Assembly: GCA_014801225.1 (NCBI GenBank)
Contig: JAAVEO010000016.1
Location: forward strand, 1-64,000
Origin: Bacteroides sp.
GTDB lineage: Bacteria; Bacteroidota; Bacteroidia; Bacteroidales; Muribaculaceae
Direction of reading: 5' to 3'
Length of the DNA: 64,000 nt
Part shown: in pieces, positions 1 through 64,000 of the stretch
Position numbering within the stretch: position 1 is the stretch's first letter
Layout: each line of letters begins with the position of its first letter
Position numbers and translations under genes: made by a program
The notes under the pieces: generated by a model
Database searches by the model: none
The model's input: the letters and a program-made list of their open reading frames with translations, nothing else
What the model was told of the DNA's origin: nothing

Positions 1-17
1 GATTCGGTCTGTATCAT
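1..17 (-). CDS. rplN: 50S ribosomal protein L14 (uL14), 5' fragment
   Basis: Only the first codons are inside the window. Read on the minus strand from the ATG at 17 they give MIQTE followed by a partial Ser codon, which matches the usual start of L14, the gene that follows rpsQ in S10/spc operons. It begins 2 bases after the rpsQ stop, as expected for co-translated ribosomal genes. The identification rests on these few residues plus gene order. Confidence 0.75.
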
Positions 18-19
18 GA

Positions 20-283
20 TTACTTCACTTTTTCAATTATTTCTACCAGTCTCCATCTCTTGGTCTTGCTCAGAGGACGAGTCTCCATGAGGCGAACTGT
101 ATCGCCGATGGAACATTCGTTGTTCTCGTCATGCGCATGATACTTCTTTGTCTTGTTGACAAACTTGCCGTAGATAGGGTGCTTCTCTTTCCACTTGATT
201 TCGACCGTGATGGTCTTGTCGCATTTGTTGCTGGAAACAACCCCGATTCTCTCTTTTCTTAAATGTCTTTTTTCCATTTTCAA
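20..283 (-). CDS. rpsQ: 30S ribosomal protein S17 (uS17)
   Basis: Small-subunit primary binding protein that contacts 16S rRNA helices near the 5' domain. The 87-residue OB-fold protein carries the family pattern RxGVVxSxKxDKTITVxI near the N-terminus (residues 10-29) and the block HDE(N)[23 protein letters not shown] in the second half. The start at 283 gives [12 protein letters not shown]; the Met two codons later is an equally possible start. It sits 17 bases after rpmC and 2 bases before rplN in one minus-strand operon. Length and sequence are ordinary. Confidence 0.97.
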
Positions 284-300
284 ATTAGTTTACGGGGGAT

Positions 301-516
301 TTACACTTCGGGAGCAGTGGCGGCAGCCTGAAGCTCCTTCTGACGCAACACGGTCTTCAGACGAGCGATCTCGCGACGATCCTTAGTGATCTTTGCGGGA
401 TTGTCGATGGGAGATATCGCGTGCGTTACTTTCAATTCACGATAAGCCTTCTCAGCCGCCTCGATCTGGGCGCGCAGTTCGGGAATGCTTAATTCCTTGA
501 TTTCTTCCTTTTTCAT
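301..516 (-). CDS. rpmC: 50S ribosomal protein L29 (uL29)
   Basis: Small helical protein at the peptide exit of the large subunit, where it helps dock trigger factor and SRP. The 71 residues form two helices, with the conserved tail DRREIARLKTVLRQKE. It lies between rplP and rpsQ, the invariant order in S10 operons. A short Ala-rich C-terminal tail (AAATAPEV) is the only unusual part. There is a 53-base gap to rplP upstream. Confidence 0.95.
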   Translation of the reverse strand: MKKEEIKELSIPELRAQIEAAEKAYRELKVTHAISPIDNPAKITKDRREIARLKTVLRQKELQAAATAPEV

Positions 517-569
517 TTGGTTAATATATCACAGTGGTTGATTTGAGTCTTGTAACAGAATCTCCTTTC

Positions 570-1001
570 TCAGACATTCTGACCGGGATCATAGTCGCGG
601 CGTACCACGAACTTAGTGATCACGGGGAGTTTCTGGGCAGCGAGGCGGAGAGCCTCTTTAGCTACCTCGAAGGGCACACCCTCTACCTCGATAAGGATAC
701 GTCCGGGAGTTACAGGCGCCACGAATCCCTCGGGGTTACCCTTACCTTTACCCATTCGGACCTCAGCAGGCTTTTTAGTGATGGGTTTGTCAGGGAAAAT
801 GCGGATCCAGATCTGACCCTGACGCTGCATATAGCGTGTCACGGCGATACGGGCAGCCTCAATCTGACGGCCGGTGATCCATTTTGACTCGAGGGTCTTG
901 ATGCCGAACGAGCCGAAAGCGAGCTGATGACCTCTCTGGGCCTCACCCTTCATGCGGCCCTTCTGAGAGCGGCGGAATTTGGTTCTTTTCGGTTGTAACA
1001 T
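570..1001 (-). CDS. rplP: 50S ribosomal protein L16 (uL16)
   Basis: Late-assembling large-subunit protein near the A-site tRNA elbow and the peptidyl transferase centre. At 143 residues it has normal length. The N-terminus [19 protein letters not shown] and the segments [39 protein letters not shown] and RILIEVEGV are diagnostic for the family. It follows rpsC with a 20-base gap in the minus-strand S10 operon. No anomalies were seen. Confidence 0.98.
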
Positions 1002-1021
1002 TTTGAGTGTTCAGATTTAGA

Positions 1022-1756
1022 TTACCGATTGTTGTTTTTCTTGTTGCGGAAGCCACCTTTGCGACCACCCTCGCGGCCACCGCGAGAGTTCTCCTTAGTG
1101 CCGATGGCATAAGAGGGAGTAAGCTCCTTCTTGCCATAGATCTCACCACGGCAGATCCATACCTTTATACCGACGATACCCACCTTAGTGAGAGCCTCAA
1201 CGAGAGCATAGTCGATATCGGCACGAAGAGTGTGGAGAGGAGTACGGCCTTCCTTGAACATTTCGGAGCGAGCCATCTCGGCGCCATTGAGACGACCGCT
1301 GACCTGAACCTTGATACCCTCGGCACCGGCTCTCATAGTGGAGCCGACAGCCATCTTGACAGCACGGCGGTAAGCAGTCTTGTTCTCGATCTGACGTGCG
1401 ATGGTGCTTGCCACGATCTCAGCATCGAGCTCGGGACGCTTGATCTCGTGGATGTTGATCTGAACATCTTTATCAGTGATCTTCTTGAGCTCCTCTTTCA
1501 GGATGTCGACATCTTTGCCACCCTTACCGATAATCATACCGGGGCGGGAAGTACAGATAGTGACAGTGATCATCTTGAGGGTACGCTCGATGATGATACG
1601 GGAGACGCTTGCTTTAGCAAGACGAGTACGGAGATATTTGCGGATCTTGGAGTCCTCGAGAAGAGTCTCGCCATATTTCTTACCGCCATACCAATTTGAA
1701 TCCCAGCCACGGATAACACCGAGGCGGTTGCTGATCGGATTGACTTTCTGTCCCAT
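1022..1756 (-). CDS. rpsC: 30S ribosomal protein S3 (uS3)
   Basis: Small-subunit head protein at the mRNA entry tunnel, with helicase-assisting basic residues. The 244 residues start [20 protein letters not shown], followed by the type II KH domain ([14 protein letters not shown] around residues 77-90, with the GxxG loop). The C-terminal domain contains [22 protein letters not shown] and the signature [14 protein letters not shown] block (here [10 protein letters not shown]). The Arg/Gly/Asn/Lys-rich tail is a lineage-typical extension. It lies 6 bases after rplV. Confidence 0.98.
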
Positions 1757-1762
1757 CTTTAC

Positions 1763-2167
1763 TTAAGCTTTATCGTTAGATTTAGTGTCGACATAGAGAG
1801 TGACGTGGTTGGAACGCTTGCGGATGCGATAGCCACGGCCCTGAGGAGCGGGACGCAGACGCTTGAGCATGGGAGCGGCGTCAACGAAGACTGTGCTTAC
1901 GAAGAGCTCGCCGGCCTCAGCCTTACGCTCGTTCTTCTGTTCCCAGTTGGCGATAGCGGAGCGGAGAAGTTTCTCCACTTTGCGGGAAGCCTCTTTATTC
2001 GAGAATTTGAGGATGCCGAGTGCCTTAAAAGCCTCCTGACCGCGGATCATGTCGACAACAAGACGCATTTTCCGGGGGGAAGAGGGGACATTGCGAAGCT
2101 TAGCGAAGTACTCGCTTTTGCGGGTCTGCTTCATAGCATCGGCTGCTTGTCTTTTTCTTAAACCCAT
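1763..2167 (-). CDS. rplV: 50S ribosomal protein L22 (uL22)
   Basis: Lines the narrow part of the peptide exit tunnel and contacts all 23S rRNA domains. In the 134 residues the conserved [14 protein letters not shown] segment and the C-terminal hairpin block [26 protein letters not shown] are visible. The beta-hairpin that reaches the tunnel is intact, with no insertion of the kind associated with macrolide resistance. The N-terminus has an extra roughly 20 residues ([20 protein letters not shown]) before the core, as in other Bacteroidetes. Confidence 0.97.
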
Positions 2168-2213
2168 TGTATTTCGTTTGAATCTGTGTTAATGATAATA
2201 AAACGGTGTCCGT

Positions 2214-2483
2214 TTATTTCTTCTTGTTGCCGCCGTGGCCGCGGAATGTGCGGGTGGGGGCGAATTCGCCAAGCTTATGGCCAACCATATTCTCTGTAAC
2301 GTATACAGGGATGAACTTGTTGCCATTGTGAACGGCAAAAGTGTGGCCTACGAAGTCAGGGGAGATCATGGAAGCGCGGCTCCAGGTCTTGATGACCGAT
2401 TTCTTTCCGCTCTCCTCCATGGCTGCGACCTTCTTTTCGAGCTTGACGCTGATAAACGGTCCTTTTTTAAGCGAACGACTCAT
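2214..2483 (-). CDS. rpsS: 30S ribosomal protein S19 (uS19)
   Basis: Head protein of the small subunit that forms a dimer with S13 near the A site. The 89 residues begin [19 protein letters not shown] and include [24 protein letters not shown] and [22 protein letters not shown], the full family signature. It lies between rplB (21 bases upstream) and rplV (46 bases downstream) in the S10 operon. Ordinary. Confidence 0.98.
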
Positions 2484-2504
2484 AGTTGTCTTCTTTTAAT
2501 CAAA

Positions 2505-3374
2505 TTACTTCTTTCTTCTTTCAATTATGTACTTCGAGCTGTGCTTCTTGGGCGAGCGAGTCTTCAGACCCTTCGCATAGAGGCCAGTGCGAGAACGCGG
2601 GTGACCACCGGACTGACGGCCCTCGCCACCACCCATCGGGTGATCGACAGGGTTCATAACCACACCACGGTTGTGGGGGCGACGTCCGAGCCAGCGGCTG
2701 CGTCCTGCCTTACCGCTCTGCTCGAGAGCGTGGTCGGAGTTGCCGACTACGCCTACAGTGGCGCGGCAAGTGAGAAGCACCTTACGGATCTCACCGGAAG
2801 GCAATTTGATAATCGCGTAGTTACCCTCGCGAGAAGTCAACTGAGCGTAAGTACCGGCGGAACGTGCCATGGAAGCACCCTGACCGGGACGGAGCTCGAT
2901 ACAATGGATAAGAGTACCGACGGGTATCTTGGCGAGAGGGAGGGAGTTACCTACCTCGGGAGCCACATCCTCACCGCTCATAACAGTCTGACCTACCTCA
3001 AGGCCGTTAGGGGCCACCATGTAAGCCTTGCTGCCGTCTGCATAATAGAGCAGAGCGATACGTGCGGAACGGTTGGGATCGTACTCGATAGTCTTCACGA
3101 CTGCGGGAACACCGTCATTGGTTCTCTTGAAGTCAATGAGACGCAATTTTCTCTTATGGCCGCCACCACGATAACGAGTGGAGAGCTGGCCGGAGGAGTT
3201 GCGGCCGCCTGTGGAGCGCTTGCCGACCGTAAGAGATTTTTCTGGTGCGTTAGCAGAGGACGTGCGGACAACTTTCTTGCCTTCGGCATTTACAGCTGCC
3301 TCCTCACGTTTGAATACACCAATAATCTTGTGTCTTTGCCCGGGAGTTGTGGGCTTGAATTTTCTTACTGCCAT
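2505..3374 (-). CDS. rplB: 50S ribosomal protein L2 (uL2)
   Basis: Core 23S rRNA-binding protein needed for subunit association and peptidyl transfer. At 289 residues it is slightly longer than the common 273-277. The N-terminus [14 protein letters not shown] is typical. An insert of about 10-14 residues after [13 protein letters not shown] accounts for the extra length. The catalytically important C-terminal loop is present as [17 protein letters not shown], with the conserved His, followed by a basic tail. It lies 2 bases downstream of rplW. Confidence 0.98.
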
Positions 3375-3376
3375 TT

Positions 3377-3667
3377 TTACATATTGCTATAAAAGTCAAT
3401 CTTCTGTCCTTCGGCTACAGTTACGTAAGCCTTCTTGAATGCGGCTCTCTGGCCACGCTGGATACCGGTGCGTGTATAGCGCATTTTGCGCTTGCCGGCA
3501 TAGTTGGCTGTGCACACCTTCTCGACGCGGACATTGTAGAGCTTCTCTACCATATCCTTAATCTGGAACTTGTTGGCGTCGGGAGACACAGCAAATGTGT
3601 AGCAGTTCTGCTTTTCGCTGTAAGCTGTCGCTTTCTCTGTTACGATAGGTTTGATCTTGAAGTCCAT
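3377..3667 (-). CDS. rplW: 50S ribosomal protein L23 (uL23)
   Basis: Exit-tunnel rim protein that is the main docking site for trigger factor and SRP. The 96 residues contain [21 protein letters not shown] and the conserved [20 protein letters not shown] segment. It is separated from rplD by 18 bases and from rplB by 2. Normal length and no oddities. Confidence 0.97.
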
Positions 3668-3685
3668 TTTCTATATCTCCTTTTA

Positions 3686-4318
3686 TTAGAACTGGTTGAT
3701 TACGTCGATGGATCCCTCAGTCACGATGATAGCATCGTTGTTGAGGAGTGTGTATGCGTTGAGATCCTTAGCCTGAGCCATGATGGCATTGGGGATATTG
3801 CGCACGGACAGGAGGACGTTGCGGTCGTTGTCGTTCATCACGAGAAGCACACGCTTGTCGGCTACATTAAGGTTCTTGGCGATGCCGATGAATTCCTTAG
3901 TCTTGGGAGCCTCGAAGGAGAAATTCTCTACAACGATGATTTTGCCGTCAGCCACACGGGAAGTGAGGGCGATACGACGGGCGAGAGCTTTCTGCTTCTT
4001 ATTGAGTTTAGTGCGATAATCGCGGGGCTTGGGGCCGAACACTGTGCCACCGCCACGGAGAAGGGGGGAATTGATATCACCACGACGGGCACCGCCGCCG
4101 CCCTTCTGACGTCCGAGCTTACGGGTAGAACCTGATACCTCGCTGCGCTCCTTACTCTTGTGAGTGCCCTGGCGCTGGTTGCCGAGATACTGCTTGATGT
4201 CAAGATAAATGGTGTGCTCAGCGTTGCCTTTGCTCAGATCGAGTGCAAATACCTCATCATTGAGGGTGACTTTTCTTCCGGTGTCTTCTCCTTTGATGTT
4301 ATATACTGAAAGTTCCAT
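3686..4318 (-). CDS. rplD: 50S ribosomal protein L4 (uL4)
   Basis: 23S rRNA-binding protein whose extended loop reaches the exit tunnel; in Enterobacteria it also represses its own operon. The 210 residues include the loop [19 protein letters not shown] and the following [20 protein letters not shown]. Its ATG overlaps the stop codon of rplC by one base (TAATG), which implies translational coupling. The loop carries no macrolide-resistance type change that I can recognise. Confidence 0.98.
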
Positions 4319-4935
4319 TATTTCTCAACTAATACGATTGAACCTTTAGCTCCGGGGATAGAGCCCTTAATCATTAACAGATTGTGCTCGGGAAGCACCT
4401 TGATCACCTGCAGGTTCTGCACTGTGACACGATCGTTACCCATCTGGCCGGCCATACGAAGACCTTTGAATACCTTAGCGGGATAAGAACATGCACCGAT
4501 AGAACCGGGGGCACGGAGACGGTTGTGCTGACCATGAGTAGCCTGACCTACACCACCGAAACCATGACGCTTCACTACGCCCTGGAAACCTTTACCCTTG
4601 CTGGTGCCGACAACATCGACAAAACCACCTTCCTGGAACATCTCTACAGTGAGAGTGTCACCCAGAGCGGGAGTGTTCTCAAACGACTTGAACTCGGCCA
4701 AGTGGCGCTTGGGAGTTACTCCGGCTTTCTTGAAGTGGCCCTCGAGGGGTTTGTTGGTGTGCTTCTCCTTACGCTCCTGGAAGCCTACCTGAACAGCCTC
4801 ATAGCCGTCCTTTTCCACTGTCTTGATCTGAGTAACCACACAAGGACCAACTTCGATAACAGTGCACGGAACATTCTTTCCGTCGGCACTGAAAACGGAT
4901 GTCATTCCGATTTTCTTTCCTAATAATCCTGGCAT
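4318..4935 (-). CDS. rplC: 50S ribosomal protein L3 (uL3)
   Basis: Early-assembly large-subunit protein with an extension close to the peptidyl transferase centre. The 205 residues start [15 protein letters not shown] and contain the signature [16 protein letters not shown] followed by the tunnel-facing loop with the methyl-acceptor Gln region [18 protein letters not shown]. It is preceded by a 134-base intercistronic stretch with two hairpins (see 4981-5061), which is unusual inside this otherwise tightly packed operon. Confidence 0.98.
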
Positions 4936-4980
4936 TTCTTACTTTGATTATAAAATTGATGTCCTGATTTTTTTCTTTAT

Positions 4981-5061
4981 TTCTTCCGCAATCCTACCCT
5001 ATCTGTAAGAAGGATTGGAAGAAGCCTAAGCTCCGCCGGGAGATCTCAGCGATCTCCCGGC
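4981..5061 (-). promoter_or_regulatory. Paired hairpins between rpsJ and rplC
   Basis: On the rpsJ-rplC mRNA, right after the rpsJ stop, there is a perfect 11-bp hairpin (5035-5061, arms GCCGGGAGATC and its complement, 5-base loop). It is followed by a second imperfect stem pairing 5012-5023 with 4981-4994. Neither is followed by a clean U-run at once, although a U-rich stretch occurs further on. The position before rplC suggests a processing, attenuation or ribosomal-protein binding element. The function is inferred and not known. Confidence 0.45.
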
Positions 5062-5069
5062 ATTGGAGA

Positions 5070-5375
5070 TCAGACCTTTATGCTTACGTCTACGCCGCTG
5101 GGAAGCTCGAGCTTCATGAGCGCGTCTACAGTCTTGGATGTAGAGCTGTAGATGTCGATGAGGCGCTGGAAGCTTGAGAGCTGGAACTGCTCACGGCTCT
5201 TTTTGTTGACGAATGTAGAACGGTTTACTGTGAAGATACGCTTGTTAGTGGGCAGAGGTATCGGACCGCTTACAACCGCACCTGTAGACTTCACAGTCTT
5301 GACGATCTTCTCGGCAGACTTATCTACGAGATTGTGATCGTAAGATTTCAGTTTGATTCTGATTTTCTGGTTCAT
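5070..5375 (-). CDS. rpsJ: 30S ribosomal protein S10 (uS10)
   Basis: Small-subunit head protein, also the NusE partner of NusB in antitermination. The 101 residues start [20 protein letters not shown] and contain the family block [28 protein letters not shown]. It follows fusA with only 15 bases between, with no tuf gene in the gap, so str and S10 operons are fused here. No own promoter was seen upstream. Confidence 0.98.
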
Positions 5376-5390
5376 ATCTGGATTTGTGTT

Positions 5391-7514
5391 TTATTTCAGA
5401 AGATCTACACGACCCTGGCACTCTGTAAGTACGTTACGGGCGATTGAGTTGGAAACCTCAGCATAGTGAGAGAAGGTCATTGTGGAAGTGGCGCGACCGG
5501 AAGTGATGGTACGCAGCGCAGTCACATAACCGAACATCTCGGCGAGAGGTGCCATGGCTTTCACGATACGTGCGCCGGAGCGGGATGTCTCCATACCCTC
5601 TACCTGGCCGCGACGCTTGTTAAGGTCGCCGATCACGTCGCCCATGGACTCCTCGGGAGTCACAACCTCGATCTTCATGATAGGCTCCATGAGAACCGGA
5701 CCTGCCTTCTCGCTACCCTTCTTGAATGCCTGAATGGCACAGAGCTCAAAGGAAAGCTGGTCGGAATCGACGGGGTGGAAGCTACCATCGAGCAGAGTCA
5801 CCTTGAGTTGCTCTACGGGATAGCCGGCGAGCACACCGTTCTTCATGGCAGTCTGGAAGCCCTTCTGTACAGAGGGGATATACTCCTTAGGCACGTTACC
5901 ACCCTTAACCTCATCGACAAACTGGAGGTTGCCCTCGAAGCCCTCGTCAACGGGTTCGATACGAACAATGATGTCGGCGAACTTACCACGACCACCGGTC
6001 TGCTTCTTGAATGTCTCGCGAAGCTCGACAGGCTTAGTGATAGCCTCCTTATATGTAACCTGAGGACGGCCCTGGTTGCACTCTACCTTGAACTCACGAC
6101 GCAGACGGTCGATGATAATGTCAAGGTGAAGCTCACCCATACCGGAGATAACGGTCTGACCGGTCTCCTCATTTGTTTCAACACGGAATGTGGGGTCCTC
6201 CTCTGCGAGCTTCTGCAGACCGACACCGAGCTTATCGAGGTCTTTCTGAGTCTTAGGCTCTACAGCGATACCGATTACGGGATCGGGGAACTCCATAGCC
6301 TCGAGAACGATAGGATTGTTCTCGTCACAGAGAGTATCACCTGTGCGGATATCCTTGAAACCTACGCCGGCACCGATATCACCACAGCCGATAGCCTCTT
6401 TGGGGTTCTGCTTGTTGGAGTGCATCTGGAAGAGACGGGATACGCGCTCTTTCTTTCCGCTACGAGAGTTGAAGACGTAGCTTCCGGCCTCTACATCACC
6501 GGAATAAACGCGGAAGAAGCTGAGACGACCTACATAGGGGTCGGTAGCAATCTTGAACGCGAGAGCACACATAGGAGCATCGCTGCTCGGCTCACGAGTG
6601 ATGATAGTGTCGGGATCGCCAACAGCGTGACCTTCTACGGCACCTGCATCCTCGGGAGAGGGGAGGTAAGCGCAGACAGCGTCAAGCAGAGTCTGCACAC
6701 CCTTGTTCTTGAAAGAAGAACCGCAGATCATGGGGTTGATAGCCATGGCGAGAGTACCCTTGCGGATAGCAGCCTTGATCTCCTCAACAGTAATAGTGGA
6801 AGGATCGTCGAAGTACTTCTCCATGAGAGCCTCGTCAAACTCGGCGATAGTCTCGAGCATCTTGTCGCGATACTCCTCAGCCTCCTCAACGAGGTTGGCG
6901 GGAATCTCCTCTACGGAATACTCGGCACCCATGCTCTCGTCATGCCAGAAGATAGCCTTCATAGTGATGAGGTCAACCACACCCTTGAAAGTCTCCTCCG
7001 CACCGATAGGAATCTGGATGGGGAGAGGATTAGCGCCCAGTACCTCTCTCACCTGACGTACAACCTCGAAGAAGTTGGCGCCGGAGCGGTCCATCTTGTT
7101 GACATAACCGATACGGGGCACATTATATTTATCGGCCTGACGCCAAACAGTCTCCGACTGGGGCTCAACACCACCAACGGCACAGAAAGTAGCGACAGCG
7201 CCATCAAGAACACGGAGGGAACGTTCTACCTCAACAGTAAAGTCAACGTGTCCCGGAGTGTCAATAAGGTTGATCTTATATTTCTCGCCGTTGTAGTTCC
7301 AGAAAGTAGTGGTAGCGGCGGAAGTAATTGTGATACCACGCTCCTGCTCCTGCTCCATCCAGTCCATGGTAGCAGCGCCATCGTGTACCTCACCGATCTT
7401 GTGAGTAAGACCGGTATAGAAGAGGATACGCTCGGAGGTAGTAGTCTTACCGGCATCGATGTGGGCCATGATGCCGATGTTACGAGTAAGTTTGAGATCG
7501 TTATGTTTAGACAT
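5391..7514 (-). CDS. fusA: Translation elongation factor G
   Basis: GTPase that drives tRNA-mRNA translocation and, with RRF, ribosome recycling. The 707 residues carry G1 [15 protein letters not shown] (residues 17-31), the switch region [12 protein letters not shown]3 DTPGHVDFT and G4 NKMDRSGA. Domains II-V follow, with the domain IV block containing GRGKFADI. Length and motifs are those of the canonical EF-G. It is third in the str operon, 19 bases after rpsG and 15 bases before rpsJ. A long open frame on the opposite strand is a codon-usage shadow. Confidence 0.99.
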
Positions 7515-7533
7515 GATAAATCAAATGCCAAAA

Positions 7534-8010
7534 TTAAAATCTGAAGTGAGCGAAAGCGCGGTTGGCCTCAGCCATACGGTGCATATCTTCTTTTCTCTTG
7601 AATGCACCACCCTGGTCGTTGAAAGCGTCTACGATCTCGGCAGCGAGTTTGTCGGCCATAGTCTTGCCGCCACGCTTGCGAGCGAAGATGATAAGATTCT
7701 TCATGGAGATACTCTCTTTGCGGTCAGCGCGAATTTCAGTAGGCACCTGGAAAGTGGCACCACCTACACGGCGGGATTTCACCTCCACCTGGGGAGTAAC
7801 GTTCTCAAGAGCTTTTTTCCAGATTTCGAGGGCGCTCTTCTCCTCGTTCGGCATTTTGGCTTTCACAGTCTCCAATGCCGTATAGAATATGGTGTAAGCC
7901 GTATTCTTCTTGCCGTCATACATCAGGTGATTGACGAACTTAGTTACTTTTACCTCGTGAAATACAGGATCGGGAAGAATGACCCTTTTCTTAGGCTTTG
8001 CTTTTCTCAT
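7534..8010 (-). CDS. rpsG: 30S ribosomal protein S7 (uS7)
   Basis: Primary 16S rRNA-binding protein that nucleates head assembly and lies at the E site. The 158 residues start MRKAKPKKR and include [32 protein letters not shown](I) and the C-terminal [15 protein letters not shown] 307-base structured stretch separates it from rpsL upstream (see 8011-8317). In other bacteria S7 represses its own translation from the rpsL-rpsG junction. Confidence 0.98.
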
Positions 8011-8317
8011 TGCTTTGTTCTTAGTGTTTTTGTTTCTGGCTGCTTCACTGACCCCCGGCCGTCTGCCGGATATATACCGTCAAAAAAATTTCCGCTGTTT
8101 GTTACATATCTTCTCCGTACCCTGACGGAGGAGCGGAATTGACGTCAAAATGTCATATCCACCTGAAAGTGTCGGCAAACTTGTAGATTTAAAAGGGGGT
8201 TGGCGATTTCTTCAACTTCCCCGCACTCTTGCGGGAGTTTACTCAACCGGTTGTAGCCGTCCAAAGAATCAAAAACGGGGTTACTTTGAGTGTTTTGATA
8301 ATTTTGGAAATCAAGAA
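8011..8317 (-). promoter_or_regulatory. 307-base structured rpsL-rpsG intercistronic region
   Basis: This stretch holds no convincing reading frame. On the operon strand it contains a clear hairpin with arms CCCGCA and TGCGGG and 4-base loop AGAG (around 8225-8240), a second with arms CTCCGT/ACGGAG (around 8125-8145), and a third CCGGC-AGACG-GCCGG just upstream of the rpsG start (around 8055-8072). I see no TAnnTTTG promoter box. By analogy with the S7 binding site between rpsL and rpsG in enterobacteria it may be the S7 target. That is inference; the hairpins are what the sequence shows. Confidence 0.4.
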
Positions 8318-8701
8318 TTACTTCTTGGCAGCTTTAGGACGCTTAGCACCATATTTGGAACGGCGCTGAGTACGACCCTGTACGCCTGCGGTATCAAGTG
8401 TACCACGCACGATGTGATAGCGAACACCGGGAAGGTCCTTTACACGACCGCCGCGCACCATCACGATGGAGTGCTCCTGAAGGTTGTGGCCCTCTCCGGG
8501 GATGTAGGAGTTAACCTCCTTGCCATTGGTAAGGCGCACACGCGCAACCTTTCTCATCGCCGAGTTAGGCTTTTTGGGAGTTGTGGTGTACACACGTACG
8601 CACACTCCACGGCGCTGAGGACAGGAATCCAACGCAGGGGATTTACTTTTGTCCTTGAGCACTACTCGCCCTTTTCTAACTAATTGCTGAATAGTAGGCA
8701 T
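8318..8701 (-). CDS. rpsL: 30S ribosomal protein S12 (uS12)
   Basis: Decoding-centre protein that controls translational accuracy. The 127 residues start [12 protein letters not shown] and include the loop [19 protein letters not shown] and [17 protein letters not shown]. Both lysines that are replaced in streptomycin-resistant mutants (the Lys before PNSA and the Lys in RVKDLPG) are present, so the sequence predicts sensitivity. It is the first gene of the operon, about 170 bases downstream of the mapped-looking promoter box at 8876. Confidence 0.98.
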
Positions 8702-8875
8702 TCTTTGTCTCTTTTATTATTTTGGTTGTTTAACTCTGTCTTATCCGAGGCACGCCCGAAGGCGTTGGCAGATATACTTCGCAACCATTTTCACACCTAT
8801 TTCCAACATAGCTAATCTTCTGATACCCATAGGATTAACTACTTAAAAAGGTATAATTCAGGCCTTAAAGCGATG

Positions 8876-8883
8876 CAAAGTTA
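8876..8883 (-). promoter_or_regulatory. Promoter -7 box of the str/S10 operon
   Basis: TAACTTTG on the minus strand matches the Bacteroidetes primary-sigma -7 consensus TAnnTTTG. It lies upstream of rpsL and would give a leader of roughly 170 bases before the first codon. It is the only good box between rpsL and the upstream gene. Confidence 0.6.
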
Positions 8884-8892
8884 GGAAAAATA

Positions 8893-8918
8893 AGCGGTTT
8901 ACGCAATAGCAAACCGCT
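8893..8918 (-). terminator. Terminator after the GlmU-like gene
   Basis: Hairpin with 8-bp arms AGCGGTTT / AAACCGCT, followed on the minus strand by TTATTTTT. It lies about 60 bases past the stop of the gene at 8978 and just upstream of the str promoter. It is also flanked by a T-run on the plus strand, so it could act in both directions. Confidence 0.7.
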
Positions 8919-8977
8919 ATTTTTTAATGCTTTTTCGCATTTTTTATCTTATTCCTCCCTAATGAGGAGCATTTTCA

Positions 8978-10324
8978 TCAATTGGCCGATACAGCCTCAG
9001 GAGTAAAATCACAAGAAGATTGCATCACGCCGGCCTCTTTCACACATTGCACTTCATCAGCCCCCGCCGTATCCGGCACAGTCTTCTTCACCTGCTTCAC
9101 TTTTCCGGCTTTCGCTTCTATCGTAGCGGCGTAAATGCCCGCATACATCTCCTTCTTCTTTTCATCAAGGCTTTTGCCTCGACGTGACATCACTCGCTCC
9201 GCGATAGTACAGAAGCTCTTAAACGATACATCCGCAAATCCAGCAGCCGGACTCCCCTCGCTGAATGAAGGGATGAACACACGGGGAAATCCCGCGCCAT
9301 GAATATTACAGCCTACTCCTACCACAGTAGCAGTATTGAACATACAATTAATTCCGGCCTTGGAATGATCGCCCATTATAAGGCCGCAGAACTGAAGATC
9401 AGTACGCATGAAAGAACGGGTGGCGTAATTCCACACCCTTATCTTGGAATAATCGTTTTTCAGATTGGAAGCATTCGTGCCGGCGCCTATATTGCACCAC
9501 TCCCCTATCACAGCATTACCAAGATAGCCGTCATGAGCCTTATTACTGTAACCGAACATCACAGCATTGTCAATCTCTCCGCCGACCTTACAGTATGGAC
9601 CAAATGTGCATCCTCCATATACACGACTTCCCATTTTCACTTTGGCGTATTCGCAGACGGCAAGCGGACCGCGCAGACTCGCACACTCCATAACCTCGGC
9701 ATTACTACCTATATATATAGGACCCTCTTTTACATTGAACACAGCCGCTTCAATCGAGGCACCTTCTTCAATAAACACACGCTGACGTCCTTCGGCATCA
9801 TAGAGATTTCCGATAACAGTGTTACCTTCGGGAAGAGGCCGGGAAACACGGTCGCGCGTAAGAAGCTCGAAGTCAGCCTCAATACAGCGAGGATTGAGCA
9901 GGAAAATATCGAAAACATATTTTGCCATCATCAACGAATCTCCAACGATTTCCGAAGCATGGTCAAAATCTCCGGCAAGCAGACACTCTTTGGAACCACG
10001 GAAGGCAACCACATCCTCTCCCGAGAGGAGAGCTTCTCCTTTGGGAAGAGCCATCAAGGTAGAGATCAGCTCATGAGTAGGAATCACATTTCCGGCAACG
10101 AAGAGGATATCATCACCTGCCGGAAGATGGTCAGAATAGACCGGATTGAGATAATCCATCGTCATCACGGAGATACGGAAGTCCGGGCACATACGGTGCC
10201 ACTTCTCGCGAATGGTGAGGATACCGATTCTAAGATCGGACAAAGGGCGTGTTGCCGACAGGGGAAGCATATTCAAGAAAGCCAACTCCGTATCGAACAG
10301 CACAATCTGGTTTAATTTATGCAT
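8978..10324 (-). CDS. GlmU-like sugar nucleotidyltransferase / acyltransferase
   Basis: Resembles the alternative bacterial GlmU family common in Bacteroidetes, proposed to make UDP-GlcNAc for peptidoglycan and LPS. The N-terminal half (residues 1-200) has a nucleotidyltransferase-like start, with LPLSATRPLSDLRIGILTIREKW around residues 19-41. From about residue 200 it shows hexapeptide-type left-handed beta-helix repeats (GPIYIGSNAEV, LGNAVIGEWCNIGAGTNASNLKNDY, GDHSKAGINCMFNTATVVGVG). The protein is 448 residues, with a low-complexity charged tail. Family membership is recognised by pattern. The exact sugar substrate is inferred. Confidence 0.8.
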   Translation of the reverse strand: MHKLNQIVLFDTELAFLNMLPLSATRPLSDLRIGILTIREKWHRMCPDFRISVMTMDYLNPVYSDHLPAGDDILFVAGNVIPTHELISTLMALPKGEALLSGEDVVAFRGSKECLLAGDFDHASEIVGDSLMMAKYVFDIFLLNPRCIEADFELLTRDRVSRPLPEGNTVIGNLYDAEGRQRVFIEEGASIEAAVFNVKEGPIYIGSNAEVMECASLRGPLAVCEYAKVKMGSRVYGGCTFGPYCKVGGEIDNAVMFGYSNKAHDGYLGNAVIGEWCNIGAGTNASNLKNDYSKIRVWNYATRSFMRTDLQFCGLIMGDHSKAGINCMFNTATVVGVGCNIHGAGFPRVFIPSFSEGSPAAGFADVSFKSFCTIAERVMSRRGKSLDEKKKEMYAGIYAATIEAKAGKVKQVKKTVPDTAGADEVQCVKEAGVMQSSCDFTPEAVSAN

Positions 10325-10359
10325 AAGAGTATTCGATTCTCACTATTACAATCAGAATG

Positions 10360-10367
10360 CAAATATA
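10360..10367 (-). promoter_or_regulatory. Promoter -7 box of the GlmU-like gene
   Basis: TATATTTG on the minus strand, 36 bases upstream of the ATG at 10324, matches TAnnTTTG. This gives a short leader of about 30 bases. Confidence 0.6.
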
Positions 10368-10391
10368 GCACTTTACACCCATTTACCAAAA

Positions 10392-10669
10392 TAAAAAACG
10401 AAAGCAGCGGGAATTTTCACAAATTCCCGCTGCTTCTGTGATTTTTTAGATTCAGCTTGCTTTCACAAGTTTACTTCACCCTACTCAACCACTAACTTAC
10501 AAATTTTATATCACTATTACTTAAAAGTTTTGACGTTGAAAATTTAATGCCTTAAATCTATTGACTTGTCGGTTTCATGGGACATTGCATATCACATGCC
10601 CTGTCCTATCCACTGGGATAGACATATAAGGAGGATATTACACCTCTTCTATGTCTCTAATCAACAATA
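10392..10669 (-). ncRNA. Candidate structured small RNA, about 275 nt
   Basis: No credible reading frame exists here, yet the stretch is framed by a canonical minus-strand promoter (TTG-N19-TAATTTTG, 10676-10705) and a strong terminator (10404-10433 plus T-run). The 5' part of the transcript folds into three adjacent hairpins: 10620-10656 (AGACATA/TATGTCT with an inner GGAGG/CCTCT), 10606-10621 (CTATCC-CAGT-GGATAG on the transcript strand) and 10580-10606 (GGACA/TGTCC with inner GCAT/ATGC). The middle is AU-rich. The unit ends before the separate promoter of the GlmU-like gene, so it is not that gene's leader. I do not recognise the family; 6S RNA is one candidate to test. Confidence 0.5.
10404..10433 (-). 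terminator. Strong terminator of the candidate small RNA
   Basis: Perfect 13-bp stem GCAGCGGGAATTT with a 4-base loop. On the minus strand it runs directly into TTTCGTTTTTTATTTT. On the plus strand a T-run follows only after 8 bases, so the minus-strand orientation fits better. Confidence 0.8.
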
Positions 10670-10675
10670 ACATCG

Positions 10676-10705
10676 CAAAATTAATGATTAATTTTTAAAT
10701 GTCAA
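10676..10705 (-). promoter_or_regulatory. Promoter of the candidate small RNA
   Basis: On the minus strand TTGACA (TTG at 10705-10703), a 19-base spacer and TAATTTTG (10683-10676). This is one of the best matches in the window to the Bacteroidetes -33/-7 consensus. Confidence 0.65.
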
Positions 10706-10929
10706 TACCTTAAAATTGATTTTTTCAAATTACCCCCCCGATTTTTCCTATTTCATCCAATAATATCCCAATTTGACCAATAAAAATCTTATTTTCTTCA
10801 TATTCCTTAAATCAGACATGTCCGGAGAATTACTCTTATTCATAATTATTCATTTATCAATTTCATTAACAGAACTCGCTATTCCCTACCGACCGGGCGG
10901 TAAAATAAGAATGGAAGTTAAAGGATTTA
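10706..10929. other. AT-rich intergenic stretch without a recognised gene
   Basis: Between the small-RNA promoter and the promoter of the aminopeptidase gene there is AT-rich sequence. It includes a run of seven C that is part of a 20-base repeat (10727-10746). A 70-codon open frame from a TTG at 10773 has no family resemblance and no fitting promoter, so it is not called as a gene. Confidence 0.5.
10727..10746 (+). repeat. 20-base exact repeat with C7 run, copy 1
   Basis: AAATTACCCCCCCGATTTTT occurs here and again at 25469-25488 upstream of the TonB receptor gene. Related ACCCCCCGAT and ACCCCACGAT strings occur just before the starts of the genes at 23261 and 24120. The role is unknown. Confidence 0.6.
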
Positions 10930-10961
10930 TTTGGCGGAAAGAATTATTAGTAGTAATTTTG
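10930..10961 (+). promoter_or_regulatory. Promoter of the aminopeptidase P gene
   Basis: TTTG (10930-10933), a 20-base spacer and TAATTTTG (10954-10961) fit the Bacteroidetes consensus exactly. The box ends 45 bases before the ATG at 11007. Confidence 0.7.
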
Positions 10962-11006
10962 GGAGTCATTACGACATATCATTGACCCAAAACCAAAAAT
11001 ACCATA

Positions 11007-12806
11007 ATGGAAAAGAAAAACATGGAATATCTTGCGCGTCTGCGCAAGGCGATGTCAGACCACGGCATTGATGCCTGTGTAATATCGGGCACCGACCCTC
11101 ATCAGAGCGAACTTCCTCCCCACCATTGGCGCGGCCGTGAATGGCTCACCGGCTTCGAGAGCGGCAATGGCACCAACGGCACAGCCGTAGTGACAGCTGA
11201 TGAAGCCCTTTGCTGGACCGACTCCCGCTATTTCCTTCAGGCTGAAGAGCAGCTGAAAGGCACCGGATTCAAGATGATGAAAGAGGACGGCCCTGAAGCT
11301 GTCGATCTCATAGACTGGCTCACCGAGCATACTCAGGCCGGACAGACCGTAGGTATCGACGGAATGACATTCAGCGTATCCTACGCCCAACGCATGGAGC
11401 AGGAGCTCGGCGACAACGGAGTGAAACTCAACACCGACTTCCCTCAGTTTGACTACATATATCCCGAGCGTCCCGAACGTCCGATGAATAAGCTCTTCAT
11501 CCATGACGAGACTATCGTAGGCGAGACTGTTGAAAGTAAAATGCAGCGCATCATGACAGAGGTGAAGGCCGAGCTGGCCAACGCCATCTTCATCTCCGCG
11601 CTCGACGATATCGCATGGGCCACCAACCTCCGTGCCGCAGGCGACATCTGCTTCTCCCCCATCTACGTTGCATTCCTTTATATCGGCAACGACCGCAGAG
11701 TACTCTTCGTGGATAAAGAGAAGCTTACCCCCGAAGTGGAGGCTCATCTCGCCAAATACAATATCGAAGTGCAGCCCTACGATGACGCTGTGAAATTCGT
11801 AGGCGAACTCCCCAAAGAGACACGTCTCCTCATTGACCCGGCCAAGACAGCACGCGGCCTTTACGACCATATCGCGTGTACCACAGTATTCGGCGGAGCC
11901 GGAGTAGCCAAACTCAAGAGCATCAAGAACGACACAATGATCGCAAATCTTGAGAAGGCCATGGAGAAGGACGGAGTGGCACTCACACGCTTCTTCATGA
12001 TGGTAGAGAAAGAGTATCCCACAGGAAAACTCACTGAAATGGAACTCGGACGCCGTCTTCGCGCCCTGCGTCTGGCCGACCCCACTTGCGTGGACGAAAG
12101 CTTCTCTCCCATCCTCGGATGGAACGGCCACGGAGCTATCGTACACTATGAGGCCACCGAAGAGACAGATGTCACTGTAGAAGGCGACGGCCTCTTACTC
12201 GTAGACAGCGGCGGTCAGTACACCTTCGGCACCACCGACATTACCCGCACCATAGCACTCGGCACACCCACAAAGGAGCAGATCCACGACTTTACCCTCG
12301 TAATGAAAGGCCACATCGCTCTCGCCCGCGCCATCTTCCCCGAAGGCACACGCGGCGCACAACTCGATGTGCTAGCGCGTCAGTTCCTCTGGGCAGAAGG
12401 GAAAGCCTATTATCACGGTACAGGTCATGGCGTAGGCTTCTTCATCAACTGCCATGAGGGTCCGCAGAATATCCGTCTCAACGAGAACCCCACCCCTCTG
12501 CAGCCCGGTATGATTACCAGCAACGAGCCCGGAATCTACCTTGCCGACCGTTACGGCATACGTTGTGAGAATCTCATTGTCACCGAGCCCGCCATGAAGA
12601 GTGAAGAATTCGGACAATTCTATCGCTTCGAGACAATGACACTCTTCCCCTTCGACCTGCGCCTCTTCGAGACAGCCATCATGACCGATGAAGAGATCGA
12701 TTGGCTCAACGCATATCACAAGAAGGTACGCGAACGTCTCACCCCCCTCCTCACAGCAGAAGAGGGAGCCTGGCTTGCCGAGAAGACAAAAGAGCTCAAA
12801 CGCTGA
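11007..12806 (+). CDS. Xaa-Pro aminopeptidase, M24B family
   Basis: Cytosolic metallopeptidase that removes an N-terminal residue before proline. The 599 residues fit the long eukaryote-like aminopeptidase P form: two creatinase-like N-terminal domains (about 1-310) and a C-terminal pita-bread catalytic domain. The metal ligands are visible as LLVDSGGQY plus the Asp in TTDITRT, the His in HGTGHGVGF, the Glu in NEPGIY and the Glu in RCENLIV. No signal peptide is seen. The first ATG (11007) follows a good promoter; a second Met at codon 6 is possible. It is followed after 30 bases by the carbonic anhydrase-like gene, so the two may form an operon. Confidence 0.93.
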   Translation: MEKKNMEYLARLRKAMSDHGIDACVISGTDPHQSELPPHHWRGREWLTGFESGNGTNGTAVVTADEALCWTDSRYFLQAEEQLKGTGFKMMKEDGPEAVDLIDWLTEHTQAGQTVGIDGMTFSVSYAQRMEQELGDNGVKLNTDFPQFDYIYPERPERPMNKLFIHDETIVGETVESKMQRIMTEVKAELANAIFISALDDIAWATNLRAAGDICFSPIYVAFLYIGNDRRVLFVDKEKLTPEVEAHLAKYNIEVQPYDDAVKFVGELPKETRLLIDPAKTARGLYDHIACTTVFGGAGVAKLKSIKNDTMIANLEKAMEKDGVALTRFFMMVEKEYPTGKLTEMELGRRLRALRLADPTCVDESFSPILGWNGHGAIVHYEATEETDVTVEGDGLLLVDSGGQYTFGTTDITRTIALGTPTKEQIHDFTLVMKGHIALARAIFPEGTRGAQLDVLARQFLWAEGKAYYHGTGHGVGFFINCHEGPQNIRLNENPTPLQPGMITSNEPGIYLADRYGIRCENLIVTEPAMKSEEFGQFYRFETMTLFPFDLRLFETAIMTDEEIDWLNAYHKKVRERLTPLLTAEEGAWLAEKTKELKR

Positions 12807-12836
12807 TAACCCACTACTACTCAATCCGCAATAGAA

Positions 12837-13391
12837 ATGGCAACAGTAGAATCAGTAAGAGGGTATACACCCCGTATCGGCAAAGATTGTTTTCTGGCCT
12901 CCACAGCCGTAATAGTAGGCGACGTAGTGATGGGATCGGAATGCAGCATCTGGTATAACACCGTGTTGCGCGGCGATGTCAACTCCATCCGTATCGGCGA
13001 CAGAGTAAATATTCAAGACGGCAGTGTGCTCCACACGCTCTATCAGAAATCCACAATCGAGATCGGTAACGATGTCTCAATTGGTCACAATGTAGTGATC
13101 CACGGAGCCAAAATCCATGATTACGCACTCATCGGAATGGGCTCGATCGTTATGGATGATGCCGAAGTAGGCGAAGGCGCACTCGTAGCCGCCGGCTCCG
13201 TTGTGCTGAGCCGCACCAAGATCGGTCCTCACGAACTTTGGGCCGGCTGCCCCGCCAAATTCGTCAAGATGGTGGAGCCGGAGAAAGCCAAGGAGATGAA
13301 TATCAAGATAGCAGGCAATTATCTTATGTATTCACGCTGGTACTCCGAACCCGGAGCCGGCGCCGTAGAACCCATCATCAGCGAAAAGTAA
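12837..13391 (+). CDS. Gamma-carbonic anhydrase family protein
   Basis: Trimeric left-handed beta-helix protein of the gamma-carbonic anhydrase/PaaY/YrdA group. The 184 residues show hexapeptide repeats throughout (for example VIVGDVVMG, IRIGDRVNIQDGSVLH, IEIGNDVSIGHNVVIHG). The zinc-binding histidines expected in the family are present in SVLH, IGHN and VIHG. The usual C-terminal helix follows GCPAKFVK. Whether it has carbonic anhydrase activity or acts as a CoA acyl-transferase-like scaffold cannot be told from sequence. Confidence 0.9.
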   Translation: MATVESVRGYTPRIGKDCFLASTAVIVGDVVMGSECSIWYNTVLRGDVNSIRIGDRVNIQDGSVLHTLYQKSTIEIGNDVSIGHNVVIHGAKIHDYALIGMGSIVMDDAEVGEGALVAAGSVVLSRTKIGPHELWAGCPAKFVKMVEPEKAKEMNIKIAGNYLMYSRWYSEPGAGAVEPIISEK

Positions 13392-13447
13392 TACCACCAT
13401 CTCTACCTCCCGGAGAAATCCGGGCATGTAGCCACCGACTATAAATC

Positions 13448-13488
13448 CGGGCCCTGCAAGACGCTTAAAAAGCTATCTGCAGGGCCCG
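13448..13488 (+). other. GC-rich nested hairpin after the carbonic anhydrase-like gene
   Basis: Perfect 11-bp outer stem CGGGCCCTGCA with an inner GCTT-AAA-AAGC stem. It is followed by A-rich rather than T-rich sequence, so it is not a typical intrinsic terminator in either direction. It may still protect the 3' end or end transcription. Confidence 0.4.
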
Positions 13489-13533
13489 AAAACAAAAAAA
13501 TATACCGACAAATATAAAAAAACCTTTAAAAAT

Positions 13534-13564
13534 TTTGTCGGAAAAACAATAATGTCTAATTTTG
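13534..13564 (+). promoter_or_regulatory. Promoter of rpsU
   Basis: TTTG (13534-13537), a 19-base spacer and TAATTTTG (13557-13564). Transcription would start near 13570 and give a leader of about 105 bases. Confidence 0.7.
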
Positions 13565-13576
13565 CGTCGCAATTAT

Positions 13577-13635
13577 CCCGCGCGGGCGTTCCGTGTGGGA
13601 AATTCGGTAATGATACCCTTCGGGGCATCCACGCC
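13577..13635 (+). promoter_or_regulatory. Structured leader of rpsU
   Basis: The rpsU 5' leader contains the self-complementary CCCGCGCGGG (13577-13586), a closing stem GGCGT (13585-13589) with ACGCC (13631-13635), and inside it a UUCG tetraloop hairpin GATACCC-TTCG-GGGCATC (13612-13629). It has no Shine-Dalgarno sequence near the start codon. A fold of this kind upstream of a ribosomal-protein gene is compatible with autoregulation by the product. This is inference. Confidence 0.45.
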
Positions 13636-13677
13636 ATCAATTAGCAAATAAAAACAAAAAATAAAGACCAAAGAAAC

Positions 13678-13869
13678 ATGATCATTGTACAAGTAAAAGA
13701 AGGCGAGAACATCGAGAAAGCCCTCAAGAAATTCAAACGTAAATTCGAAAGAACCGGCATCGTCAAGGAACTCCGCAGACGCCAGGCCTTCGAGAAACCT
13801 TCTGTGGCCAACCGCAAGAAGATGATTAAAGCTGTCTACGTACAGCAGCTCCGTCAGGCCGAGCAGTAA
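13678..13869 (+). CDS. rpsU: 30S ribosomal protein S21 (bS21)
   Basis: Small basic protein next to the 3' end of 16S rRNA. In Bacteroidetes bS21 is known to help sequester the anti-Shine-Dalgarno sequence, which fits the scarcity of such sites here. The 63 residues begin MIIVQVKEGENIEKALKKFKR and continue KFERTGIVKELRRRQ, the family signature. It is followed by a strong terminator (13923-13958). In related genomes rpsU, xerC and hpf also stand together. Confidence 0.95.
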   Translation: MIIVQVKEGENIEKALKKFKRKFERTGIVKELRRRQAFEKPSVANRKKMIKAVYVQQLRQAEQ

Positions 13870-13922
13870 GAATTTCTTGGTGCGCGTCGGCTTTTAGTTG
13901 GACGTTGACCTAAGGATACAGA

Positions 13923-13958
13923 CGGTGTCGGAGGAATCCACGTATTCCTCCGACACCG
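13923..13958 (+). terminator. Terminator of rpsU
   Basis: Perfect 15-bp stem CGGTGTCGGAGGAAT with a 6-base loop, then TTTTTTCTT. It lies inside the open frame that extends xerC upstream, so it argues that xerC begins at the later ATG (14018). Confidence 0.9.
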
Positions 13959-14017
13959 CTTTTTTCTTACTATATTTATCAGTCTTTTCCGCTACATCAC
14001 CTTTCATAACTCATGCC

Positions 14018-14944
14018 ATGACCACAGATTGGACTTTCTCCGATTTCTCCGACTATCTGCGTCTGGAGCTCAACCGCAGCGAGCTCACAGCCGAAGCCTA
14101 CCTGCGCGATCTGCGGCAATTCTCATCATGGCTTACCGACAGCGAACCCGAACAATTCGATGCCTCAAGCGTCACCTCCGGCGATATACGAGGCTGGCTC
14201 ACAGCCCTTTCCCGCTCCGGAGACTCCCCCCGATCGCTACGGCGCAAGACCCAGAGTCTACGCTCATATTACCGTTTTCTGATGAAGCGCGGCGAAATGA
14301 CACAAAATCCCGCCGCCGACGTAGCTCTCGCAAAGATAAGCAAACCCCTCCCCGAATTCGCCCGCACAGAAGAGATAGAGAGGCTGCTGGCGCGTCCCAT
14401 AAATTATGAATCGGAAGAAGAGACAATGGCCCGGCTTATCCTTCTGCTTCTATACTCCACCGGCATACGTCAGGCCGAACTCCTCGGCCTTCATGACCGC
14501 GACATAAGCCGAAGTGCAGGCGAAGCCCATATCACCGGAAAGAGAGACAAACAACGCCTTGTGCCGCTCCCCCTCCCCCTGCTCGAGGAAATAGCCAAAT
14601 GGCAACATCTGCGTGACAAGATTCACCCCGATTTACCTGAGCCGAAACCGCTTTTCGTACTTCCCGACGGCAATCCCCTCACAAAAAGCGCACTCTACCG
14701 CATAGTCAGCGAAATGATGAAAGAGACATCCGCCACACATAAAGGAGCACACACTCTTCGCCACACATTCGCCACATCCATGCTCAACAACGGAGCCGAC
14801 CTTGACACCGTAAAAGAATTTTTAGGGCATGAATCCCTGGCCACGACTCAAATCTACACCCATCTATCCTACAGCCAGCTTCTCCGTGATTACAGAGCCG
14901 CACATCCACGCTCTGCGAAGAAAGACACCCCTGAAAAATCTTGA
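14018..14944 (+). CDS. xerC: Site-specific tyrosine recombinase XerC/XerD type
   Basis: Resolves chromosome dimers at dif together with a second Xer protein. The 308 residues have the SAM-like core-binding domain (about 1-95) and the catalytic domain with the full set: Arg in TGIRQAELLGL, Lys in TGKRDKQRL, HTLRHTFATSML (His and Arg), His in LGHESLATTQIY and the nucleophile Tyr in IYTHLSYSQL. The start at 14018 (MTTDWTFSDF) is chosen because the frame upstream runs through the rpsU terminator. The rpsU-xerC-hpf order marks it as the housekeeping recombinase and not an element integrase. XerC versus XerD is inferred from context. Confidence 0.88.
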   Translation: MTTDWTFSDFSDYLRLELNRSELTAEAYLRDLRQFSSWLTDSEPEQFDASSVTSGDIRGWLTALSRSGDSPRSLRRKTQSLRSYYRFLMKRGEMTQNPAADVALAKISKPLPEFARTEEIERLLARPINYESEEETMARLILLLLYSTGIRQAELLGLHDRDISRSAGEAHITGKRDKQRLVPLPLPLLEEIAKWQHLRDKIHPDLPEPKPLFVLPDGNPLTKSALYRIVSEMMKETSATHKGAHTLRHTFATSMLNNGADLDTVKEFLGHESLATTQIYTHLSYSQLLRDYRAAHPRSAKKDTPEKS

Positions 14945-15003
14945 GAAAAAGATTTTTCAGAAAAAATACCTGCTGCTTTAATCAAAACCACAACTTTTAT
15001 TGT

Positions 15004-15011
15004 TACCTTTG
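15004..15011 (+). promoter_or_regulatory. Promoter -7 box of hpf
   Basis: TACCTTTG matches TAnnTTTG and lies 79 bases before the hpf ATG. The -33 part is weak. Confidence 0.5.
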
Positions 15012-15090
15012 TAAACCCCAAGCGCCAGATAGCTCTCCATATCCAGCCACAGGGTAATCATTTTCGTATAACCCTACAACTTTTAAAGAG

Positions 15091-15381
15091 ATGGAAACTA
15101 CTATCAAAGCCATTCACTTCGACATCACCGATAAGCTTACAGCCTTCGTAGAGAAGAAAATCGATAAACTCTGCCGTCGTTTCGAAGCAATCAACAGCGT
15201 AGAGGTAAATCTCCGCCTTGTGAAACCCGAGGCCGCCCTCAACAAAGAAGCCGGAATCCAGCTTCAGGTGACAGGCAACGAGCTCTTCGCTTCCAAGACC
15301 GCCGATACATTCGAAGAGGCCGTAGACCTCGCTATCGCCGCTCTCGAGAAGCAGCTTGAGAAGAACAAAGAAAAGAAATAA
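15091..15381 (+). CDS. hpf: Ribosome hibernation promoting factor / RaiA family
   Basis: Binds the 30S A/P-site channel in slow growth and inactivates or dimerises ribosomes. The 96 residues are the short form (no C-terminal dimerisation domain). The N-terminus METTIKAIHFDITDKLTAFVEKKIDKL and the end FEEAVDLAIAALEKQLEKNKEKK match the beta-alpha-beta-beta-beta-alpha S30AE fold. It has its own promoter box and follows xerC, as in related genomes, where tRNA genes, tuf and the rplK cluster usually come next. Here that continuation is absent. Confidence 0.92.
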   Translation: METTIKAIHFDITDKLTAFVEKKIDKLCRRFEAINSVEVNLRLVKPEAALNKEAGIQLQVTGNELFASKTADTFEEAVDLAIAALEKQLEKNKEKK

Positions 15382-15409
15382 CATTCCTCAATATCACCCC
15401 GACTGAAGA

Positions 15410-15832
15410 ATGCGACCGTTAGACAAAGTCAAGGTCTACGAATTTTCAAAAGTATGCGATCCGCGTGGCAACCTTTCTTTCATTGAGGAGGGTTGCCATG
15501 TGCCGTTTCCTATAAAAAGGGTATTCTACATCTATGATGTGCCCGGCGGAGAGAGCCGCGGAGGTCATGCCCATAAGGAGAACACCACCGTTCTAATAGC
15601 CGTATCAGGCTCATTCGACCTGCATCTCACCGACGGACACGATGAGATAAAAGTGACGCTCAACCGCGCCAACAAAGGAGTGCTCATCCCCCCCGGCGTA
15701 TGGGATTCGATGCATAACTTCACTACCGGCACCGTATGCCTTGCCCTCTGCTCCCATCATTATGAGGAGGATGATTATATCCGTGATCTTGACGAATATC
15801 TGGAGTATGTGAAGACTCTCGAACAGAGATAG
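15410..15832 (+). CDS. Sugar 3,4-ketoisomerase-like cupin (FdtA/WxcM family)
   Basis: Probably interconverts dTDP-4-keto-6-deoxyhexose and the 3-keto form, the step before a 3-amino sugar is made. The 140 residues form one RmlC-like cupin. The conserved start KVYEFSKVCDPRGNLSFIE and the catalytic segment ESRGGHAHK with two histidines are visible, and IPPGVWDSMHNF is the second cupin motif. It is followed 98 bases later by a PLP aminotransferase of the matching type, so the two likely form an FdtA-FdtB style pair. No dTDP-glucose synthase or dehydratase is nearby. Confidence 0.85.
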   Translation: MRPLDKVKVYEFSKVCDPRGNLSFIEEGCHVPFPIKRVFYIYDVPGGESRGGHAHKENTTVLIAVSGSFDLHLTDGHDEIKVTLNRANKGVLIPPGVWDSMHNFTTGTVCLALCSHHYEEDDYIRDLDEYLEYVKTLEQR

Positions 15833-15920
15833 CCAATATCGGGGATATAATACCCCGTAACAAAACAGGAGAATCCTACTGATAATCCGGACAGGATATT
15901 GAAACTGAAAAATTGAAATA

Positions 15921-15926
15921 AGGAGG
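15921..15926 (+). promoter_or_regulatory. Consensus Shine-Dalgarno site before the aminotransferase
   Basis: AGGAGG lies 4 bases before a TTG at 15931 and 10 bases before a second in-frame TTG at 15937. Such sites are rare in this window. With no in-frame ATG nearby, it decides that the gene starts at one of these TTG codons. Confidence 0.6.
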
Positions 15927-15930
15927 ATTA

Positions 15931-17070
15931 TTGAAATTGAGAAGGGAAATAAAATTCCTTGATCTTCGGGAAGCCAACGCGGAGGTCGAGAGAGGGTTGA
16001 CAGAGGCCACAGCGCGTGTGATTCGCTCCGGACGCTACCTTCACGGCGAAGAGACACGTCAATTTGAAGCGGAGCTTTCCGATGTATGTAGCGGCGGCAT
16101 AGCAGTAGGCTGTAGCAATGGCCTTGACGCTATCCGGCTGATTCTTAGAGGATACGTCGAACTCGGGCGTCTGCGGGAAGGCGACGAAGTGATCGTGCCG
16201 GCCAATACCTACATAGCATCTCTGCTCCCCGTAAGCGAATTCGGACTGCGAGCCATCCTGTGTGACCCCGATCCGGCCACAATGAATCTTGATTTCAGGA
16301 AAGCCCGTACTTTTATTACGCCGCGCACTCGCGCCGTAATGCTCGTACATCTCTACGGCACCCCCTGCTGGGACGCAGCTTTCGCCGCTGAATGTCGCAA
16401 TGCCGGAATCCTACTGATAGAAGACAATGCCCAGGCTATAGGAGCCATTGCCTCCCAACCGGGTCTGAACGGAGTGCGCTCCACCGGAATGCTTGGCAAT
16501 GCGGCAGCTTTCAGTTTCTATCCCACCAAGAATATCGGTGCGTTGGGCGATGCCGGTGCAGTACTCACTCCCGACGCTGAGCTGGCCTCGGCAGTACGCG
16601 CCATTGCCAACTACGGAAGTGACACCCGTTACCATAATATCTACCGTGGCTACAACTGCCGCCTCGACGAGATCCAAGCCGCGATGCTGAGAGTGCAACT
16701 TTCACGTCTTTTTGAGATTACCTCTCGGCGGCGGCACATAGCCTCCATTTATGACAGCCTCATAAGCAATGAGATTGTGATCAAACCACGTATTTCACGG
16801 GAGGAAGTACAAGTATGGCACCAATACGTAGTCCGAACCGAGCGCCGTGATCTGTTTCGCGAATACCTTAGCAAAAACGGAATCGCCACCGACATACACT
16901 ACGCTACCCCCCCGCATCTTCAACCCTGCTATCAAGGAGAATTCAACGGAGAATACCCCGTCACGGAAGCCTTGGCACGCACAGTGGTGAGTCTGCCGAT
17001 AGCCAATATTCGCGAAGAGGATGCAGAGTATATAGCCGAGACAATAAATGCCTTCGGCCACAACCATTAA
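15931..17070 (+). CDS. DegT/DnrJ/EryC1/StrS family sugar aminotransferase
   Basis: PLP-dependent transaminase that puts an amino group on a keto-sugar nucleotide, most likely the dTDP-3-keto product of the preceding cupin. At about 379 residues the family landmarks are present: the N-terminal IKFLDLREANAEVERGL, GVGCSNGLDA-like (here AVGCSNGLDAI), the Asp in LLIEDNAQAIGA, and the Schiff-base lysine in FSFYPTKNIGALGDAG (about residue 200). The start is a TTG (15931 or 15937) behind AGGAGG. The product probably goes to O-antigen or capsule. Substrate is inferred from the neighbour. Confidence 0.88.
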   Translation: MKLRREIKFLDLREANAEVERGLTEATARVIRSGRYLHGEETRQFEAELSDVCSGGIAVGCSNGLDAIRLILRGYVELGRLREGDEVIVPANTYIASLLPVSEFGLRAILCDPDPATMNLDFRKARTFITPRTRAVMLVHLYGTPCWDAAFAAECRNAGILLIEDNAQAIGAIASQPGLNGVRSTGMLGNAAAFSFYPTKNIGALGDAGAVLTPDAELASAVRAIANYGSDTRYHNIYRGYNCRLDEIQAAMLRVQLSRLFEITSRRRHIASIYDSLISNEIVIKPRISREEVQVWHQYVVRTERRDLFREYLSKNGIATDIHYATPPHLQPCYQGEFNGEYPVTEALARTVVSLPIANIREEDAEYIAETINAFGHNH

Positions 17071-17082
17071 TGAAAAGAAGCT

Positions 17083-18138
17083 ATGGAAAGAAATTCATCA
17101 GAAACCCACGATGACTCTCTTACCGGAAAGAACTTCCGGAAGATAATGCTGGTGATCTTCTCCGCCATGATAATCCTGGCGGCCATCAGCATAGTGCCAA
17201 TGATGACGAGCGGAGCGGAGCGGGAAGCCATAATACGTATCCCGGCAAAAGCCACCGAAAAGAATCTCAACGACACGCTTTCAAAATATTTCGGGGACAG
17301 CTATGCAGAGAAAGTAGTGAAGCTTATGAAGCTCCGCCATATCGACCTTTCCTCTCGCCACGGAGCCTATCTTATACCGGAAGGTACCAGCCCTTTCCGC
17401 GCTATGCGTAAGCTCGGTCGTGGAGCCCAATCTCCTATCAAACTGACAATCAACGGTTTTCGCGGACTTCCGCTTATGGCCGACAGAATGTCGCGTAAGA
17501 TTGATTCCTCCTCCGAAACTCTTCTGCGACAGTTTACCGATCCCACTGCCTTATCCTCCTACAATCTCACCCCGGAGCAGGCACTCGCCCTATTCCTTGA
17601 TGACACCTACGAAGTCTACTGGACCACTACCCCGCAGGAACTGATGAAAAAGATAGGCGACCATTACGACTCCGTATGGAATACAGAGCGGCGCAAGAAA
17701 GCCGAGGCTTTGGGTCTTACCCCGGAAGAGGTAATCACGATTGCCTCCATCGTGGATGAAGAGACCAACAAGAAGGACGAGAAAGGGCGTGTGGGGCGTC
17801 TCTATATCAATCGTCTGCACAAAGGGATGCGTCTGCAGGCCGACCCCACAGTGCGCTTCGCCCTTCAGGATTTCACGATAAAAAGAGTGAAAGGAGAGCA
17901 TCTGAATGTAGATTCCCCTTACAATACATATCGTGTGACGGGGCTGCCACCGGGACCTATCCGCACTACAAGCGTAGAGACTATCGATCTCATTCTCAAC
18001 AGCACTCCATCTGAAGATCTTTACATGTGTGCCCGGGAGGATTTCTCCGGATATCACAACTTCGCCACCAACTACGGCGACCATGTACAGAACGCCCTCC
18101 GCTATCAGCACGCGCTTGATATGAAAGGGATAAATTGA
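17083..18138 (+). CDS. mltG: Endolytic murein transglycosylase MltG
   Basis: Inner-membrane lytic transglycosylase that cuts nascent glycan strands and sets their length. The 351 residues have one N-terminal membrane segment (about 20-42, IMLVIFSAMIILAAISIVP), a LysM-like region and the YceG catalytic domain. The catalytic Glu is in IASIVDEETN, with downstream landmarks RLQADPTVRFAL and SPYNTYRVTGLPPGPI. It begins 12 bases after the aminotransferase, so it may be co-transcribed although functionally separate. Confidence 0.93.
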   Translation: MERNSSETHDDSLTGKNFRKIMLVIFSAMIILAAISIVPMMTSGAEREAIIRIPAKATEKNLNDTLSKYFGDSYAEKVVKLMKLRHIDLSSRHGAYLIPEGTSPFRAMRKLGRGAQSPIKLTINGFRGLPLMADRMSRKIDSSSETLLRQFTDPTALSSYNLTPEQALALFLDDTYEVYWTTTPQELMKKIGDHYDSVWNTERRKKAEALGLTPEEVITIASIVDEETNKKDEKGRVGRLYINRLHKGMRLQADPTVRFALQDFTIKRVKGEHLNVDSPYNTYRVTGLPPGPIRTTSVETIDLILNSTPSEDLYMCAREDFSGYHNFATNYGDHVQNALRYQHALDMKGIN

Positions 18139-18193
18139 TAGCCCAGAGTCTTTTATCTGCTGAAAGAATTTTTATCGGCTGTAAAATTTTTCG

Positions 18194-18201
18194 TAATTTT
18201 G
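18194..18201 (+). promoter_or_regulatory. Promoter -7 box of the DUF4421 gene
   Basis: TAATTTTG, 39 bases before the ATG at 18241, in an AT-rich stretch after mltG. Confidence 0.6.
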
Positions 18202-18240
18202 CAGCCGATTTCAATTATCAGCTTATTCCACACTTATTAA

Positions 18241-19473
18241 ATGCAGTACGCAACGAGAGCCCTCCGCTATCTGACTACCGTCGCTATGACGGTAGCCTTG
18301 TCGTATCTGCCAGCCTACGCATCGGAAGAGACAGATTCGCTTCGTTCGGTAGTACTTGTAAATCCCGAACCTATATCCTCCGCCGAGCGCATGGCAGGTC
18401 TGGCAGAAGATTTATATATGCTCTCGGAAGTGTCGGAAGCGGAAGCGAATCTCGATAGATACGATCCTGACCGCAATTGGCTTCACCTCCTTAAAAAAGG
18501 GAAGCTCAAGATGGACGACCCCACTGTGGAATGGCCGGCATTCCTTGGTTTCTGCGTAAAACTATATAATTGGGGCGACAAAACCTTCAACTCCTACGAT
18601 CCGGATTATGTGGTAGGCACCGGAAAACGTTGGAAGGCCCGCATTACATCCGAAAACTGGGTAGATACACATACTTTCGATTTTCGCAGAAAGCTCAGTA
18701 TGCGCTTCATGAGCAATATCACGAGCAATCTTTCAGGCTATCTGCAATATATGGCCGTGAGTGTAGGATATACGCTGGATATGACCAATATTATCGGCAA
18801 CGAACCCTCCAATCATAAGAAGGTGGGATTCGGCTTCACATGTGCCCGTTTCAGCGCTGAATTATATTATCAGGAGAATACCGGAGGAAGCTACATCCGA
18901 CGTTTCGATCAATATAAGAAATTCAGAATCATAAAAGAGCCGTTCCCCGGTCTTTCATTCAATACGTGGGGAATAGAGGCTTACTATTTCTTCAACAACC
19001 GCCGTTACTCCCAGGGGGCTGCCTACAATTATTCAAAGATTCAGAAGAGAAGCGCAGGTTCGCCGATATTGGGATTCGCCTTCACGAGCGTATCCAATAA
19101 ACTTGATTTCAATACACTCCCCGACAATCTCAAACCCTATTACAACCTTGGCTCCGACACATATAATTTCCATTATAAGAATTATTGTCTGGCAGGAGGC
19201 TATGGCTACAACTTTGTAGTAGGGAAACACTCTCTTTTCAATCTGACTGCAATGCCGCGTATAGGAGTAGCCCGAGGCTATGAGGATTCCTTCAACTCCG
19301 GCGGCTATCTTTTGTCGTTAGGAATCAATGGCAAGGGCTCTTATACTCTCAATCTCGGGGATTATTTCCTATGCCTTTCCGGAAGCATCGACGGAAATTG
19401 GTATAATTCAGGAGATTATTCTCTATTCAGCTCGATCGAGAATGTATCCCTTAGCTTGGGAGTGCGATTTTGA
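18241..19473 (+). CDS. DUF4421 outer-membrane beta-barrel protein
   Basis: Recognised as the DUF4421 family of Bacteroidetes; the function is not known. The 410 residues begin with a signal peptide (about 1-27, ending ...SYLPAYA). Then come a short linker, the motif YDPDYVVGTGKRWKARI (about residues 118-135) and alternating amphipathic strands rich in Tyr, Phe and Asn to the end, closing with ENVSLSLGVRF. The aromatic C-terminal residue is typical of BAM-inserted barrels. It has its own promoter and terminator and stands convergent to pnp. Confidence 0.8.
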   Translation: MQYATRALRYLTTVAMTVALSYLPAYASEETDSLRSVVLVNPEPISSAERMAGLAEDLYMLSEVSEAEANLDRYDPDRNWLHLLKKGKLKMDDPTVEWPAFLGFCVKLYNWGDKTFNSYDPDYVVGTGKRWKARITSENWVDTHTFDFRRKLSMRFMSNITSNLSGYLQYMAVSVGYTLDMTNIIGNEPSNHKKVGFGFTCARFSAELYYQENTGGSYIRRFDQYKKFRIIKEPFPGLSFNTWGIEAYYFFNNRRYSQGAAYNYSKIQKRSAGSPILGFAFTSVSNKLDFNTLPDNLKPYYNLGSDTYNFHYKNYCLAGGYGYNFVVGKHSLFNLTAMPRIGVARGYEDSFNSGGYLLSLGINGKGSYTLNLGDYFLCLSGSIDGNWYNSGDYSLFSSIENVSLSLGVRF

Positions 19474-19520
19474 GAACTTGGAGAGAGCCGGAAATTTTGG
19501 GAGGTATTATGATTATCAAT

Positions 19521-19554
19521 AAAAAAGCCGGATTCAGATGAATCCGGCTTTTTT
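19521..19554. terminator. Bidirectional terminator between DUF4421 gene and pnp
   Basis: Perfect stem AAAAAAGCCGGATTC with a 4-base loop, flanked by A- and T-runs. It serves the plus-strand gene ending at 19473 and the minus-strand pnp ending at 19580. Confidence 0.92.
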
Positions 19555-19579
19555 ATTGTGTGAATCTTTGATTGCTTGA

Positions 19580-21895
19580 TTAGCGACGAGGTCCGCGACC
19601 ACCTTCATGGCGAGGTCCGCGGTCACCACCTTCACGACGGGGTCCACGATCGCCACTTTCACGACGGGGTCCGCGGTCGCCACCCTCACGACGGGGTCCG
19701 CGATCGCCGCCTTCACGACGGGGACGAGCCTCACGCTCCACATACCCTTCGGGCTTGGGAGTGAGCACACGCATGGAAAGGCGGTATTTACCGGTCTTCT
19801 TGTCAATCTCGATGAGTTTCACCTTTACCTTATCGCCTTCCTTCAGACCGCTCTGATCCATGGAGTCGAGACGATTCCAAGAGATCTCGCTGATATGAAG
19901 CAGACCGTCGCGGCCAGGCATGAACTCCACGAATGCGCCGAAGTCGAGAATAGAGCGCACTGTGCCCTCATATTCCTCACCCTCCTCGGGCTGAGCCACG
20001 ATAGCCTTGATCTTGGAGAGAGCCTTGTCGATGCTTTCCTTATCCTTGGAGGCGATCTCTACGCGACCGATACCGAGCTTCTCGTCTTCATCAATAGAGA
20101 TAACTGTACCAGTCTCCTCCTGGATACCCTGGATCACCTTACCCTGAGGACCGATAACCGCACCGATCATCTCCTTGGGAATCTCGAGAGTAACGAGGCG
20201 GGGTACGTGAGGCTTGTAATCCTCGCGAGCCTCGGGGATAGTCTCGCCTATGATATTGAGGATGTGGAGACGTCCCTGACGAGCCTGCTCGAGAGCCTTC
20301 TCAAGCACCTCATAGCTGAGGCCGTCTACCTTGATATCCATCTGAGTGGCAGTGATACCCTTGGTAGTACCTGTCACCTTGAAATCCATGTCGCCGAGGT
20401 GGTCCTCATCGCCGAGGATGTCGGAGAGGACGGCATATTTCACATTATCCTTGTCGGAGATAAGACCCATTGCCACGCCGGCTACGGGGCGCTTCATCTT
20501 CACGCCGGCATCGAGAAGGGCGAGAGTGCCGCCACAGACTGTAGCCATAGAAGAGGAACCGTTGCTCTCGAGAATATCGCTGACGATACGGCAGGTATAG
20601 GGGAAATCATCGGGGAACATGCGCTTGAGGGCACGATGAGCGAGATTGCCGTGGCCTACCTCACGACGGCCTACACCGCGCTGCGGACGAGCCTCACCTG
20701 TAGAGAAGGGAGGGAAGTTGTAGTGAAGGAGGAAACGCTCCTTGCTCTGATTGAGAACATCATCGATGATCTTCTCATCAAGGGTAGTGCCGAGAGTGGC
20801 AGTGACGAGAGCCTGAGTCTCACCACGGGTAAAGACGGCTGTGCCGTGAGGGCCGGGAAGATAATCCACCTCACACCAGATGGGACGTATCTCAGTGGTC
20901 TTACGGCCATCGAGGCGGATACCCTCGTCGAGCACGCAACGACGCATAGCCTCTTTCTCCACATCGTGGTAGTAACGCTTCACCATAGCGATGCGCTGGT
21001 CTTCGTTATAGAGAGCGAGCTGCTCCTCGGTCATCTCGGGGAGATTCTCGATATATTCATCGCGGATAGCCTTGAAGCTCTCGTTGCGCCAATGCTTGTC
21101 GGCGCTTCCGGCCTTGGCGATAGCGTAAGCCTTGTCGTAGCATTTCTCGGCTACGTCGCGGCGGAGATCGTCATCGTTGATTTCGTGGCAATATTCGCGT
21201 TTAATCTCTTTTCCGGCCTCCTTCATGAGCTCCATCTGCACGAGACAGTGCTTCTTGATCTCATCATGAGCCACTTTGAGAGCCTCGAGAAGTTCGGCTT
21301 CCGACACTTCGTTCATCTCGCCCTCCACCATCATGATATTGTCATAGGTGGCGCCTACCATGAGTTCGATGTCGCTACGCTCGATCTGCTCGAAATTGGG
21401 ATTGATGACCCATTCGCCGTCGACACGTGCGACACGTACCTCGGAGATAGGACCATTGAAAGGGATGTCACTCACAGCGAGAGCCGCGGAAGCCGCGATA
21501 CCGGCGAGAGCGTCGGGAGCCTCATTGGCATCGGCGGAGTACATTGTGACGTTTACGAAAGTCTCTGCGTGATAATTGTCGGGGAAGAGCGGACGGAGCA
21601 CACGGTCCACGAGGCGAGAAGTAAGGATCTCGTAATCGGAAGCGCGGCCCTCACGCTTGAGGAAGCCACCGGGATAACGGCCGATAGAGGCGTATTTCTC
21701 TTTGTATTCTACTGTAAGAGGCATAAAATCAACGCCTTCGTTCGCCTCCTGGGCGGAGCATACTGTAGCGAGGAGCATGGTGTTGCCCATACGTACCTCC
21801 ACAGCGCCATCGGCCTGCTTGGCGAGCTTGCCGGTCTCGATCGTGATCGTACGTCCGTCGCCGAGCTCGATGGTCTTCTTGATAGGATGTAACAT
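19580..21895 (-). CDS. pnp: Polyribonucleotide nucleotidyltransferase (PNPase)
   Basis: Phosphorolytic 3'-5' exoribonuclease of RNA decay. The 771 residues start at 21895 ([20 protein letters not shown]); an upstream extension of the frame covers the promoter and is rejected. Domains in order: first RNase PH domain, alpha-helical linker, second RNase PH domain (with [23 protein letters not shown]), KH ([20 protein letters not shown]) and S1 ([20 protein letters not shown]). After S1 there is an unusual tail of about 50 residues made of GGDRGPRRE repeats. The tail suggests extra RNA binding. Confidence 0.97.
19583..19727 (-). repeat. 27-bp tandem repeats encoding the RG-rich tail of PNPase
   Basis: About five imperfect 27-bp units encode GGDRGPRRE, with variants such as SGDRGPRRE and a His for Arg near the end. 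The repeat lies inside the coding frame and keeps it, so copy number could change without breaking pnp. Confidence 0.8.
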
Positions 21896-21937
21896 AAAAT
21901 TCTTTATTGTTTTTCTTCGCTGGAGTAAAAATTCACG

Positions 21938-21945
21938 CAAAGTTA
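21938..21945 (-). promoter_or_regulatory. Promoter -7 box of pnp
   Basis: TAACTTTG on the minus strand, 43 bases upstream of the pnp ATG. It is back to back with the promoter of the divergent gene at 22009. Confidence 0.6.
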
Positions 21946-21979
21946 CTAATAAAATCCCATATAAAACACGAATTTTGGC

Positions 21980-21987
21980 TATATTTG
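21980..21987 (+). promoter_or_regulatory. Promoter -7 box of the thioredoxin-like lipoprotein gene
   Basis: TATATTTG, 22 bases before the ATG at 22009. This leaves a leader of only about 15 bases. Confidence 0.6.
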
Positions 21988-22008
21988 CAGGCGCAAACGG
22001 AAAGAACA

Positions 22009-23097
22009 ATGAATATTTCGCATATTATAACTCCGGCAGCGCTCTGCGCCGCCATTATGGGAGCCACATTCCTCAGCGGATGTTCCGACCCTAAATTCAA
22101 GATAGAGGGCACTCTCGAGGGTGCCGACAATGAGAAAATCGTGCTTGAGAAGGCCGACTATTCGGGAGTGTGGCAGATAGTGGATTCCACCCGCACTGAT
22201 TCCGACGGGCGTTTCTCCATATCGCATATCGCCCCGGATGCTCCGGAGATCTATCGCCTCGGAGCCGGCGACCAATGGGTGTATATACCTGTTGACTCCA
22301 CAGAGACCGTCACACTTACTGCCCCCCTTTCCGCTATGGCTACTCGCTTCACACTCTCCGGCTCTTCCGGAGCCGAGCAGCTTGAGAAGTTTGAGAAAGA
22401 GGTTCACGCCCTCGGCTCCAATCCCGATGAGGCGAAACTCAAGGAATTCCGCCGCGGAGTCTATTCCCGCTATCTGCAGGACGCACGCGGATCTGTCGTG
22501 AGCTACTACATCCTCACAAAGACTCTTGACGGACATCCCCTCTTCGATGCGTCAGATCCCGACGGCGCACGCTATGTGGCGGCAGTGGCAAGCAGTTTCA
22601 AGGAATTCCGTCCTGACGATCCCCGCACGGCAATGCTTGAGAACGTAGCCCGCAACGGTATCCGCAAACGCCGCGAATCCAGAGGAATTACAAATGTGAT
22701 CGAGGCTGATGCACTCGGATTCTTCGATATGTCGCTTCATGACGAGAACGGCAAGGAAGTGAAGCTCTCCGAAGTGGCCGGACATGGCCGCAAGACTCTC
22801 CTCGTATTCTCCCTCATGACGCATCCTGATTCTCCCGAATTGAATCGGCGTCTTCGGGAAATAGCCACGCAGAAAAATGTGGCGATCTATCATATATCTT
22901 ACGATCCCGACCAGTATGAATGGCACGAGGGTGCGAAAAATCTCCCCTGGACCACAGTCTACGATCCCGAAGGAGAGAATTCCCCGCGTCTGCGTCAGTA
23001 CAATGTAAGCGTTCTTCCCACAGTATTCGTGATCGACGCCGACGGCCAACTCTCCACCCGCATCGAGGATATGGCCACATTGGGCTCAAAAATCTGA
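22009..23097 (+). CDS. Thioredoxin-fold lipoprotein with DUF4369-like N-terminus
   Basis: Probable periplasmic-facing lipoprotein of the AhpC/TSA-thioredoxin group. The 362 residues start at 22009 (a longer frame runs through the promoter). Lipobox: GATFLSGC with Cys about 24. Residues 27-115 resemble DUF4369 ([20 protein letters not shown]). The C-terminal part (about 240-355) has the thioredoxin-like order [36 protein letters not shown] and [11 protein letters not shown]. The usual CxxC is missing: the expected site reads MTHPDSPEL. It is therefore probably not a disulfide oxidoreductase. Confidence 0.8.
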
Positions 23098-23183
23098 TGG
23101 CTTACCTTCAGGGCAACTGACATCCGGATACAAGAATTTTATCTTTTGTTAAGAGGATTTAAACATTTTTCGCCCGATAATGT

Positions 23184-23228
23184 TGTAGTGGTATAAGAGG
23201 CTATTTTTAAGTCTTTTATACCACTACA
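23184..23228 (+). terminator. Hairpin before the acid phosphatase gene
   Basis: 13-bp perfect stem TGTAGTGGTATAA with a 19-base loop, extended by a few weaker pairs, then CATTTTTTAA. It could end transcription from the gene at 22009. It could also act as a leader hairpin for the gene at 23261, because a possible promoter (TTTTATCTTTTG near 23138-23149) lies upstream of it. Confidence 0.6.
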
Positions 23229-23267
23229 CACATTTTTTAACCTTAATACCCCCCGATGCTATGAAAA
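23226..23267 (+). repeat. Shared 5' leader element, copy 1
   Basis: The stretch from ACACACAT to ATGAAAA before the phosphatase gene is closely repeated before the porin gene (24082-24126). The common core is CCTTAAtACCCCcCGATgCTATGAAAA, where lower case marks differences. Confidence 0.65.
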
Positions 23268-24058
23268 CACGTTTTACTTCCGCAATTCTCCTGTTGGCCG
23301 GTATGTTCTCTTTCGGCGTGCAGGCCCAGACCGAAACCAAAATCAAAGATCATCGCACCAATCCCGAGGTCTACTTCCTCCAGATCGACGATGTAGCAAA
23401 TAGCCTTGAGCTTCTTCCCCCGCCGCCGGATGCAAGTTCTATCCAGTTCATGTATGACAAGGCTCGATATGACTGGGGCAAATCGCTCCGCAAGACAGAG
23501 CGCGGAGAGCAGGCATTCCAAGATGCCCGTGTAAATGGCGACGGTGTGCCCCGAGCTTTCTCCGAAGCATTCGGAGTGGATATCACAGCCGACGGCACCC
23601 CCGAGATTTATCGCCTTGTGATCGGTATGCGTGAGGATGCCGGCGATCTTTCCACCCGTGCCGCCAAAGACCATTACAACCGCACCCGCCCCTTTGCATG
23701 GTTTGACGAAATGACCTGCAACCCCGAACAGCAGGAGGAACTCTCTACCAACGGCAGCTATCCTTCCGGCCACACAGCAATCGGCTGGGCAACTGCCCTG
23801 GTACTTTCCGAAATCAATCCCGATCGCATAGATGAGATTCTCGAACGCGGTTTCCAGATGGGAGAGAGCCGTGTGATATGCGGTTATCATTTCCAGAGCG
23901 ATGTAGACGCCGGGCGTATCGTAGCCGCAGGTGCCGTAGCCCGTCTCCATGCCGACGAGGGATTCAATGCCCAGCTCGAGAAGGCAAAAAAGGAATTCGC
24001 GTCTCTGAAGAAAGCCGGTAAAGTGAAACCCGGAAAGAGAAATCATTCCGCAAAATAA
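23261..24058 (+). CDS. PAP2 family class A-like acid phosphatase
   Basis: Periplasmic non-specific phosphatase of the PAP2 superfamily (PhoC/PhoN type). The 265 residues begin with a signal peptide (about 1-22, ending GVQAQ). All three catalytic motifs are present in order: KDHYNRTRP (motif 1), PSGHTA (motif 2, about residue 169) and SRVICGYHFQSDVDAGR (motif 3, with catalytic His). A Lys-rich C-terminus follows. It is followed 61 bases later by an OprP-like porin with a related leader, which suggests joint use in phosphate scavenging. Confidence 0.92.
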   Translation: MKTRFTSAILLLAGMFSFGVQAQTETKIKDHRTNPEVYFLQIDDVANSLELLPPPPDASSIQFMYDKARYDWGKSLRKTERGEQAFQDARVNGDGVPRAFSEAFGVDITADGTPEIYRLVIGMREDAGDLSTRAAKDHYNRTRPFAWFDEMTCNPEQQEELSTNGSYPSGHTAIGWATALVLSEINPDRIDEILERGFQMGESRVICGYHFQSDVDAGRIVAAGAVARLHADEGFNAQLEKAKKEFASLKKAGKVKPGKRNHSAK

Positions 24059-24081
24059 GCGCACACATACATTTTTTGATG

Positions 24082-24126
24082 ACACACATATTTCTTCCAC
24101 CTTAACACCCCACGATACTATGAAAA
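24082..24126 (+). repeat. Shared 5' leader element, copy 2
   Basis: Second copy of the element at 23226-23267, ending at the start codon of the porin gene. No separate promoter was seen in this gap, so the copy may act at the level of translation. Confidence 0.6.
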
Positions 24127-25286
24127 AGTCTACACTTCTCCTGTCGGTGCTTCTTATGGGCGCCACTCAGGCCACATTCGCACAGGAAGATAATTCCGAA
24201 CCCAAGTTCACAATCAAGCCTGCCGGACGCATTCTCATGGACGGAGCGCTTTATGCCAGCCCTGACAAAAATCTCTTCAAAGATGGCGTGGCAATTCCCG
24301 ACGCTCGTCTCGGTGCCTCGATGCAGTATGGTAAATGGAAAGCCAAGATCGATGTAGGCTTCGCTTACAACAAAGTGGGCTTGAAGGACCTTTTCATCGA
24401 ATATGATTTCAATCCCGCCAACCTCATCCGTGTCGGCTCTTTCACTCATCAGTATGGTCTGCAGAGCTCCACGTCCAGCTCGATGAAGCCTACCATGGCA
24501 GAGCCGGTAGCCAACTCCGTCTTCAACGATGCCCGCCAGATAGGCGTGATGTATGAGCGCAGCGATGATAAATATTTAGGCACAATCAGTGCACATGTGG
24601 AGCCCAGCGCCACTACCGTGATTCTGACTCCCACACAGTACACTCAGGAGGGTTACGGATTCCGCACACGTCAGGTATGGCGTCCGTTCCATAAAGACGG
24701 CCTGAATTTTCAGGTAGGTGTGTCGGGTGCGTTCGGTACTCCTCAGCGCACAGGCGATGACGACGAGAATCACAATACATTCCAGTTCAAGAGCAATTAT
24801 CCTACAAGTGTGTCGCAGGTGACAGCCATCGACGCGAATGTGGATCACGCGATGAACCTTTGGAAATTCACTCCCGAGCTTCTTATCTCTTACAAGCGGG
24901 TGGCGCTTGAGTCGCAGTATTATTTCCAGCAGGTGAACCGTCGCGACAATCTCCACCATTGGAATGGTCAAGGCGCGTATGTCACACTTCGCGGACTCAT
25001 CTTCGGCGACAAGCAGTATGGATATTCAATGCTTGACGGCGGTCTGGCCACACCGGGTAAGGGTACATTCGAGGTAGTAGCCAACTATACCAACGTGAAT
25101 CTTTCCGACCGTCAGGCCGGAATCTATGGAGGCCGACTCAACGATTTCTCCGTCACCTTCAACTACTACATCAATAAATACATGATTGCGCGTCTGCACT
25201 ACAGCTATACCCACACTTGGGATCGTCAGGGCTTTGAACCCGCCACTCTCAACGCCTTCATGGCCCGTCTGCAGGTAATCTTCTGA
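24120..25286 (+). CDS. OprO/OprP-like porin
   Basis: Outer-membrane beta-barrel related to phosphate-selective porins O and P. The 388 residues have a signal peptide (about 1-22, ending TFAQ). The N-terminal strand pattern FTIKPAGRILMDGALY and the following DARLGASMQYGKWKAKIDVGFAYNKVGLKDLFIEY-type strands (given here only as a pattern over residues 58-95) fit the family. It ends with the barrel-closing MARLQVIF. It is preceded by a PAP2 phosphatase. Whether it selects phosphate cannot be judged from sequence alone. Confidence 0.85.
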   Translation: MKKSTLLLSVLLMGATQATFAQEDNSEPKFTIKPAGRILMDGALYASPDKNLFKDGVAIPDARLGASMQYGKWKAKIDVGFAYNKVGLKDLFIEYDFNPANLIRVGSFTHQYGLQSSTSSSMKPTMAEPVANSVFNDARQIGVMYERSDDKYLGTISAHVEPSATTVILTPTQYTQEGYGFRTRQVWRPFHKDGLNFQVGVSGAFGTPQRTGDDDENHNTFQFKSNYPTSVSQVTAIDANVDHAMNLWKFTPELLISYKRVALESQYYFQQVNRRDNLHHWNGQGAYVTLRGLIFGDKQYGYSMLDGGLATPGKGTFEVVANYTNVNLSDRQAGIYGGRLNDFSVTFNYYINKYMIARLHYSYTHTWDRQGFEPATLNAFMARLQVIF

Positions 25287-25312
25287 CGCTCTCCCCTATC
25301 CACCGCTAACAG

Positions 25313-25355
25313 TATCCCCTTCCCCGTCTTATATCCTAAGACGGGGAAGGGGATA
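25313..25355 (+). terminator. Long hairpin after the porin gene
   Basis: Perfect 19-bp stem (left arm 25313-25331, right arm 25337-25355) with a 5-base loop, 27 bases after the porin stop. There is no U-run after it, so it may act as an RNA-stabilising 3' end or as a terminator without a clear U-tract. Confidence 0.6.
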
Positions 25356-25468
25356 CTTGCTATGCCTGTACACCAGATCAATTGCATGGCGACTATGTAA
25401 CACAATGATTCATAAATGTAAGTACAATAGTTCGTTACCTGTACTAACCCCAATTGTTAAAATTTCCT

Positions 25469-25488
25469 AAATTACCCCCCCGATTTTT
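25469..25488 (+). repeat. 20-base exact repeat with C7 run, copy 2
   Basis: Identical to 10727-10746. Here it lies about 22 bases upstream of the -7 box of the TonB receptor gene, close to the -33 region. Confidence 0.6.
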
Positions 25489-25510
25489 TCGCATATCTTA
25501 ACAAATTACT

Positions 25511-25518
25511 TACTTTTG
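25511..25518 (+). promoter_or_regulatory. Promoter -7 box of the TonB receptor gene
   Basis: TACTTTTG matches TAnnTTTG and lies 20 bases before the start at 25538, leaving a short leader. Confidence 0.55.
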
Positions 25519-25537
25519 CAAAATTTTTATTGAAAGA

Positions 25538-27907
25538 TTGATGCAAAAAAGAATCAAAAAGCACAAAATAATCGGCGATAATAGGTTTCATTTCTTACCT
25601 GTTTTTTGTGTTATGGCTACTCTCCCTGCTATGGCTAACGGAGTTCCGGAAAAGGTGGAGAAGGACACTACGGGAGCGACTACGCTAAAGGAGCTTATCG
25701 TGGATGGCTCGGGAGCCGTCCGGAATAGAATGGCGGCTGAAACGGGACACACCACTCTTTCTCAGGAGCAGATTCTTGATATGCCGGTGATGTTTGCCGA
25801 ACCGGACATAGTCAAGACGCTTCAGACTCTTCCGGGAGTATCGATGGGTTCCGAGGGGTTTACGAGTCTCTTGGTCAGAGGCGGCGAAAACGACCAAAAC
25901 CTTTTTCTGTATCATGGCATTCCTCTCTATCACGTCAGTCATTTAGGTGGAGTCTTTTCTTCATTTAACGTAGCCACAGTAGGTAAAGTGGATTTCTACA
26001 AGGGTTCGTTTCCGGCTATGTATGGAGGGCGCACTTCAAGTGTGGTGGATATTACGATGCAAGAACCGGATTTCGAGAAATTCCACGGTCAGGGAAGCGT
26101 CGGGCTTCTGAGCGTGAACGCCTACGTCACAGGGCCATTGATAAAAGGGAAGACCGCCTTCTCGGCGGGAGTGCGCCGCACATGGCTCGATCTTATAAGC
26201 ATCCCCGCCTTAGCGATAATCAACCATACCGCCAAAAATTACGATCACATCAAGCATATAGCAGGTTACGGCTTTACCGACATCAATCTCAGATTCGACC
26301 ATAAATTCAATCATTCGCTGACAGCCTCTGCCATAGGATATTTCGGTCACGATAATCTGAAATTAGGGCAACGAGATTATGATTATGTCAATGAGGAGAC
26401 TGATTACACCCCGATAGAATACCCTGATTACGATTATCCTCAGACGCTTTCCTTTATGCCCGCCACACGAAGCGGCAATAAGGAGGCTTCATTCGATGAG
26501 AACACCAATCGTTTGGGCTGGGGAAACATAGGGGTCACCGCAGGAATCACATGGCGCCCTGCAAAAGGGGTATTCTCCGCATCATTCTATTACTCATCAT
26601 ATTCATCTACCTACCGACAGGAACGCGAATACCAGCAGGATACATCAAAACCCGAAACATTCGGCTTCAACCGGAGCAAGACCCACAACAGTGTATCCGA
26701 CGTAGGATTAAGAGCCGGATACATAGCTTCATTCGGAGGATGGTACACCTTACAGACAGGAGCCGGATATTGTCACCACAGATTTCTTCCGGAGGATGTG
26801 GAAAACCGATTCTCGCTTGACGGGATAGAGAATACTATCTGCTCCAACTCTCCCGTGATAAACGCATCGGAAGAATGGATATATGTTGACAACGAATTCC
26901 GAGTAGGCCAAATCCTCGCTCTTTCGGCAGGATTAAGAGGATCGCTGTTTCAGATTTATCATAAGAACGTCGGTTCGCTCGAACCGCGTGCAACTATTCG
27001 ATTCTCCCCGGGCAACATATTGAGTTTCAAGGCATCATACGGGCGAATGCGTCAATATGTGCAACAGGTATCCAATAATTATATCAACCTCCCGACCGAT
27101 CTTTGGCAACCTGTACCGGAAGGATGCAAACCCCTCACAAGCGATCAATACTCCTTCGGCATATATGCCACTCTTCCTTATGATATGTATGTATCGGCAG
27201 AAGGATGGTACAAAGATATGAAAGGATTGCTCGAATACCGCCCCGGAATCAGTATGCTCGAACCTCAACTCACATGGGAAGAGAAAGTGACATCCGGCAA
27301 CGGATGGAGTTACGGAGCTGATTTCTCCCTTACGAAGGAAGCCGGAAGTGTCACCGGAACTATCAGTTACGGACTTATGTGGGCATGGCGCAAATTCGAG
27401 GAGATCAACGGAGGAAAGAAATTTCCCGGGAAATATGACAACCGTCATAAAATCAATATAAACGTATCTTACAGACTGAATAAGAAGATAGAGTTTAATG
27501 CAGGTTGGACCTATATGACCGGCAACCGTATGACACTTTCTCTTTATAACTACGATTATCCCTCCGCTTTTCCCGGCACACCTTGGAGCAACGGAGTAGA
27601 CAATGAGGAGTATTATGGCGTAGGAGGTATCAACTATATTCCGGCGACCAACAATATCAGAATACCCGACTACCATCGTCTTGACCTCGGAATGCAACTC
27701 AACCACTTCTACCGCAACGGTAACAAAGGAGTTTGGAATTTCAGCCTGTATAATGCGTATTGCCGTATGAATCCCATAACAGTACAGAAGGATAGTTATA
27801 TCCACACGGAATATTATCCTCAGTTCAAAAAATATTGGATTCGCCGATACAGAGCACTCAGTTTCATTCCGATAATACCCTCTTTCTCGTATACTTATAT
27901 TTTCTAA
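25538..27907 (+). CDS. TonB-dependent outer-membrane receptor
   Basis: Active transporter of the outer membrane paired with the DUF4249 lipoprotein downstream. The 789 residues show a signal-like N-terminus (hydrophobic stretch about 17-34), the plug domain from about residue 48 (KELIVDGSG, DIVKTLQTLPGVSMGSEGF, LLVRGGENDQNLFLYHGIPL) and a 22-strand-type barrel to the end (SFIPIIPSFSYTYIF). The N-terminal carboxypeptidase-regulatory-like domain that usually precedes the plug in receptors of this group is missing, so the plug follows the signal peptide almost directly. The substrate is unknown. Confidence 0.9.
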   Translation: MMQKRIKKHKIIGDNRFHFLPVFCVMATLPAMANGVPEKVEKDTTGATTLKELIVDGSGAVRNRMAAETGHTTLSQEQILDMPVMFAEPDIVKTLQTLPGVSMGSEGFTSLLVRGGENDQNLFLYHGIPLYHVSHLGGVFSSFNVATVGKVDFYKGSFPAMYGGRTSSVVDITMQEPDFEKFHGQGSVGLLSVNAYVTGPLIKGKTAFSAGVRRTWLDLISIPALAIINHTAKNYDHIKHIAGYGFTDINLRFDHKFNHSLTASAIGYFGHDNLKLGQRDYDYVNEETDYTPIEYPDYDYPQTLSFMPATRSGNKEASFDENTNRLGWGNIGVTAGITWRPAKGVFSASFYYSSYSSTYRQEREYQQDTSKPETFGFNRSKTHNSVSDVGLRAGYIASFGGWYTLQTGAGYCHHRFLPEDVENRFSLDGIENTICSNSPVINASEEWIYVDNEFRVGQILALSAGLRGSLFQIYHKNVGSLEPRATIRFSPGNILSFKASYGRMRQYVQQVSNNYINLPTDLWQPVPEGCKPLTSDQYSFGIYATLPYDMYVSAEGWYKDMKGLLEYRPGISMLEPQLTWEEKVTSGNGWSYGADFSLTKEAGSVTGTISYGLMWAWRKFEEINGGKKFPGKYDNRHKININVSYRLNKKIEFNAGWTYMTGNRMTLSLYNYDYPSAFPGTPWSNGVDNEEYYGVGGINYIPATNNIRIPDYHRLDLGMQLNHFYRNGNKGVWNFSLYNAYCRMNPITVQKDSYIHTEYYPQFKKYWIRRYRALSFIPIIPSFSYTYIF

Positions 27908-27915
27908 ACTACAAT

Positions 27916-28920
27916 ATGAATTATAAATCAGCATATCCGGCTATCGGAAGAGCAACCGTCCGGCATTATCTTCTTATCACACTTTTAGTCATCTTCTTCA
28001 CATCGTGTTATCATGATGTGGATATGGATAAATACCGCACCCCCGAGGAGGGAAATGTACTGACGCTCAATTCCATCATATCTGCGGATACTATAGTAAT
28101 GGCGAAAGCTTCAATGCCCTTCTTCTTCACCGATGAGCATGAGAAGACCAACTATGTCACAAATCTTGATATCCGGCTGACAGTAAACGGAGAATATTTA
28201 GAGACAATGCGTTTCGACTCCGCCTCCAACTTCTATATCTCAGGATATACAGCTAATCCCGGGGATAATATTGAACTCTCCACGGTATACAAAGGAGTGG
28301 AGGTAAAAGCTAACGATGTAGTGCCGACTCGTCCTAAAATAGAAGATATAAAAGTATCATTAAATACTGTGGATCATGATGCGCACCTCATTACATATTA
28401 CATTACATTCACCGACAACGCCGCCACCGAAGATTATTATTTCTTAGGTTGGGATGTGGATAACAGACCATCTGCAGTGCCAAGATTGGACAAATACAGT
28501 CCGGGATATTCGCAGGAACCTGTATTTCAAATTCTTGCGGATCAACTCAAAAGCGCAATGCCCGGATGGGAGCCTTACAGATATGACGGTCTCCCCTTCT
28601 CTGACAGAGGAATCAACGGCACTCGCCATACACTCACCGTCACCGAGAGAGTACCCGGCATCCTGAATTTCAATGCATTCAGGAGTATCCCGAGAGCAAT
28701 AAAACTTTACTCCCTTTCAAAAGACTATTATAATTTCCTTCTGAGCATGCTTGTATATGAGGATGCTTCTGAAAACGGTCTGCACGGCGGTCTTATCGAC
28801 CTTGGCCTTGTAGAGCAGGAGAAGGTATTCACCAACATAGACGGCGGTGTCGGAGTTATGGGGTGTTGTTCGCTGTGTGAAGAATATATCGATGTCTTGC
28901 AGCTTATTGCAGATAAGTAA
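27916..28920 (+). CDS. DUF4249 family lipoprotein
   Basis: Surface or periplasmic lipoprotein commonly encoded beside TonB receptors in Bacteroidetes; its role is not established, though a substrate-capturing partner is likely. The 334 residues start at 27916 with a hydrophobic stretch and lipobox VIFFTSC (Cys about 33). Next come the family features LTLNSIISADTIVMAKAS, a beta-sandwich region, and a Cys pair near the C-terminus (GCCSLC). The gene starts 8 bases after the receptor stop, so the two are one operon. Confidence 0.85.
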   Translation: MNYKSAYPAIGRATVRHYLLITLLVIFFTSCYHDVDMDKYRTPEEGNVLTLNSIISADTIVMAKASMPFFFTDEHEKTNYVTNLDIRLTVNGEYLETMRFDSASNFYISGYTANPGDNIELSTVYKGVEVKANDVVPTRPKIEDIKVSLNTVDHDAHLITYYITFTDNAATEDYYFLGWDVDNRPSAVPRLDKYSPGYSQEPVFQILADQLKSAMPGWEPYRYDGLPFSDRGINGTRHTLTVTERVPGILNFNAFRSIPRAIKLYSLSKDYYNFLLSMLVYEDASENGLHGGLIDLGLVEQEKVFTNIDGGVGVMGCCSLCEEYIDVLQLIADK

Positions 28921-28937
28921 AAAAATTTGTAGTTTTG
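28907..28937 (+). promoter_or_regulatory. Promoter of the SUI1/YciH gene
   Basis: TTG (28907-28909), a 20-base spacer and TAGTTTTG (28930-28937). It overlaps the 3' end of the DUF4249 gene. The box ends 81 bases before the ATG. Confidence 0.6.
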
Positions 28938-29018
28938 CAGTTGGATTAGAGGTTTGCGCGCCAATATTCACTTAAGGGCGCAGAGGCGTATCCGATCCAA
29001 AAACGTAACTACATTTGC

Positions 29019-29357
29019 ATGGCTTTAGACTGGAAAGATGCTCTCGGTGCGCTGAGAGCCGACCTCCCCGAAGCGGAGGAGAATATCGATAATAACGATG
29101 AGTCGGCGGAAACCTCTTCCGCCGACGCTCGTGAGAAACTTCATATCGTAGTGGAGCGCAAGGGGCGTCGAGGCAAGACGGCCACTATCGTCGAAGGGTT
29201 TACTTGCGACGACGATACCTTGCAGGAGACAGCCCGCGTGCTGAAACAACGCATCGGCACAGGGGGCAGCGCCCGCGGAGGGGAAATCCTCCTTCAAGGA
29301 GAATGGAAAGAGAAGGCCGCGGAGATACTCCGCGCCATGGGACATTCCGTAAAATAA
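29019..29357 (+). CDS. SUI1/YciH family translation factor
   Basis: Bacterial homologue of eIF1, thought to influence start-codon or tRNA selection fidelity on the 30S subunit. The 112 residues have an acidic, poorly conserved N-terminus (about 1-38). The SUI1 core follows: LHIVVERKGRRGKTATIVEGF, then LKQRIGTGGSARGGEILLQG and the C-terminal KAAEILRAMGHSVK. It is followed 28 bases later by the helicase-nuclease gene. Confidence 0.9.
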   Translation: MALDWKDALGALRADLPEAEENIDNNDESAETSSADAREKLHIVVERKGRRGKTATIVEGFTCDDDTLQETARVLKQRIGTGGSARGGEILLQGEWKEKAAEILRAMGHSVK

Positions 29358-29385
29358 GACTCCATACCCCTAACTTCGCAACATT

Positions 29386-32300
29386 ATGATTCAACTTCAA
29401 CGCGCTTCCGCGGGCTCGGGAAAGACTTACACCCTCGCCCGCAAATTCATCGGCTATCTTATCACCACTCCCGTCAATCCCAACATACCCGGCGGGAAGC
29501 GACGCTTATGCGCCAATCGAACAGAACTCCTACGCTCGCTCTCCGGCATCCTGGCCATCACCTTCACCAACAAGGCCACTGCCGAGATGAAGGAGCGAAT
29601 CGTGGACAAACTCTCCGCGCTCGCCGATCCGGATACTCCCGCCGAGGACAGCAAGGTGGATTATCTGGAGGATTTCAAGCGGGAGACGGGGCGATCGCGG
29701 GGCGAGATTGCGGCTGTGTGCCGCATGGCTATCGATGTGGTGCTGAATAATTTCAGCGATTTCAACGTCTCCACGATCGATTCATTCTTCCAGAGCGTGC
29801 TGCGTACATTCGCCTACGAGACCAACCTCTCCGACGGCTATCAGGTGGAGATGGATTCCGACCTGCTCGCCACAATGGCCATCAATATGTCGATGGATGA
29901 TATCAATATGTCCGGCTCCGGAGGAGACGGCGGTGGCGAGCCTCCCGTGAAATATTGGATAGAACGCCTGATGCGTTTCGAGCGCGAGAACGGCGGCAAA
30001 GGATGGAATATATATGCCCGCTCAGGATCGGATGCGGCTCTCTATCAGGAATGTATCCGCACGGCCAAGAAGATGGAGAATGAGGAATACAAGCTTCATA
30101 AGAGCGAGCTCGACAATTATTTCAACCAACTGAGGTCTACCGGATTGACATTCCGCAATGTGTATGAACTTCTGGAGCGGGAGAACGAGCGTCCGCTCTT
30201 CGAGGCTTACGGGGAGATGAAAAAAGCTGCCGGAGAGCTGGAGGAGATTCTTTCATCCGGTGTGGCCGAGAATGTGCCTCTCAAGGCCAATCTCGCCAAA
30301 CATGCCTCCGCCATACTCCATTCACGCCCGTTGGGCAACGAGAAGGAGACACTTTTCTCTTATGCGGCCGCCGCCAAGGATATGGAACAAGGGTCATTAG
30401 CCGTCACCGCCACAAATCTCAAAAAGAAGGCCATAGCGGCTATGATCGATACAATCCGTCCTATCGAAGAGAAAGCGGCCGCGATGTATGGAGCCTGGAT
30501 GAGATGGTGCGGAATCACAGGCTCTATCAGATTCAGATACTGGATGCTCTATCGCAAGACTCTCCTGCTCTTGGGGATGCTGCATGAGGTGAGGCGTAAT
30601 GTGCGCGATTATCTCAATGACAACGGTATGGTGGAGCTTTCCGACACAGGTATCATCCTGCGCGATATCATCGGCGACAGCGATGTGCCATTCATCTACG
30701 AGCGCCTCGGCACCCGTCTTTCCCATTATCTGATCGATGAATTCCAGGACACCTCCACCCTGCAATGGGATAATATACGTCCGCTCCTGAAAGAGAGCAA
30801 CTCCCGGGGGGAGGAGAGCCTCGTAATCGGGGATGCCAAACAGAGTATCTACCGCTTCCGCAATGCCAATTCCGAGATTATCACCACCCTGCTCCCTCAA
30901 CAGTTTGCATCCGACTGCCGTTCCTGCGGCGACTCTGTGGAGGAAAACACCAATTGGCGAAGCGACCGAATCATCGTGGAATTCAACAATTATCTCTTCC
31001 ATACCCTCGCCTCCCGCATCAAGCTGCCACTCGACGGAGTGGAGAATGCAGAGGAGGTATATTCGGGCATAGTGCAGCGTCCGAGCCATAAGGAAGTGGA
31101 AGGTCTCGTATCGGTAAAATTCTTTGAAAAGATAAAAAGCGAAGATAAAAGCGAGGGGGAGGACAGGGATGCACCTCCACCCTACTTCAAAGAGTTCGGC
31201 GCGCTGGTGAAGGAATTCCTTTCACGTGGCTATCGCCAGAGAGACATAGCATTCCTCGTCAACCGCAAGAACGAGGGGAAACAGATAATCGACTCCTTCG
31301 TGGCCTATAACTCCACATTGACCCCGGGAGAGACAAAGATAGAATTTGTAAGCGAAGAGTCGCTATTGGTATCCTCCTCGAAGGCAGTAGCTATCGTGAT
31401 AGCCGCCCTGAAGGCACTGAGCACACCCCGCACGGTGAAGACTCCCGGTCCCGATGCCAAACCCTCCCACGGGTTTACCACCTGGGAAGAGATGGAGGGG
31501 CATTACAATCTCTTCGTGATGCGCAACGGCGGGAAATCCACACCGGAGTTGCTCGACAGATTCAAGAAGATAATCGGGTCGGGAGAAGATCCTGTGCGTG
31601 ATCTCTATGAGACGGTAGCGGCCATGCAGGCCCATACGCTCCCGGCCCTCGTAGAGCAGTTTATCCATGAGTTGGTAAGCTCGGAAACAATGAAGGAAGA
31701 GACTCCCTATATCGCGGCGTTCCAGGACCTTGTGCTGGAATATTGCGAAAGGAATCAGGCCGATGTGGCCTCCTTCCTGAAATGGTGGGATACGACGGGA
31801 TGCCGCTCCACAATCAGTTCGCCGGAGGATATAGATGCCGTGAAGGTGATGACTATCCATAAATCGAAGGGATTGCAATTCAAATGTGTGGTGGTGCCGG
31901 AAGTGAATTTCGCCTTTACGCCTTCTCCGCGTAAGAGCGAATGGCTTTGGGTGGAGCCTTCGCGGAGCATAGCCGAGTGCGAGAGTGGAGAGAGTGTGCC
32001 GTTGCCGCCGGCAGTGCCTGTGGATACGGGCGAGCTCGGTTCGCTTCTTAAGAGTGAGGGAGACTCCGCTGCATCTGAAGAATTTCACAAAGAGAAATAT
32101 CTCCGCTTCCTGAAGGCATACGTGCTGGATATCATCAATAAAGCTTATGTGGCTTTCACCCGGGCGGAAGAGGAATTGTATATCTACGCTTCTTATTCAG
32201 CCACGGAGGCCGAAAAGGTGAGAGATACGCTGGCCCTTCTTTCTGCCGAAAGAGAGAGAAATACCGGGGATACCACCCCCGATGAGGGCTCCGGCGACAA

Positions 32301-33144
32301 AAAGATATGGCAACCCATTCCATGTGCCAAGATGAACGAAGCGTTGGTAGGTCTGCTCAGCCATGAGGAGGATTGGATGGAGGACGTGGATCCCGAGCGG
32401 AGACGGTATATGCTGCAGCCGGATGTGGAGAAACGTGTATCCATATCGGAAGCTGCCGATGCTTCCGATCCCTTTATCGGAAGCATAGAGTTCGGGCGCC
32501 CAAAAACCTTCGAAGAGAATGAAGCCAAGCGGCGAGCCAAAGCACTGAAAGCCGGCAGTGAGGGGCGACATGATGAGTTTGCCACCGCCCACGGGTATCG
32601 CGCCATGTCGTTCCCCTCGTCATTGCATTACCGCGAACCCGACACCGGCATGATCACCGGCGACGAGGAGGAGCAGCAGTGTATCGACGCGCGAAGCAAG
32701 GGTAATCTGCTTCATTCCGTACTGGAACGTATGGAGACCCTCTCCGATCTTGACAAGGCCATCCGTTCGCAACGTGTGAAAGGGCGGTTCACAGCTGAAG
32801 GAGAACGGGATATCCGGGCCACGCTCACACAGGCTCTGGAGCATCCCGAGGCAAAGGGATGGTTTCGGCCCGGCTTGAGAGTGATGCAGGAGCGTTCGCT
32901 GTTGGTAGGCACCAAGGACGGCTTCCCCGTGACGCTTCGTCCCGACCGTATAATCGTGGATGAAGAAGGGCGTGCCACCGTAATCGACTATAAATTCGGC
33001 GAACCGCGTCGCGTACACCGTCGGCAGGTAAGCGCATATGCCGGTACCCTCTCCCGGCTGAAGGATGCCGACGGCCGGCCGCTTTTCACATCCGTGGAAG
33101 GAAGAATATGGTATGTGCTGCTCGGTAAAGTGGAATCTTGCTGA
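29386..33144 (+). CDS. UvrD-type helicase with PD-(D/E)XK nuclease (AddA/RecB-like)
   Basis: Likely subunit of the double-strand-break resection complex that feeds RecA. The 1252 residues have Walker A ASAGSGKTYTL (Lys13), motif Ia ITFTNKATAEMKERI, motif II DEFQD (about 451-455), motif III GDAKQSIYRFR and motif V TIHKSKGLQF (HKSKG 825-829). The C-terminal nuclease has Asp1187 in LRPDRI, IDYK at 1200-1203 and a following Gln in RRQVSAYA. This is the AddA/RecB architecture. Its usual partner (AddB-like nuclease) is not next to it and not in this window. Confidence 0.9.
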   Translation: MIQLQRASAGSGKTYTLARKFIGYLITTPVNPNIPGGKRRLCANRTELLRSLSGILAITFTNKATAEMKERIVDKLSALADPDTPAEDSKVDYLEDFKRETGRSRGEIAAVCRMAIDVVLNNFSDFNVSTIDSFFQSVLRTFAYETNLSDGYQVEMDSDLLATMAINMSMDDINMSGSGGDGGGEPPVKYWIERLMRFERENGGKGWNIYARSGSDAALYQECIRTAKKMENEEYKLHKSELDNYFNQLRSTGLTFRNVYELLERENERPLFEAYGEMKKAAGELEEILSSGVAENVPLKANLAKHASAILHSRPLGNEKETLFSYAAAAKDMEQGSLAVTATNLKKKAIAAMIDTIRPIEEKAAAMYGAWMRWCGITGSIRFRYWMLYRKTLLLLGMLHEVRRNVRDYLNDNGMVELSDTGIILRDIIGDSDVPFIYERLGTRLSHYLIDEFQDTSTLQWDNIRPLLKESNSRGEESLVIGDAKQSIYRFRNANSEIITTLLPQQFASDCRSCGDSVEENTNWRSDRIIVEFNNYLFHTLASRIKLPLDGVENAEEVYSGIVQRPSHKEVEGLVSVKFFEKIKSEDKSEGEDRDAPPPYFKEFGALVKEFLSRGYRQRDIAFLVNRKNEGKQIIDSFVAYNSTLTPGETKIEFVSEESLLVSSSKAVAIVIAALKALSTPRTVKTPGPDAKPSHGFTTWEEMEGHYNLFVMRNGGKSTPELLDRFKKIIGSGEDPVRDLYETVAAMQAHTLPALVEQFIHELVSSETMKEETPYIAAFQDLVLEYCERNQADVASFLKWWDTTGCRSTISSPEDIDAVKVMTIHKSKGLQFKCVVVPEVNFAFTPSPRKSEWLWVEPSRSIAECESGESVPLPPAVPVDTGELGSLLKSEGDSAASEEFHKEKYLRFLKAYVLDIINKAYVAFTRAEEELYIYASYSATEAEKVRDTLALLSAERERNTGDTTPDEGSGDKKIWQPIPCAKMNEALVGLLSHEEDWMEDVDPERRRYMLQPDVEKRVSISEAADASDPFIGSIEFGRPKTFEENEAKRRAKALKAGSEGRHDEFATAHGYRAMSFPSSLHYREPDTGMITGDEEEQQCIDARSKGNLLHSVLERMETLSDLDKAIRSQRVKGRFTAEGERDIRATLTQALEHPEAKGWFRPGLRVMQERSLLVGTKDGFPVTLRPDRIIVDEEGRATVIDYKFGEPRRVHRRQVSAYAGTLSRLKDADGRPLFTSVEGRIWYVLLGKVESC

Positions 33145-33160
33145 AATATAGAGATTGTCT

Positions 33161-33194
33161 GAGTCGTTTAAGCTTAAATAAGCCTAAACGACTC
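33161..33194 (+). terminator. Hairpin after the helicase-nuclease gene
   Basis: 10-bp stem GAGTCGTTTA / TAAACGACTC enclosing a second small stem, 17 bases after the stop. The U-tract is poor. Confidence 0.55.
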
Positions 33195-33201
33195 CGATAG
33201 A

Positions 33202-33233
33202 TTTGCAAATAAAGCGCAAAAGCAGTAATTTTG
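33202..33233 (+). promoter_or_regulatory. Promoter of the gldE-like gene
   Basis: TTTG (33202-33205), a 20-base spacer and TAATTTTG (33226-33233), upstream of the start at 33260. Confidence 0.7.
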
Positions 33234-33259
33234 CAGACAAGTAACCAACACACATAAAA

Positions 33260-34621
33260 TTGGACACCGACCCTTTACCGTCATCGTCGCCGACGATGAC
33301 TCTTATGATATTGTTAAGTCAGGCCATCGAATTCACGGCTCCCCCCAGTTGGGCGGCATGGATTCTGATAGTAGCCGTGGCTGTAGTGTGCCTTTTCCTT
33401 TCGGCTTTTGTATCCGGCAGCGAGATTGCCTATTTCGGTCTTAGTCGCAACGACATCGACGAATTGGAAGAGAGCGAGGATAAGGAGAGCCGCAAGGCCC
33501 TTACTTTGCTCAGCGACAGCGAGCGCCTTCTGGCCACTATCCTTATCAGCAACAATCTGGTGAATATCACCATGGTAGTGCTTCTTACTTTCGCCATCAA
33601 CCAGACGGTGAAATTCAACAGCGGCGTGCTCAACTTCCTTTTGCAGACCGTATTCCTGACATTTCTTCTGCTCCTTTTCGGAGAGATTTTCCCGAAACTC
33701 GTGGCCCGCGGACGTGCTCTGAAATGGGTACGTATGGCTTCCGGGGGTCTTGGCATGCTCTACAAGCTTTTCGGCCCCATAGCCCGATTGATGGTGCGTA
33801 CCACTTCCGTAGTGAACCGTATCGTCACGAAGAAAGATGAGCAGATCTCCGCCGACGAGCTTGAGAAAGCCCTTGAGATTTCAGGTATAGAGGAGGGTCA
33901 GGAGAAGGAGATGCTTGAAGGTATCCTGAGTTTCGGCGAGAAGGAGGTGAGCGACATCATGATTTCGCGCGTGGACGTCACCGCCATAGAGTATCATGAC
34001 ACCTGGCCGCAGGTGATGGAAGTGATTCTGAAATCGGGATTCAGCCGTATCCCCGTCTATGACACGTCGCAAGACACCATCCGCGGTATTCTTTACAGTA
34101 AGGACCTCCTCCCCTACATAGGGAAACAGGGGGAATCCTTCCGTTGGCAGACTCTGCTGCGGGAGGCGTATTTTGTGCCTGAGTCGCGAATGATCGATGA
34201 TCTGCTGGAGGATTTCCGCAAGCGTAAGATACATATAGCTATCGTTATCGATGAATATGGGGGCACCCAAGGAATCGTCACCTTAGAGGATATCATCGAA
34301 GAGATCGTGGGAGATATCGATGATGAATACGATGAGCATCACTCCAATTTCCGACGTATCGGTCCGGACACCTGGATTTTCGATGGAAAGGTGACGTTGG
34401 GCGACTTCTGCCATGACATAGATATTGATGAAGAGGCACTCGGCGACTGCGGTGAGGCTGAGACGATTGCCGGTCTGCTTCTCGAGATAAAGGGAGATTT
34501 CCCCGCCAAGCGGGAGAAGCTACAGAGGGGCCCCTGTCTGTTTGAAGTGATACAGACGGAGAAACATCGTATCACGAAAGTGAAAGTGACGCTGAAACCT
34601 GAAGATAAAGAAGAAAACTGA
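33260..34621 (+). CDS. gldE: GldE-like CNNM/CBS/CorC-domain membrane protein
   Basis: Polytopic membrane protein of the hemolysin/CorC family, annotated as gliding-motility GldE in Bacteroidetes but present in non-gliding members, where it may act in ion transport. The 453 residues (TTG start at 33260; ATG at 33296 is an alternative) have CNNM transmembrane segments (about 35-170), paired CBS domains (about 215-345, with MISRVDVTAIE, SGFSRIPVYD, DEYGGTQGIVTLEDIIEEIVG) and a CorC/HlyC domain at the end. It is followed 5 bases later by a phosphopantetheinyl transferase gene, a common pairing. Confidence 0.85.
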   Translation: MDTDPLPSSSPTMTLMILLSQAIEFTAPPSWAAWILIVAVAVVCLFLSAFVSGSEIAYFGLSRNDIDELEESEDKESRKALTLLSDSERLLATILISNNLVNITMVVLLTFAINQTVKFNSGVLNFLLQTVFLTFLLLLFGEIFPKLVARGRALKWVRMASGGLGMLYKLFGPIARLMVRTTSVVNRIVTKKDEQISADELEKALEISGIEEGQEKEMLEGILSFGEKEVSDIMISRVDVTAIEYHDTWPQVMEVILKSGFSRIPVYDTSQDTIRGILYSKDLLPYIGKQGESFRWQTLLREAYFVPESRMIDDLLEDFRKRKIHIAIVIDEYGGTQGIVTLEDIIEEIVGDIDDEYDEHHSNFRRIGPDTWIFDGKVTLGDFCHDIDIDEEALGDCGEAETIAGLLLEIKGDFPAKREKLQRGPCLFEVIQTEKHRITKVKVTLKPEDKEEN

Positions 34622-34626
34622 TTACA

Positions 34627-35298
34627 ATGGAGACCGAATTCATATATTGGAAACATCTCACTCCGGTAGGCATCAAAGTGGAGGAGATATGCGGTGCTGA
34701 CGATCGCAGTCAGGCGGTATGGCTCGCCATGGCTATGCAGATTTATGGTGAGAATGGAGAGGAATACCGTAAGATCGGACATTTCGCTAACGGAGCGCCA
34801 TTTCTTTACGGAGAGACCGGCCGCATATCGATCACACATACCGGCCGCTTCTTGGCCGTAGCATCTTTGCCTCGCACTCCGGAGGCCACACTTTCGGAGT
34901 TCTCCCCTCGCACGGCTATGGGGATTGATGCCGAGCGGATGGACCGCGAGCAGGTGTTGAAAGTAAGGGAGCGGTTTCTGAGCGCCAAGGAGTTGGAGCT
35001 TGTGCCGGCCGATTCGCTTGAGGCGAATATCAAGGCGTGGACAGCCAAAGAGGCTCTCTACAAGGCGGCCATGACTTCCGGACTTGACTATCGCGAGGAT
35101 ATCACCATTATAGCGTTGCCGGAATTCGGACTGCCCACGGCTCTTCGCGGGGAGACACCGCCGGCTCCCGGGAAAGGGGGCATAAAGCTCCCCTCGGGCG
35201 AGATCATCCCCATGGAGCTCTACGCCTATGAATCTGAGGGCTGTTGCGTAATGCTCGCCTACTGCCCCAAATGCGCCAAATTCTCCGTCCGCAACTGA
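34627..35298 (+). CDS. 4'-phosphopantetheinyl transferase superfamily protein
   Basis: Transfers the phosphopantetheine arm from CoA to a carrier protein. The 223 residues show the Sfp-like Mg-binding pair: AMGIDAERM (about residue 98) and WTAKEALYKAAM (about residue 138), with SITHTGRFLAVAS upstream. The C-terminal part ends with a Cys-containing segment (CPKCAKF). It is likely co-transcribed with gldE. The carrier partner is unknown. Confidence 0.9.
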   Translation: METEFIYWKHLTPVGIKVEEICGADDRSQAVWLAMAMQIYGENGEEYRKIGHFANGAPFLYGETGRISITHTGRFLAVASLPRTPEATLSEFSPRTAMGIDAERMDREQVLKVRERFLSAKELELVPADSLEANIKAWTAKEALYKAAMTSGLDYREDITIIALPEFGLPTALRGETPPAPGKGGIKLPSGEIIPMELYAYESEGCCVMLAYCPKCAKFSVRN

Positions 35299-35329
35299 TT
35301 AAGCCCGGATCGAGGGCAAATCAAATACA

Positions 35330-35860
35330 ATGACTGACGTGATGACGTCTGAGCAGCGTAGCCGCTGCATGGCGGCGGTGAAAGGGAAAGATACCAAGCC
35401 GGAGATGATTGTCCGGAAGTATCTGTTCTCCAGGGGTCTGCGCTATCGTGTCAACGTTCGGAAGTTGCCCGGCTCTCCTGACATTGTCTTGAAGAAATAT
35501 AAGACCGTCGTTTTTATCGACGGCTGCTTCTGGCACGGACATGAAGGCTGCAAATACTTCCGCCTGCCGAAAACAAACCGGGATTTCTGGCGTCATAAGA
35601 TAGCCATGAACTATGCCCGCGATTATGCCAACAACATAGATCTTGAGCTTGCGGGCTGGAGAGTGATACGCGTTTGGGAATGTGACGTAAAAACCAAGAT
35701 CAAGCGGGAAGAAACGCTTGAACGACTATATGCCCTGATTACCAAATCACCAAATATCGGGCATTATCAATCCAACGAAAATGATAATGAGTCAATAGCA
35801 GCCGAGCCGAATGAGCCGTATGGCAAGCTAAAGGATATTCTTTCAACGAAGAGATACTAA
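35330..35860 (+). CDS. vsr: Very short patch repair endonuclease
   Basis: Nicks DNA beside T:G mismatches that arise by deamination of 5-methylcytosine. The 176 residues contain the Vsr signature: MTSEQRSRCMAAVKGKDTKPE, GSPDIVLKKYKTVVFIDGCFWHGHEGCKYF in pattern form (catalytic Asp in GSPD and His in FWHGH), and NRDFWRHKI. The gene precedes a C5-methyltransferase, its expected functional partner. Base composition is like the host, in contrast to the AT-rich methyltransferase that follows after 227 bases. A C-terminal tail of about 35 residues is extra. Confidence 0.95.
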   Translation: MTDVMTSEQRSRCMAAVKGKDTKPEMIVRKYLFSRGLRYRVNVRKLPGSPDIVLKKYKTVVFIDGCFWHGHEGCKYFRLPKTNRDFWRHKIAMNYARDYANNIDLELAGWRVIRVWECDVKTKIKREETLERLYALITKSPNIGHYQSNENDNESIAAEPNEPYGKLKDILSTKRY

Positions 35861-35948
35861 TGTCATTATCTATGCAATTTTTGAGACACAGAATCTTAAC
35901 ACGCATCTTCACCATGTCTGATAATTAGGAAATCTCGAACACTTTTCG

Positions 35949-35956
35949 TAATTTTG
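35949..35956 (+). promoter_or_regulatory. Possible promoter -7 box of the methyltransferase gene
   Basis: TAATTTTG, about 145 bases before the ATG at 36100, in the 227-base gap after vsr. The long leader includes short inverted GAACTTC/GAAGTTC strings (36027-36087 region) whose meaning is unclear. Confidence 0.5.
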
Positions 35957-36099
35957 CAAGCTAAAACGCGCACGGGCTGACAACGACCAATTATGTAAGA
36001 AACATTTCTTATACAACATATTAACGGAACTTCAGTGTAGGCGAACAATAAGGGTTTGGTCGACTGTCAGCACTACCCGGAAGTTCTTTGTTATTTAAA

Positions 36100-37149
36100 A
36101 TGCCGACATTCCGATTAGGTGAATTATTTTCAGGGCCCGGTGGACTGGCATTCGGAGCACTTCAGTCAAAAAGCGCAGATGGGCGTTTTTCAGTTGAACA
36201 TGTATGGTCATCTGATTACGACCCAGATTCCTGTGCCACATATACGAAAAACATATGCCCGGAACATCCCGATTCAGTAATATGTCAGGATGTTCGTAAT
36301 CTTGATATTACCTCACTACAAGATATTGATGCTTTTGCTTATGGTTTTCCATGCAATAGCTTTTCTAATGTCGGTGAACATAAAGGATTGGCCAATGAAA
36401 AATTCGGACAATTATATTGGTACGGTATAGAAGTTCTTCGTAGATTTAAGCCGAAATGGTTTATTGCAGAGAATGTAAGCGGAATTAAATCTGCCGGAAA
36501 TAATGATTTTCAAATTATTCTTAAGGACATGAGAGACTCTGGCTATGAACTTACTGTTCATCAATACCATGCGGAGGATTATGGGATTCCTCAAACAAGA
36601 CATCGTGTTATAATAGTCGGTATTCGAGAGGACCTTAATGTAAAATTTCATGTACCCAATCCCGCAGATTTCAAAGATATAGATATTTCTTCACAAACAG
36701 CACTATTAAATATACCTATAAACGCACCCAATAACGAAATACGAGCTATTTCAGATAAAATAGTTGAGCGATTATCATATATTCCACCTGGTCAAAATAT
36801 ATGGCAGGCAGATGATGTAATGCCTGCTCATCTTAAAATAAATACGAAAACTAAAATTTCACAAATATATCGTAAGCTTGACCCCAATAAACCAAGTTAT
36901 ACAATTACAGCATCTGGTGGTGGTGGTACATTTGGTTATCATTGGTCTAATCGAGAACTTACTAATCGAGAACGAGCTCGAATACAAACGTTTCCCGATA
37001 ATTACGAATTTGTAGGAAAGTATGCCAGTGTACGTAAGCAGATAGGCATGGCGGTTCCATGCAAATTGAGTCAGGTTGTAGTTACGGCCATACTTAATAG
37101 TTTCGCAGGAATTGAATATAATCATATTAAACCAAATATCTTACTATAA
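36100..37149 (+). CDS. DNA (cytosine-5)-methyltransferase
   Basis: Modification enzyme of the restriction locus. The 349 residues start at the ATG 36100 (a TTG four codons upstream is possible). Motifs: I ELFSGPGG (8-15), IV GFPCNSFS with catalytic Cys85, VI ENV (124-126), VIII QTRHRVIIVGIR, and IX/X RERARIQTFPDNYEF and IGMAVPC. The target-recognition region is between VIII and IX. The gene is strongly AT-rich compared with vsr and with the downstream motor domain. It ends 1 base before the McrB-like gene. Recognition sequence unknown. Confidence 0.95.
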   Translation: MPTFRLGELFSGPGGLAFGALQSKSADGRFSVEHVWSSDYDPDSCATYTKNICPEHPDSVICQDVRNLDITSLQDIDAFAYGFPCNSFSNVGEHKGLANEKFGQLYWYGIEVLRRFKPKWFIAENVSGIKSAGNNDFQIILKDMRDSGYELTVHQYHAEDYGIPQTRHRVIIVGIREDLNVKFHVPNPADFKDIDISSQTALLNIPINAPNNEIRAISDKIVERLSYIPPGQNIWQADDVMPAHLKINTKTKISQIYRKLDPNKPSYTITASGGGGTFGYHWSNRELTNRERARIQTFPDNYEFVGKYASVRKQIGMAVPCKLSQVVVTAILNSFAGIEYNHIKPNILL

Positions 37150-37150
37150 C

Positions 37151-38803
37151 ATGAAATCAGTCGAAGTTAATCTATTTGATCGTAATGGGGACATTCAGTA
37201 TGGCTTAAATTGGGGAAATAGAGATAATCGTGATCGCAATGAAGCTTATCTTCAATTATCCCCCGATGTATACAAATCTAATTTCTTCCCTGAAAAAGGA
37301 ATTTACTTTGTTGTTGAAACAGATGATAATGAGACTCTAATAATGAATCGAGCGCAAAAAGGTGTAGGGACAGCAATTCAAACACCTGAAAATAATGCCA
37401 CATTAGGGTTATACATTAGAAAAAGATTAGGTATTCCTTCAGGAACTGAAATCACCGTCAATCATCTTAAAAATTCTAATTTAACAAAATTCATTTTCAC
37501 AAAAATAGATGATAAGCATTTTAGACTTTCAACAAATACTTTACAAGAAAATAATGATATCATATCTCTCGATTTAGAAAGCACAATTAAGAATGCCGAT
37601 GATAATACAAAACGGCAATTTGACTATCTTCGGGCGATGCGGACAAAGCCGTTCCTTTTGCTTGCGGGTATTTCGGGCACAGGAAAGAGTCGAATCGTAA
37701 AGCAGATGGCTTTCGATAGTTGCCCGGATAATGCGGAGCTTCGTTCTGACCCTACCTCTCCCGGCAATTATTGCCTTATCGAGGTCAAACCGAATTGGCA
37801 CGACTCTACCGAACTGCTCGGCTATGAAAGTAAAATCGGGGGAGCGCATTATCAACTCACTACGTTTGTGAAGTTCCTCATTAAAGCGATGCTTCACCCT
37901 AATGTTCCTTTCTTCGTATGCTTGGATGAAATGAACCTTGCCCCAGTGGAGCAATATTTCGCAGAGTTTCTGAGCGTGCTTGAAAGCCGCACAAAACTTG
38001 AAGACGGTCATATCGTTTCCGAACCGCTAATCAAAGCCGACATTTTCGCCAACAAGGATTACGAGCTTAAATTGCAGGATGATTTGTTCGGTCTTGAGCT
38101 TAAGGAAGAAATTAACAAAGACGGAAGCCAACGTATCATCAGTGGAAAACTTCCTGACGAAATGCAGCCGATGTATGAGGCTCTGAAGAAGCATGGTCTC
38201 CGTATTCCTGAAAATGTTGTTGTGATCGGCACGGTCAATATGGACGAAACCACGCATCAGTTCTCCCGCAAGGTGATCGACCGCGCAATGACCATCGAGA
38301 TGAATCTGCCGGAGGGCGACCCGTTTATGGACTTCTTTACCAACGCTTCCGACCTCTCATATCGAACCAACCCCACATCCGCATCGCTTTATCTCGCCAC
38401 AGAAACTAAAGCCAAGGATGTTATTAAGGATCTTTCCCTTGCTGATGACGGAAAGACGAAATGGCTCAAAGGTGAAATCGCCGGCGTTCTTACCCGGCTT
38501 AACGATGCGCTTGACGGCACTCCCTTCAAGGTGGCCTATCGCGTTCAGAACGAACTGCTACTCTACTTCTATCAGATGTGGCGCGAAAACAAATCTGCAA
38601 AGTGGAAAGAAATCCTCTATACTTCAGTGGACCAAATTCTGATGATGAAAGTATTGCCGCGAGTAGAGGGCGATGAAGAATTACTCGAAGGGCCACTCAA
38701 ACGTCTTATCGAGTTTGCGGCACCTTATCCCAACGCCAAGAAGAAACTGGATGAGATGAAAAAACGCCTCGAGCAATCGCGCTTCACATCATTCTGGCCC
38801 TAA
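37151..38803 (+). CDS. McrB-like AAA+ GTPase with N-terminal B3-like DNA-recognition domain (LlaJI.R1 type)
   Basis: Motor and specificity subunit of a restriction complex. The 550 residues start at 37151. Residues 8-135 resemble the B3-like DNA-binding domain of NgoFVII/BfiI-type enzymes (GLNWGNR, KSNFFPEKGIYFVVETDD, ATLGLYIRKRLGIPSG). The AAA+ domain follows: Walker A GISGTGKS (173-180), Walker B FFVCLDEMN (Asp259-Glu260), then GTVNMDETTH and a C-terminal helical part. B3-type N-domains are known from LlaJI.R1, whose complex cuts an unmodified specific site. Base composition changes abruptly near codon 155. Confidence 0.88.
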   Translation: MKSVEVNLFDRNGDIQYGLNWGNRDNRDRNEAYLQLSPDVYKSNFFPEKGIYFVVETDDNETLIMNRAQKGVGTAIQTPENNATLGLYIRKRLGIPSGTEITVNHLKNSNLTKFIFTKIDDKHFRLSTNTLQENNDIISLDLESTIKNADDNTKRQFDYLRAMRTKPFLLLAGISGTGKSRIVKQMAFDSCPDNAELRSDPTSPGNYCLIEVKPNWHDSTELLGYESKIGGAHYQLTTFVKFLIKAMLHPNVPFFVCLDEMNLAPVEQYFAEFLSVLESRTKLEDGHIVSEPLIKADIFANKDYELKLQDDLFGLELKEEINKDGSQRIISGKLPDEMQPMYEALKKHGLRIPENVVVIGTVNMDETTHQFSRKVIDRAMTIEMNLPEGDPFMDFFTNASDLSYRTNPTSASLYLATETKAKDVIKDLSLADDGKTKWLKGEIAGVLTRLNDALDGTPFKVAYRVQNELLLYFYQMWRENKSAKWKEILYTSVDQILMMKVLPRVEGDEELLEGPLKRLIEFAAPYPNAKKKLDEMKKRLEQSRFTSFWP

Positions 38804-38806
38804 ACT

Positions 38807-41131
38807 ATGGAAGTTCTCTCTTTCAAAAGCCATAATGTAAGAATCACTGCCAACACTGCCGCCGATATGGCAAACTGCTGGAAGAGATTCCGTTCACGTG
38901 TAGATACGCCTGAAAAAAAGAAAGCTGCCACATACTGCGACTATCGCAGTACGCTCCCCGGCACACTCGCTCTCGCCACTCCTCCAAGCTTTGATCTGCA
39001 CCCCGAGGGGGAAGCCGATTCTCAGGAATGGAAAGACCTGCCTCCCGTTTTTTATGAAACGGCCACTTACAATGTCAGTATATATCTCACCGATGTTGAC
39101 ACCGCCCCTTGTATTCTCCATAAAATGAAGGAAGTGACCGAACTCTTCTCGGTCATTCCTATCGGAGGCGAGAACTCGCATGAGTGGCTGATGTCGGCCC
39201 CTCTATCGTTTGTCAACGAGCCGGGAATATTTGAATTGACTTTCAAATATAAACCCTGCAGAAAACCGGAACGCACCGACACATTCTCTTTCCGCGTTGT
39301 TTCTCCGAAACTCGACACGAAAGATGACTACAACCATATCCTTGCGGAAATAAATGCCGAGTATAACGAAATCATCTATCAATATCTGACTCTAACGTTG
39401 CAGAATCTTCAACGTGGAGGAAAGTCGGATAATGATGTGATTTGGCTCTCTATCTTCCGCAACATTGCCAAGGAATATGAGAAGTGGGTACGCTATATCG
39501 CAGACAAGCCCCATCTGAGGCAGACGCGGCAAACCTACTTCGACCGCGCCGACCGCATCAAGCGTTGGTCGCCGCGAATGGAGGAACGATATGCACAGGT
39601 AGAAGCCGAGGGACGACTGGAGCATGAATACTTCCGCCACGATGAAATAATCCACACCCACAATACGCGCGAAAACCGGTTCGTAAAGTTTACACTCGAC
39701 CGCATCGGCAAGCGCCTGACCTCGATTGTAGCCACAATCAAAACCAAAAGCGCGAAAGCAAAAGCAGCCGACAAGGTAGCCGACGGCGAACTTGCCGAAC
39801 TTGACGGGTATGTGGCTTCTATCCGCAGGCTTGCCAATTCCAAGCTGTTCCGGACGCTGAGGGGCGAACCCTTGCGGAGCGAAAGCATGGTACTTCAAAA
39901 GCGCACAGGCTACGCGCAAGTATATAAATACTGGCTGCTCCTCCAAGAGGGGATAGAACTCTTCGAGGGTGCGAACGCTATCGGTGTGCGTCCTATATGG
40001 GAACTCTACGAATTATGGTGCTTTCTGAAAATGCGGCAAATGGTGGCCGACATTCTCGGTCTGCACTTCGGCAATCCTGATGAAATCACTGAAAATCCGA
40101 TGCCGATGGTAAAGCCCTTCGAGGACAACAACCAGGAGCATACGGTATATTACCATTGCGCCGACGGCTCAATGGCCCGACTTCACTATCAGCACACTTA
40201 CAGCCGCAAAACAGGCGAGGTTCACACGGCTACCACCGAGAACCGTCCCGACATCGTGCTTACCTTGGTCAAACCCGACGGGTTTGAGCTGACCTATCTA
40301 TTTGACGCAAAGTATCGTCTGATCGACGATAACAAGCTCAACAAAGAAGACCGCGATGAATGGTCGGCTTCAGGGGGAGCGGACACACCTCCTGCGGATG
40401 CAATCAATCAGATGCACCGCTACCGCGATGCAATCTATTACGGCTCTGACAAGCAGACGCATGCCGCCAAAGAGATTATCGGAGGCTACATACTTTTCCC
40501 CGGTCGAGGCGATAAGGAGAGTGTGCGTCAGCGTTTCTTCTACAAGAGTATCGAAACGGTCAACATCGGTGCATTCCCCTTGTTGCCTGACGCTTCCGAC
40601 CCCTCGAACGAGGGTTCGTTGCTATACGAATTTCTCACAAAAATTCTTCGGGCCGAGCGCGTCGCCACCCATTTGCAATCCGCAATTCCTCAAAAGGGTC
40701 TTGAATATCACATGGCTTATACCCCTGCGCCCACCGATCTTGTGCTCGTAGGGTATTACAAGACCGAACAATTGGAGGCAATCAAGCGCAATCGCCTCTA
40801 TTATGTGCCGGCCGCCATCGGGAAAGGCTCGATCAATCTCGTGTCAGGCTTCGAGAAAACGAAGTATCTCTTGCTGCATCACGACAACTACCGAATACTT
40901 GTGCGGCTCAAAGGCGACGGGCCGAAGTTCTATCCGAGAACCGCGCTCGAAGAGCTTGGTTTCACTCCTTCCGGCGATTTTTATCTCGGCTTTGAGATAG
41001 TCAATTTCGAACCGGTCCGGGATATCGACCCCTATGCCTACGAATTCGAACGCAAAGGCCAGTATCGTTTTACTCCTTACTTCACTACTATTGACAAATT
41101 ACTATCCTCCAATGAAGATTCTCATGCGTAG
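38807..41131 (+). CDS. DUF2357 / McrC-like restriction nuclease subunit (LlaJI.R2 type)
   Basis: Nuclease partner of the preceding GTPase. The 774 residues have a DUF2357-type N-terminal and helical middle part (about 1-430). A PD-(D/E)XK centre follows: Asp482 in ENRPDIVLTLV and Asp500-Ala-Lys502 in YLFDAKYRL, with a downstream Gln in NQMHRYRDA. After the nuclease comes about 130 residues (from TDLVLVGYYKTEQ) of unrecognised type, possibly PUA-like. The gene starts 3 bases after the GTPase gene, and its base composition is host-like. Confidence 0.85.
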   Translation: MEVLSFKSHNVRITANTAADMANCWKRFRSRVDTPEKKKAATYCDYRSTLPGTLALATPPSFDLHPEGEADSQEWKDLPPVFYETATYNVSIYLTDVDTAPCILHKMKEVTELFSVIPIGGENSHEWLMSAPLSFVNEPGIFELTFKYKPCRKPERTDTFSFRVVSPKLDTKDDYNHILAEINAEYNEIIYQYLTLTLQNLQRGGKSDNDVIWLSIFRNIAKEYEKWVRYIADKPHLRQTRQTYFDRADRIKRWSPRMEERYAQVEAEGRLEHEYFRHDEIIHTHNTRENRFVKFTLDRIGKRLTSIVATIKTKSAKAKAADKVADGELAELDGYVASIRRLANSKLFRTLRGEPLRSESMVLQKRTGYAQVYKYWLLLQEGIELFEGANAIGVRPIWELYELWCFLKMRQMVADILGLHFGNPDEITENPMPMVKPFEDNNQEHTVYYHCADGSMARLHYQHTYSRKTGEVHTATTENRPDIVLTLVKPDGFELTYLFDAKYRLIDDNKLNKEDRDEWSASGGADTPPADAINQMHRYRDAIYYGSDKQTHAAKEIIGGYILFPGRGDKESVRQRFFYKSIETVNIGAFPLLPDASDPSNEGSLLYEFLTKILRAERVATHLQSAIPQKGLEYHMAYTPAPTDLVLVGYYKTEQLEAIKRNRLYYVPAAIGKGSINLVSGFEKTKYLLLHHDNYRILVRLKGDGPKFYPRTALEELGFTPSGDFYLGFEIVNFEPVRDIDPYAYEFERKGQYRFTPYFTTIDKLLSSNEDSHA

Positions 41132-41221
41132 ATCATCTCTTGGGAGCGTGTAAGTTGCGGCAGCGGTCGCGACAGGTCGCGAACCGTACATGTGCTGCGG
41201 TATTAGTTGCGGGAGCGAATC

Positions 41222-42868
41222 CTACATGGGATGGCGGGAGGCGAGGAATTCGTCGTGGTAAGCGTCGAAGATTTGACGGATGGCGCTACCTATCTTGAGG
41301 TAGGAGGATTCGTCAAGGTTGGCGAGAGAAGCACGCACCGACCATTCCGGGCCGTCAAAGCCGCTGCCGTTGAGAAGCACCACGGAGGTTTCTTTGGCAA
41401 GGCGTACCACTACGTCGATCGGTTCGTGGGTGGCGGCCAACCAGTCGCAGAAATCCTGTCCGTAAATACGGCGTCCCCATACCATAAGATCTATTTCGGA
41501 GTAATAACCCACTCGGAGGGGATCCTTGCGAAGCGTGAAACCGGTGCCTTTCCAGAGAGCCTCCAGACGATCGGAAATCATGGAGCGCATCTTGCGGCGA
41601 TACACGTCCTTGGTATCGAGCAAACACATGAGCGAGAAGAGCGACATCTGTATCTGCTGGGGTGTGGAGAGGCCGGCAGTATGATTGAGGGCCACCGCAC
41701 GGCTGTCGGCCACAAGACGATCGATGAAGGGTATGGAGGCCGGATCCATCGAGAGGGATGAATAACGGCGCGCGAGATCCTTACGGTCGGCCTCGGGAAG
41801 AGCGGCGATAAGACGATCGAAGATATTCTTATTGGCTGCGGCTATGACAGCGAGACGCCAACCCGTAGCTCCGAAATATTTACTGAATGAATATACGCAG
41901 AGAGTATTCTCGGGAAGCACATACATAAGGCTCTTGAAATCATTTGCGAATGTGCCGTAGACATCATCAGTCACAATCATCAAATCGGGGTTATCGTTTT
42001 TCACGATATCCACAATGCGATTGAGATTCTCGTCGCTGAGGCGGAAGGAAGGGGGATTGGAGGGATTGACGAGGAACACCATCTTGATCTTCGGATCGCG
42101 CAGCTTGTCAAGTTCGCTGTCGGGATACTGCCATGTATGGAATCCATCGGCGTTGAGCGCACTTGCATATACATTAGTCACGTTGAATTCGTAACGGTCG
42201 AGACGAGGAATCTCTATGTAGGGAGTGAATATAGGGGTCATGAGCGCAATGGAATCCCCCTTCTGCAGGAGATGATTGGCGAGTAGCGACTCGAAGATAT
42301 AGACCATTGCGGCTGTGCCTCCCTCCGTAGCGAAGAGATCATATTCCTCTCCGAGCCCGGGAGCACGATTCCCCATCTCCTGAGCGAGATAGGCACGGGT
42401 GATTTTCTCGGTGTTCTCAAGGATGCGGGGAGGTGTGGGGTAATGATCTCCTATGATTCCGTCGGCCCACTCGTATGCCAAAGAATCTATATCCACTCCG
42501 AGCACCTTCTCTGCATAATCGAGCGACCGCGAGAGCAGGTGGGCTCCGCGACGTGCGGCATTGTCGGCGAGGAAAGTGCGTAGACGCTCCCCTATCCCCT
42601 CTTTGGAGGGAAGGCCGGCGATACCCGGCTTCATATAGAATTCATCGCGGGCCTGCTCCATGGCCCAGAGGCCCAGGAGGAAGAAAGCGTCACGCGGCTC
42701 GGTGGCAATCCAGTTGGGATTGCCTCGCCCGGCGTTGAGATAAGTATCGGTAGAGGTGCGGGCCTCTTTCTGAGCAAGGTCGATGAGGGTATTCTTTATC
42801 TCGAAAGGACTCATTTTCTCAAGATCCTTCTGAAATGACTTGCTTTCGGGATTGACTGTCGTATTCAT
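41222..42868 (-). CDS. aspD: Bifunctional aspartate aminotransferase / aspartate 4-decarboxylase
   Basis: PLP enzyme that converts aspartate to alanine and CO2. The 548 residues fit the AspD family: a long N-terminal part (LNAGRGNPNWIATEPRDAFF near residues 45-64), FVLNPSNPPS-type segment (here FLVNPSNPPSFRL), the Asp in IVTDDVYGTF and the Schiff-base Lys in YSFSKYFGATGWRL. It lies 83 bases downstream of aspT on the same strand. Together they run an electrogenic aspartate-in, alanine-out cycle that consumes a cytosolic proton. The gene is convergent with the restriction locus; the 90-base gap holds only a TCGCGA-CAGG-TCGCGA hairpin. Confidence 0.95.
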   Translation of the reverse strand: MNTTVNPESKSFQKDLEKMSPFEIKNTLIDLAQKEARTSTDTYLNAGRGNPNWIATEPRDAFFLLGLWAMEQARDEFYMKPGIAGLPSKEGIGERLRTFLADNAARRGAHLLSRSLDYAEKVLGVDIDSLAYEWADGIIGDHYPTPPRILENTEKITRAYLAQEMGNRAPGLGEEYDLFATEGGTAAMVYIFESLLANHLLQKGDSIALMTPIFTPYIEIPRLDRYEFNVTNVYASALNADGFHTWQYPDSELDKLRDPKIKMVFLVNPSNPPSFRLSDENLNRIVDIVKNDNPDLMIVTDDVYGTFANDFKSLMYVLPENTLCVYSFSKYFGATGWRLAVIAAANKNIFDRLIAALPEADRKDLARRYSSLSMDPASIPFIDRLVADSRAVALNHTAGLSTPQQIQMSLFSLMCLLDTKDVYRRKMRSMISDRLEALWKGTGFTLRKDPLRVGYYSEIDLMVWGRRIYGQDFCDWLAATHEPIDVVVRLAKETSVVLLNGSGFDGPEWSVRASLANLDESSYLKIGSAIRQIFDAYHDEFLASRHPM

Positions 42869-42951
42869 AATATATGTGTTTTTCTGTATTGGTGTTTTTG
42901 ATATTTATTTCAGGGGAGGGGGGAGTAAGAGACGAGGGTGACGCCGGCAGG

Positions 42952-44655
42952 TCAGTAGACGGCGGCCATTATCACGGCCATAAGTATCAGCAGAGTATTG
43001 CCGATGGCGTAGGTGATGGTGTAGCCCATCGCCGGGAGGGAGGAGCCGAGACTATCCTGGATGGCACCGAGCGAGGCGGTAGTGACTCGCGAACCGGCCA
43101 CACATCCCAGATTTATAGCGGCGGGAAACTTGAATATCTTGTCGCCTATCCATATTCCGAGAATAAGGGGTACGGTAGTGGCTATGATACCGGCTACGAA
43201 TAGCATCCAGCCTACCTGAGTGATACCGCTTACGAATGTCGGACCGGAGGAGATACCGATTACGGCGATAAAGAGATTCAATCCAACGTTATTCAGCACC
43301 CAAAGGGAGGATGACGGTATCTTGCCGAATGTAGGGCGTTTTGAGCGCCACCATCCGAATACCAGACCTGCGATCAACGCACCTCCACTTGTGGAGAGAC
43401 TGACAGGGATGCCGCCGATATGGATTGTGATGGCGCCGATAATGGCACCGATGAATATGCCGAGGCCTACGAATACCATATCTGTGGCTGTGGAGGGTCG
43501 GTCGGGATAACCGATGGCTTTTGCCGCAGCCTCCACTGCCGGGCGCGGACCTTCGATGGTCACTGTGTCGCCGCTATGCACTTTGCTTTGGGCGAGCACG
43601 GGGAGGATATTGCCGGAGCTGTTGGTGATGCGTGAGATTACAACGCCGTTCATCTCGGGGAGCTTGCGGAGTTGATCCACTGTATATCCGTCGACATGCT
43701 TCTGTGCCACCATTACGGGTATCCTCTCCACGGGGAATGAGAGCAGGGCGGTATCGGCAATTTCGGGTCCTATCCAGCTTTCATCATCCACGATATATTC
43801 TTTACGACCGCTGAGCACTATTGTGTCGCCCTTGCAAATCTTCAGGTCGGACGCGGGAGCGTCGATAAGGCCGGAATCCTGACGCACTCTTTCTACAAAT
43901 ACTCGACGACCGTCGTCAGAGAAGCGTTTCTCGATGTCGCCTACCGTGCGGGGCACATCGAAGAAATCGGAATCGGCTTTATATGCGCGATATGACACGG
44001 GGCGCAACACGGAGACCATTGCGGGGTCCTCATCTTGAGAGGAGGTATTCATCTTGGCTTCGAGTTCGGCTGTCTCTTTCCTCACTTTGCGAATGCCGCC
44101 GAGCATGGCCGGACCGAGTGAACCGAGAATCCAGGCAGATCCGATGGTGCCGAAGATATATGTGACGGCATAACATACGGGAATTATGTTCTGCCATGCG
44201 GTTTTGTCGGCGGCGGAGGCCGACATATTGCCTATGGCATCCTGGCCTACGCCTATTACGGCTGAGATAGTCTGCGCTCCGGCGAAGAGTCCGAGTGCTT
44301 CGCCGATATTGTAATGGAAGAGGCGCGCAGTGGCCCATGTGCAGGCGAGGCAGATGACACACATCACTAAGGCGAACAGCACCTGTTTCAGTCCGGAGCC
44401 GCGAAGGGCGCGGAAGAACTGCGGACCTACACTATATCCGATAGCAAAGAGGAACAGCAGAAAACTTACAGATTTCAGGGGGCCGGAGATAGGAATGTCA
44501 AGCTGACCTACGAGCACTCCGACGAGCAGCACGGATGTGACTGTGCCGAGAGAGAAAGACTTATATTTCCATTTGCCGATCCAGAATCCCAGACCGAGAG
44601 TCAGGAAAATAGCGATAGCGGGGTTATCCCGCAATGTTTGTACAAACCAATTCAT
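42952..44655 (-). CDS. aspT: Aspartate:alanine antiporter
   Basis: Inner-membrane exchanger of the AAE family. The 567 residues show five N-terminal membrane segments (about 12-170), a central cytosolic part with two TrkA-C-like (RCK_C) domains (about 200-375) and six or so C-terminal membrane segments. Family motifs are GYSVGPQFFRAL, GLFAGAQTISAVIGVGQDA and the repeated GCVAGSRVTTASLGA-like segment near the end. It is the first gene of an aspT-aspD operon. No clear TAnnTTTG box is seen immediately upstream, but tandem inverted repeats lie 165-236 bases upstream. Confidence 0.94.
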   Translation of the reverse strand: MNWFVQTLRDNPAIAIFLTLGLGFWIGKWKYKSFSLGTVTSVLLVGVLVGQLDIPISGPLKSVSFLLFLFAIGYSVGPQFFRALRGSGLKQVLFALVMCVICLACTWATARLFHYNIGEALGLFAGAQTISAVIGVGQDAIGNMSASAADKTAWQNIIPVCYAVTYIFGTIGSAWILGSLGPAMLGGIRKVRKETAELEAKMNTSSQDEDPAMVSVLRPVSYRAYKADSDFFDVPRTVGDIEKRFSDDGRRVFVERVRQDSGLIDAPASDLKICKGDTIVLSGRKEYIVDDESWIGPEIADTALLSFPVERIPVMVAQKHVDGYTVDQLRKLPEMNGVVISRITNSSGNILPVLAQSKVHSGDTVTIEGPRPAVEAAAKAIGYPDRPSTATDMVFVGLGIFIGAIIGAITIHIGGIPVSLSTSGGALIAGLVFGWWRSKRPTFGKIPSSSLWVLNNVGLNLFIAVIGISSGPTFVSGITQVGWMLFVAGIIATTVPLILGIWIGDKIFKFPAAINLGCVAGSRVTTASLGAIQDSLGSSLPAMGYTITYAIGNTLLILMAVIMAAVY

Positions 44656-44819
44656 AGTATCAATTTAGCGGTTTTTTCGTGTGTATGCGCGCTTTAATAA
44701 TTCAATTCACTCAAGCTCGCAGCCACATTGTGTGTGTTCTATTTTAGAGAGATAACATGTTCGGAAAGAGTCTTTACATTCTAACGCCTGCCGGCTCTGA
44801 TATGTTTGCCAAGCCCGAA

Positions 44820-44891
44820 TTTATCCAATAAATACTCTGTACTGGATAAAAACGTACTATTTTATCCAGTACAGTGATTTTATTGGATAAA
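44820..44891. promoter_or_regulatory. Two tandem 31-bp dyads, candidate operator upstream of aspT
   Basis: Two copies of TTTATCCA-N15-TGGATAAA stand 41 bp apart (44820-44850 and 44861-44891). The whole 72-bp stretch is also one large imperfect palindrome, because outer half-sites read ATTGGATAAA and inner ones ACTGGATAAA. Identical spacing within each dyad and a helical-repeat distance between them suggest two dimers of a regulator. The nearest genes are aspT (165 bases away) and the 37-residue ORF (its terminator begins 14 bases away). An isolated TGGATAAA also occurs at 45268-45275. The regulator is unknown. Confidence 0.55.
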
Positions 44892-44904
44892 AAAGGAAAA
44901 AAAT

Positions 44905-44933
44905 AAGCGGCTGCGCGGAGGGCGCAGCCGCTT
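44905..44933 (-). terminator. Terminator of the 37-residue ORF
   Basis: 12-bp GC-rich stem (AAGCGGCTGCGC) with a 5-base loop, followed on the minus strand by TATTTTTTTTCC. The T-run exists only on the minus-strand side, so it ends a minus-strand transcript. The ORF stop is 37 bases upstream. Confidence 0.85.
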
Positions 44934-44969
44934 TGAAACAAGAAACAATAAGTGTTGTCAAAGGGCGGA

Positions 44970-45083
44970 TTAGAACAGGATGCTTCTGAATTGAAGGGCC
45001 AGAAGTATGAAGCCGAGCAGATAGAGCGCGGCCAACCCTTTGCGTCGATCGGGCTCGAAGGCCCAGAATGATTTGGTTTTCAT
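44970..45083 (-). CDS. Predicted 37-residue single-pass membrane protein
   Basis: A short frame from ATG 45083 to TAA 44970 encodes a basic N-terminal part (MKTKSFWAFEPDRRKG) followed by one hydrophobic helix (LAALYLLGFILLALQF) and the end RSILF. It has a promoter box at 45188-45195 and a strong terminator at 44905-44933, so it sits in its own small transcription unit. The layout predicts N-inside or a short cytosolic head with one membrane helix. I do not recognise a family. The function is unknown; comparative conservation would decide whether it is real. Confidence 0.55.
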   Translation of the reverse strand: MKTKSFWAFEPDRRKGLAALYLLGFILLALQFRSILF

Positions 45084-45187
45084 AATTTTGTCAGTATAGC
45101 GTTGTTTTCATAAATTGTCCTGACGGCCGAGGGGAAGCCTCCGTATCCGGATTCCGGACCACTCATCCCTCTTTCGTGATGACGCTG

Positions 45188-45195
45188 CAAAGTTA
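45188..45195 (-). promoter_or_regulatory. Promoter -7 box upstream of the 37-residue ORF
   Basis: TAACTTTG on the minus strand, 105 bases upstream of the ATG at 45083. Confidence 0.5.
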
Positions 45196-45279
45196 CTACC
45201 GACCCTATGCCATTTCCTATCACTCGATTGTTAACAAAAGTTAAGTATAACCATATACCACCTATAATGGATAAATAAG

Positions 45280-45314
45280 CAGCCGCCACGGGATGCAAGA
45301 TCCGATGGCGGCTG
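45280..45314 (-). terminator. Terminator of the Bax inhibitor-like gene
   Basis: 9-bp stem CAGCCGCCA / TGGCGGCTG with an inner GGAT/ATCC pair, then CTTATTTAT on the minus strand. It begins 24 bases after the stop at 45338. Confidence 0.7.
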
Positions 45315-45337
45315 TATAACGGGAAGGAGGACGGAAA

Positions 45338-46072
45338 TCAATCGCGGCCTCCGAAGATGCGGAGAATGTAGAGGAAGAGGTTGATGAAGTCGAGATAGAG
45401 GTTGAAAGCGCCCATAGTGGCGAGCTTGTCGGATGTGGCTGAATCAAGGCTCATCTCTGACATACGACGTATTTGCTGAGTATCCCAAGCGGTGAGACCG
45501 GTGAAGATAAGCACACCGGCGATAGATATAATCCAATCGAAAGCACTGCTGGCCACGAAGATATTCACAATGCTGGCTATGATAAGGCCGAAGAGGGCCA
45601 TGATCAAATATGTGCCGAATTTGGTCAGATCGCTTTTTGTGAAATATCCGTATACCGACATTGCGCCGAATGTACCGGCAGTGATGAAGAAGGTGTATAC
45701 GATCGTGCCTATCTTATAAGCGATAAAGATAGGCGCGAGCCAACATCCCATCAAAGCAGCATATACGCCGAAAAGGATAATACATGTGGAAGTGCTCATC
45801 TTATTGAGGCGCACAGGGATAAGAATAGCCATTGCCAGCATGGCGATAGGCATACCCCACAGCATGATCTTATTGCCGAAGAAGAAACTGAGAGCGGCCG
45901 GCGAACTTGCCACGCCCAAAGCGCAGAAAGCCGAGATAAGAAGACCTACGAACATACGTACGTAGACTTTCTTCATGACTGTGTTAAGACTTCTTGCCAC
46001 ATTGCCGCTACCGATGCCGCCCATATAAGGGGGAGGAGTGGTACGGTTGAGTTTTTGCTGATCGTAACTCAT
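45338..46072 (-). CDS. Bax inhibitor-1/YccA family membrane protein
   Basis: Polytopic inner-membrane protein of the TMBIM/YccA group, linked to calcium leak or FtsH regulation in other organisms. The 244 residues have a polar N-terminus (1-35) and seven hydrophobic segments. Family motifs are YVRMFVGLLISAF at the first segment, FGAMSVYGYFTKSDLTKFG, and the C-terminal GLTAWDTQQIRRM followed by ALNLYLDFINLFLYILRIFG-type sequence (here AFNLYLDFINLF). The Asp residues of the di-acidic pore site are present in TAWDTQ and YLDFIN. Confidence 0.92.
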   Translation of the reverse strand: MSYDQQKLNRTTPPPYMGGIGSGNVARSLNTVMKKVYVRMFVGLLISAFCALGVASSPAALSFFFGNKIMLWGMPIAMLAMAILIPVRLNKMSTSTCIILFGVYAALMGCWLAPIFIAYKIGTIVYTFFITAGTFGAMSVYGYFTKSDLTKFGTYLIMALFGLIIASIVNIFVASSAFDWIISIAGVLIFTGLTAWDTQQIRRMSEMSLDSATSDKLATMGAFNLYLDFINLFLYILRIFGGRD

Positions 46073-46179
46073 AATCTGTTATGTTTTGAATTTATTTTTT
46101 CTATTTATATAACGCTTAAAATGCGTTAAAGTATATAAAACGATAATTCACCTCAAGGGAGGGGGTGCCGTAAAAAACA

Positions 46180-46235
46180 TTTCGCCCCTACCCGGAGGGG
46201 ATATCCTTATATAAGTATACCGGGAAGGGGCGAAA
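46180..46235 (-). terminator. Terminator of argS
   Basis: Long imperfect stem whose base is TTTCGCCCCT / AGGGGCGAAA with a second CCCGG/CCGGG block, followed on the minus strand by TGTTTTTT. It starts 7 bases after the argS stop. Confidence 0.85.
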
Positions 46236-46241
46236 GGTAAA

Positions 46242-48020
46242 TTACATTCTTTCAGGCATCTCCATGCCGAGGAGGGAAGCAGCGGCCTTGATGGTACGCG
46301 CAGTCACAGCCGAGATGAGCAGACGGAGCTGACGCACTTCGGCATCCTCCTCCTTGAGGATGGGATAATCGTGGTAGAACTGGTTGTATTCCTTAGCCAG
46401 ATCATAGGCATACATGGCGATAAGGGAGGGGGAATATACCCTGCCGGCCTCGGCCACGACGTTGGGGAAATCGGCAATCTTCTGGATAAGGGCGCTCTCC
46501 TTCACATTGGGAGCGGCGGAAGAAGTCTTCGCGGGATCAAAACCTTCGGCACGGCGTACTACGGAACAGATACGAGCGTAGGTGTACTGAAGGAACGGGC
46601 CTGTATTGCCGTTGAAGTCGATGCTCTCGTCGGGATTGAAGAGCATATTCTTGCGGGGGTCCACCTTGAGAAGGAAGTATTTGAGCGCTCCGAGACCTAC
46701 CTTGCGGGCCACTTCACGCGCCTCTTCCTCGGTCATATCCTTGAAGCGGTCGGCAGAAGCGGCTGTGGCATCGGCCACCATGGAGGCTACAAGATCGTCG
46801 GCATCCACCACAGTGCCCTCTCTCGATTTCATCTTACCGTTGGGGAGTTCCACCATACCATAGGAGAAATGAGTGAGATCTTTACCCCATTTGAATCCGA
46901 GACGGTCGAGAAGGATGGAGAGCACCTGGAAATGATAGTTCTGCTCGTTGCCCACTACATAGATCATCTTGTCGATAGGATAATCCTGATAGCGGAGCTT
47001 GGCTGTGCCGATATCCTGAGTCATATATACGGAGGTGCCGTCGGCACGGAGGAGAAGCTTATGGTCGAGCCCCTCATCTGTAAGGTCGGCCCATACGGAT
47101 CCATCCTCCTTGCGATACATCTTACCGTTCTCCAGACCGGCAAGCACGAGATCCTTCCCTTCAAGATAAGTGTCGCTCTCGTAATAAATCTTGTCGAAGT
47201 CTACGCCGAGGGCTTTGTAGGTGACATCGAAACCGTCGTACACCCAGCCGTTCATCATTCTCCAGAGGGAACGTACCTCCTCGTCGCCCGCCTCCCATTT
47301 ACGGAGCATCTCGCGGGCTTCGAGCATAAGGGGGGATTTGGCCTCGGCCTCCTCCTTGGAGCAACCCTCGCGCTCCATGATCTCCTTCACCTCCTGACGG
47401 AAGTGCTTGTCGAAAGCCACATAGAAATCGCCGATAAGATGGTCGCCCTTCTTACCGGTGGATTCGGGAGTGGCACCCTCACCCCATTTCACCCATGCGA
47501 GCATGGATTTGCAGATATGGATACCGCGGTCGTTTACGATATTTGTCTTCACCACATTGTAGCCGTTGGCTTTGAGGATAGTGGCGAGGGAGTATCCGAG
47601 CAGCACATTGCGCACATGGCCGAGGTGGAGAGGCTTGTTGGTATTCGGGGAAGCGTATTCCACCATTACGAGAGGACTATCGGGAGTAGCCTCTTTGAAA
47701 CCGAAACGACCGTCGAGAGCGATATCATGAAGGAGGGAATTCCAATATTCGGGAGCTACCGATATATTGAGGAATCCTTTCACCACATTGTAGGCACCCA
47801 CGGCGGGAACATTCTCCTTGAGCCATGCTCCTACCTCTTCGGCAGTGGAGGCGGGATCCTTATGCGACATCTTAAGGAAGGGGAACATCACTACGGTGAG
47901 GTTGCCTTCAAACTCTTTTCTGGTGGCCTGCGGCTGGATGGAGGCGGGATCCACCTCCGCCCCGTAGAGAGCCTTGAGGGCGTCGGCTACGCCCCCGGCT
48001 ATGATATTTTCTATTGCCAT
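46242..48020 (-). CDS. argS: Arginyl-tRNA synthetase
   Basis: Class I synthetase that charges tRNA-Arg. The 592 residues start at 48020 (MAIENIIAGG); the frame extends 14 codons upstream through the promoter and is not used. The HIGH motif is ASPNTNKPLHLGHVRN (about 120-135) and the KMSKS-like motif is GKMKSREGT. The N-terminal Arg-tRNA-specific domain and the C-terminal DALR anticodon-binding domain (ending LLGMEMPERM) are complete. It is a single-gene unit with promoter at 48051 and a terminator after it. Confidence 0.98.
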   Translation of the reverse strand: MAIENIIAGGVADALKALYGAEVDPASIQPQATRKEFEGNLTVVMFPFLKMSHKDPASTAEEVGAWLKENVPAVGAYNVVKGFLNISVAPEYWNSLLHDIALDGRFGFKEATPDSPLVMVEYASPNTNKPLHLGHVRNVLLGYSLATILKANGYNVVKTNIVNDRGIHICKSMLAWVKWGEGATPESTGKKGDHLIGDFYVAFDKHFRQEVKEIMEREGCSKEEAEAKSPLMLEAREMLRKWEAGDEEVRSLWRMMNGWVYDGFDVTYKALGVDFDKIYYESDTYLEGKDLVLAGLENGKMYRKEDGSVWADLTDEGLDHKLLLRADGTSVYMTQDIGTAKLRYQDYPIDKMIYVVGNEQNYHFQVLSILLDRLGFKWGKDLTHFSYGMVELPNGKMKSREGTVVDADDLVASMVADATAASADRFKDMTEEEAREVARKVGLGALKYFLLKVDPRKNMLFNPDESIDFNGNTGPFLQYTYARICSVVRRAEGFDPAKTSSAAPNVKESALIQKIADFPNVVAEAGRVYSPSLIAMYAYDLAKEYNQFYHDYPILKEEDAEVRQLRLLISAVTARTIKAAASLLGMEMPERM

Positions 48021-48050
48021 CGTTGAATTAAACTGTATATTTTCCGACTG

Positions 48051-48058
48051 CAAAATTA
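48051..48058 (-). promoter_or_regulatory. Promoter -7 box of argS
   Basis: TAATTTTG on the minus strand, 31 bases upstream of the chosen argS ATG. Confidence 0.6.
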
Positions 48059-48126
48059 GCAAATTCCATTGAAAAATCCCGTTTCCGGCTTTAACAATCT
48101 TAGCCGTGACAGGGTAAAAAAGCGGA

Positions 48127-48164
48127 GCGGCTCCATGTTCCTATGAAAAGGAGCAGGAAGCCGC
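48127..48164 (-). terminator. Terminator of the HU gene
   Basis: Stem GCGGCT / AGCCGC with a second TCC..GGA part. On the minus strand it continues CCGCTTTTTTACCC. It lies 42 bases after the HU stop. Confidence 0.65.
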
Positions 48165-48205
48165 ACCGATACTTCGAGACCTCGGCCGATAGCCGAGAGA
48201 GAGTC

Positions 48206-48469
48206 TTATTTTCCGAGTTCGGCTGCGGGTTTGAATTTCACCACCTTGCGGGCTGCGATCTGGATCTTCTCCTTAGTGCGGGGATTGATGCCGGTGCGGG
48301 CTTCCTTCTCCTGAACGGAGAATGTGCCGAAACCGATAAGCTGCACTTTATCGTCATTAGCGAGAGCCTGCTCGATCGATTCGAGAGTAGCGTCGAGAGC
48401 TGCCTTTGCAGCAGCCTTGCTGAGATCAGCCTTGGCGGCGATTTCGTTGATAAGATCTGTCTTGTTCAT
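48206..48469 (-). CDS. HU family DNA-binding protein
   Basis: Small histone-like dimer that bends DNA. The 87 residues start MNKTDLINEIAAKADLSKAA and carry the diagnostic GFGTFSVQEKEARTGINPRT with the intercalating Pro, then the arm and KVVKFKPAAELGK. Length is that of HU rather than IHF. It is divergent from the rhomboid gene across a 328-base gap. Confidence 0.95.
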   Translation of the reverse strand: MNKTDLINEIAAKADLSKAAAKAALDATLESIEQALANDDKVQLIGFGTFSVQEKEARTGINPRTKEKIQIAARKVVKFKPAAELGK

Positions 48470-48570
48470 AATAAAAACGAATTATGTGAGGCGGGAGGTG
48501 AAGGGCATCGGCCAAGCCGCAGGCCCCGCTACACCGGGCTGCCGCCGGAGTAAAGAATAATTTGAACGGG

Positions 48571-48600
48571 TAAAATTACAACTAATTAGCGTAGTAACAA
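48571..48600 (-). promoter_or_regulatory. Promoter of the HU gene
   Basis: On the minus strand TTG (48600-48598), a 19-base spacer and TAATTTTA (48578-48571), one mismatch from TAnnTTTG. Confidence 0.5.
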
Positions 48601-48682
48601 ATAATAAGGGCAAAAAAATTTCTCCCAAGTGTAAAAAAACATCAATTCGCACAAAAATAGGGGAAATTATAAGGGATTTTGT

Positions 48683-48690
48683 TAATTTTG
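48683..48690 (+). promoter_or_regulatory. Promoter -7 box of the rhomboid operon
   Basis: TAATTTTG, 107 bases before the ATG at 48798. The -33 region has no good TTG. Confidence 0.5.
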
Positions 48691-48797
48691 CATCCGAATA
48701 CCCCCATCCGCCAATCTTCCACACGGAATGAAACGGAGAATGGAGACCCTTAAATTCTGTCATCAGGTATATCATTAAATTCAATCACAGGTATACA

Positions 48798-49571
48798 ATG
48801 AATTTCAATCAAAACGGAGGGAACTGGCTGGAACAGATTCCGCCTGTGACCCGTAATCTTATCATCATCAATATCCTGATCTGGGTAGTGGAATTCGCTG
48901 CCCCCGGATTCGGACGGAAAATCGTAAGCTACGGAGGTCTGCATTATGTAGAGTCGTCTATATTCAACCGTCTGCAGCCGTTTACGTATATGTTTATCCA
49001 TGACCCGCGCAACATCATGCATGTGGCTTTCAATATGTTCACACTCTGGATGTTCGGGCGTGTGCTGGAGCAGGTGTGGGGCTCGAAGCGCTATCTCTTT
49101 TTCTATCTCGTATGCGGCATCGGCGCGGCTTTCATTCAGGAATGTGTCTGGGCCCTGACCTGGGAACATGATTATATCAGTGACATCGCCAAGCAAAACG
49201 GCTTTACCTACACCCATATGCAAGATATCGTGGCCGAGGCCCGGATATCGGGAGATTCGCAGATATTCGAAGCCATGGCGCAATATAAATCCTTCCTCGT
49301 CACGGTGGGCGCGTCGGGAGCTATCTTCGGATTGCTGCTCGGATTCGCATTCGTCTTTCCCGATCTGCCGATGTATATAATGTTTATACCGGTACCGGTG
49401 AAGGCGAAGTATATGGTGGCGGGGTATGCAGTGATCGAGTTTTTCCTCGGTGTAGGGGGAAGAGTGGACACAGTAGCCCATTTCGCACACCTTGGTGGTA
49501 TGATATTCGGTCTGCTGATATTGTTATATTGGAAAAAGAAGGGCACACTGCATGGGAATCGCTACTATTGA
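48798..49571 (+). CDS. Rhomboid family intramembrane serine protease
   Basis: Membrane-embedded protease that cleaves transmembrane substrates. The 257 residues have six hydrophobic segments. The catalytic dyad is Ser173 in VGASGAIFG and His231 in HFAHLGGM. The structural motif between segments 1 and 2 is present as QPFTYMFIHD with HVAFNMFTLW (the HxxxN pair). A polar loop of about 45 residues separates segments 3 and 4 (about 112-165). Its last 20 bases overlap the next rhomboid gene, so translation is probably coupled. Confidence 0.92.
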   Translation: MNFNQNGGNWLEQIPPVTRNLIIINILIWVVEFAAPGFGRKIVSYGGLHYVESSIFNRLQPFTYMFIHDPRNIMHVAFNMFTLWMFGRVLEQVWGSKRYLFFYLVCGIGAAFIQECVWALTWEHDYISDIAKQNGFTYTHMQDIVAEARISGDSQIFEAMAQYKSFLVTVGASGAIFGLLLGFAFVFPDLPMYIMFIPVPVKAKYMVAGYAVIEFFLGVGGRVDTVAHFAHLGGMIFGLLILLYWKKKGTLHGNRYY

Positions 49572-50442
49572 GAAGAACGTAGACTCCATAGTGCATTTCT
49601 GCGGGGATTCGAAAGCGATAGCGCGTCTGGCCGCTGTCAATCTCGTCATATTCCTGCTGCTCATGCTTGCAGGATTCATATCCCGGCTCACCCATGCGGA
49701 TTCAAGTTGGACAGAGACTGTATTGCTTCTTCCGGCCCCTCCGGCGGAAGCGATCCTACGCCCCTGGACACTGCTGACGTATATGGTGACGCAATATTCC
49801 GTATTGCATCTGGTGTTCAACATGCTCTGGCTAATATGTTTCGGCGGCATTCTGCATGAGACTTGTTCCGACCGCACTATAACATTGCTGTATCTTGCGG
49901 GAGGACTCACCGGAGGCATTCTCTTCGAGATAGGGGCGGCTATTTCAGGCATATCGGGCACATTGTGCGGCTCCTCGGCGGCTGTGCTGGCCGTGATGAC
50001 GGCAGCGGCCGTGATTGCGCCTGAGCGCAGACTTCGCATCTGGATATTCGTCACAATCCAAGCGAAACTCAAATGGGTAGCGATCGCAATGATTCTCCTC
50101 ACTTTTGCCGGTGCCGGCGGAGCCTCCGACTATTCGGGTACGCTTTGGGCCCATGGAGGGGGAGTGATAGCCGGGGGGATTTATGCTCTCTTCCTACGCC
50201 CCTCTCTCTATCAGGAGAAGGCTCAACCTCAGCCCGAGCCTTCCCGAAAACCGGCTCCGAAGCCACCGACGGCGGAAGGAGTGCGCAATGTGGCGAATGC
50301 CCTTGACGGCAGCTTCGGCGACCCGGCACGCCTTGACCAACTTCTTGACAAGATACGTGTCTCCGGCTATAACTCCCTTTCCAGGCAAGAACAATGTGAG
50401 CTGGAAGAGATATCCCGACGGTTGCGTCATAGCAAGAAATGA
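49552..50442 (+). CDS. Second rhomboid family protein with cytosolic tail
   Basis: Second rhomboid in the operon, overlapping the first by 20 bases. The 296 residues have six membrane segments (about 25-215) and then a Pro-rich linker and a helical tail (about 235-296, with GSFGDPARLDQLLDKIRVSGYNSL in pattern), a C-terminal domain seen in Bacteroidetes rhomboids. The catalytic region reads LCGSSAAV (Gly140, Ser141, Ser142) instead of GxSG, and the His is in WAHGGG (His201). It probably is still active with Ser142 as nucleophile, but the changed last Gly leaves some doubt. Confidence 0.87.
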   Translation: MGIATIEKNVDSIVHFCGDSKAIARLAAVNLVIFLLLMLAGFISRLTHADSSWTETVLLLPAPPAEAILRPWTLLTYMVTQYSVLHLVFNMLWLICFGGILHETCSDRTITLLYLAGGLTGGILFEIGAAISGISGTLCGSSAAVLAVMTAAAVIAPERRLRIWIFVTIQAKLKWVAIAMILLTFAGAGGASDYSGTLWAHGGGVIAGGIYALFLRPSLYQEKAQPQPEPSRKPAPKPPTAEGVRNVANALDGSFGDPARLDQLLDKIRVSGYNSLSRQEQCELEEISRRLRHSKK

Positions 50443-50455
50443 AAAAAACAGATTT

Positions 50456-51565
50456 ATGATTACAAAATTTGTTCTGAACACTGTATTTACGACTGCGCTT
50501 AAAGTGCTGTCTCTCGTGATATTCCTTATCACGATTATGGCTTCATACGCTGGGCACGTGAATCCCGAACTATGGGCCCTTCCCTCCATCCTCTCGCTCC
50601 CCCTCCCCTATTTCGCAGGAGCCACCCTTATCCTCACGTTGATATGGGTGATCCGACGCAAGATTGTGTTTTCTTTTCTCGGGGTGGGCACTATCCTTCT
50701 ATGTATGCCGGCTATGAGCCAAGCCTTTCCCATAAGCTTTCCGAAGAAAGCCGAGGCCGGGGAGAAGACTTTCAAACTTCTTACATGGAATATCCTCCAC
50801 ACCCAGGATCAGGAGCAACCTGACAATCCGCAGAACCGGGCCATCACATTTCTCACGGAATGCGGAGCTGACATAATATGCCTTCAGGAGATGGACGCGC
50901 TCGACAAGCGAGACATACGCCATTGGACACCCGAGCTGGAGGCCAATCTCCGCAAGGTGTATCCCTACGAGGCCGGAATCGTAGGCAACGACGGGAAGAT
51001 ACTTTCCAAGTATCCGTTGAAAATGATAAGCAACCCCACCTCTATCGGCCACAACGGACGCGATTTCCTTGAAGTGGAAGTGAATATCGACGGCCATAAG
51101 GTGCATATACTGAATGTGCATCTCGCCTCCTACTCTCTCACATCGGAGGACAAAGAGATAATCGACGAGATACGCGACACACGGAGCGCCAAGGCAAGCG
51201 TAAGAGAGTTCAAGGCCTCAGTGCTCGATAAGCTCAAAGCGGCTTTCCGCGTCAGGGCCCGTAATGCGCAGGAGATTCGTGATATCATCGACGCCACGCC
51301 CGGCAACGTCATCGTGTGTGGCGACTTCAATGACGTGCCTACCTCATGGGCCTATCGCACGGTACGCGGCAAGGATCTGGAGGATGCTTACGCGCAGACC
51401 TCTTTCGGCCCTACTTTCACCTACAATGCCCACCACTTCTATTTCCATATAGACCAGATTCTCTATCGCGGCGACCTGAAGGCTCTCTCCGTGAAGAAAG
51501 AGAAAATACGCTCCTCCGACCATTATCCGCTCATGGCAACTTTCGCTTTCCCGGATAATAATTGA
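50456..51565 (+). CDS. Membrane-anchored endonuclease/exonuclease/phosphatase family protein
   Basis: Metal-dependent phosphoesterase with three N-terminal membrane segments (about 8-32, 40-62, 66-90), so the catalytic domain is attached to the inner membrane. The 369 residues start at ATG 50456. Motifs of the fold: LLTWNILH (about 109), ICLQEMDAL, ILNVHLAS, VCGDFNDVP and SSDHYPLMATF at the end. The substrate is not determined; this fold includes nucleases, phospholipases and phosphatases. It follows the second rhomboid gene after 13 bases. Confidence 0.88.
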   Translation: MITKFVLNTVFTTALKVLSLVIFLITIMASYAGHVNPELWALPSILSLPLPYFAGATLILTLIWVIRRKIVFSFLGVGTILLCMPAMSQAFPISFPKKAEAGEKTFKLLTWNILHTQDQEQPDNPQNRAITFLTECGADIICLQEMDALDKRDIRHWTPELEANLRKVYPYEAGIVGNDGKILSKYPLKMISNPTSIGHNGRDFLEVEVNIDGHKVHILNVHLASYSLTSEDKEIIDEIRDTRSAKASVREFKASVLDKLKAAFRVRARNAQEIRDIIDATPGNVIVCGDFNDVPTSWAYRTVRGKDLEDAYAQTSFGPTFTYNAHHFYFHIDQILYRGDLKALSVKKEKIRSSDHYPLMATFAFPDNN

Positions 51566-51596
51566 CCAATCAGAGTTAACCCAACAAATTAACCAT

Positions 51597-53714
51597 ATGC
51601 AAAAACGATTTTTAACCCTTGCCGCGGCAGCTTTCATGCTGGCGGCGCCAATGACCGACGCAATGGCAGCAGAGAGAGAAAATCCTTTCCTGAAGCCCTA
51701 CACCACGAAGTATGAGATTCCGCCTTTCGAGCAGATTACTACGGCTGATTTCATTCCCGCTATCAAGGCAGGTATCGCGGAGCAGGAGCAAAACATCATG
51801 AATATCGTGCGCAACCGTGCTGTGCCCGATTTCGACAACACTATCCTCCCCCTTGAGAATCTCAGCCCGATTCTCGAGAGAGTGGCCGGAGTGTTCTATC
51901 ATTATGACGGCGCAATGAGCACCGATGAGTTTGCCGCTATGGCTGAGGAGGCAATTCCCCTGCTCAACGAAGCCGGCAACCAGGTGAACCTCAACGATGC
52001 TCTTTTCCAGCGCATCAAGCAGGTATATGACAACCGCGACAAACTCAAACTGACACCCGTGCAGAAGCGCGTGGTAGAGAAATATTATCGTCAGTTTGCC
52101 GAGCAGGGAGCAGCCCTTCCCGCTGACAAGAAGGCCGAGCTCATCCGTATCAACGACGAGATTTCCAAACTCTTCATCCAGTACAACAAGAACCTGCTCA
52201 ACGCTACCAACAGCTTCTTCGTGACCGTTTACGACAAGGCTGACCTCGCAGGTCTGCCCGAGTCGTCTATCGCAATGGCAGCCGAGGAGGCTACCAACCG
52301 CGGTCTCGACGGCCTCTGGGTATTCACCCTTCATGCTCCCAGCCGTCTGCCGGTGCTCCAGAGCGCAGACAACCGCGGTCTCCGCGAGGCTATTTACAAG
52401 GGGTACACCACTCTGGCCTCCTACGGCGACAACAACAACTATCCCGTAATCGAGAAGATCGTGAAACTCCGTGCAGAGAAAGCCAAATTGATGGGCTTCG
52501 ACAATTTCGCACAGATGATGACCTCCCGCGTTATGGCCAAGACTCCCGAGGCTGCTACCAATCTTCTTATGCAGGTGTTCGAGCCGGCAGTGAAGCGTAG
52601 TGCCGAGGAGGTGGCCGACATGCAGGCCCTCGCCGACAAAGAGGGTGCTGGCATCACAATCGCTCCCTGGGACTATTACTACTACGCCGACAAGGTGAAG
52701 AAAGAGAAATACAACCTTGACGATAACGAAGTGCGTCCCTACTTCGCTCTTGACAATGTGCTGAAAGGACTCTTCTCAGCCGCCGAGCGTCTTTGGGGTA
52801 TCAAGATGGTAGAGATGCCTGATGCTCCCAAATATATGGATGAGGTGACTGTCTACGATGTGCAGGATGCAAAGACAGGAGAGCATATTTCTGTATTCAT
52901 GACCGACTATTTCCCCCGCGCTACAAAGCGTCAGGGCGCATGGATGGAGCAGATGCAGAGTGCCGGTCTCTATGAGAACGGCGAATACAAGCGTCCTATC
53001 GTATACAATGTGGGCAACTTCACACGTCCCGCCGGCGACACTCCGGCTCTTCTTACTCTCGATGAGGTGGAAACCACTTTCCATGAGTTCGGCCACGCTC
53101 TTCAGGGAATGCTCACCACAGCTCCCTACAAGAGCATCGCAGGCACAAACGTTGACCGCGACTATGTAGAGATGTGTTCTCAGATCAATGAGCATTGGGC
53201 TTTCACCCCCGAGCTCCTCAAAGAGTATGCCAAGCACTACAAGACAGGCGAGACTATTCCCGACGAGCTTATCAAGAAGCTTGAAGAGGCTTCCAAGTTC
53301 AATCAGGGCTTCGTCACCACCGAGCTTGCGGGCGCAGCTCTCCTCGACCTCGCCTGGGGCCAGATCGACGGCGAGAATGTAGATGTGGCAGGCTTCGAGA
53401 AGCAGGTGGCCGACAAGATCGGTATGCCCAAGGAGATCACTTTCCGCTATCGTTCACCCTACTTCAAGCATATCTTCGGCGATGACGGCTATGCTTCCGG
53501 CTATTATACTTATCTCTGGAGCCAGGTGCTTGAGGCCGACGCATGGGAACTCTTCGAGAAGAACGGCGTATTCGACAAGAAGACTGCCGATTCCTACAAG
53601 AAGAATATCTTCCAGAGCGGCGATACAGAGGACGCAATGGTACTCTTCAAGCGTTTCCGCGGCCATGAGCCCGACGCCAAGGCCCTCCTTCGTCTCCGTG
53701 GTCTTGACAAATAA
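51597..53714 (+). CDS. M3 family metallopeptidase (peptidyl-dipeptidase Dcp-like)
   Basis: Zinc oligopeptidase. The 705 residues start with a signal peptide (about 1-24, ending DAMAA), so it acts in the periplasm rather than the cytosol. The zinc site is FHEFGH (HEFGH 496-500), with the third ligand Glu about 25-30 residues on. The C-terminal FRYRSPYFKHIFGDDGYASGYY-type segment with the substrate-binding Tyr is present. It stands 31 bases after the preceding gene and is closed by a palindromic terminator. Confidence 0.93.
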   Translation: MQKRFLTLAAAAFMLAAPMTDAMAAERENPFLKPYTTKYEIPPFEQITTADFIPAIKAGIAEQEQNIMNIVRNRAVPDFDNTILPLENLSPILERVAGVFYHYDGAMSTDEFAAMAEEAIPLLNEAGNQVNLNDALFQRIKQVYDNRDKLKLTPVQKRVVEKYYRQFAEQGAALPADKKAELIRINDEISKLFIQYNKNLLNATNSFFVTVYDKADLAGLPESSIAMAAEEATNRGLDGLWVFTLHAPSRLPVLQSADNRGLREAIYKGYTTLASYGDNNNYPVIEKIVKLRAEKAKLMGFDNFAQMMTSRVMAKTPEAATNLLMQVFEPAVKRSAEEVADMQALADKEGAGITIAPWDYYYYADKVKKEKYNLDDNEVRPYFALDNVLKGLFSAAERLWGIKMVEMPDAPKYMDEVTVYDVQDAKTGEHISVFMTDYFPRATKRQGAWMEQMQSAGLYENGEYKRPIVYNVGNFTRPAGDTPALLTLDEVETTFHEFGHALQGMLTTAPYKSIAGTNVDRDYVEMCSQINEHWAFTPELLKEYAKHYKTGETIPDELIKKLEEASKFNQGFVTTELAGAALLDLAWGQIDGENVDVAGFEKQVADKIGMPKEITFRYRSPYFKHIFGDDGYASGYYTYLWSQVLEADAWELFEKNGVFDKKTADSYKKNIFQSGDTEDAMVLFKRFRGHEPDAKALLRLRGLDK

Positions 53715-53737
53715 TCCCGTCATAAGATAAAACCGGT

Positions 53738-53775
53738 AACCGGGCTATCCGTGAAATTTCACGGATAGCCCGGTT
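53738..53775 (+). terminator. Perfect 38-bp palindrome terminator after the M3 peptidase gene
   Basis: AACCGGGCTATCCGTGAAA is followed directly by its exact complement, so the hairpin has a 17- or 18-bp stem once a tight turn is allowed. CTCTTCATTCTTCC follows. It lies 23 bases after the stop. Confidence 0.75.
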
Positions 53776-53802
53776 CTCTTCATTCTTCCCCTACGGTTTT
53801 AC

Positions 53803-53833
53803 TTGCTAACCTCACGAACTTTCGCTAATTTTG
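53803..53833 (+). promoter_or_regulatory. Promoter of ribD, placed for a leaderless start
   Basis: TTG (53803-53805), a 20-base spacer and TAATTTTG (53826-53833). Only 4 bases separate the -7 box from the ATG at 53838, so transcription should begin at or within a few bases of the start codon. Confidence 0.6.
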
Positions 53834-53837
53834 CAAC

Positions 53838-54845
53838 ATGGATAAACTCATTTCAGCTTCCGACAAAGTCTACATGGCCCGCGCTCTTCAGCTTGCCGCC
53901 TACGGAGCCGGCCACGTCTCTCCCAATCCTATGGTCGGAGCCGTAGTCACTGCCCGCGACCGTATCATCGGCGAAGGATGGCACCGTCAATATGGCCGAG
54001 CTCATGCCGAAGTCAACGCGATTGCCTCTGTGAGAGAGGCCGACAAGTGGCTACTGCCCGAGGCTACCATCTACGTAACCCTCGAACCATGCTCCCATTA
54101 CGGCAAAACCCCACCCTGCGCACGCCTGCTTATCGACAAGGGGGTAAGACGTGTGGTGACAGGTTCGCCCGACCCGAATCCCCTTGTTGCGGGAAGAGGG
54201 ATTAAGATGCTGCGCGAAGCCGGAATCGAGGTGAGGGAGAATGTAATGCGTGAGGAATGTGACAATCTCAACCGCCGTTTTCTGACGGCCCAGACCCTCC
54301 GGCGCCCTTGGATACAGCTCAAATGGGCTTGCAGCGCCGATGGCTATATGGGCTCGCTCGATGCCGGAGGCAACCCCGAGCCCTGCTCCTATTCCAATCC
54401 TCTTTCAAGAGTGCTGATGCATAAAGAACGCTCCATGGCCGATGCCATAATGGTAGGCACAGGCACAGTGATAGCCGATAATCCCCGCCTCTCCCTACGC
54501 GATTGGCCGGGACGTGATCCGCAAAGGGTAACATTCCGATCCCCGCGTATTCCGGAAAGCAGCCATATTTTGCAAGGGAATTGCATCTTCATAGACCCTA
54601 CTGAGAATCTTACCGAAGCCATGCACTCTCTATTTGCCGAGGAGAATATAAGCTCGCTGATGGTGGAGGGTGGCGCCACTCTCCTCAAATCCTTTATAGA
54701 AGCCGGATTATACGACGAGATAAGAATCGAGCGTACATCCGAAATCCAAGGGAGCGGAGTGAAAGCTCCGAGTCTGCCCGAAGGAGTAGTAAAGACGGAG
54801 GAGAACATCGTGAGAGGGAACACCATCACAATCTGGAGACGTTAA
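53838..54845 (+). CDS. ribD: Bifunctional riboflavin biosynthesis deaminase/reductase
   Basis: Deaminates the pyrimidine and reduces the ribosyl side chain in riboflavin synthesis. The 335 residues have the deaminase domain (about 1-148) with zinc ligands in GRAHAEVNAI and EPCSHYGKTPPCARLL. The reductase domain (about 155-335) contains PWIQLKWACSADGYM, AIMVGTGTVIADNP and LMVEGGATLL. It starts immediately after the promoter box. It is not clustered with other rib genes here, and no FMN riboswitch was seen. Confidence 0.96.
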   Translation: MDKLISASDKVYMARALQLAAYGAGHVSPNPMVGAVVTARDRIIGEGWHRQYGRAHAEVNAIASVREADKWLLPEATIYVTLEPCSHYGKTPPCARLLIDKGVRRVVTGSPDPNPLVAGRGIKMLREAGIEVRENVMREECDNLNRRFLTAQTLRRPWIQLKWACSADGYMGSLDAGGNPEPCSYSNPLSRVLMHKERSMADAIMVGTGTVIADNPRLSLRDWPGRDPQRVTFRSPRIPESSHILQGNCIFIDPTENLTEAMHSLFAEENISSLMVEGGATLLKSFIEAGLYDEIRIERTSEIQGSGVKAPSLPEGVVKTEENIVRGNTITIWRR

Positions 54846-54913
54846 AAAGCTCTAAAAAAAGCAATATTCTGAAAAAGCTACGCGCGAAGACACGCTAATT
54901 TGCGAAGAAATAG

Positions 54914-54921
54914 TAACTTTG
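54914..54921 (+). promoter_or_regulatory. Promoter -7 box of the DUF6242 gene
   Basis: TAACTTTG, 80 bases before the ATG at 55002. Confidence 0.5.
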
Positions 54922-55001
54922 CAAGTTGAAACCCCACCCAATTCCGCTTACACGGGATTGAAGCGGGCGGAAATCATTCCATACCCACAAACGCTATCAT
55001 C

Positions 55002-56522
55002 GTGAAAAAGAGATATACGAAGTGCAAACGCTCCCTTCTGTCGCTGCTCGCCATGGCGCTTATCGCCATGACAGCTTGCAACAAAGATGACAATGATATC
55101 AATAATACGGCGAGCATGTATGTGCCCGCTGTAGCCGTCACCAGATTCTATCTGAAAGCGGATAGCAAGGTGATGAATAATCTTGACTCCGTGTTCTTCT
55201 CGATCGATCTGGAGAATGGCGTGATTTTCAATGCTGACTCCCTTCCCAAGGGGACAAAGATAAGCACCCTCATCCCTATGATCACATATTCCTCCACTGT
55301 AACCGATGCTTCTATCGAGATGGAGGGAGGCTCCTATCGCACCGGCACCACCGACTATCGCAAGAATCCGGGCGATTCCATCGACTTCACCGGAAAAGTG
55401 ACGCTGACTCTCAAATCGGAGGATGTGAGCCGCTCGTATCTGCTGAAGGTGAATGTGCATAAAACCGATGCCGATTCCCTGACATGGGGGGAGACAGCTT
55501 TCTCCGACCTCCCTTCCCGTATGGCCTCGCCCCGACGCCAGAAGACAGTGGCTGCGGGAGATAAGACCTATTCCCTTATCGAGGAGAGCGACGGCACCTT
55601 CACTTTCGCCTCTTGCACTGATCTTTTCCGCTATCAGTGGGACAAAAAGGCTGTGACCCTCCCTGCGGGCTCCGATGTAAGAAATCTCGAATACGCAGGA
55701 GGCTGCCTGTATATCCTCGACGGCAACGGAGCGCTCATGAAAGCCGACCCCTCCGATATGCAATGGAGCGCTACCGGCGAGATCTGGACATCTATTGACG
55801 GAGAATACGCCGGCCATATCCTCGGTATAGGTCTTAAGGACGGAGTGATGACCCATCTGCATTATCCCGCCGCTTCCAACATAGCCGTGACTCCCGTGGA
55901 AGAGGGTTTCCCTGTGAAAGAACATTCCGCTATGCAGGCGATATCCAACAGTTGGAGCGCCCAACCTACGGTTTTCATCTTCGGCGGCGTGACCTCCGAC
56001 GGGACAGTGACCGATGCCGTATGGGCCTTTGACGGTGAGAGCTGGGCAAATATCAATAACGGCATAGTGCCGGCTCTGGCCGGCGCATCCGTGGTGCCAT
56101 ACTACAGCTACCGACAGACCTCCACATCCTGGATTCAGAACGAATATGAGGTATGGCTCCTCTTCGGAGGCCGTCAGGCCAACGGAGAGCTAAACCGCAC
56201 TCTCTACGTAAGTTATGACAATGGCGTGAATTGGAAAAAAGCCGATACTTCACTGCAGCTTCCGGATATTATCCCCGGTATGCAGCAGGCCGATTGCCTC
56301 GTAAGCTCGATAGCCATGCAGAGCAATCTCTCGGATGCCTGGACCGTACTGAAGGCTCCCAAGCGCGTGATGACCCGACTCCCATATGAAATCGACGGAT
56401 ATGAGATAAGCTGGAAATGTCCCTATCTCTTTATCTTCGGAGGGGAGAACAAAGCGGGCAGCCTCGACAGCCGCGTATGGAGAGGAGTGCTCGAACGTAT
56501 GCGATTCACTCCGCTAATCTAA
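55002..56522 (+). CDS. DUF6242 family lipoprotein with beta-propeller-like repeats
   Basis: Resembles the DUF6242 lipoproteins of Bacteroidales; the function is unknown. The 506 residues have a signal and lipobox (about 12-26, ALIAMTAC). An N-terminal domain of about 130 residues contains paired strands. The remaining part shows Kelch-like blade motifs, such as TVFIFGGVTSDGTVTDAVWAF in pattern form, VWLLFGGRQANGELN and LFIFGGENKAGSLDSRVW. It precedes the outer-membrane assembly genes, though by position only. Confidence 0.75.
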   Translation: MKKRYTKCKRSLLSLLAMALIAMTACNKDDNDINNTASMYVPAVAVTRFYLKADSKVMNNLDSVFFSIDLENGVIFNADSLPKGTKISTLIPMITYSSTVTDASIEMEGGSYRTGTTDYRKNPGDSIDFTGKVTLTLKSEDVSRSYLLKVNVHKTDADSLTWGETAFSDLPSRMASPRRQKTVAAGDKTYSLIEESDGTFTFASCTDLFRYQWDKKAVTLPAGSDVRNLEYAGGCLYILDGNGALMKADPSDMQWSATGEIWTSIDGEYAGHILGIGLKDGVMTHLHYPAASNIAVTPVEEGFPVKEHSAMQAISNSWSAQPTVFIFGGVTSDGTVTDAVWAFDGESWANINNGIVPALAGASVVPYYSYRQTSTSWIQNEYEVWLLFGGRQANGELNRTLYVSYDNGVNWKKADTSLQLPDIIPGMQQADCLVSSIAMQSNLSDAWTVLKAPKRVMTRLPYEIDGYEISWKCPYLFIFGGENKAGSLDSRVWRGVLERMRFTPLI

Positions 56523-56607
56523 TGAAGGATAGCATCTTTTTCATATTCTCTTCCTCATCGTCTATATCTCACCTCATCTACACTTCTTATAATCCTCTCT
56601 ACTCCTG

Positions 56608-57312
56608 ATGAATCACTCAAGAATGAAACAGAGACTATTGACAGCGCTGATATGCGCCATGATCCTGATCGCCACTTCCTTTTCCGCACGGGGACAGGAG
56701 GACTATCGCTTCGATATAGGAGGCGGTGTCGGTATGTCGGGATATTTAGGCGACGCCAACACCGCCAATCTCTGGCAGAACCCCGGTTGGGACGTAGAGC
56801 TTCTGCTCCGCTACATAGGGAATCCGCGATGGGCCTTCAAGACCAATTTCTATGTAGGCGGTCTGAGCGGCGACTCCTCGCAGATGACCAATGTCTACCC
56901 GGACGGGAATACTTATAAATTCTCCAACACCTTCTATGAACTCGGCGAGATGGCCGAATTCAATTTCTTCAATTACGGGATGGGCGAGACATATCGTAAA
57001 CTGCGACGTTTCACCCCCTATATCACCGCCGGACTCAGTGTGACAATGTGGAGCGTAGACTCCAAAATGGGAGCGGGATTCACTATCCCCTTCGGCATAG
57101 GAGCGAAATTCAAGCTCAGCAAGCGCTGGAATCTCGGCTTGGAATTCCTGATGAAGAAGGTATTCGCCGACCGTTTCGACGGCGAGGCCCTCAAGGATCC
57201 CTACACGATAAAAAGCTCGTTTATGAAGAACACCGACTGGTATTCCACGCTGACGCTCACAATCAGCTATGAATTCTCCAAGCGGTGTGAGGTGTGCAAC
57301 TATAAAGACTGA
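56608..57312 (+). CDS. DUF6089 family outer-membrane protein
   Basis: Small beta-barrel protein typical of the uppS-bamA neighbourhood in Bacteroidetes; its role is not known. The 234 residues have a signal peptide (about 1-29, ending SARGQ; a Met at codon 6 is an alternative start). Barrel-like strands follow: DIGGGVGMSGYLGDAN, FNFFNYGMG, FTPYITAGLSVTMW and GAGFTIPFGIGAKFKLSKRW. The uppS gene begins 13 bases after its stop, which supports a shared operon. Confidence 0.85.
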   Translation: MNHSRMKQRLLTALICAMILIATSFSARGQEDYRFDIGGGVGMSGYLGDANTANLWQNPGWDVELLLRYIGNPRWAFKTNFYVGGLSGDSSQMTNVYPDGNTYKFSNTFYELGEMAEFNFFNYGMGETYRKLRRFTPYITAGLSVTMWSVDSKMGAGFTIPFGIGAKFKLSKRWNLGLEFLMKKVFADRFDGEALKDPYTIKSSFMKNTDWYSTLTLTISYEFSKRCEVCNYKD

Positions 57313-57325
57313 CCCATACATCAAG

Positions 57326-58084
57326 ATGGAAGAACTCGACATATTGCTTCAACAGATAGATAAGGACAGACTCCCCCGCCATGTAGCCATGATTATGGAC
57401 GGCAACGGCCGTTGGGCCCGCAGCCGCGGCATGGAGCGTAGCAACGGCCATTCCGAGGGAGTTGTCAGTGTGCGCCGTGTGACGGAACTCTCTTCCGATC
57501 TCGGCATAGGCTACCTTACGCTCTACGCTTTCTCCACAGAAAACTGGAATCGGCCTGACGCCGAAGTGGAGACCCTCATGCATCTCATCGGATGGGCTAT
57601 AGAGCAGGAGCTCCCGGATCTGAAACGTAATAATGTCAGAATCCATCTCATCGGCGATATCGACCGCATCCCAGAGGGGCCGCGCCGCCGGCTTCTCGAT
57701 GCCCGCGACCAGACGGCAGGTTGCACCGGGTTGCAACTCATGATGTGCCTCAGCTATTCGGCACGCTGGGAACTCACCCGGGCGGCACGCACATTGGCGG
57801 CCCGAGCCGCATCCGGAGAGATTGATGCAGCTTCCATCTCAGAAGAGGATATAGCCGCATCGCTCGCCACAGCCGGCATCCCCGACCCGGACCTTCTTAT
57901 ACGCACGGGAGGAGAATACAGGATAAGCAATTTCCTGCTTTGGCAGATAGCTTACAGCGAACTCTATTTCACTCCTACCCTCTGGCCCGATTTCGACAAG
58001 GCCGAATATGCCAAGGCGATAATCGATTATCAGAGCCGCGAACGCCGTTTCGGCAAGACAAGCGATCAGGTCACTTCCAAATAA
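57326..58084 (+). CDS. uppS: Isoprenyl transferase (undecaprenyl diphosphate synthase)
   Basis: Makes the C55 lipid carrier for peptidoglycan and surface glycans by cis-condensation of isopentenyl diphosphate. The 252 residues start at ATG 57326 (MEELDILLQQ). Conserved regions: RHVAMIMDGNGRWARSRG with the catalytic Asp, YLTLYAFSTENWNRP, and the C-terminal DLLIRTGGEYRISNFLLWQ followed by YSELYFTPTLWPDF. It lies between the DUF6089 gene and bamA. Confidence 0.97.
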   Translation: MEELDILLQQIDKDRLPRHVAMIMDGNGRWARSRGMERSNGHSEGVVSVRRVTELSSDLGIGYLTLYAFSTENWNRPDAEVETLMHLIGWAIEQELPDLKRNNVRIHLIGDIDRIPEGPRRRLLDARDQTAGCTGLQLMMCLSYSARWELTRAARTLAARAASGEIDAASISEEDIAASLATAGIPDPDLLIRTGGEYRISNFLLWQIAYSELYFTPTLWPDFDKAEYAKAIIDYQSRERRFGKTSDQVTSK

Positions 58085-58107
58085 CAGAAGACTTCCACAT
58101 CCAACAC

Positions 58108-60771
58108 ATGAAACATATATTCAAGTTCTTAGCCACAGCCGCAGTGATGCTGCTTCTCGGAGTATCCAATGCGTCAGCACTCGATATAACACTCCCCGTG
58201 GCCTCCGACACAATCTATAACCCCGACGTGATTTATTCACCGATGCCGCGCAGTTATGAGATAGCCGGTATCGATGTGAAGGGTGTGAATAATGTCGATG
58301 ATTATGTCATCATCGGCTATTCCGGTCTGTCGGTAGGCGAAAAGGTGGAGATTCCGGGCGACGACATCACTAATGCCGTGAAGCGATTTTGGCGTCAGGG
58401 TCTCTATTCGAAAGTACAGATCAAGGTGACCAAAATCGTGGGCGACAAGGCGTGGCTCGAGATCGACCTCCGTCAGCAGCCCCGTATGTCGGAACTTCGT
58501 TTCGAGGGTGTTAAGGGGGGCGAGCGCAAGGATCTCAACGAGCGTCTCGGCATGGTGGAAGGCCAGCAGCTCACTCCCAATATCATTGACCGCGCAAAGA
58601 AAATCATCCAGAAGTATTATGCCGACAAGGGGTTCAAGAATGCTTCTGTCACTATGCGTCAGCAGCCCGACCTGAGCAAGGAGAACCAGGTGATTCTTAC
58701 CGCCGATATCGACCGTCACAACAAGGTTAAGGTGCATAAGATTTATATCGACGGCAATGAGGTACTCTCCGATTCGCGTGTGAAACGCGCTATGAAGAAG
58801 ACCAACGAGAAGGGAAATCTTCTCAACATATTCAAGCAGAAGAAATTCGTGGATTCCGATTATCGCGACGATAAGCAGCGAATTATCGACAAATATAACG
58901 AGCTCGGTTATCGTGATGCCAAGATCGTTTCCGACAGTGTGGCCCGATATGATGACAATACCGTAGACGTATTCCTCAACGTAGATGAGGGTAAGCGTTA
59001 TTATATCTCCGATATCTCATGGATCGGCAATACGGTATATCCTACCGAAACATTGGGGAATGTGCTCGGCATATATCCCGGCGACGTCTACAACCAGAAG
59101 CTTCTCAACAAACGTACCCAGGAGGATGACGATGCCGTATCCAGTCTCTATCTCGACAATGGCTATCTCTTCTTCCAGCTTGTGCCCATCGAGGAAAATA
59201 TCAAGGGAGACAGTATCGCACTCCAGATGAGAATGTTCGAGGGTCCGCAGGCGAGAATCAACCGTGTTGTGATCAACGGCAACGATCAGCTCTTCGAGAA
59301 GGTGATACGTCGCGACCTGCGAGTGCGCCCCGGTGAGCTTTTCTCCAAGAGCGACCTTATGCGCTCGGCCCGTGAGATCGCGGCCAGCGGCCACTTCAAC
59401 CCCGAGACAATGGGTGTGGATCCTCAGCCCAATGAGAACGACGGCACAGTGGATATCGTATTCAATCTCGAATCCAAGGCCAACGACAAGGTGCAGATAT
59501 CTTTCGGTTGGGGCCAGTCGGGTCTTACCGGCCAGGTGGGGCTCTCCTTCTCCAATTTCTCGATGAAGAATCTCTTCAATCCCGGTTCCTACCGAGGTAT
59601 CATTCCGCGAGGCGACGGACAGACCTTCTCCATCTCGGCTCAGACAAATGCCAAGTATTACCAAAGCTACAACATCTCCTTTATGGATCCCTGGGTAGGA
59701 GGAAAGCGTCCCAACTCCCTCTCCGTCTCCCTGGACTACAGCCGCTCCACCGGTATCAACTCCAGCTTCTACAACAACAACTGGAACTATGCCTACCTCT
59801 ACTCCCCCTACTACAACGGATCGGCCGGCACCAACTACGGCACTTATGCCTACGAGAACGCCTACGACCCGAACAAGGTGCTCCAGCTTGCAGGCGTATC
59901 CGTAGGTTTCGGCACACGCCTCACATGGCCTGACGACTATTTCATGTTCCAGGCCTCACTATCCTACCGATGGTATTATCTGAAGAACTGGGAGTATCTC
60001 TACTATATGAACAACGGTACGTCCAACTCCCTTATGCTGGGCCTTCATCTCTCGCGCGAGAGTATCGACAATCCGATCTATACCCGCCGAGGTTCAAGCT
60101 TTGCTGTGGATGTGACTCTCACACCTCCCACCTCGCTCTTCTCCAAGAATAAGGATTGGAAGAAGCTCTCCGAGCAAGCCGACTATTATAACCGCGACAC
60201 CAAGAGCCGTGAGGCAGCCCGCGCAGAACTTTACCGCTGGATCGAGTATTGGAAAGTGAAATTCAAGAGCAAGACCTACACTCCGCTCACCGATCCCAAC
60301 GGACAATGGACTCTCGTGCTCATGACTCGCGCCGACTTCGCACTTCTCGGCAGCTACAACAAATATTTCAAGACTCCATTCGAGACGTTCTACTTCGGCG
60401 GCGACGGTATGTCGGGCACTTATACTTATGCTACAGAGACTGTGGCTATGCGAGGATATGAGAACGGTCAGTTCACACCTAACGGTTACGAGGGTTATGC
60501 CTACGGACGTTTCGGCGTAGAGCTTCACTTCCCCTTCCTCCTGCAACCTACCACCACTATCTATGCCCTTGCATTCGCCGAAGCCGGCAACTGCTGGACC
60601 TCCGTGAAGGACTTCTCCCCCTTCAACCTCAAGCGAAGCGCCGGCGTGGGTGTGCGTGTATATCTCTCCATGCTCGGTATCCTCGGTATCGATTGGGGTT
60701 ATGGTTTCGACAAGGTGTGGGGACGTCGCGGCGGCAGTCAGCTCCACTTCGTGCTCGGACAGGAATTCTAA
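58108..60771 (+). CDS. bamA: Outer-membrane protein assembly factor BamA
   Basis: Central Omp85 insertase of the outer membrane. The 887 residues start at ATG 58108 with a signal peptide (about 1-28). The first POTRA begins at YEIAGIDVKGVNNV, the next repeats follow at MSELRFEGVKGG, VKVHKIYIDGNEVL, YYISDISWIGNTVY and INRVVINGNDQLF, giving five. The 16-strand barrel then runs to the final FVLGQEF with C-terminal Phe. Inserts in the barrel loops (for example around 570-610, Tyr/Asn-rich) are larger than in proteobacterial BamA. Two Skp-like chaperone genes follow. Confidence 0.96.
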   Translation: MKHIFKFLATAAVMLLLGVSNASALDITLPVASDTIYNPDVIYSPMPRSYEIAGIDVKGVNNVDDYVIIGYSGLSVGEKVEIPGDDITNAVKRFWRQGLYSKVQIKVTKIVGDKAWLEIDLRQQPRMSELRFEGVKGGERKDLNERLGMVEGQQLTPNIIDRAKKIIQKYYADKGFKNASVTMRQQPDLSKENQVILTADIDRHNKVKVHKIYIDGNEVLSDSRVKRAMKKTNEKGNLLNIFKQKKFVDSDYRDDKQRIIDKYNELGYRDAKIVSDSVARYDDNTVDVFLNVDEGKRYYISDISWIGNTVYPTETLGNVLGIYPGDVYNQKLLNKRTQEDDDAVSSLYLDNGYLFFQLVPIEENIKGDSIALQMRMFEGPQARINRVVINGNDQLFEKVIRRDLRVRPGELFSKSDLMRSAREIAASGHFNPETMGVDPQPNENDGTVDIVFNLESKANDKVQISFGWGQSGLTGQVGLSFSNFSMKNLFNPGSYRGIIPRGDGQTFSISAQTNAKYYQSYNISFMDPWVGGKRPNSLSVSLDYSRSTGINSSFYNNNWNYAYLYSPYYNGSAGTNYGTYAYENAYDPNKVLQLAGVSVGFGTRLTWPDDYFMFQASLSYRWYYLKNWEYLYYMNNGTSNSLMLGLHLSRESIDNPIYTRRGSSFAVDVTLTPPTSLFSKNKDWKKLSEQADYYNRDTKSREAARAELYRWIEYWKVKFKSKTYTPLTDPNGQWTLVLMTRADFALLGSYNKYFKTPFETFYFGGDGMSGTYTYATETVAMRGYENGQFTPNGYEGYAYGRFGVELHFPFLLQPTTTIYALAFAEAGNCWTSVKDFSPFNLKRSAGVGVRVYLSMLGILGIDWGYGFDKVWGRRGGSQLHFVLGQEF

Positions 60772-60937
60772 CAGGGGTCGCGGCATAGAGGAGTAAAAGA
60801 ATGTCTCCACAGGCTATATCTTAACCCCTTAAACCTTATGCCGCCCTAATTTGTCTTTTCTTTAAGGAATATTTCTTAAATCTCCCTGATTTCTCAAATT
60901 TCCCATAAGAATAAGAAAACAAAAAACAGAAACGTAT

Positions 60938-61453
60938 ATGAAAAAAATACTTATCGCCGCGATTATCGCCCTTGCAGGGTTCGCTTCGGCTTCGGCCCAG
61001 AAATTCGCACTCGTGGATATGGATTATATCCTTCGCAATGTCCCCTCTTACGAGATGGCCAATGAGCAGCTCAATCAGGTGTCACAGCGTTGGGAGAAAG
61101 AGGTGGAGCAGCTTTCGAAAGAGGCCGAGACCATGTTCAAGAATTATCAGAGCGACATGGTGTTTCTCACCGACGACCAGAAAAAGAAACGCGAGGAGGA
61201 GATTGTAGCCAAGGAGAAGGAAGTGACCGATACCCGCTACAAATACTTCGGACCGGAAGGAGAGCTCTATAAGAAGCGCCAGAGCCTTATGAAGCCTATT
61301 CAGGAAGACGTCTACAATGCCATAAAGGCCGTAGCCGAAGAGAAGGGGTATCAGACTATCTTCGACAGAGCTTCCTCGCAAAGCATCGTGTTCGCTTCGC
61401 CGCGTATAGATGTGAGCAACGATGTGCTTGCCAAGCTCGGTTATTCCAAGTAA
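60938..61453 (+). CDS. OmpH/Skp family periplasmic chaperone, copy 1
   Basis: Periplasmic holdase that keeps outer-membrane proteins soluble on the way to BamA. The 171 residues have a signal peptide (about 1-20, ending SASAQ), the beta start KFALVDMDYILRNVPSYEMANEQL, a long coiled coil (about 45-120, rich in Lys/Glu) and a C-terminal strand part (TIFDRASSQSIVFAS). It sits 166 bases after bamA, a gap without a clear promoter. Confidence 0.92.
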   Translation: MKKILIAAIIALAGFASASAQKFALVDMDYILRNVPSYEMANEQLNQVSQRWEKEVEQLSKEAETMFKNYQSDMVFLTDDQKKKREEEIVAKEKEVTDTRYKYFGPEGELYKKRQSLMKPIQEDVYNAIKAVAEEKGYQTIFDRASSQSIVFASPRIDVSNDVLAKLGYSK

Positions 61454-61556
61454 TCTCTCCCTTAATAGATCGGCTTACCCGGACGGGATCTACTCTCGAG
61501 GCGAGGACCAATCATAAATTCAATATAATACAACATAATATTTTTTAGACACAGAC

Positions 61557-62057
61557 ATGTTAAAGAAACTTCTTTTCGTAGCCGCTCTTCTCTTCCCCAT
61601 GCTTGCGGGAGCCCAGACTCTCAAGGTAGGCATCGTGGAGACTGACGCCATCATGGGCGCAATGCCCGAGACTGCTGCCGCACAGACAAAACTCGGCGAA
61701 GTGCAGAAGAAATATCAGGAAGAGGCTCAGCGCCTCGAAAGCGAGTACACTCGCCTCATCGAGGATTTCCAGAAGATGGCAGAAGATGAGCTTCCCGCTA
61801 TCAGAGAGCGTAAGACCCGTGAGATCAGCGATTATCAGACAAAGCTCCAGCAGTTTGAGCAGACTGCCACTCAAGATATGCAGCAGCAACAGCAGATGCT
61901 TATGCAGCCTATCGTACAGAAGATCAAGGATGCTATCGACGCTGTAGGCCGCGAGGGTGGCTATTCACTCATTCAGGAGAAGGGCGCCGTAATTTTCTTC
62001 GCAGCTCCCGTGGATGATATCACTCCCGCCGTGAAAGCCAAGTTGGGCATTAAATAA
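61557..62057 (+). CDS. OmpH/Skp family periplasmic chaperone, copy 2
   Basis: Paralogue of the preceding gene. The 166 residues show a signal peptide (about 1-19, ending AGAQ), LKVGIVETDAIMGAMPETAAAQTKL, a coiled coil with a Gln-rich stretch (TATQDMQQQQQMLMQPI) and the end YSLIQEKGAVIFFAAPVDDIT. Two tandem Skp copies after bamA are common in Bacteroidetes. The coil is shorter and more Gln-rich than in copy 1, so client range may differ. Confidence 0.92.
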   Translation: MLKKLLFVAALLFPMLAGAQTLKVGIVETDAIMGAMPETAAAQTKLGEVQKKYQEEAQRLESEYTRLIEDFQKMAEDELPAIRERKTREISDYQTKLQQFEQTATQDMQQQQQMLMQPIVQKIKDAIDAVGREGGYSLIQEKGAVIFFAAPVDDITPAVKAKLGIK

Positions 62058-62180
62058 GGTCCGGACTGCTCCAAGACAGTAGCTGTCCGTAGTTACAACC
62101 AACGGAATATAAAGAGAAGCGGAATCCTTCATACGGGTTTCGCTTCTCAAAGTAAAAAAGAGGTGTATAATTGCAAGCCA

Positions 62181-63011
62181 ATGACTGATTCTTGCCAAAA
62201 GATAGGAGTGTTCGACTCCGGCTATGGAGGTCTCACTATCCTGCGGGAACTGCGTCGCCGTCTGCCCGAATACGGGTGGCTTTATCTGGGCGACAATGCC
62301 CGCGCCCCTTATGGAGCGCGTTCATTCGAACTTGTGTATGAGTTTACACGTCAGGCTGTGGAAACTCTCTTTGCACGTGACTGCAGTCTGGTGATACTGG
62401 CTTGCAACACAGCCTCGGCCAAGGCCCTGCGCACCATCCAACAGCAGGACCTCCCTTTGATAGCCCCGGAGAACCGCGTATTGGGTGTGATACGTCCTAC
62501 GGTGGAAGTATTGGGAGATATCTCCCGAAGCGGACATGTGGGTCTGCTCGCCACTCCCGGCACAGTGAAATCACATTCCTACCGTATGGAGCTGGAGAAA
62601 CTTTCAGCCGACATGACCGTGACGGAGGTGGCAGCCCCGATGTGGGTGCCATTGGTGGAGAACGGGGAAGCGGATAGCCCGGGAGCCGATTATTTCGTAA
62701 AGAAATATATAGATACCCTTATGGCAAGCGACCCTGATATCGATACGATTGTACTCGGCTGTACGCATTACCCGATGTTATTGCCGAAGATCCGAAAATA
62801 TGCTCCGGAGGGAGTGACCATTCTCCCTCAGGGAGAAATCGTGGCCGACAGTCTGGCTTGCTATCTGAAGCGTCATCCCGAAATGGAATGCAGACTTGGC
62901 AAAACCGCCACTACGGAATATCTCACCACAGAGAATCCCGAGAAATTCAATGATATAGCCTCTCTCTTCATGAAAGATCCGGTAGAGGCCCGTCATATCT
63001 GCCTATCATAG
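62181..63011 (+). CDS. murI: Glutamate racemase
   Basis: Supplies D-glutamate for peptidoglycan. The 276 residues from ATG 62181 (MTDSCQKIGVFDSGYGGLTI) have the two catalytic cysteines in LACNTASAKA and LGCTHYPMLLP. Normal length. A GTG six codons upstream (62163) would also be in frame but overlaps a TATAATTG string that looks like a weak promoter box, so the ATG is preferred. It closes the uppS-bamA-ompH-ompH-murI cluster. Confidence 0.96.
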   Translation: MTDSCQKIGVFDSGYGGLTILRELRRRLPEYGWLYLGDNARAPYGARSFELVYEFTRQAVETLFARDCSLVILACNTASAKALRTIQQQDLPLIAPENRVLGVIRPTVEVLGDISRSGHVGLLATPGTVKSHSYRMELEKLSADMTVTEVAAPMWVPLVENGEADSPGADYFVKKYIDTLMASDPDIDTIVLGCTHYPMLLPKIRKYAPEGVTILPQGEIVADSLACYLKRHPEMECRLGKTATTEYLTTENPEKFNDIASLFMKDPVEARHICLS

Positions 63012-63043
63012 ATTATAATACATTACACTTAAAAATTTATCCC

Positions 63044-63316
63044 ATGACACTCGACGAAATCAAATCATCCATTCAGCAAGGCAAGGATGCTGAAGTCTGT
63101 ATACGTATGCTTACGGAATATATAGCCGTCAATCCAGAATCAGATGAGGCTTACTATCTCCGCGGAGTGAGATATTGGAGTCTCGGACGACGTTCGCTGG
63201 CTATCAACGATTACCTTGCAGCGATTCGTATCAATCCCAACAGCAAAGCTACAATGGCGATGAAAACCTCCTATGAGATTCTCAACTTCTACAACAAAGA
63301 TATCTTCAATCCCTGA
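63044..63316 (+). CDS. Small tetratricopeptide repeat protein
   Basis: The 90 residues contain two TPR-like helical pairs: about 15-50 (CIRMLTEYIAVNPESDEAYYLRG) in pattern and 43-77 (VRYWSLGRRSLAINDYLAAIRINPNS) in pattern, with the Trp/Tyr-Leu-Gly and Ala-Pro spacing of the repeat. The end YEILNFYNKDIFNP matches short TPR proteins found next to murI in related genomes. It is probably cytosolic (no signal peptide) and co-transcribed with murI (32-base gap). Partner unknown. Confidence 0.8.
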   Translation: MTLDEIKSSIQQGKDAEVCIRMLTEYIAVNPESDEAYYLRGVRYWSLGRRSLAINDYLAAIRINPNSKATMAMKTSYEILNFYNKDIFNP

Positions 63317-63354
63317 CCCTATAGATATCTTCAATCTCTGAGTACATATAAATC

Positions 63355-63390
63355 GGGCTGACTTTATTTCCATGGAAATAAAGTCAGCCC
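63355..63390. terminator. Perfect 36-bp palindrome after the TPR gene
   Basis: GGGCTGACTTTATTTCC with CATG at the centre reads identically on both strands, giving a 16-bp stem with a 4-base turn. It is followed by TTATCTTG on the plus strand and by GATTTATATG on the minus strand, so it is a moderate terminator, better on the plus strand. Confidence 0.6.
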
Positions 63391-63686
63391 TTATCTTGAA
63401 AGAGCGATCAGAGCTCCCAATGGAAGAGGGGGGCGGCGGAAGCGATACGGCAATCACCTTCCGCCCCATTGACAGGCGAGCGAAGAGCGTATCTCCCTTA
63501 CGGAGAACGCGAATACTGTTTTCCATAACCTTGAATATTTTTCTTAGTGGAATCATAGCCGTCTCCGTCTCGGGATAACCGATAGACATAGAGAATCGGG
63601 AATGCAAAATTACATAGAACAAGTGCCAAAATCAGGCATTGTGATGTTAACTAAATTTAACTAACAAAAGTAAATTTGAAATAAAA
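63391..63686 (-). other. Gap with a possible short minus-strand transcription unit
   Basis: This stretch has no recognised gene. On the minus strand a good -7 box (TAATTTTG, 63612-63605) precedes an open frame from ATG 63589 (and ATG 63526, MENSIRVLRKGDTLFARL) that runs without a stop through the palindrome at 63355-63390. The unit could be a decayed small gene, a small RNA, or chance. The plus strand to 63686 is AT-rich. Confidence 0.3.
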
Positions 63687-63718
63687 TTTGGAGAAATGGA
63701 AAATAAACAGTAATTTTG
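63687..63718 (+). promoter_or_regulatory. Promoter of the tRNA-Leu gene
   Basis: TTTG (63687-63690), a 20-base spacer and TAATTTTG (63711-63718), about 48 bases before the mature 5' end. Confidence 0.7.
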
Positions 63719-63766
63719 CCGATGATATATCTCTGAGCCTAATTTAAGTTCAGCGGAGAAATTGAT

Positions 63767-63851
63767 GCAGTAATGGTGGAATGGTAGACACGAAGGACTT
63801 AAAATCCTTTGGCCTTTACCGGCTGTGTGGGTTCGAGTCCCACTTACTGCA
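63767..63851 (+). tRNA. tRNA-Leu (anticodon UAA)
   Basis: 85-base class II tRNA. The acceptor stem pairs GCAGTAA (63767-63773) with TTACTGC (63844-63850), discriminator A at 63851. The anticodon arm AAGGA-CTTAAAA-TCCTT has TAA at 63800-63802. A long variable arm (GGCCTTTACCGGCTGT region) and T arm GTGGG-TTCGAGT-CCCAC follow. The 3' CCA is not encoded (CCC follows), so it must be added after transcription. Confidence 0.95.
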
Positions 63852-63859
63852 CCCTACCC

Positions 63860-63892
63860 AAGGAGCTGGTAATAAAAGATTATCAGCTCCTT
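63860..63892 (+). terminator. Terminator of tRNA-Leu
   Basis: 9-bp stem AAGGAGCTG / CAGCTCCTT, extended by GTAAT/ATTAT pairs, then TTTTATTT. It begins 9 bases after the tRNA. The remaining bases to 64000 hold nothing recognisable. Confidence 0.85.
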
Positions 63893-64000
63893 TTATTTAC
63901 AGGAACCGACCAACAAAACGAGATACTTACAACCGAAAAGAGAATAAAGCGCAAAGAAATGAGATTTTCAGGTTAAAAGCGCTTGTATTTTCATAATTAT

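Follow-up and report, generated by a model that had tools for sequence, protein, structure and literature searches.

A putative LlaJI-like restriction locus whose engine and AT-rich specificity cassette are probably inherited as largely independent blocks

Results and discussion

A LlaJI-like gene set

The window, i.e. the whole stretch of 64,000 nucleotides analysed here, contains a locus with five features, all on the plus strand: vsr, a leader, a C5-cytosine methylase gene and the genes for McrB and McrC. The vsr gene (35330 to 35860) codes for a very-short-patch mismatch endonuclease of 176 amino acids (PF03852, E 5.6e-34; TIGR00632). It is followed by a conserved structured leader (35948 to 36089), identified with model R1 and by covariation, which has a promoter-like start and crossing helices and forms the upstream edge of the cassette, and by the methylase gene (36100 to 37149; PF00145, E 3.6e-69), which encodes 349 amino acids counted from its ATG and is the single methylase within the vsr-to-McrC gene set. 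The methylase stop lies one base ahead of the ATG at 37151, which is probably the start of McrB, rather than the TTG at 37112, and from which the McrB gene runs to 38803. Its first part (37151 to 37538) codes for a predicted B3-like DNA-recognition domain of the NgoFVII C-terminal type (PF20731, E 1.5e-20, spanning residues 17-133 when numbered from the 37112 frame) and belongs, like the methylase, to the exchanged cassette. The AAA+ motor of McrB (37607 to 38803; Walker A GISGTGKS, NxD-type motif GTVNMDE) and McrC (38807 to 41131), which combines DUF2357 with a PD-(D/E)xK nuclease (PF09823, E 9.8e-34; PF04411, E 5.7e-34), together form the engine. The junction between cassette and engine (37538 to 37637) reaches from the end of N-domain homology to the start of motor homology.

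PF20731 is named for the DNA-binding part of NgoFVII, a restriction endonuclease, and the putative B3 fold of the McrB N-domain is assigned from Pfam. A phmmer search yielded no solved relative of McrB, and the N-domain profile had one match only among solved structures, a glucosyltransferase at E 0.2. On the motor, Pfam AAA_5 stays under its cut-off (18.9 vs 22 bits), and the motor matches PADLOC PDC-M26A at E 2.7e-42. No coiled-coil fusions of the CoCoNuT type or RNA-binding domains occur on McrB or McrC in the Pfam listing.

In its make-up the locus resembles LlaJI of Lactococcus which, in the part of its description available to us (PMC1459862), has a McrB-like subunit that carries its own site-recognition part at the N terminus, a McrC-like nuclease and m5C methylation, and acts on unmethylated DNA; its recognition domain is a B3 domain according to the accessible text of PMC12707154. 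Likewise, the locus in the window has a McrB-like AAA+ protein with Walker A and NxD motifs and a predicted sequence-specific N-domain (PF20731), an adjoining PD-(D/E)xK McrC and an m5C methylase in the same operon. The operon methylase and the predicted B3-like domain would set it apart from type IV McrBC systems, which have no cognate methylase and read methylated DNA. Whereas LlaJI has two methylases and an asymmetric site (same part of PMC1459862), the window locus has one methylase, which suggests that its site could be protected on both strands by a single enzyme, and the two-methylase trait may distinguish the LlaJI prototype rather than define the family. That part of the LlaJI report describes no vsr, no leader and no exchange of methylase plus N-domain. 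The NxD signature marks one major McrB branch (PMC11090510, sections available to us), and with the methylase-associated NxD McrB GTPases of that study the window protein shares an E behind the NxD motif (GTVNMDE), a DUF2357 McrC and a methylase neighbour; in those sections the group is deferred to a later publication and no cassette exchange is described.

Base composition and borders of the cassette

The first-pass annotation had noticed an AT-rich block between the vsr stop and the McrB motor, and such a block indeed exists. Positions 35861-37615 have 35.8% G+C, compared to 49.6% for 37616-41131 and 50.4% for the window, and the next-lowest stretch of the same length (1755 bases) that does not overlap it has 41.6%. 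The bias extends to third codon positions, with a GC3 of 0.23 (0.229) in the methylase and 0.20 (0.204) in the N-domain. Motor (0.54-0.55 past the change-point described below) and McrC (0.58) are host-like, as had been proposed; the 32 other non-overlapping open reading frames of at least 200 amino acids in the window range from 0.46 to 0.68. The description of the block as 20-38% G+C in every 60-base line was too narrow: it applies to 17 of the 29 lines from 35861, the other 12 being higher, up to 53%. The jump does occur from one line to the next (33% in 37561-37620, 55% in 37621-37680), to a slightly lower value than the 57% given.

Within McrB, the GC3 change-point lies at 37631 (support interval 37580-37637, LLR 27.3, reached in 0 of 500 permutations), between the PF20731 domain and Walker A, where the border between recognition domain and motor had been placed. 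It sits 1-10 bases from the onset of DNA similarity to motor relatives (37621-37630), in agreement with the breakpoint that had been predicted near 37,560-37,640. On the left side the vsr stop did not hold as the compositional border. Raw G+C already changes at 35679 (35569-35764), within vsr, and the last third of this gene has 41% G+C; the GC3 of vsr is 0.58. DNA similarity to the nearest cassette relative, L050, is limited to 35944-37528 (78%), whereas similarity to L035 continues through vsr and leader (35320-36086, 75%) and resumes from 37630. L032 aligns at vsr and again from 37625.

The vsr gene itself is located on a probably inserted island and does not go with the cassette. It is 62-83% identical in L032, L034, L035, L039, L049 and L051, and a window-type methylase is present only in L051. 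In L049 an m6A D12 methylase occupies the same place behind vsr, no match to the window's methylase was found within 8 kb, and vsr looks as if it had stayed in place when a swap occurred. All 11 other genus loci have HlyC/CorC next to the PPTase gene, and beyond PPTase none of them gave a vsr match (flank of 1500 bases in nine loci, 482 and 135 bases in two); in L260 an AspT-like gene (48%) takes this place. Given this, the vsr-to-McrC set is probably an insertion and vsr not part of the host backbone.

Cassette and engine as separate modules

Among 397 family genomes searched for McrB (E at most 1e-20), 31 matched, the window's own included. In each of the other 30 the match is confined to one part of the protein, the motor in 28 and the N-domain in two (G308 and G390). 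Matches that cover the start of the motor begin at residue 137-171, and the two N-only matches end at residues 140 and 142. From the matching genomes 31 loci were taken. In L050 and L051, the loci of these two N-only genomes, a methylase 89% and 73% identical to the window's and an N-domain 63% and 57% identical are combined with an engine of the NxxD type (GAPGTGKS and TMNTSD). The NxD motif is found in the window and in 26 of 29 motor relatives, the stretch being missing in L049, L061 and L062. The two engine types are distantly related to each other; the McrB proteins of the window and L050 are 33% identical over the full alignment, N-domain included. The L050 protein matches its own nearest motor relatives (L172, L174, L192) only from residue 136-142, and therefore the same kind of border exists in a second engine.

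Sixteen loci have a motor at least 60% identical to the window's. In blastp against the window's methylase their best identities are 24-34%, four of them, including L049, give no methylase match at 1e-5, and none of their N-parts clusters with that of the window. With an identity threshold of 40%, the N-parts on the window's motor family as a whole form five clusters and 13 singletons, some being cut short at contig ends.

Covariation between the parts was measured on 23 loci. Left out were L062, L059, where the upstream gene is not a methylase, and L044 and L060, where the stretch taken contains none. The same applies to L049 and L061, whose motor is broken or of insufficient length, to L052, whose N part is not long enough, and to L050 and L051, which have the other motor type; L062 was still within a 25-locus run, the composition counts of the relatives and the leader set. 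Similarity between methylases covaries with that between N-domains (r 0.714, reached in 0 of 5000 permutations) and not with that between motors (r 0.079, 613 of 5000), while N-domain and motor are weakly correlated (r 0.285, 0 of 5000). When two near-duplicates were removed these values became 0.682 (0), -0.017 (2606) and 0.154 (120 of 5000), respectively. Motor and McrC go closely together (r 0.971, 0 of 2000, 19 loci). The rank correlation of methylase and N-domain is weak (0.163, 47 of 2000, 25 loci; 0.144, 131 of 2000, 19 loci), as the majority of pairs show no relationship in either part and the signal stems from those that are clearly related.

The trees are incongruent as well. On a motor tree with 27 rows, four of the five methylase types do not stay together (changes/members: T1 6/7, T2 3/3, T3 3/3, T4 2/3, T5 1/2), and the AU test rejects a single clade for three of the five (T1 3e-26, T3 8e-8, T4 3e-63). 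A single clade is left unrejected for T5 (p 0.24) and, oddly given a lnL that is 329 lower, for T2 (p 0.16). Conversely, the methylase tree of 23 rows rejects a single clade for each of two engine groups (1e-21 and 4e-8, with a long-branch warning). Congruent phylogenies, which the first-pass annotation had named as evidence against its reading, are thus not what we found, and the covariation and the split types support its proposal of a joint swap of specificity and matching protection. We consider it likely that this is a LlaJI-like restriction-modification system in which the engine and the AT-rich specificity cassette are two largely independently inherited blocks, the cassette being exchanged mostly as a unit. 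This core claim of joint exchange is better backed by phylogeny than by composition. The pairing of methylase and N-domain is not obligate, since in L174 a T3 methylase (85%) is paired with a different N-domain and L079, L081 and L082 use a FokI-domain enzyme. Because the N-parts are so diverse and methylase types occur on distant motors, the exchange appears to be recurrent. A recent swap (a near-identical engine with a different cassette, or the reverse) was not found in this collection, which holds one genome per species. L062 was considered as a within-motor recombinant and dismissed, as a run of unknown bases in frame was taken as an assembly join.

Direction of exchange and origin of the AT-rich DNA

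Incongruence would also arise if methylase and N-domain were resident and motor plus McrC were replaced. Topology is symmetric in this respect and gives no proof, with the same cassette type on engines of either kind (NxD or NxxD), and the direction of exchange has to be judged from composition and host range. For each genome, host GC3 was estimated on one stretch or two, none longer than 20 kb (L054, without host sequence, was left out). With the window included, all 27 methylases and all 28 N-domains lie under host GC3 (means -0.272 and -0.262, respectively), compared to 23 of 29 for the motor (mean -0.091) and 20 of 25 for McrC (mean -0.077). Moreover, the engine tracks its host: host GC3 correlates with that of motor and McrC (rho 0.46, p 0.011 and 0.022) and not significantly with that of methylase and N-domain (rho 0.28 and 0.21). 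Among the family loci with a motor identity of at least 60%, McrC was found in 14, at 58-85% identity, while a search of 296 phylum genomes matched it outside the family in two, at 31-34% identity. A plasmid search returned McrB relatives all below 60%, and a second genus search (111 genomes) added one weak match. As far as family genomes, phylum genomes and plasmids were searched, the engine is lineage-restricted at high identity. Together with the apparent insertion of the whole set, these observations make a replaced engine an unlikely explanation, and exchange of the cassette is preferred.

The composition step itself is family-wide and does not single out one swap, as the first-pass annotation had read it. 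N-domain GC3 is lower than motor GC3 in 28 of 29 relatives and methylase GC3 in 27 of 28 (the assembly join L062 included in both), which is what one would expect if specificity domains and methylases were AT-rich by selection on expression or amino-acid make-up, with no exchange involved. The annotation had named the same step in homologues as evidence for such a bias, and the step does recur, yet most of the N-domains that share it are mutually dissimilar, and it lies at third positions. In addition, it is almost absent in L042 and L043. A scan of a wider genome collection gave 48 loci with methylase relatives, and in the 34 with enough flank these are hardly AT-rich compared to their surroundings (mean difference -0.02, with 20 of the 34 lower than their flanks; GC3 reaching 0.70). 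A bias intrinsic to the domains is a poor explanation because of this dissimilarity and of the wider methylase homologues, leaves the incongruence unexplained, and is in our view improbable. More likely, the step reflects cassettes that came repeatedly out of an AT-rich pool. Alone it dates no single event; it marks a recurrent process across the family.

A single ancient mosaic, with AT-rich DNA from one donor inherited ever since, would fit the 78% DNA identity between the cassettes of the window and L050, which makes these relatives not very recent, but is very improbable given the number of N-part clusters and singletons and the recurrence of methylase types on distant motors.

Relatives of the methylase with 66-74% identity occur in Bacillota and Akkermansiaceae genomes. 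Partners of methylase relatives include NgoFVII-type PLD nucleases with a B3 domain (L078, L080, L120, L121), and window-type methylases (66-74%) are accompanied by FokI-domain enzymes in L079, L081 and L082. The locus thus shares with the NgoFVII type both the PF20731 B3-like family and a related methylase (L078, L080, L120), and differs in that the B3-like domain is C-terminal on a PLD nuclease there and N-terminal on an AAA+ motor in the window. NgoFVII recognizes GCSGC.

Proposed mechanism and meaning

From the domain content, the m5C methylase would protect a short site, the B3-like domain on McrB would find this site when unmethylated, the AAA+ ring of McrB would translocate on or pull the DNA and McrC would cut it. 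If methylase and McrB N-domain are exchanged together, reading and protection would change together. As leader and motor start are common to loci with unrelated cassettes, they would be natural homology arms, the leader upstream and the conserved motor start downstream, and judging from the alignments crossing-over could take place at both.

A restriction system that changes its target should kill the cell unless protection changes along with cutting. In type I systems, target-recognition domains of HsdS are exchanged on a constant engine, and cutting and methylation share a single S subunit. The window system likewise has recognition modules exchanged on a constant engine, but needs two separate genes to be swapped together, and its family offers many natural examples of a possible solution where reader and methylase are separate genes. 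In the openly licensed PMC literature, as far as its texts were available to us, we found no account of methylase and McrB N-domain being exchanged together. New elements seem to be the leader, the recurrence across the family and the use of NxD as well as NxxD engines. The downstream junction was placed to within about 100 bases. The data suggest that engine and specificity are recombinable, and the recognition code of the McrB N-domain can be tested by comparing cassettes.

The leader, a candidate RNA family

Leader model R1 scores the window at 126 bits, the window being one of the 10 model-building sequences. With Infernal under stricter filters, the leader was found in 113 of 397 family genomes (E at most 1e-5), and the only one of 296 phylum genomes with a hit is the window's own. 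Covariation was checked on an alignment of 71 copies, of which 70 are distinct and 10 are the sequences behind the model. In this alignment 91.5% of cells pair, compared to at most 45.6% in slid versions, and 22 of 28 pairs have changes on both sides, counts reached by 0 of 500 shuffles. Helices 1 and 3/4 cross, the latter being absent from the model. Rfam gave no match to the leader up to E 1, and the portion of the openly licensed PMC literature accessible to us contained no description of a restriction leader RNA in Bacteroidales; we regard it as a candidate new RNA family tied to antiviral operons. A distance of 10 bases separates the end of the leader from the methylase ATG in the window, and the leader may therefore control methylase translation. 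A more tentative idea, which we hold to be possible but rather doubtful, is that a constant pseudoknot-forming leader serves many unrelated restriction cassettes as a shared 5' regulatory element and recombination dock, behind which methylase and reader are exchanged among NxD and NxxD engines. The leader is often located ahead of restriction genes: 60 leader sites were taken, and among the 59 first genes chosen behind them by script, 29 match C5 methylases, with further matches, which may overlap, to Eco47II (4), MutH (4), SNF2 (4), HsdM_N (3), Vsr (2) and AAA_5 (2).

Structured leader upstream of the methylase gene

Upstream of the C5-cytosine methylase gene of the window, a structured leader (35948-36089, + strand) was found that begins with the promoter-like motif GTAAYTTTGCA and contains covarying helices that cross each other. 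A search of Rfam with this leader gave no match, and our RNA model, built from 10 leader sequences including the window's own, found matches in 113 of 397 genomes of the same bacterial family versus 1 of 296 phylum genomes. The first genes behind the leader copies are often restriction genes. Variant leaders at nine other loci (L195-L199 and L201-L204) score 45-53 bits with this model, and their helices 1 and 3 have, judged by eye, changed in a compensatory way. Several of the first genes behind them resemble, again by eye, HsdM or helicases.

Methylase and reader combinations at other loci

As judged from sequence, the coupling of methylase and reader (the McrB N-domain) is not strict, since locus L174 combines a type T3 methylase (85% to its L035 counterpart) with an NxxD engine and a different N-domain. 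In L176 the starts of the genes agree with those in L174.

In L049 (5518-8159), a D12 adenine methylase adjoins vsr, together with the start of a window-type motor (89% identical) that is interrupted by the contig end; the window methylase has no match in the 8 kb of L049 that were covered. A short reading frame in L061 (7230-8000), adjoined by a 771-aa McrC, resembles by eye the L041 methylase at its beginning and the motor at its end, and has the look of what a deletion left of a system. In L120 (7995-10088), methylase, PLD nuclease and B3-like domain are fused into one protein of 697 aa.
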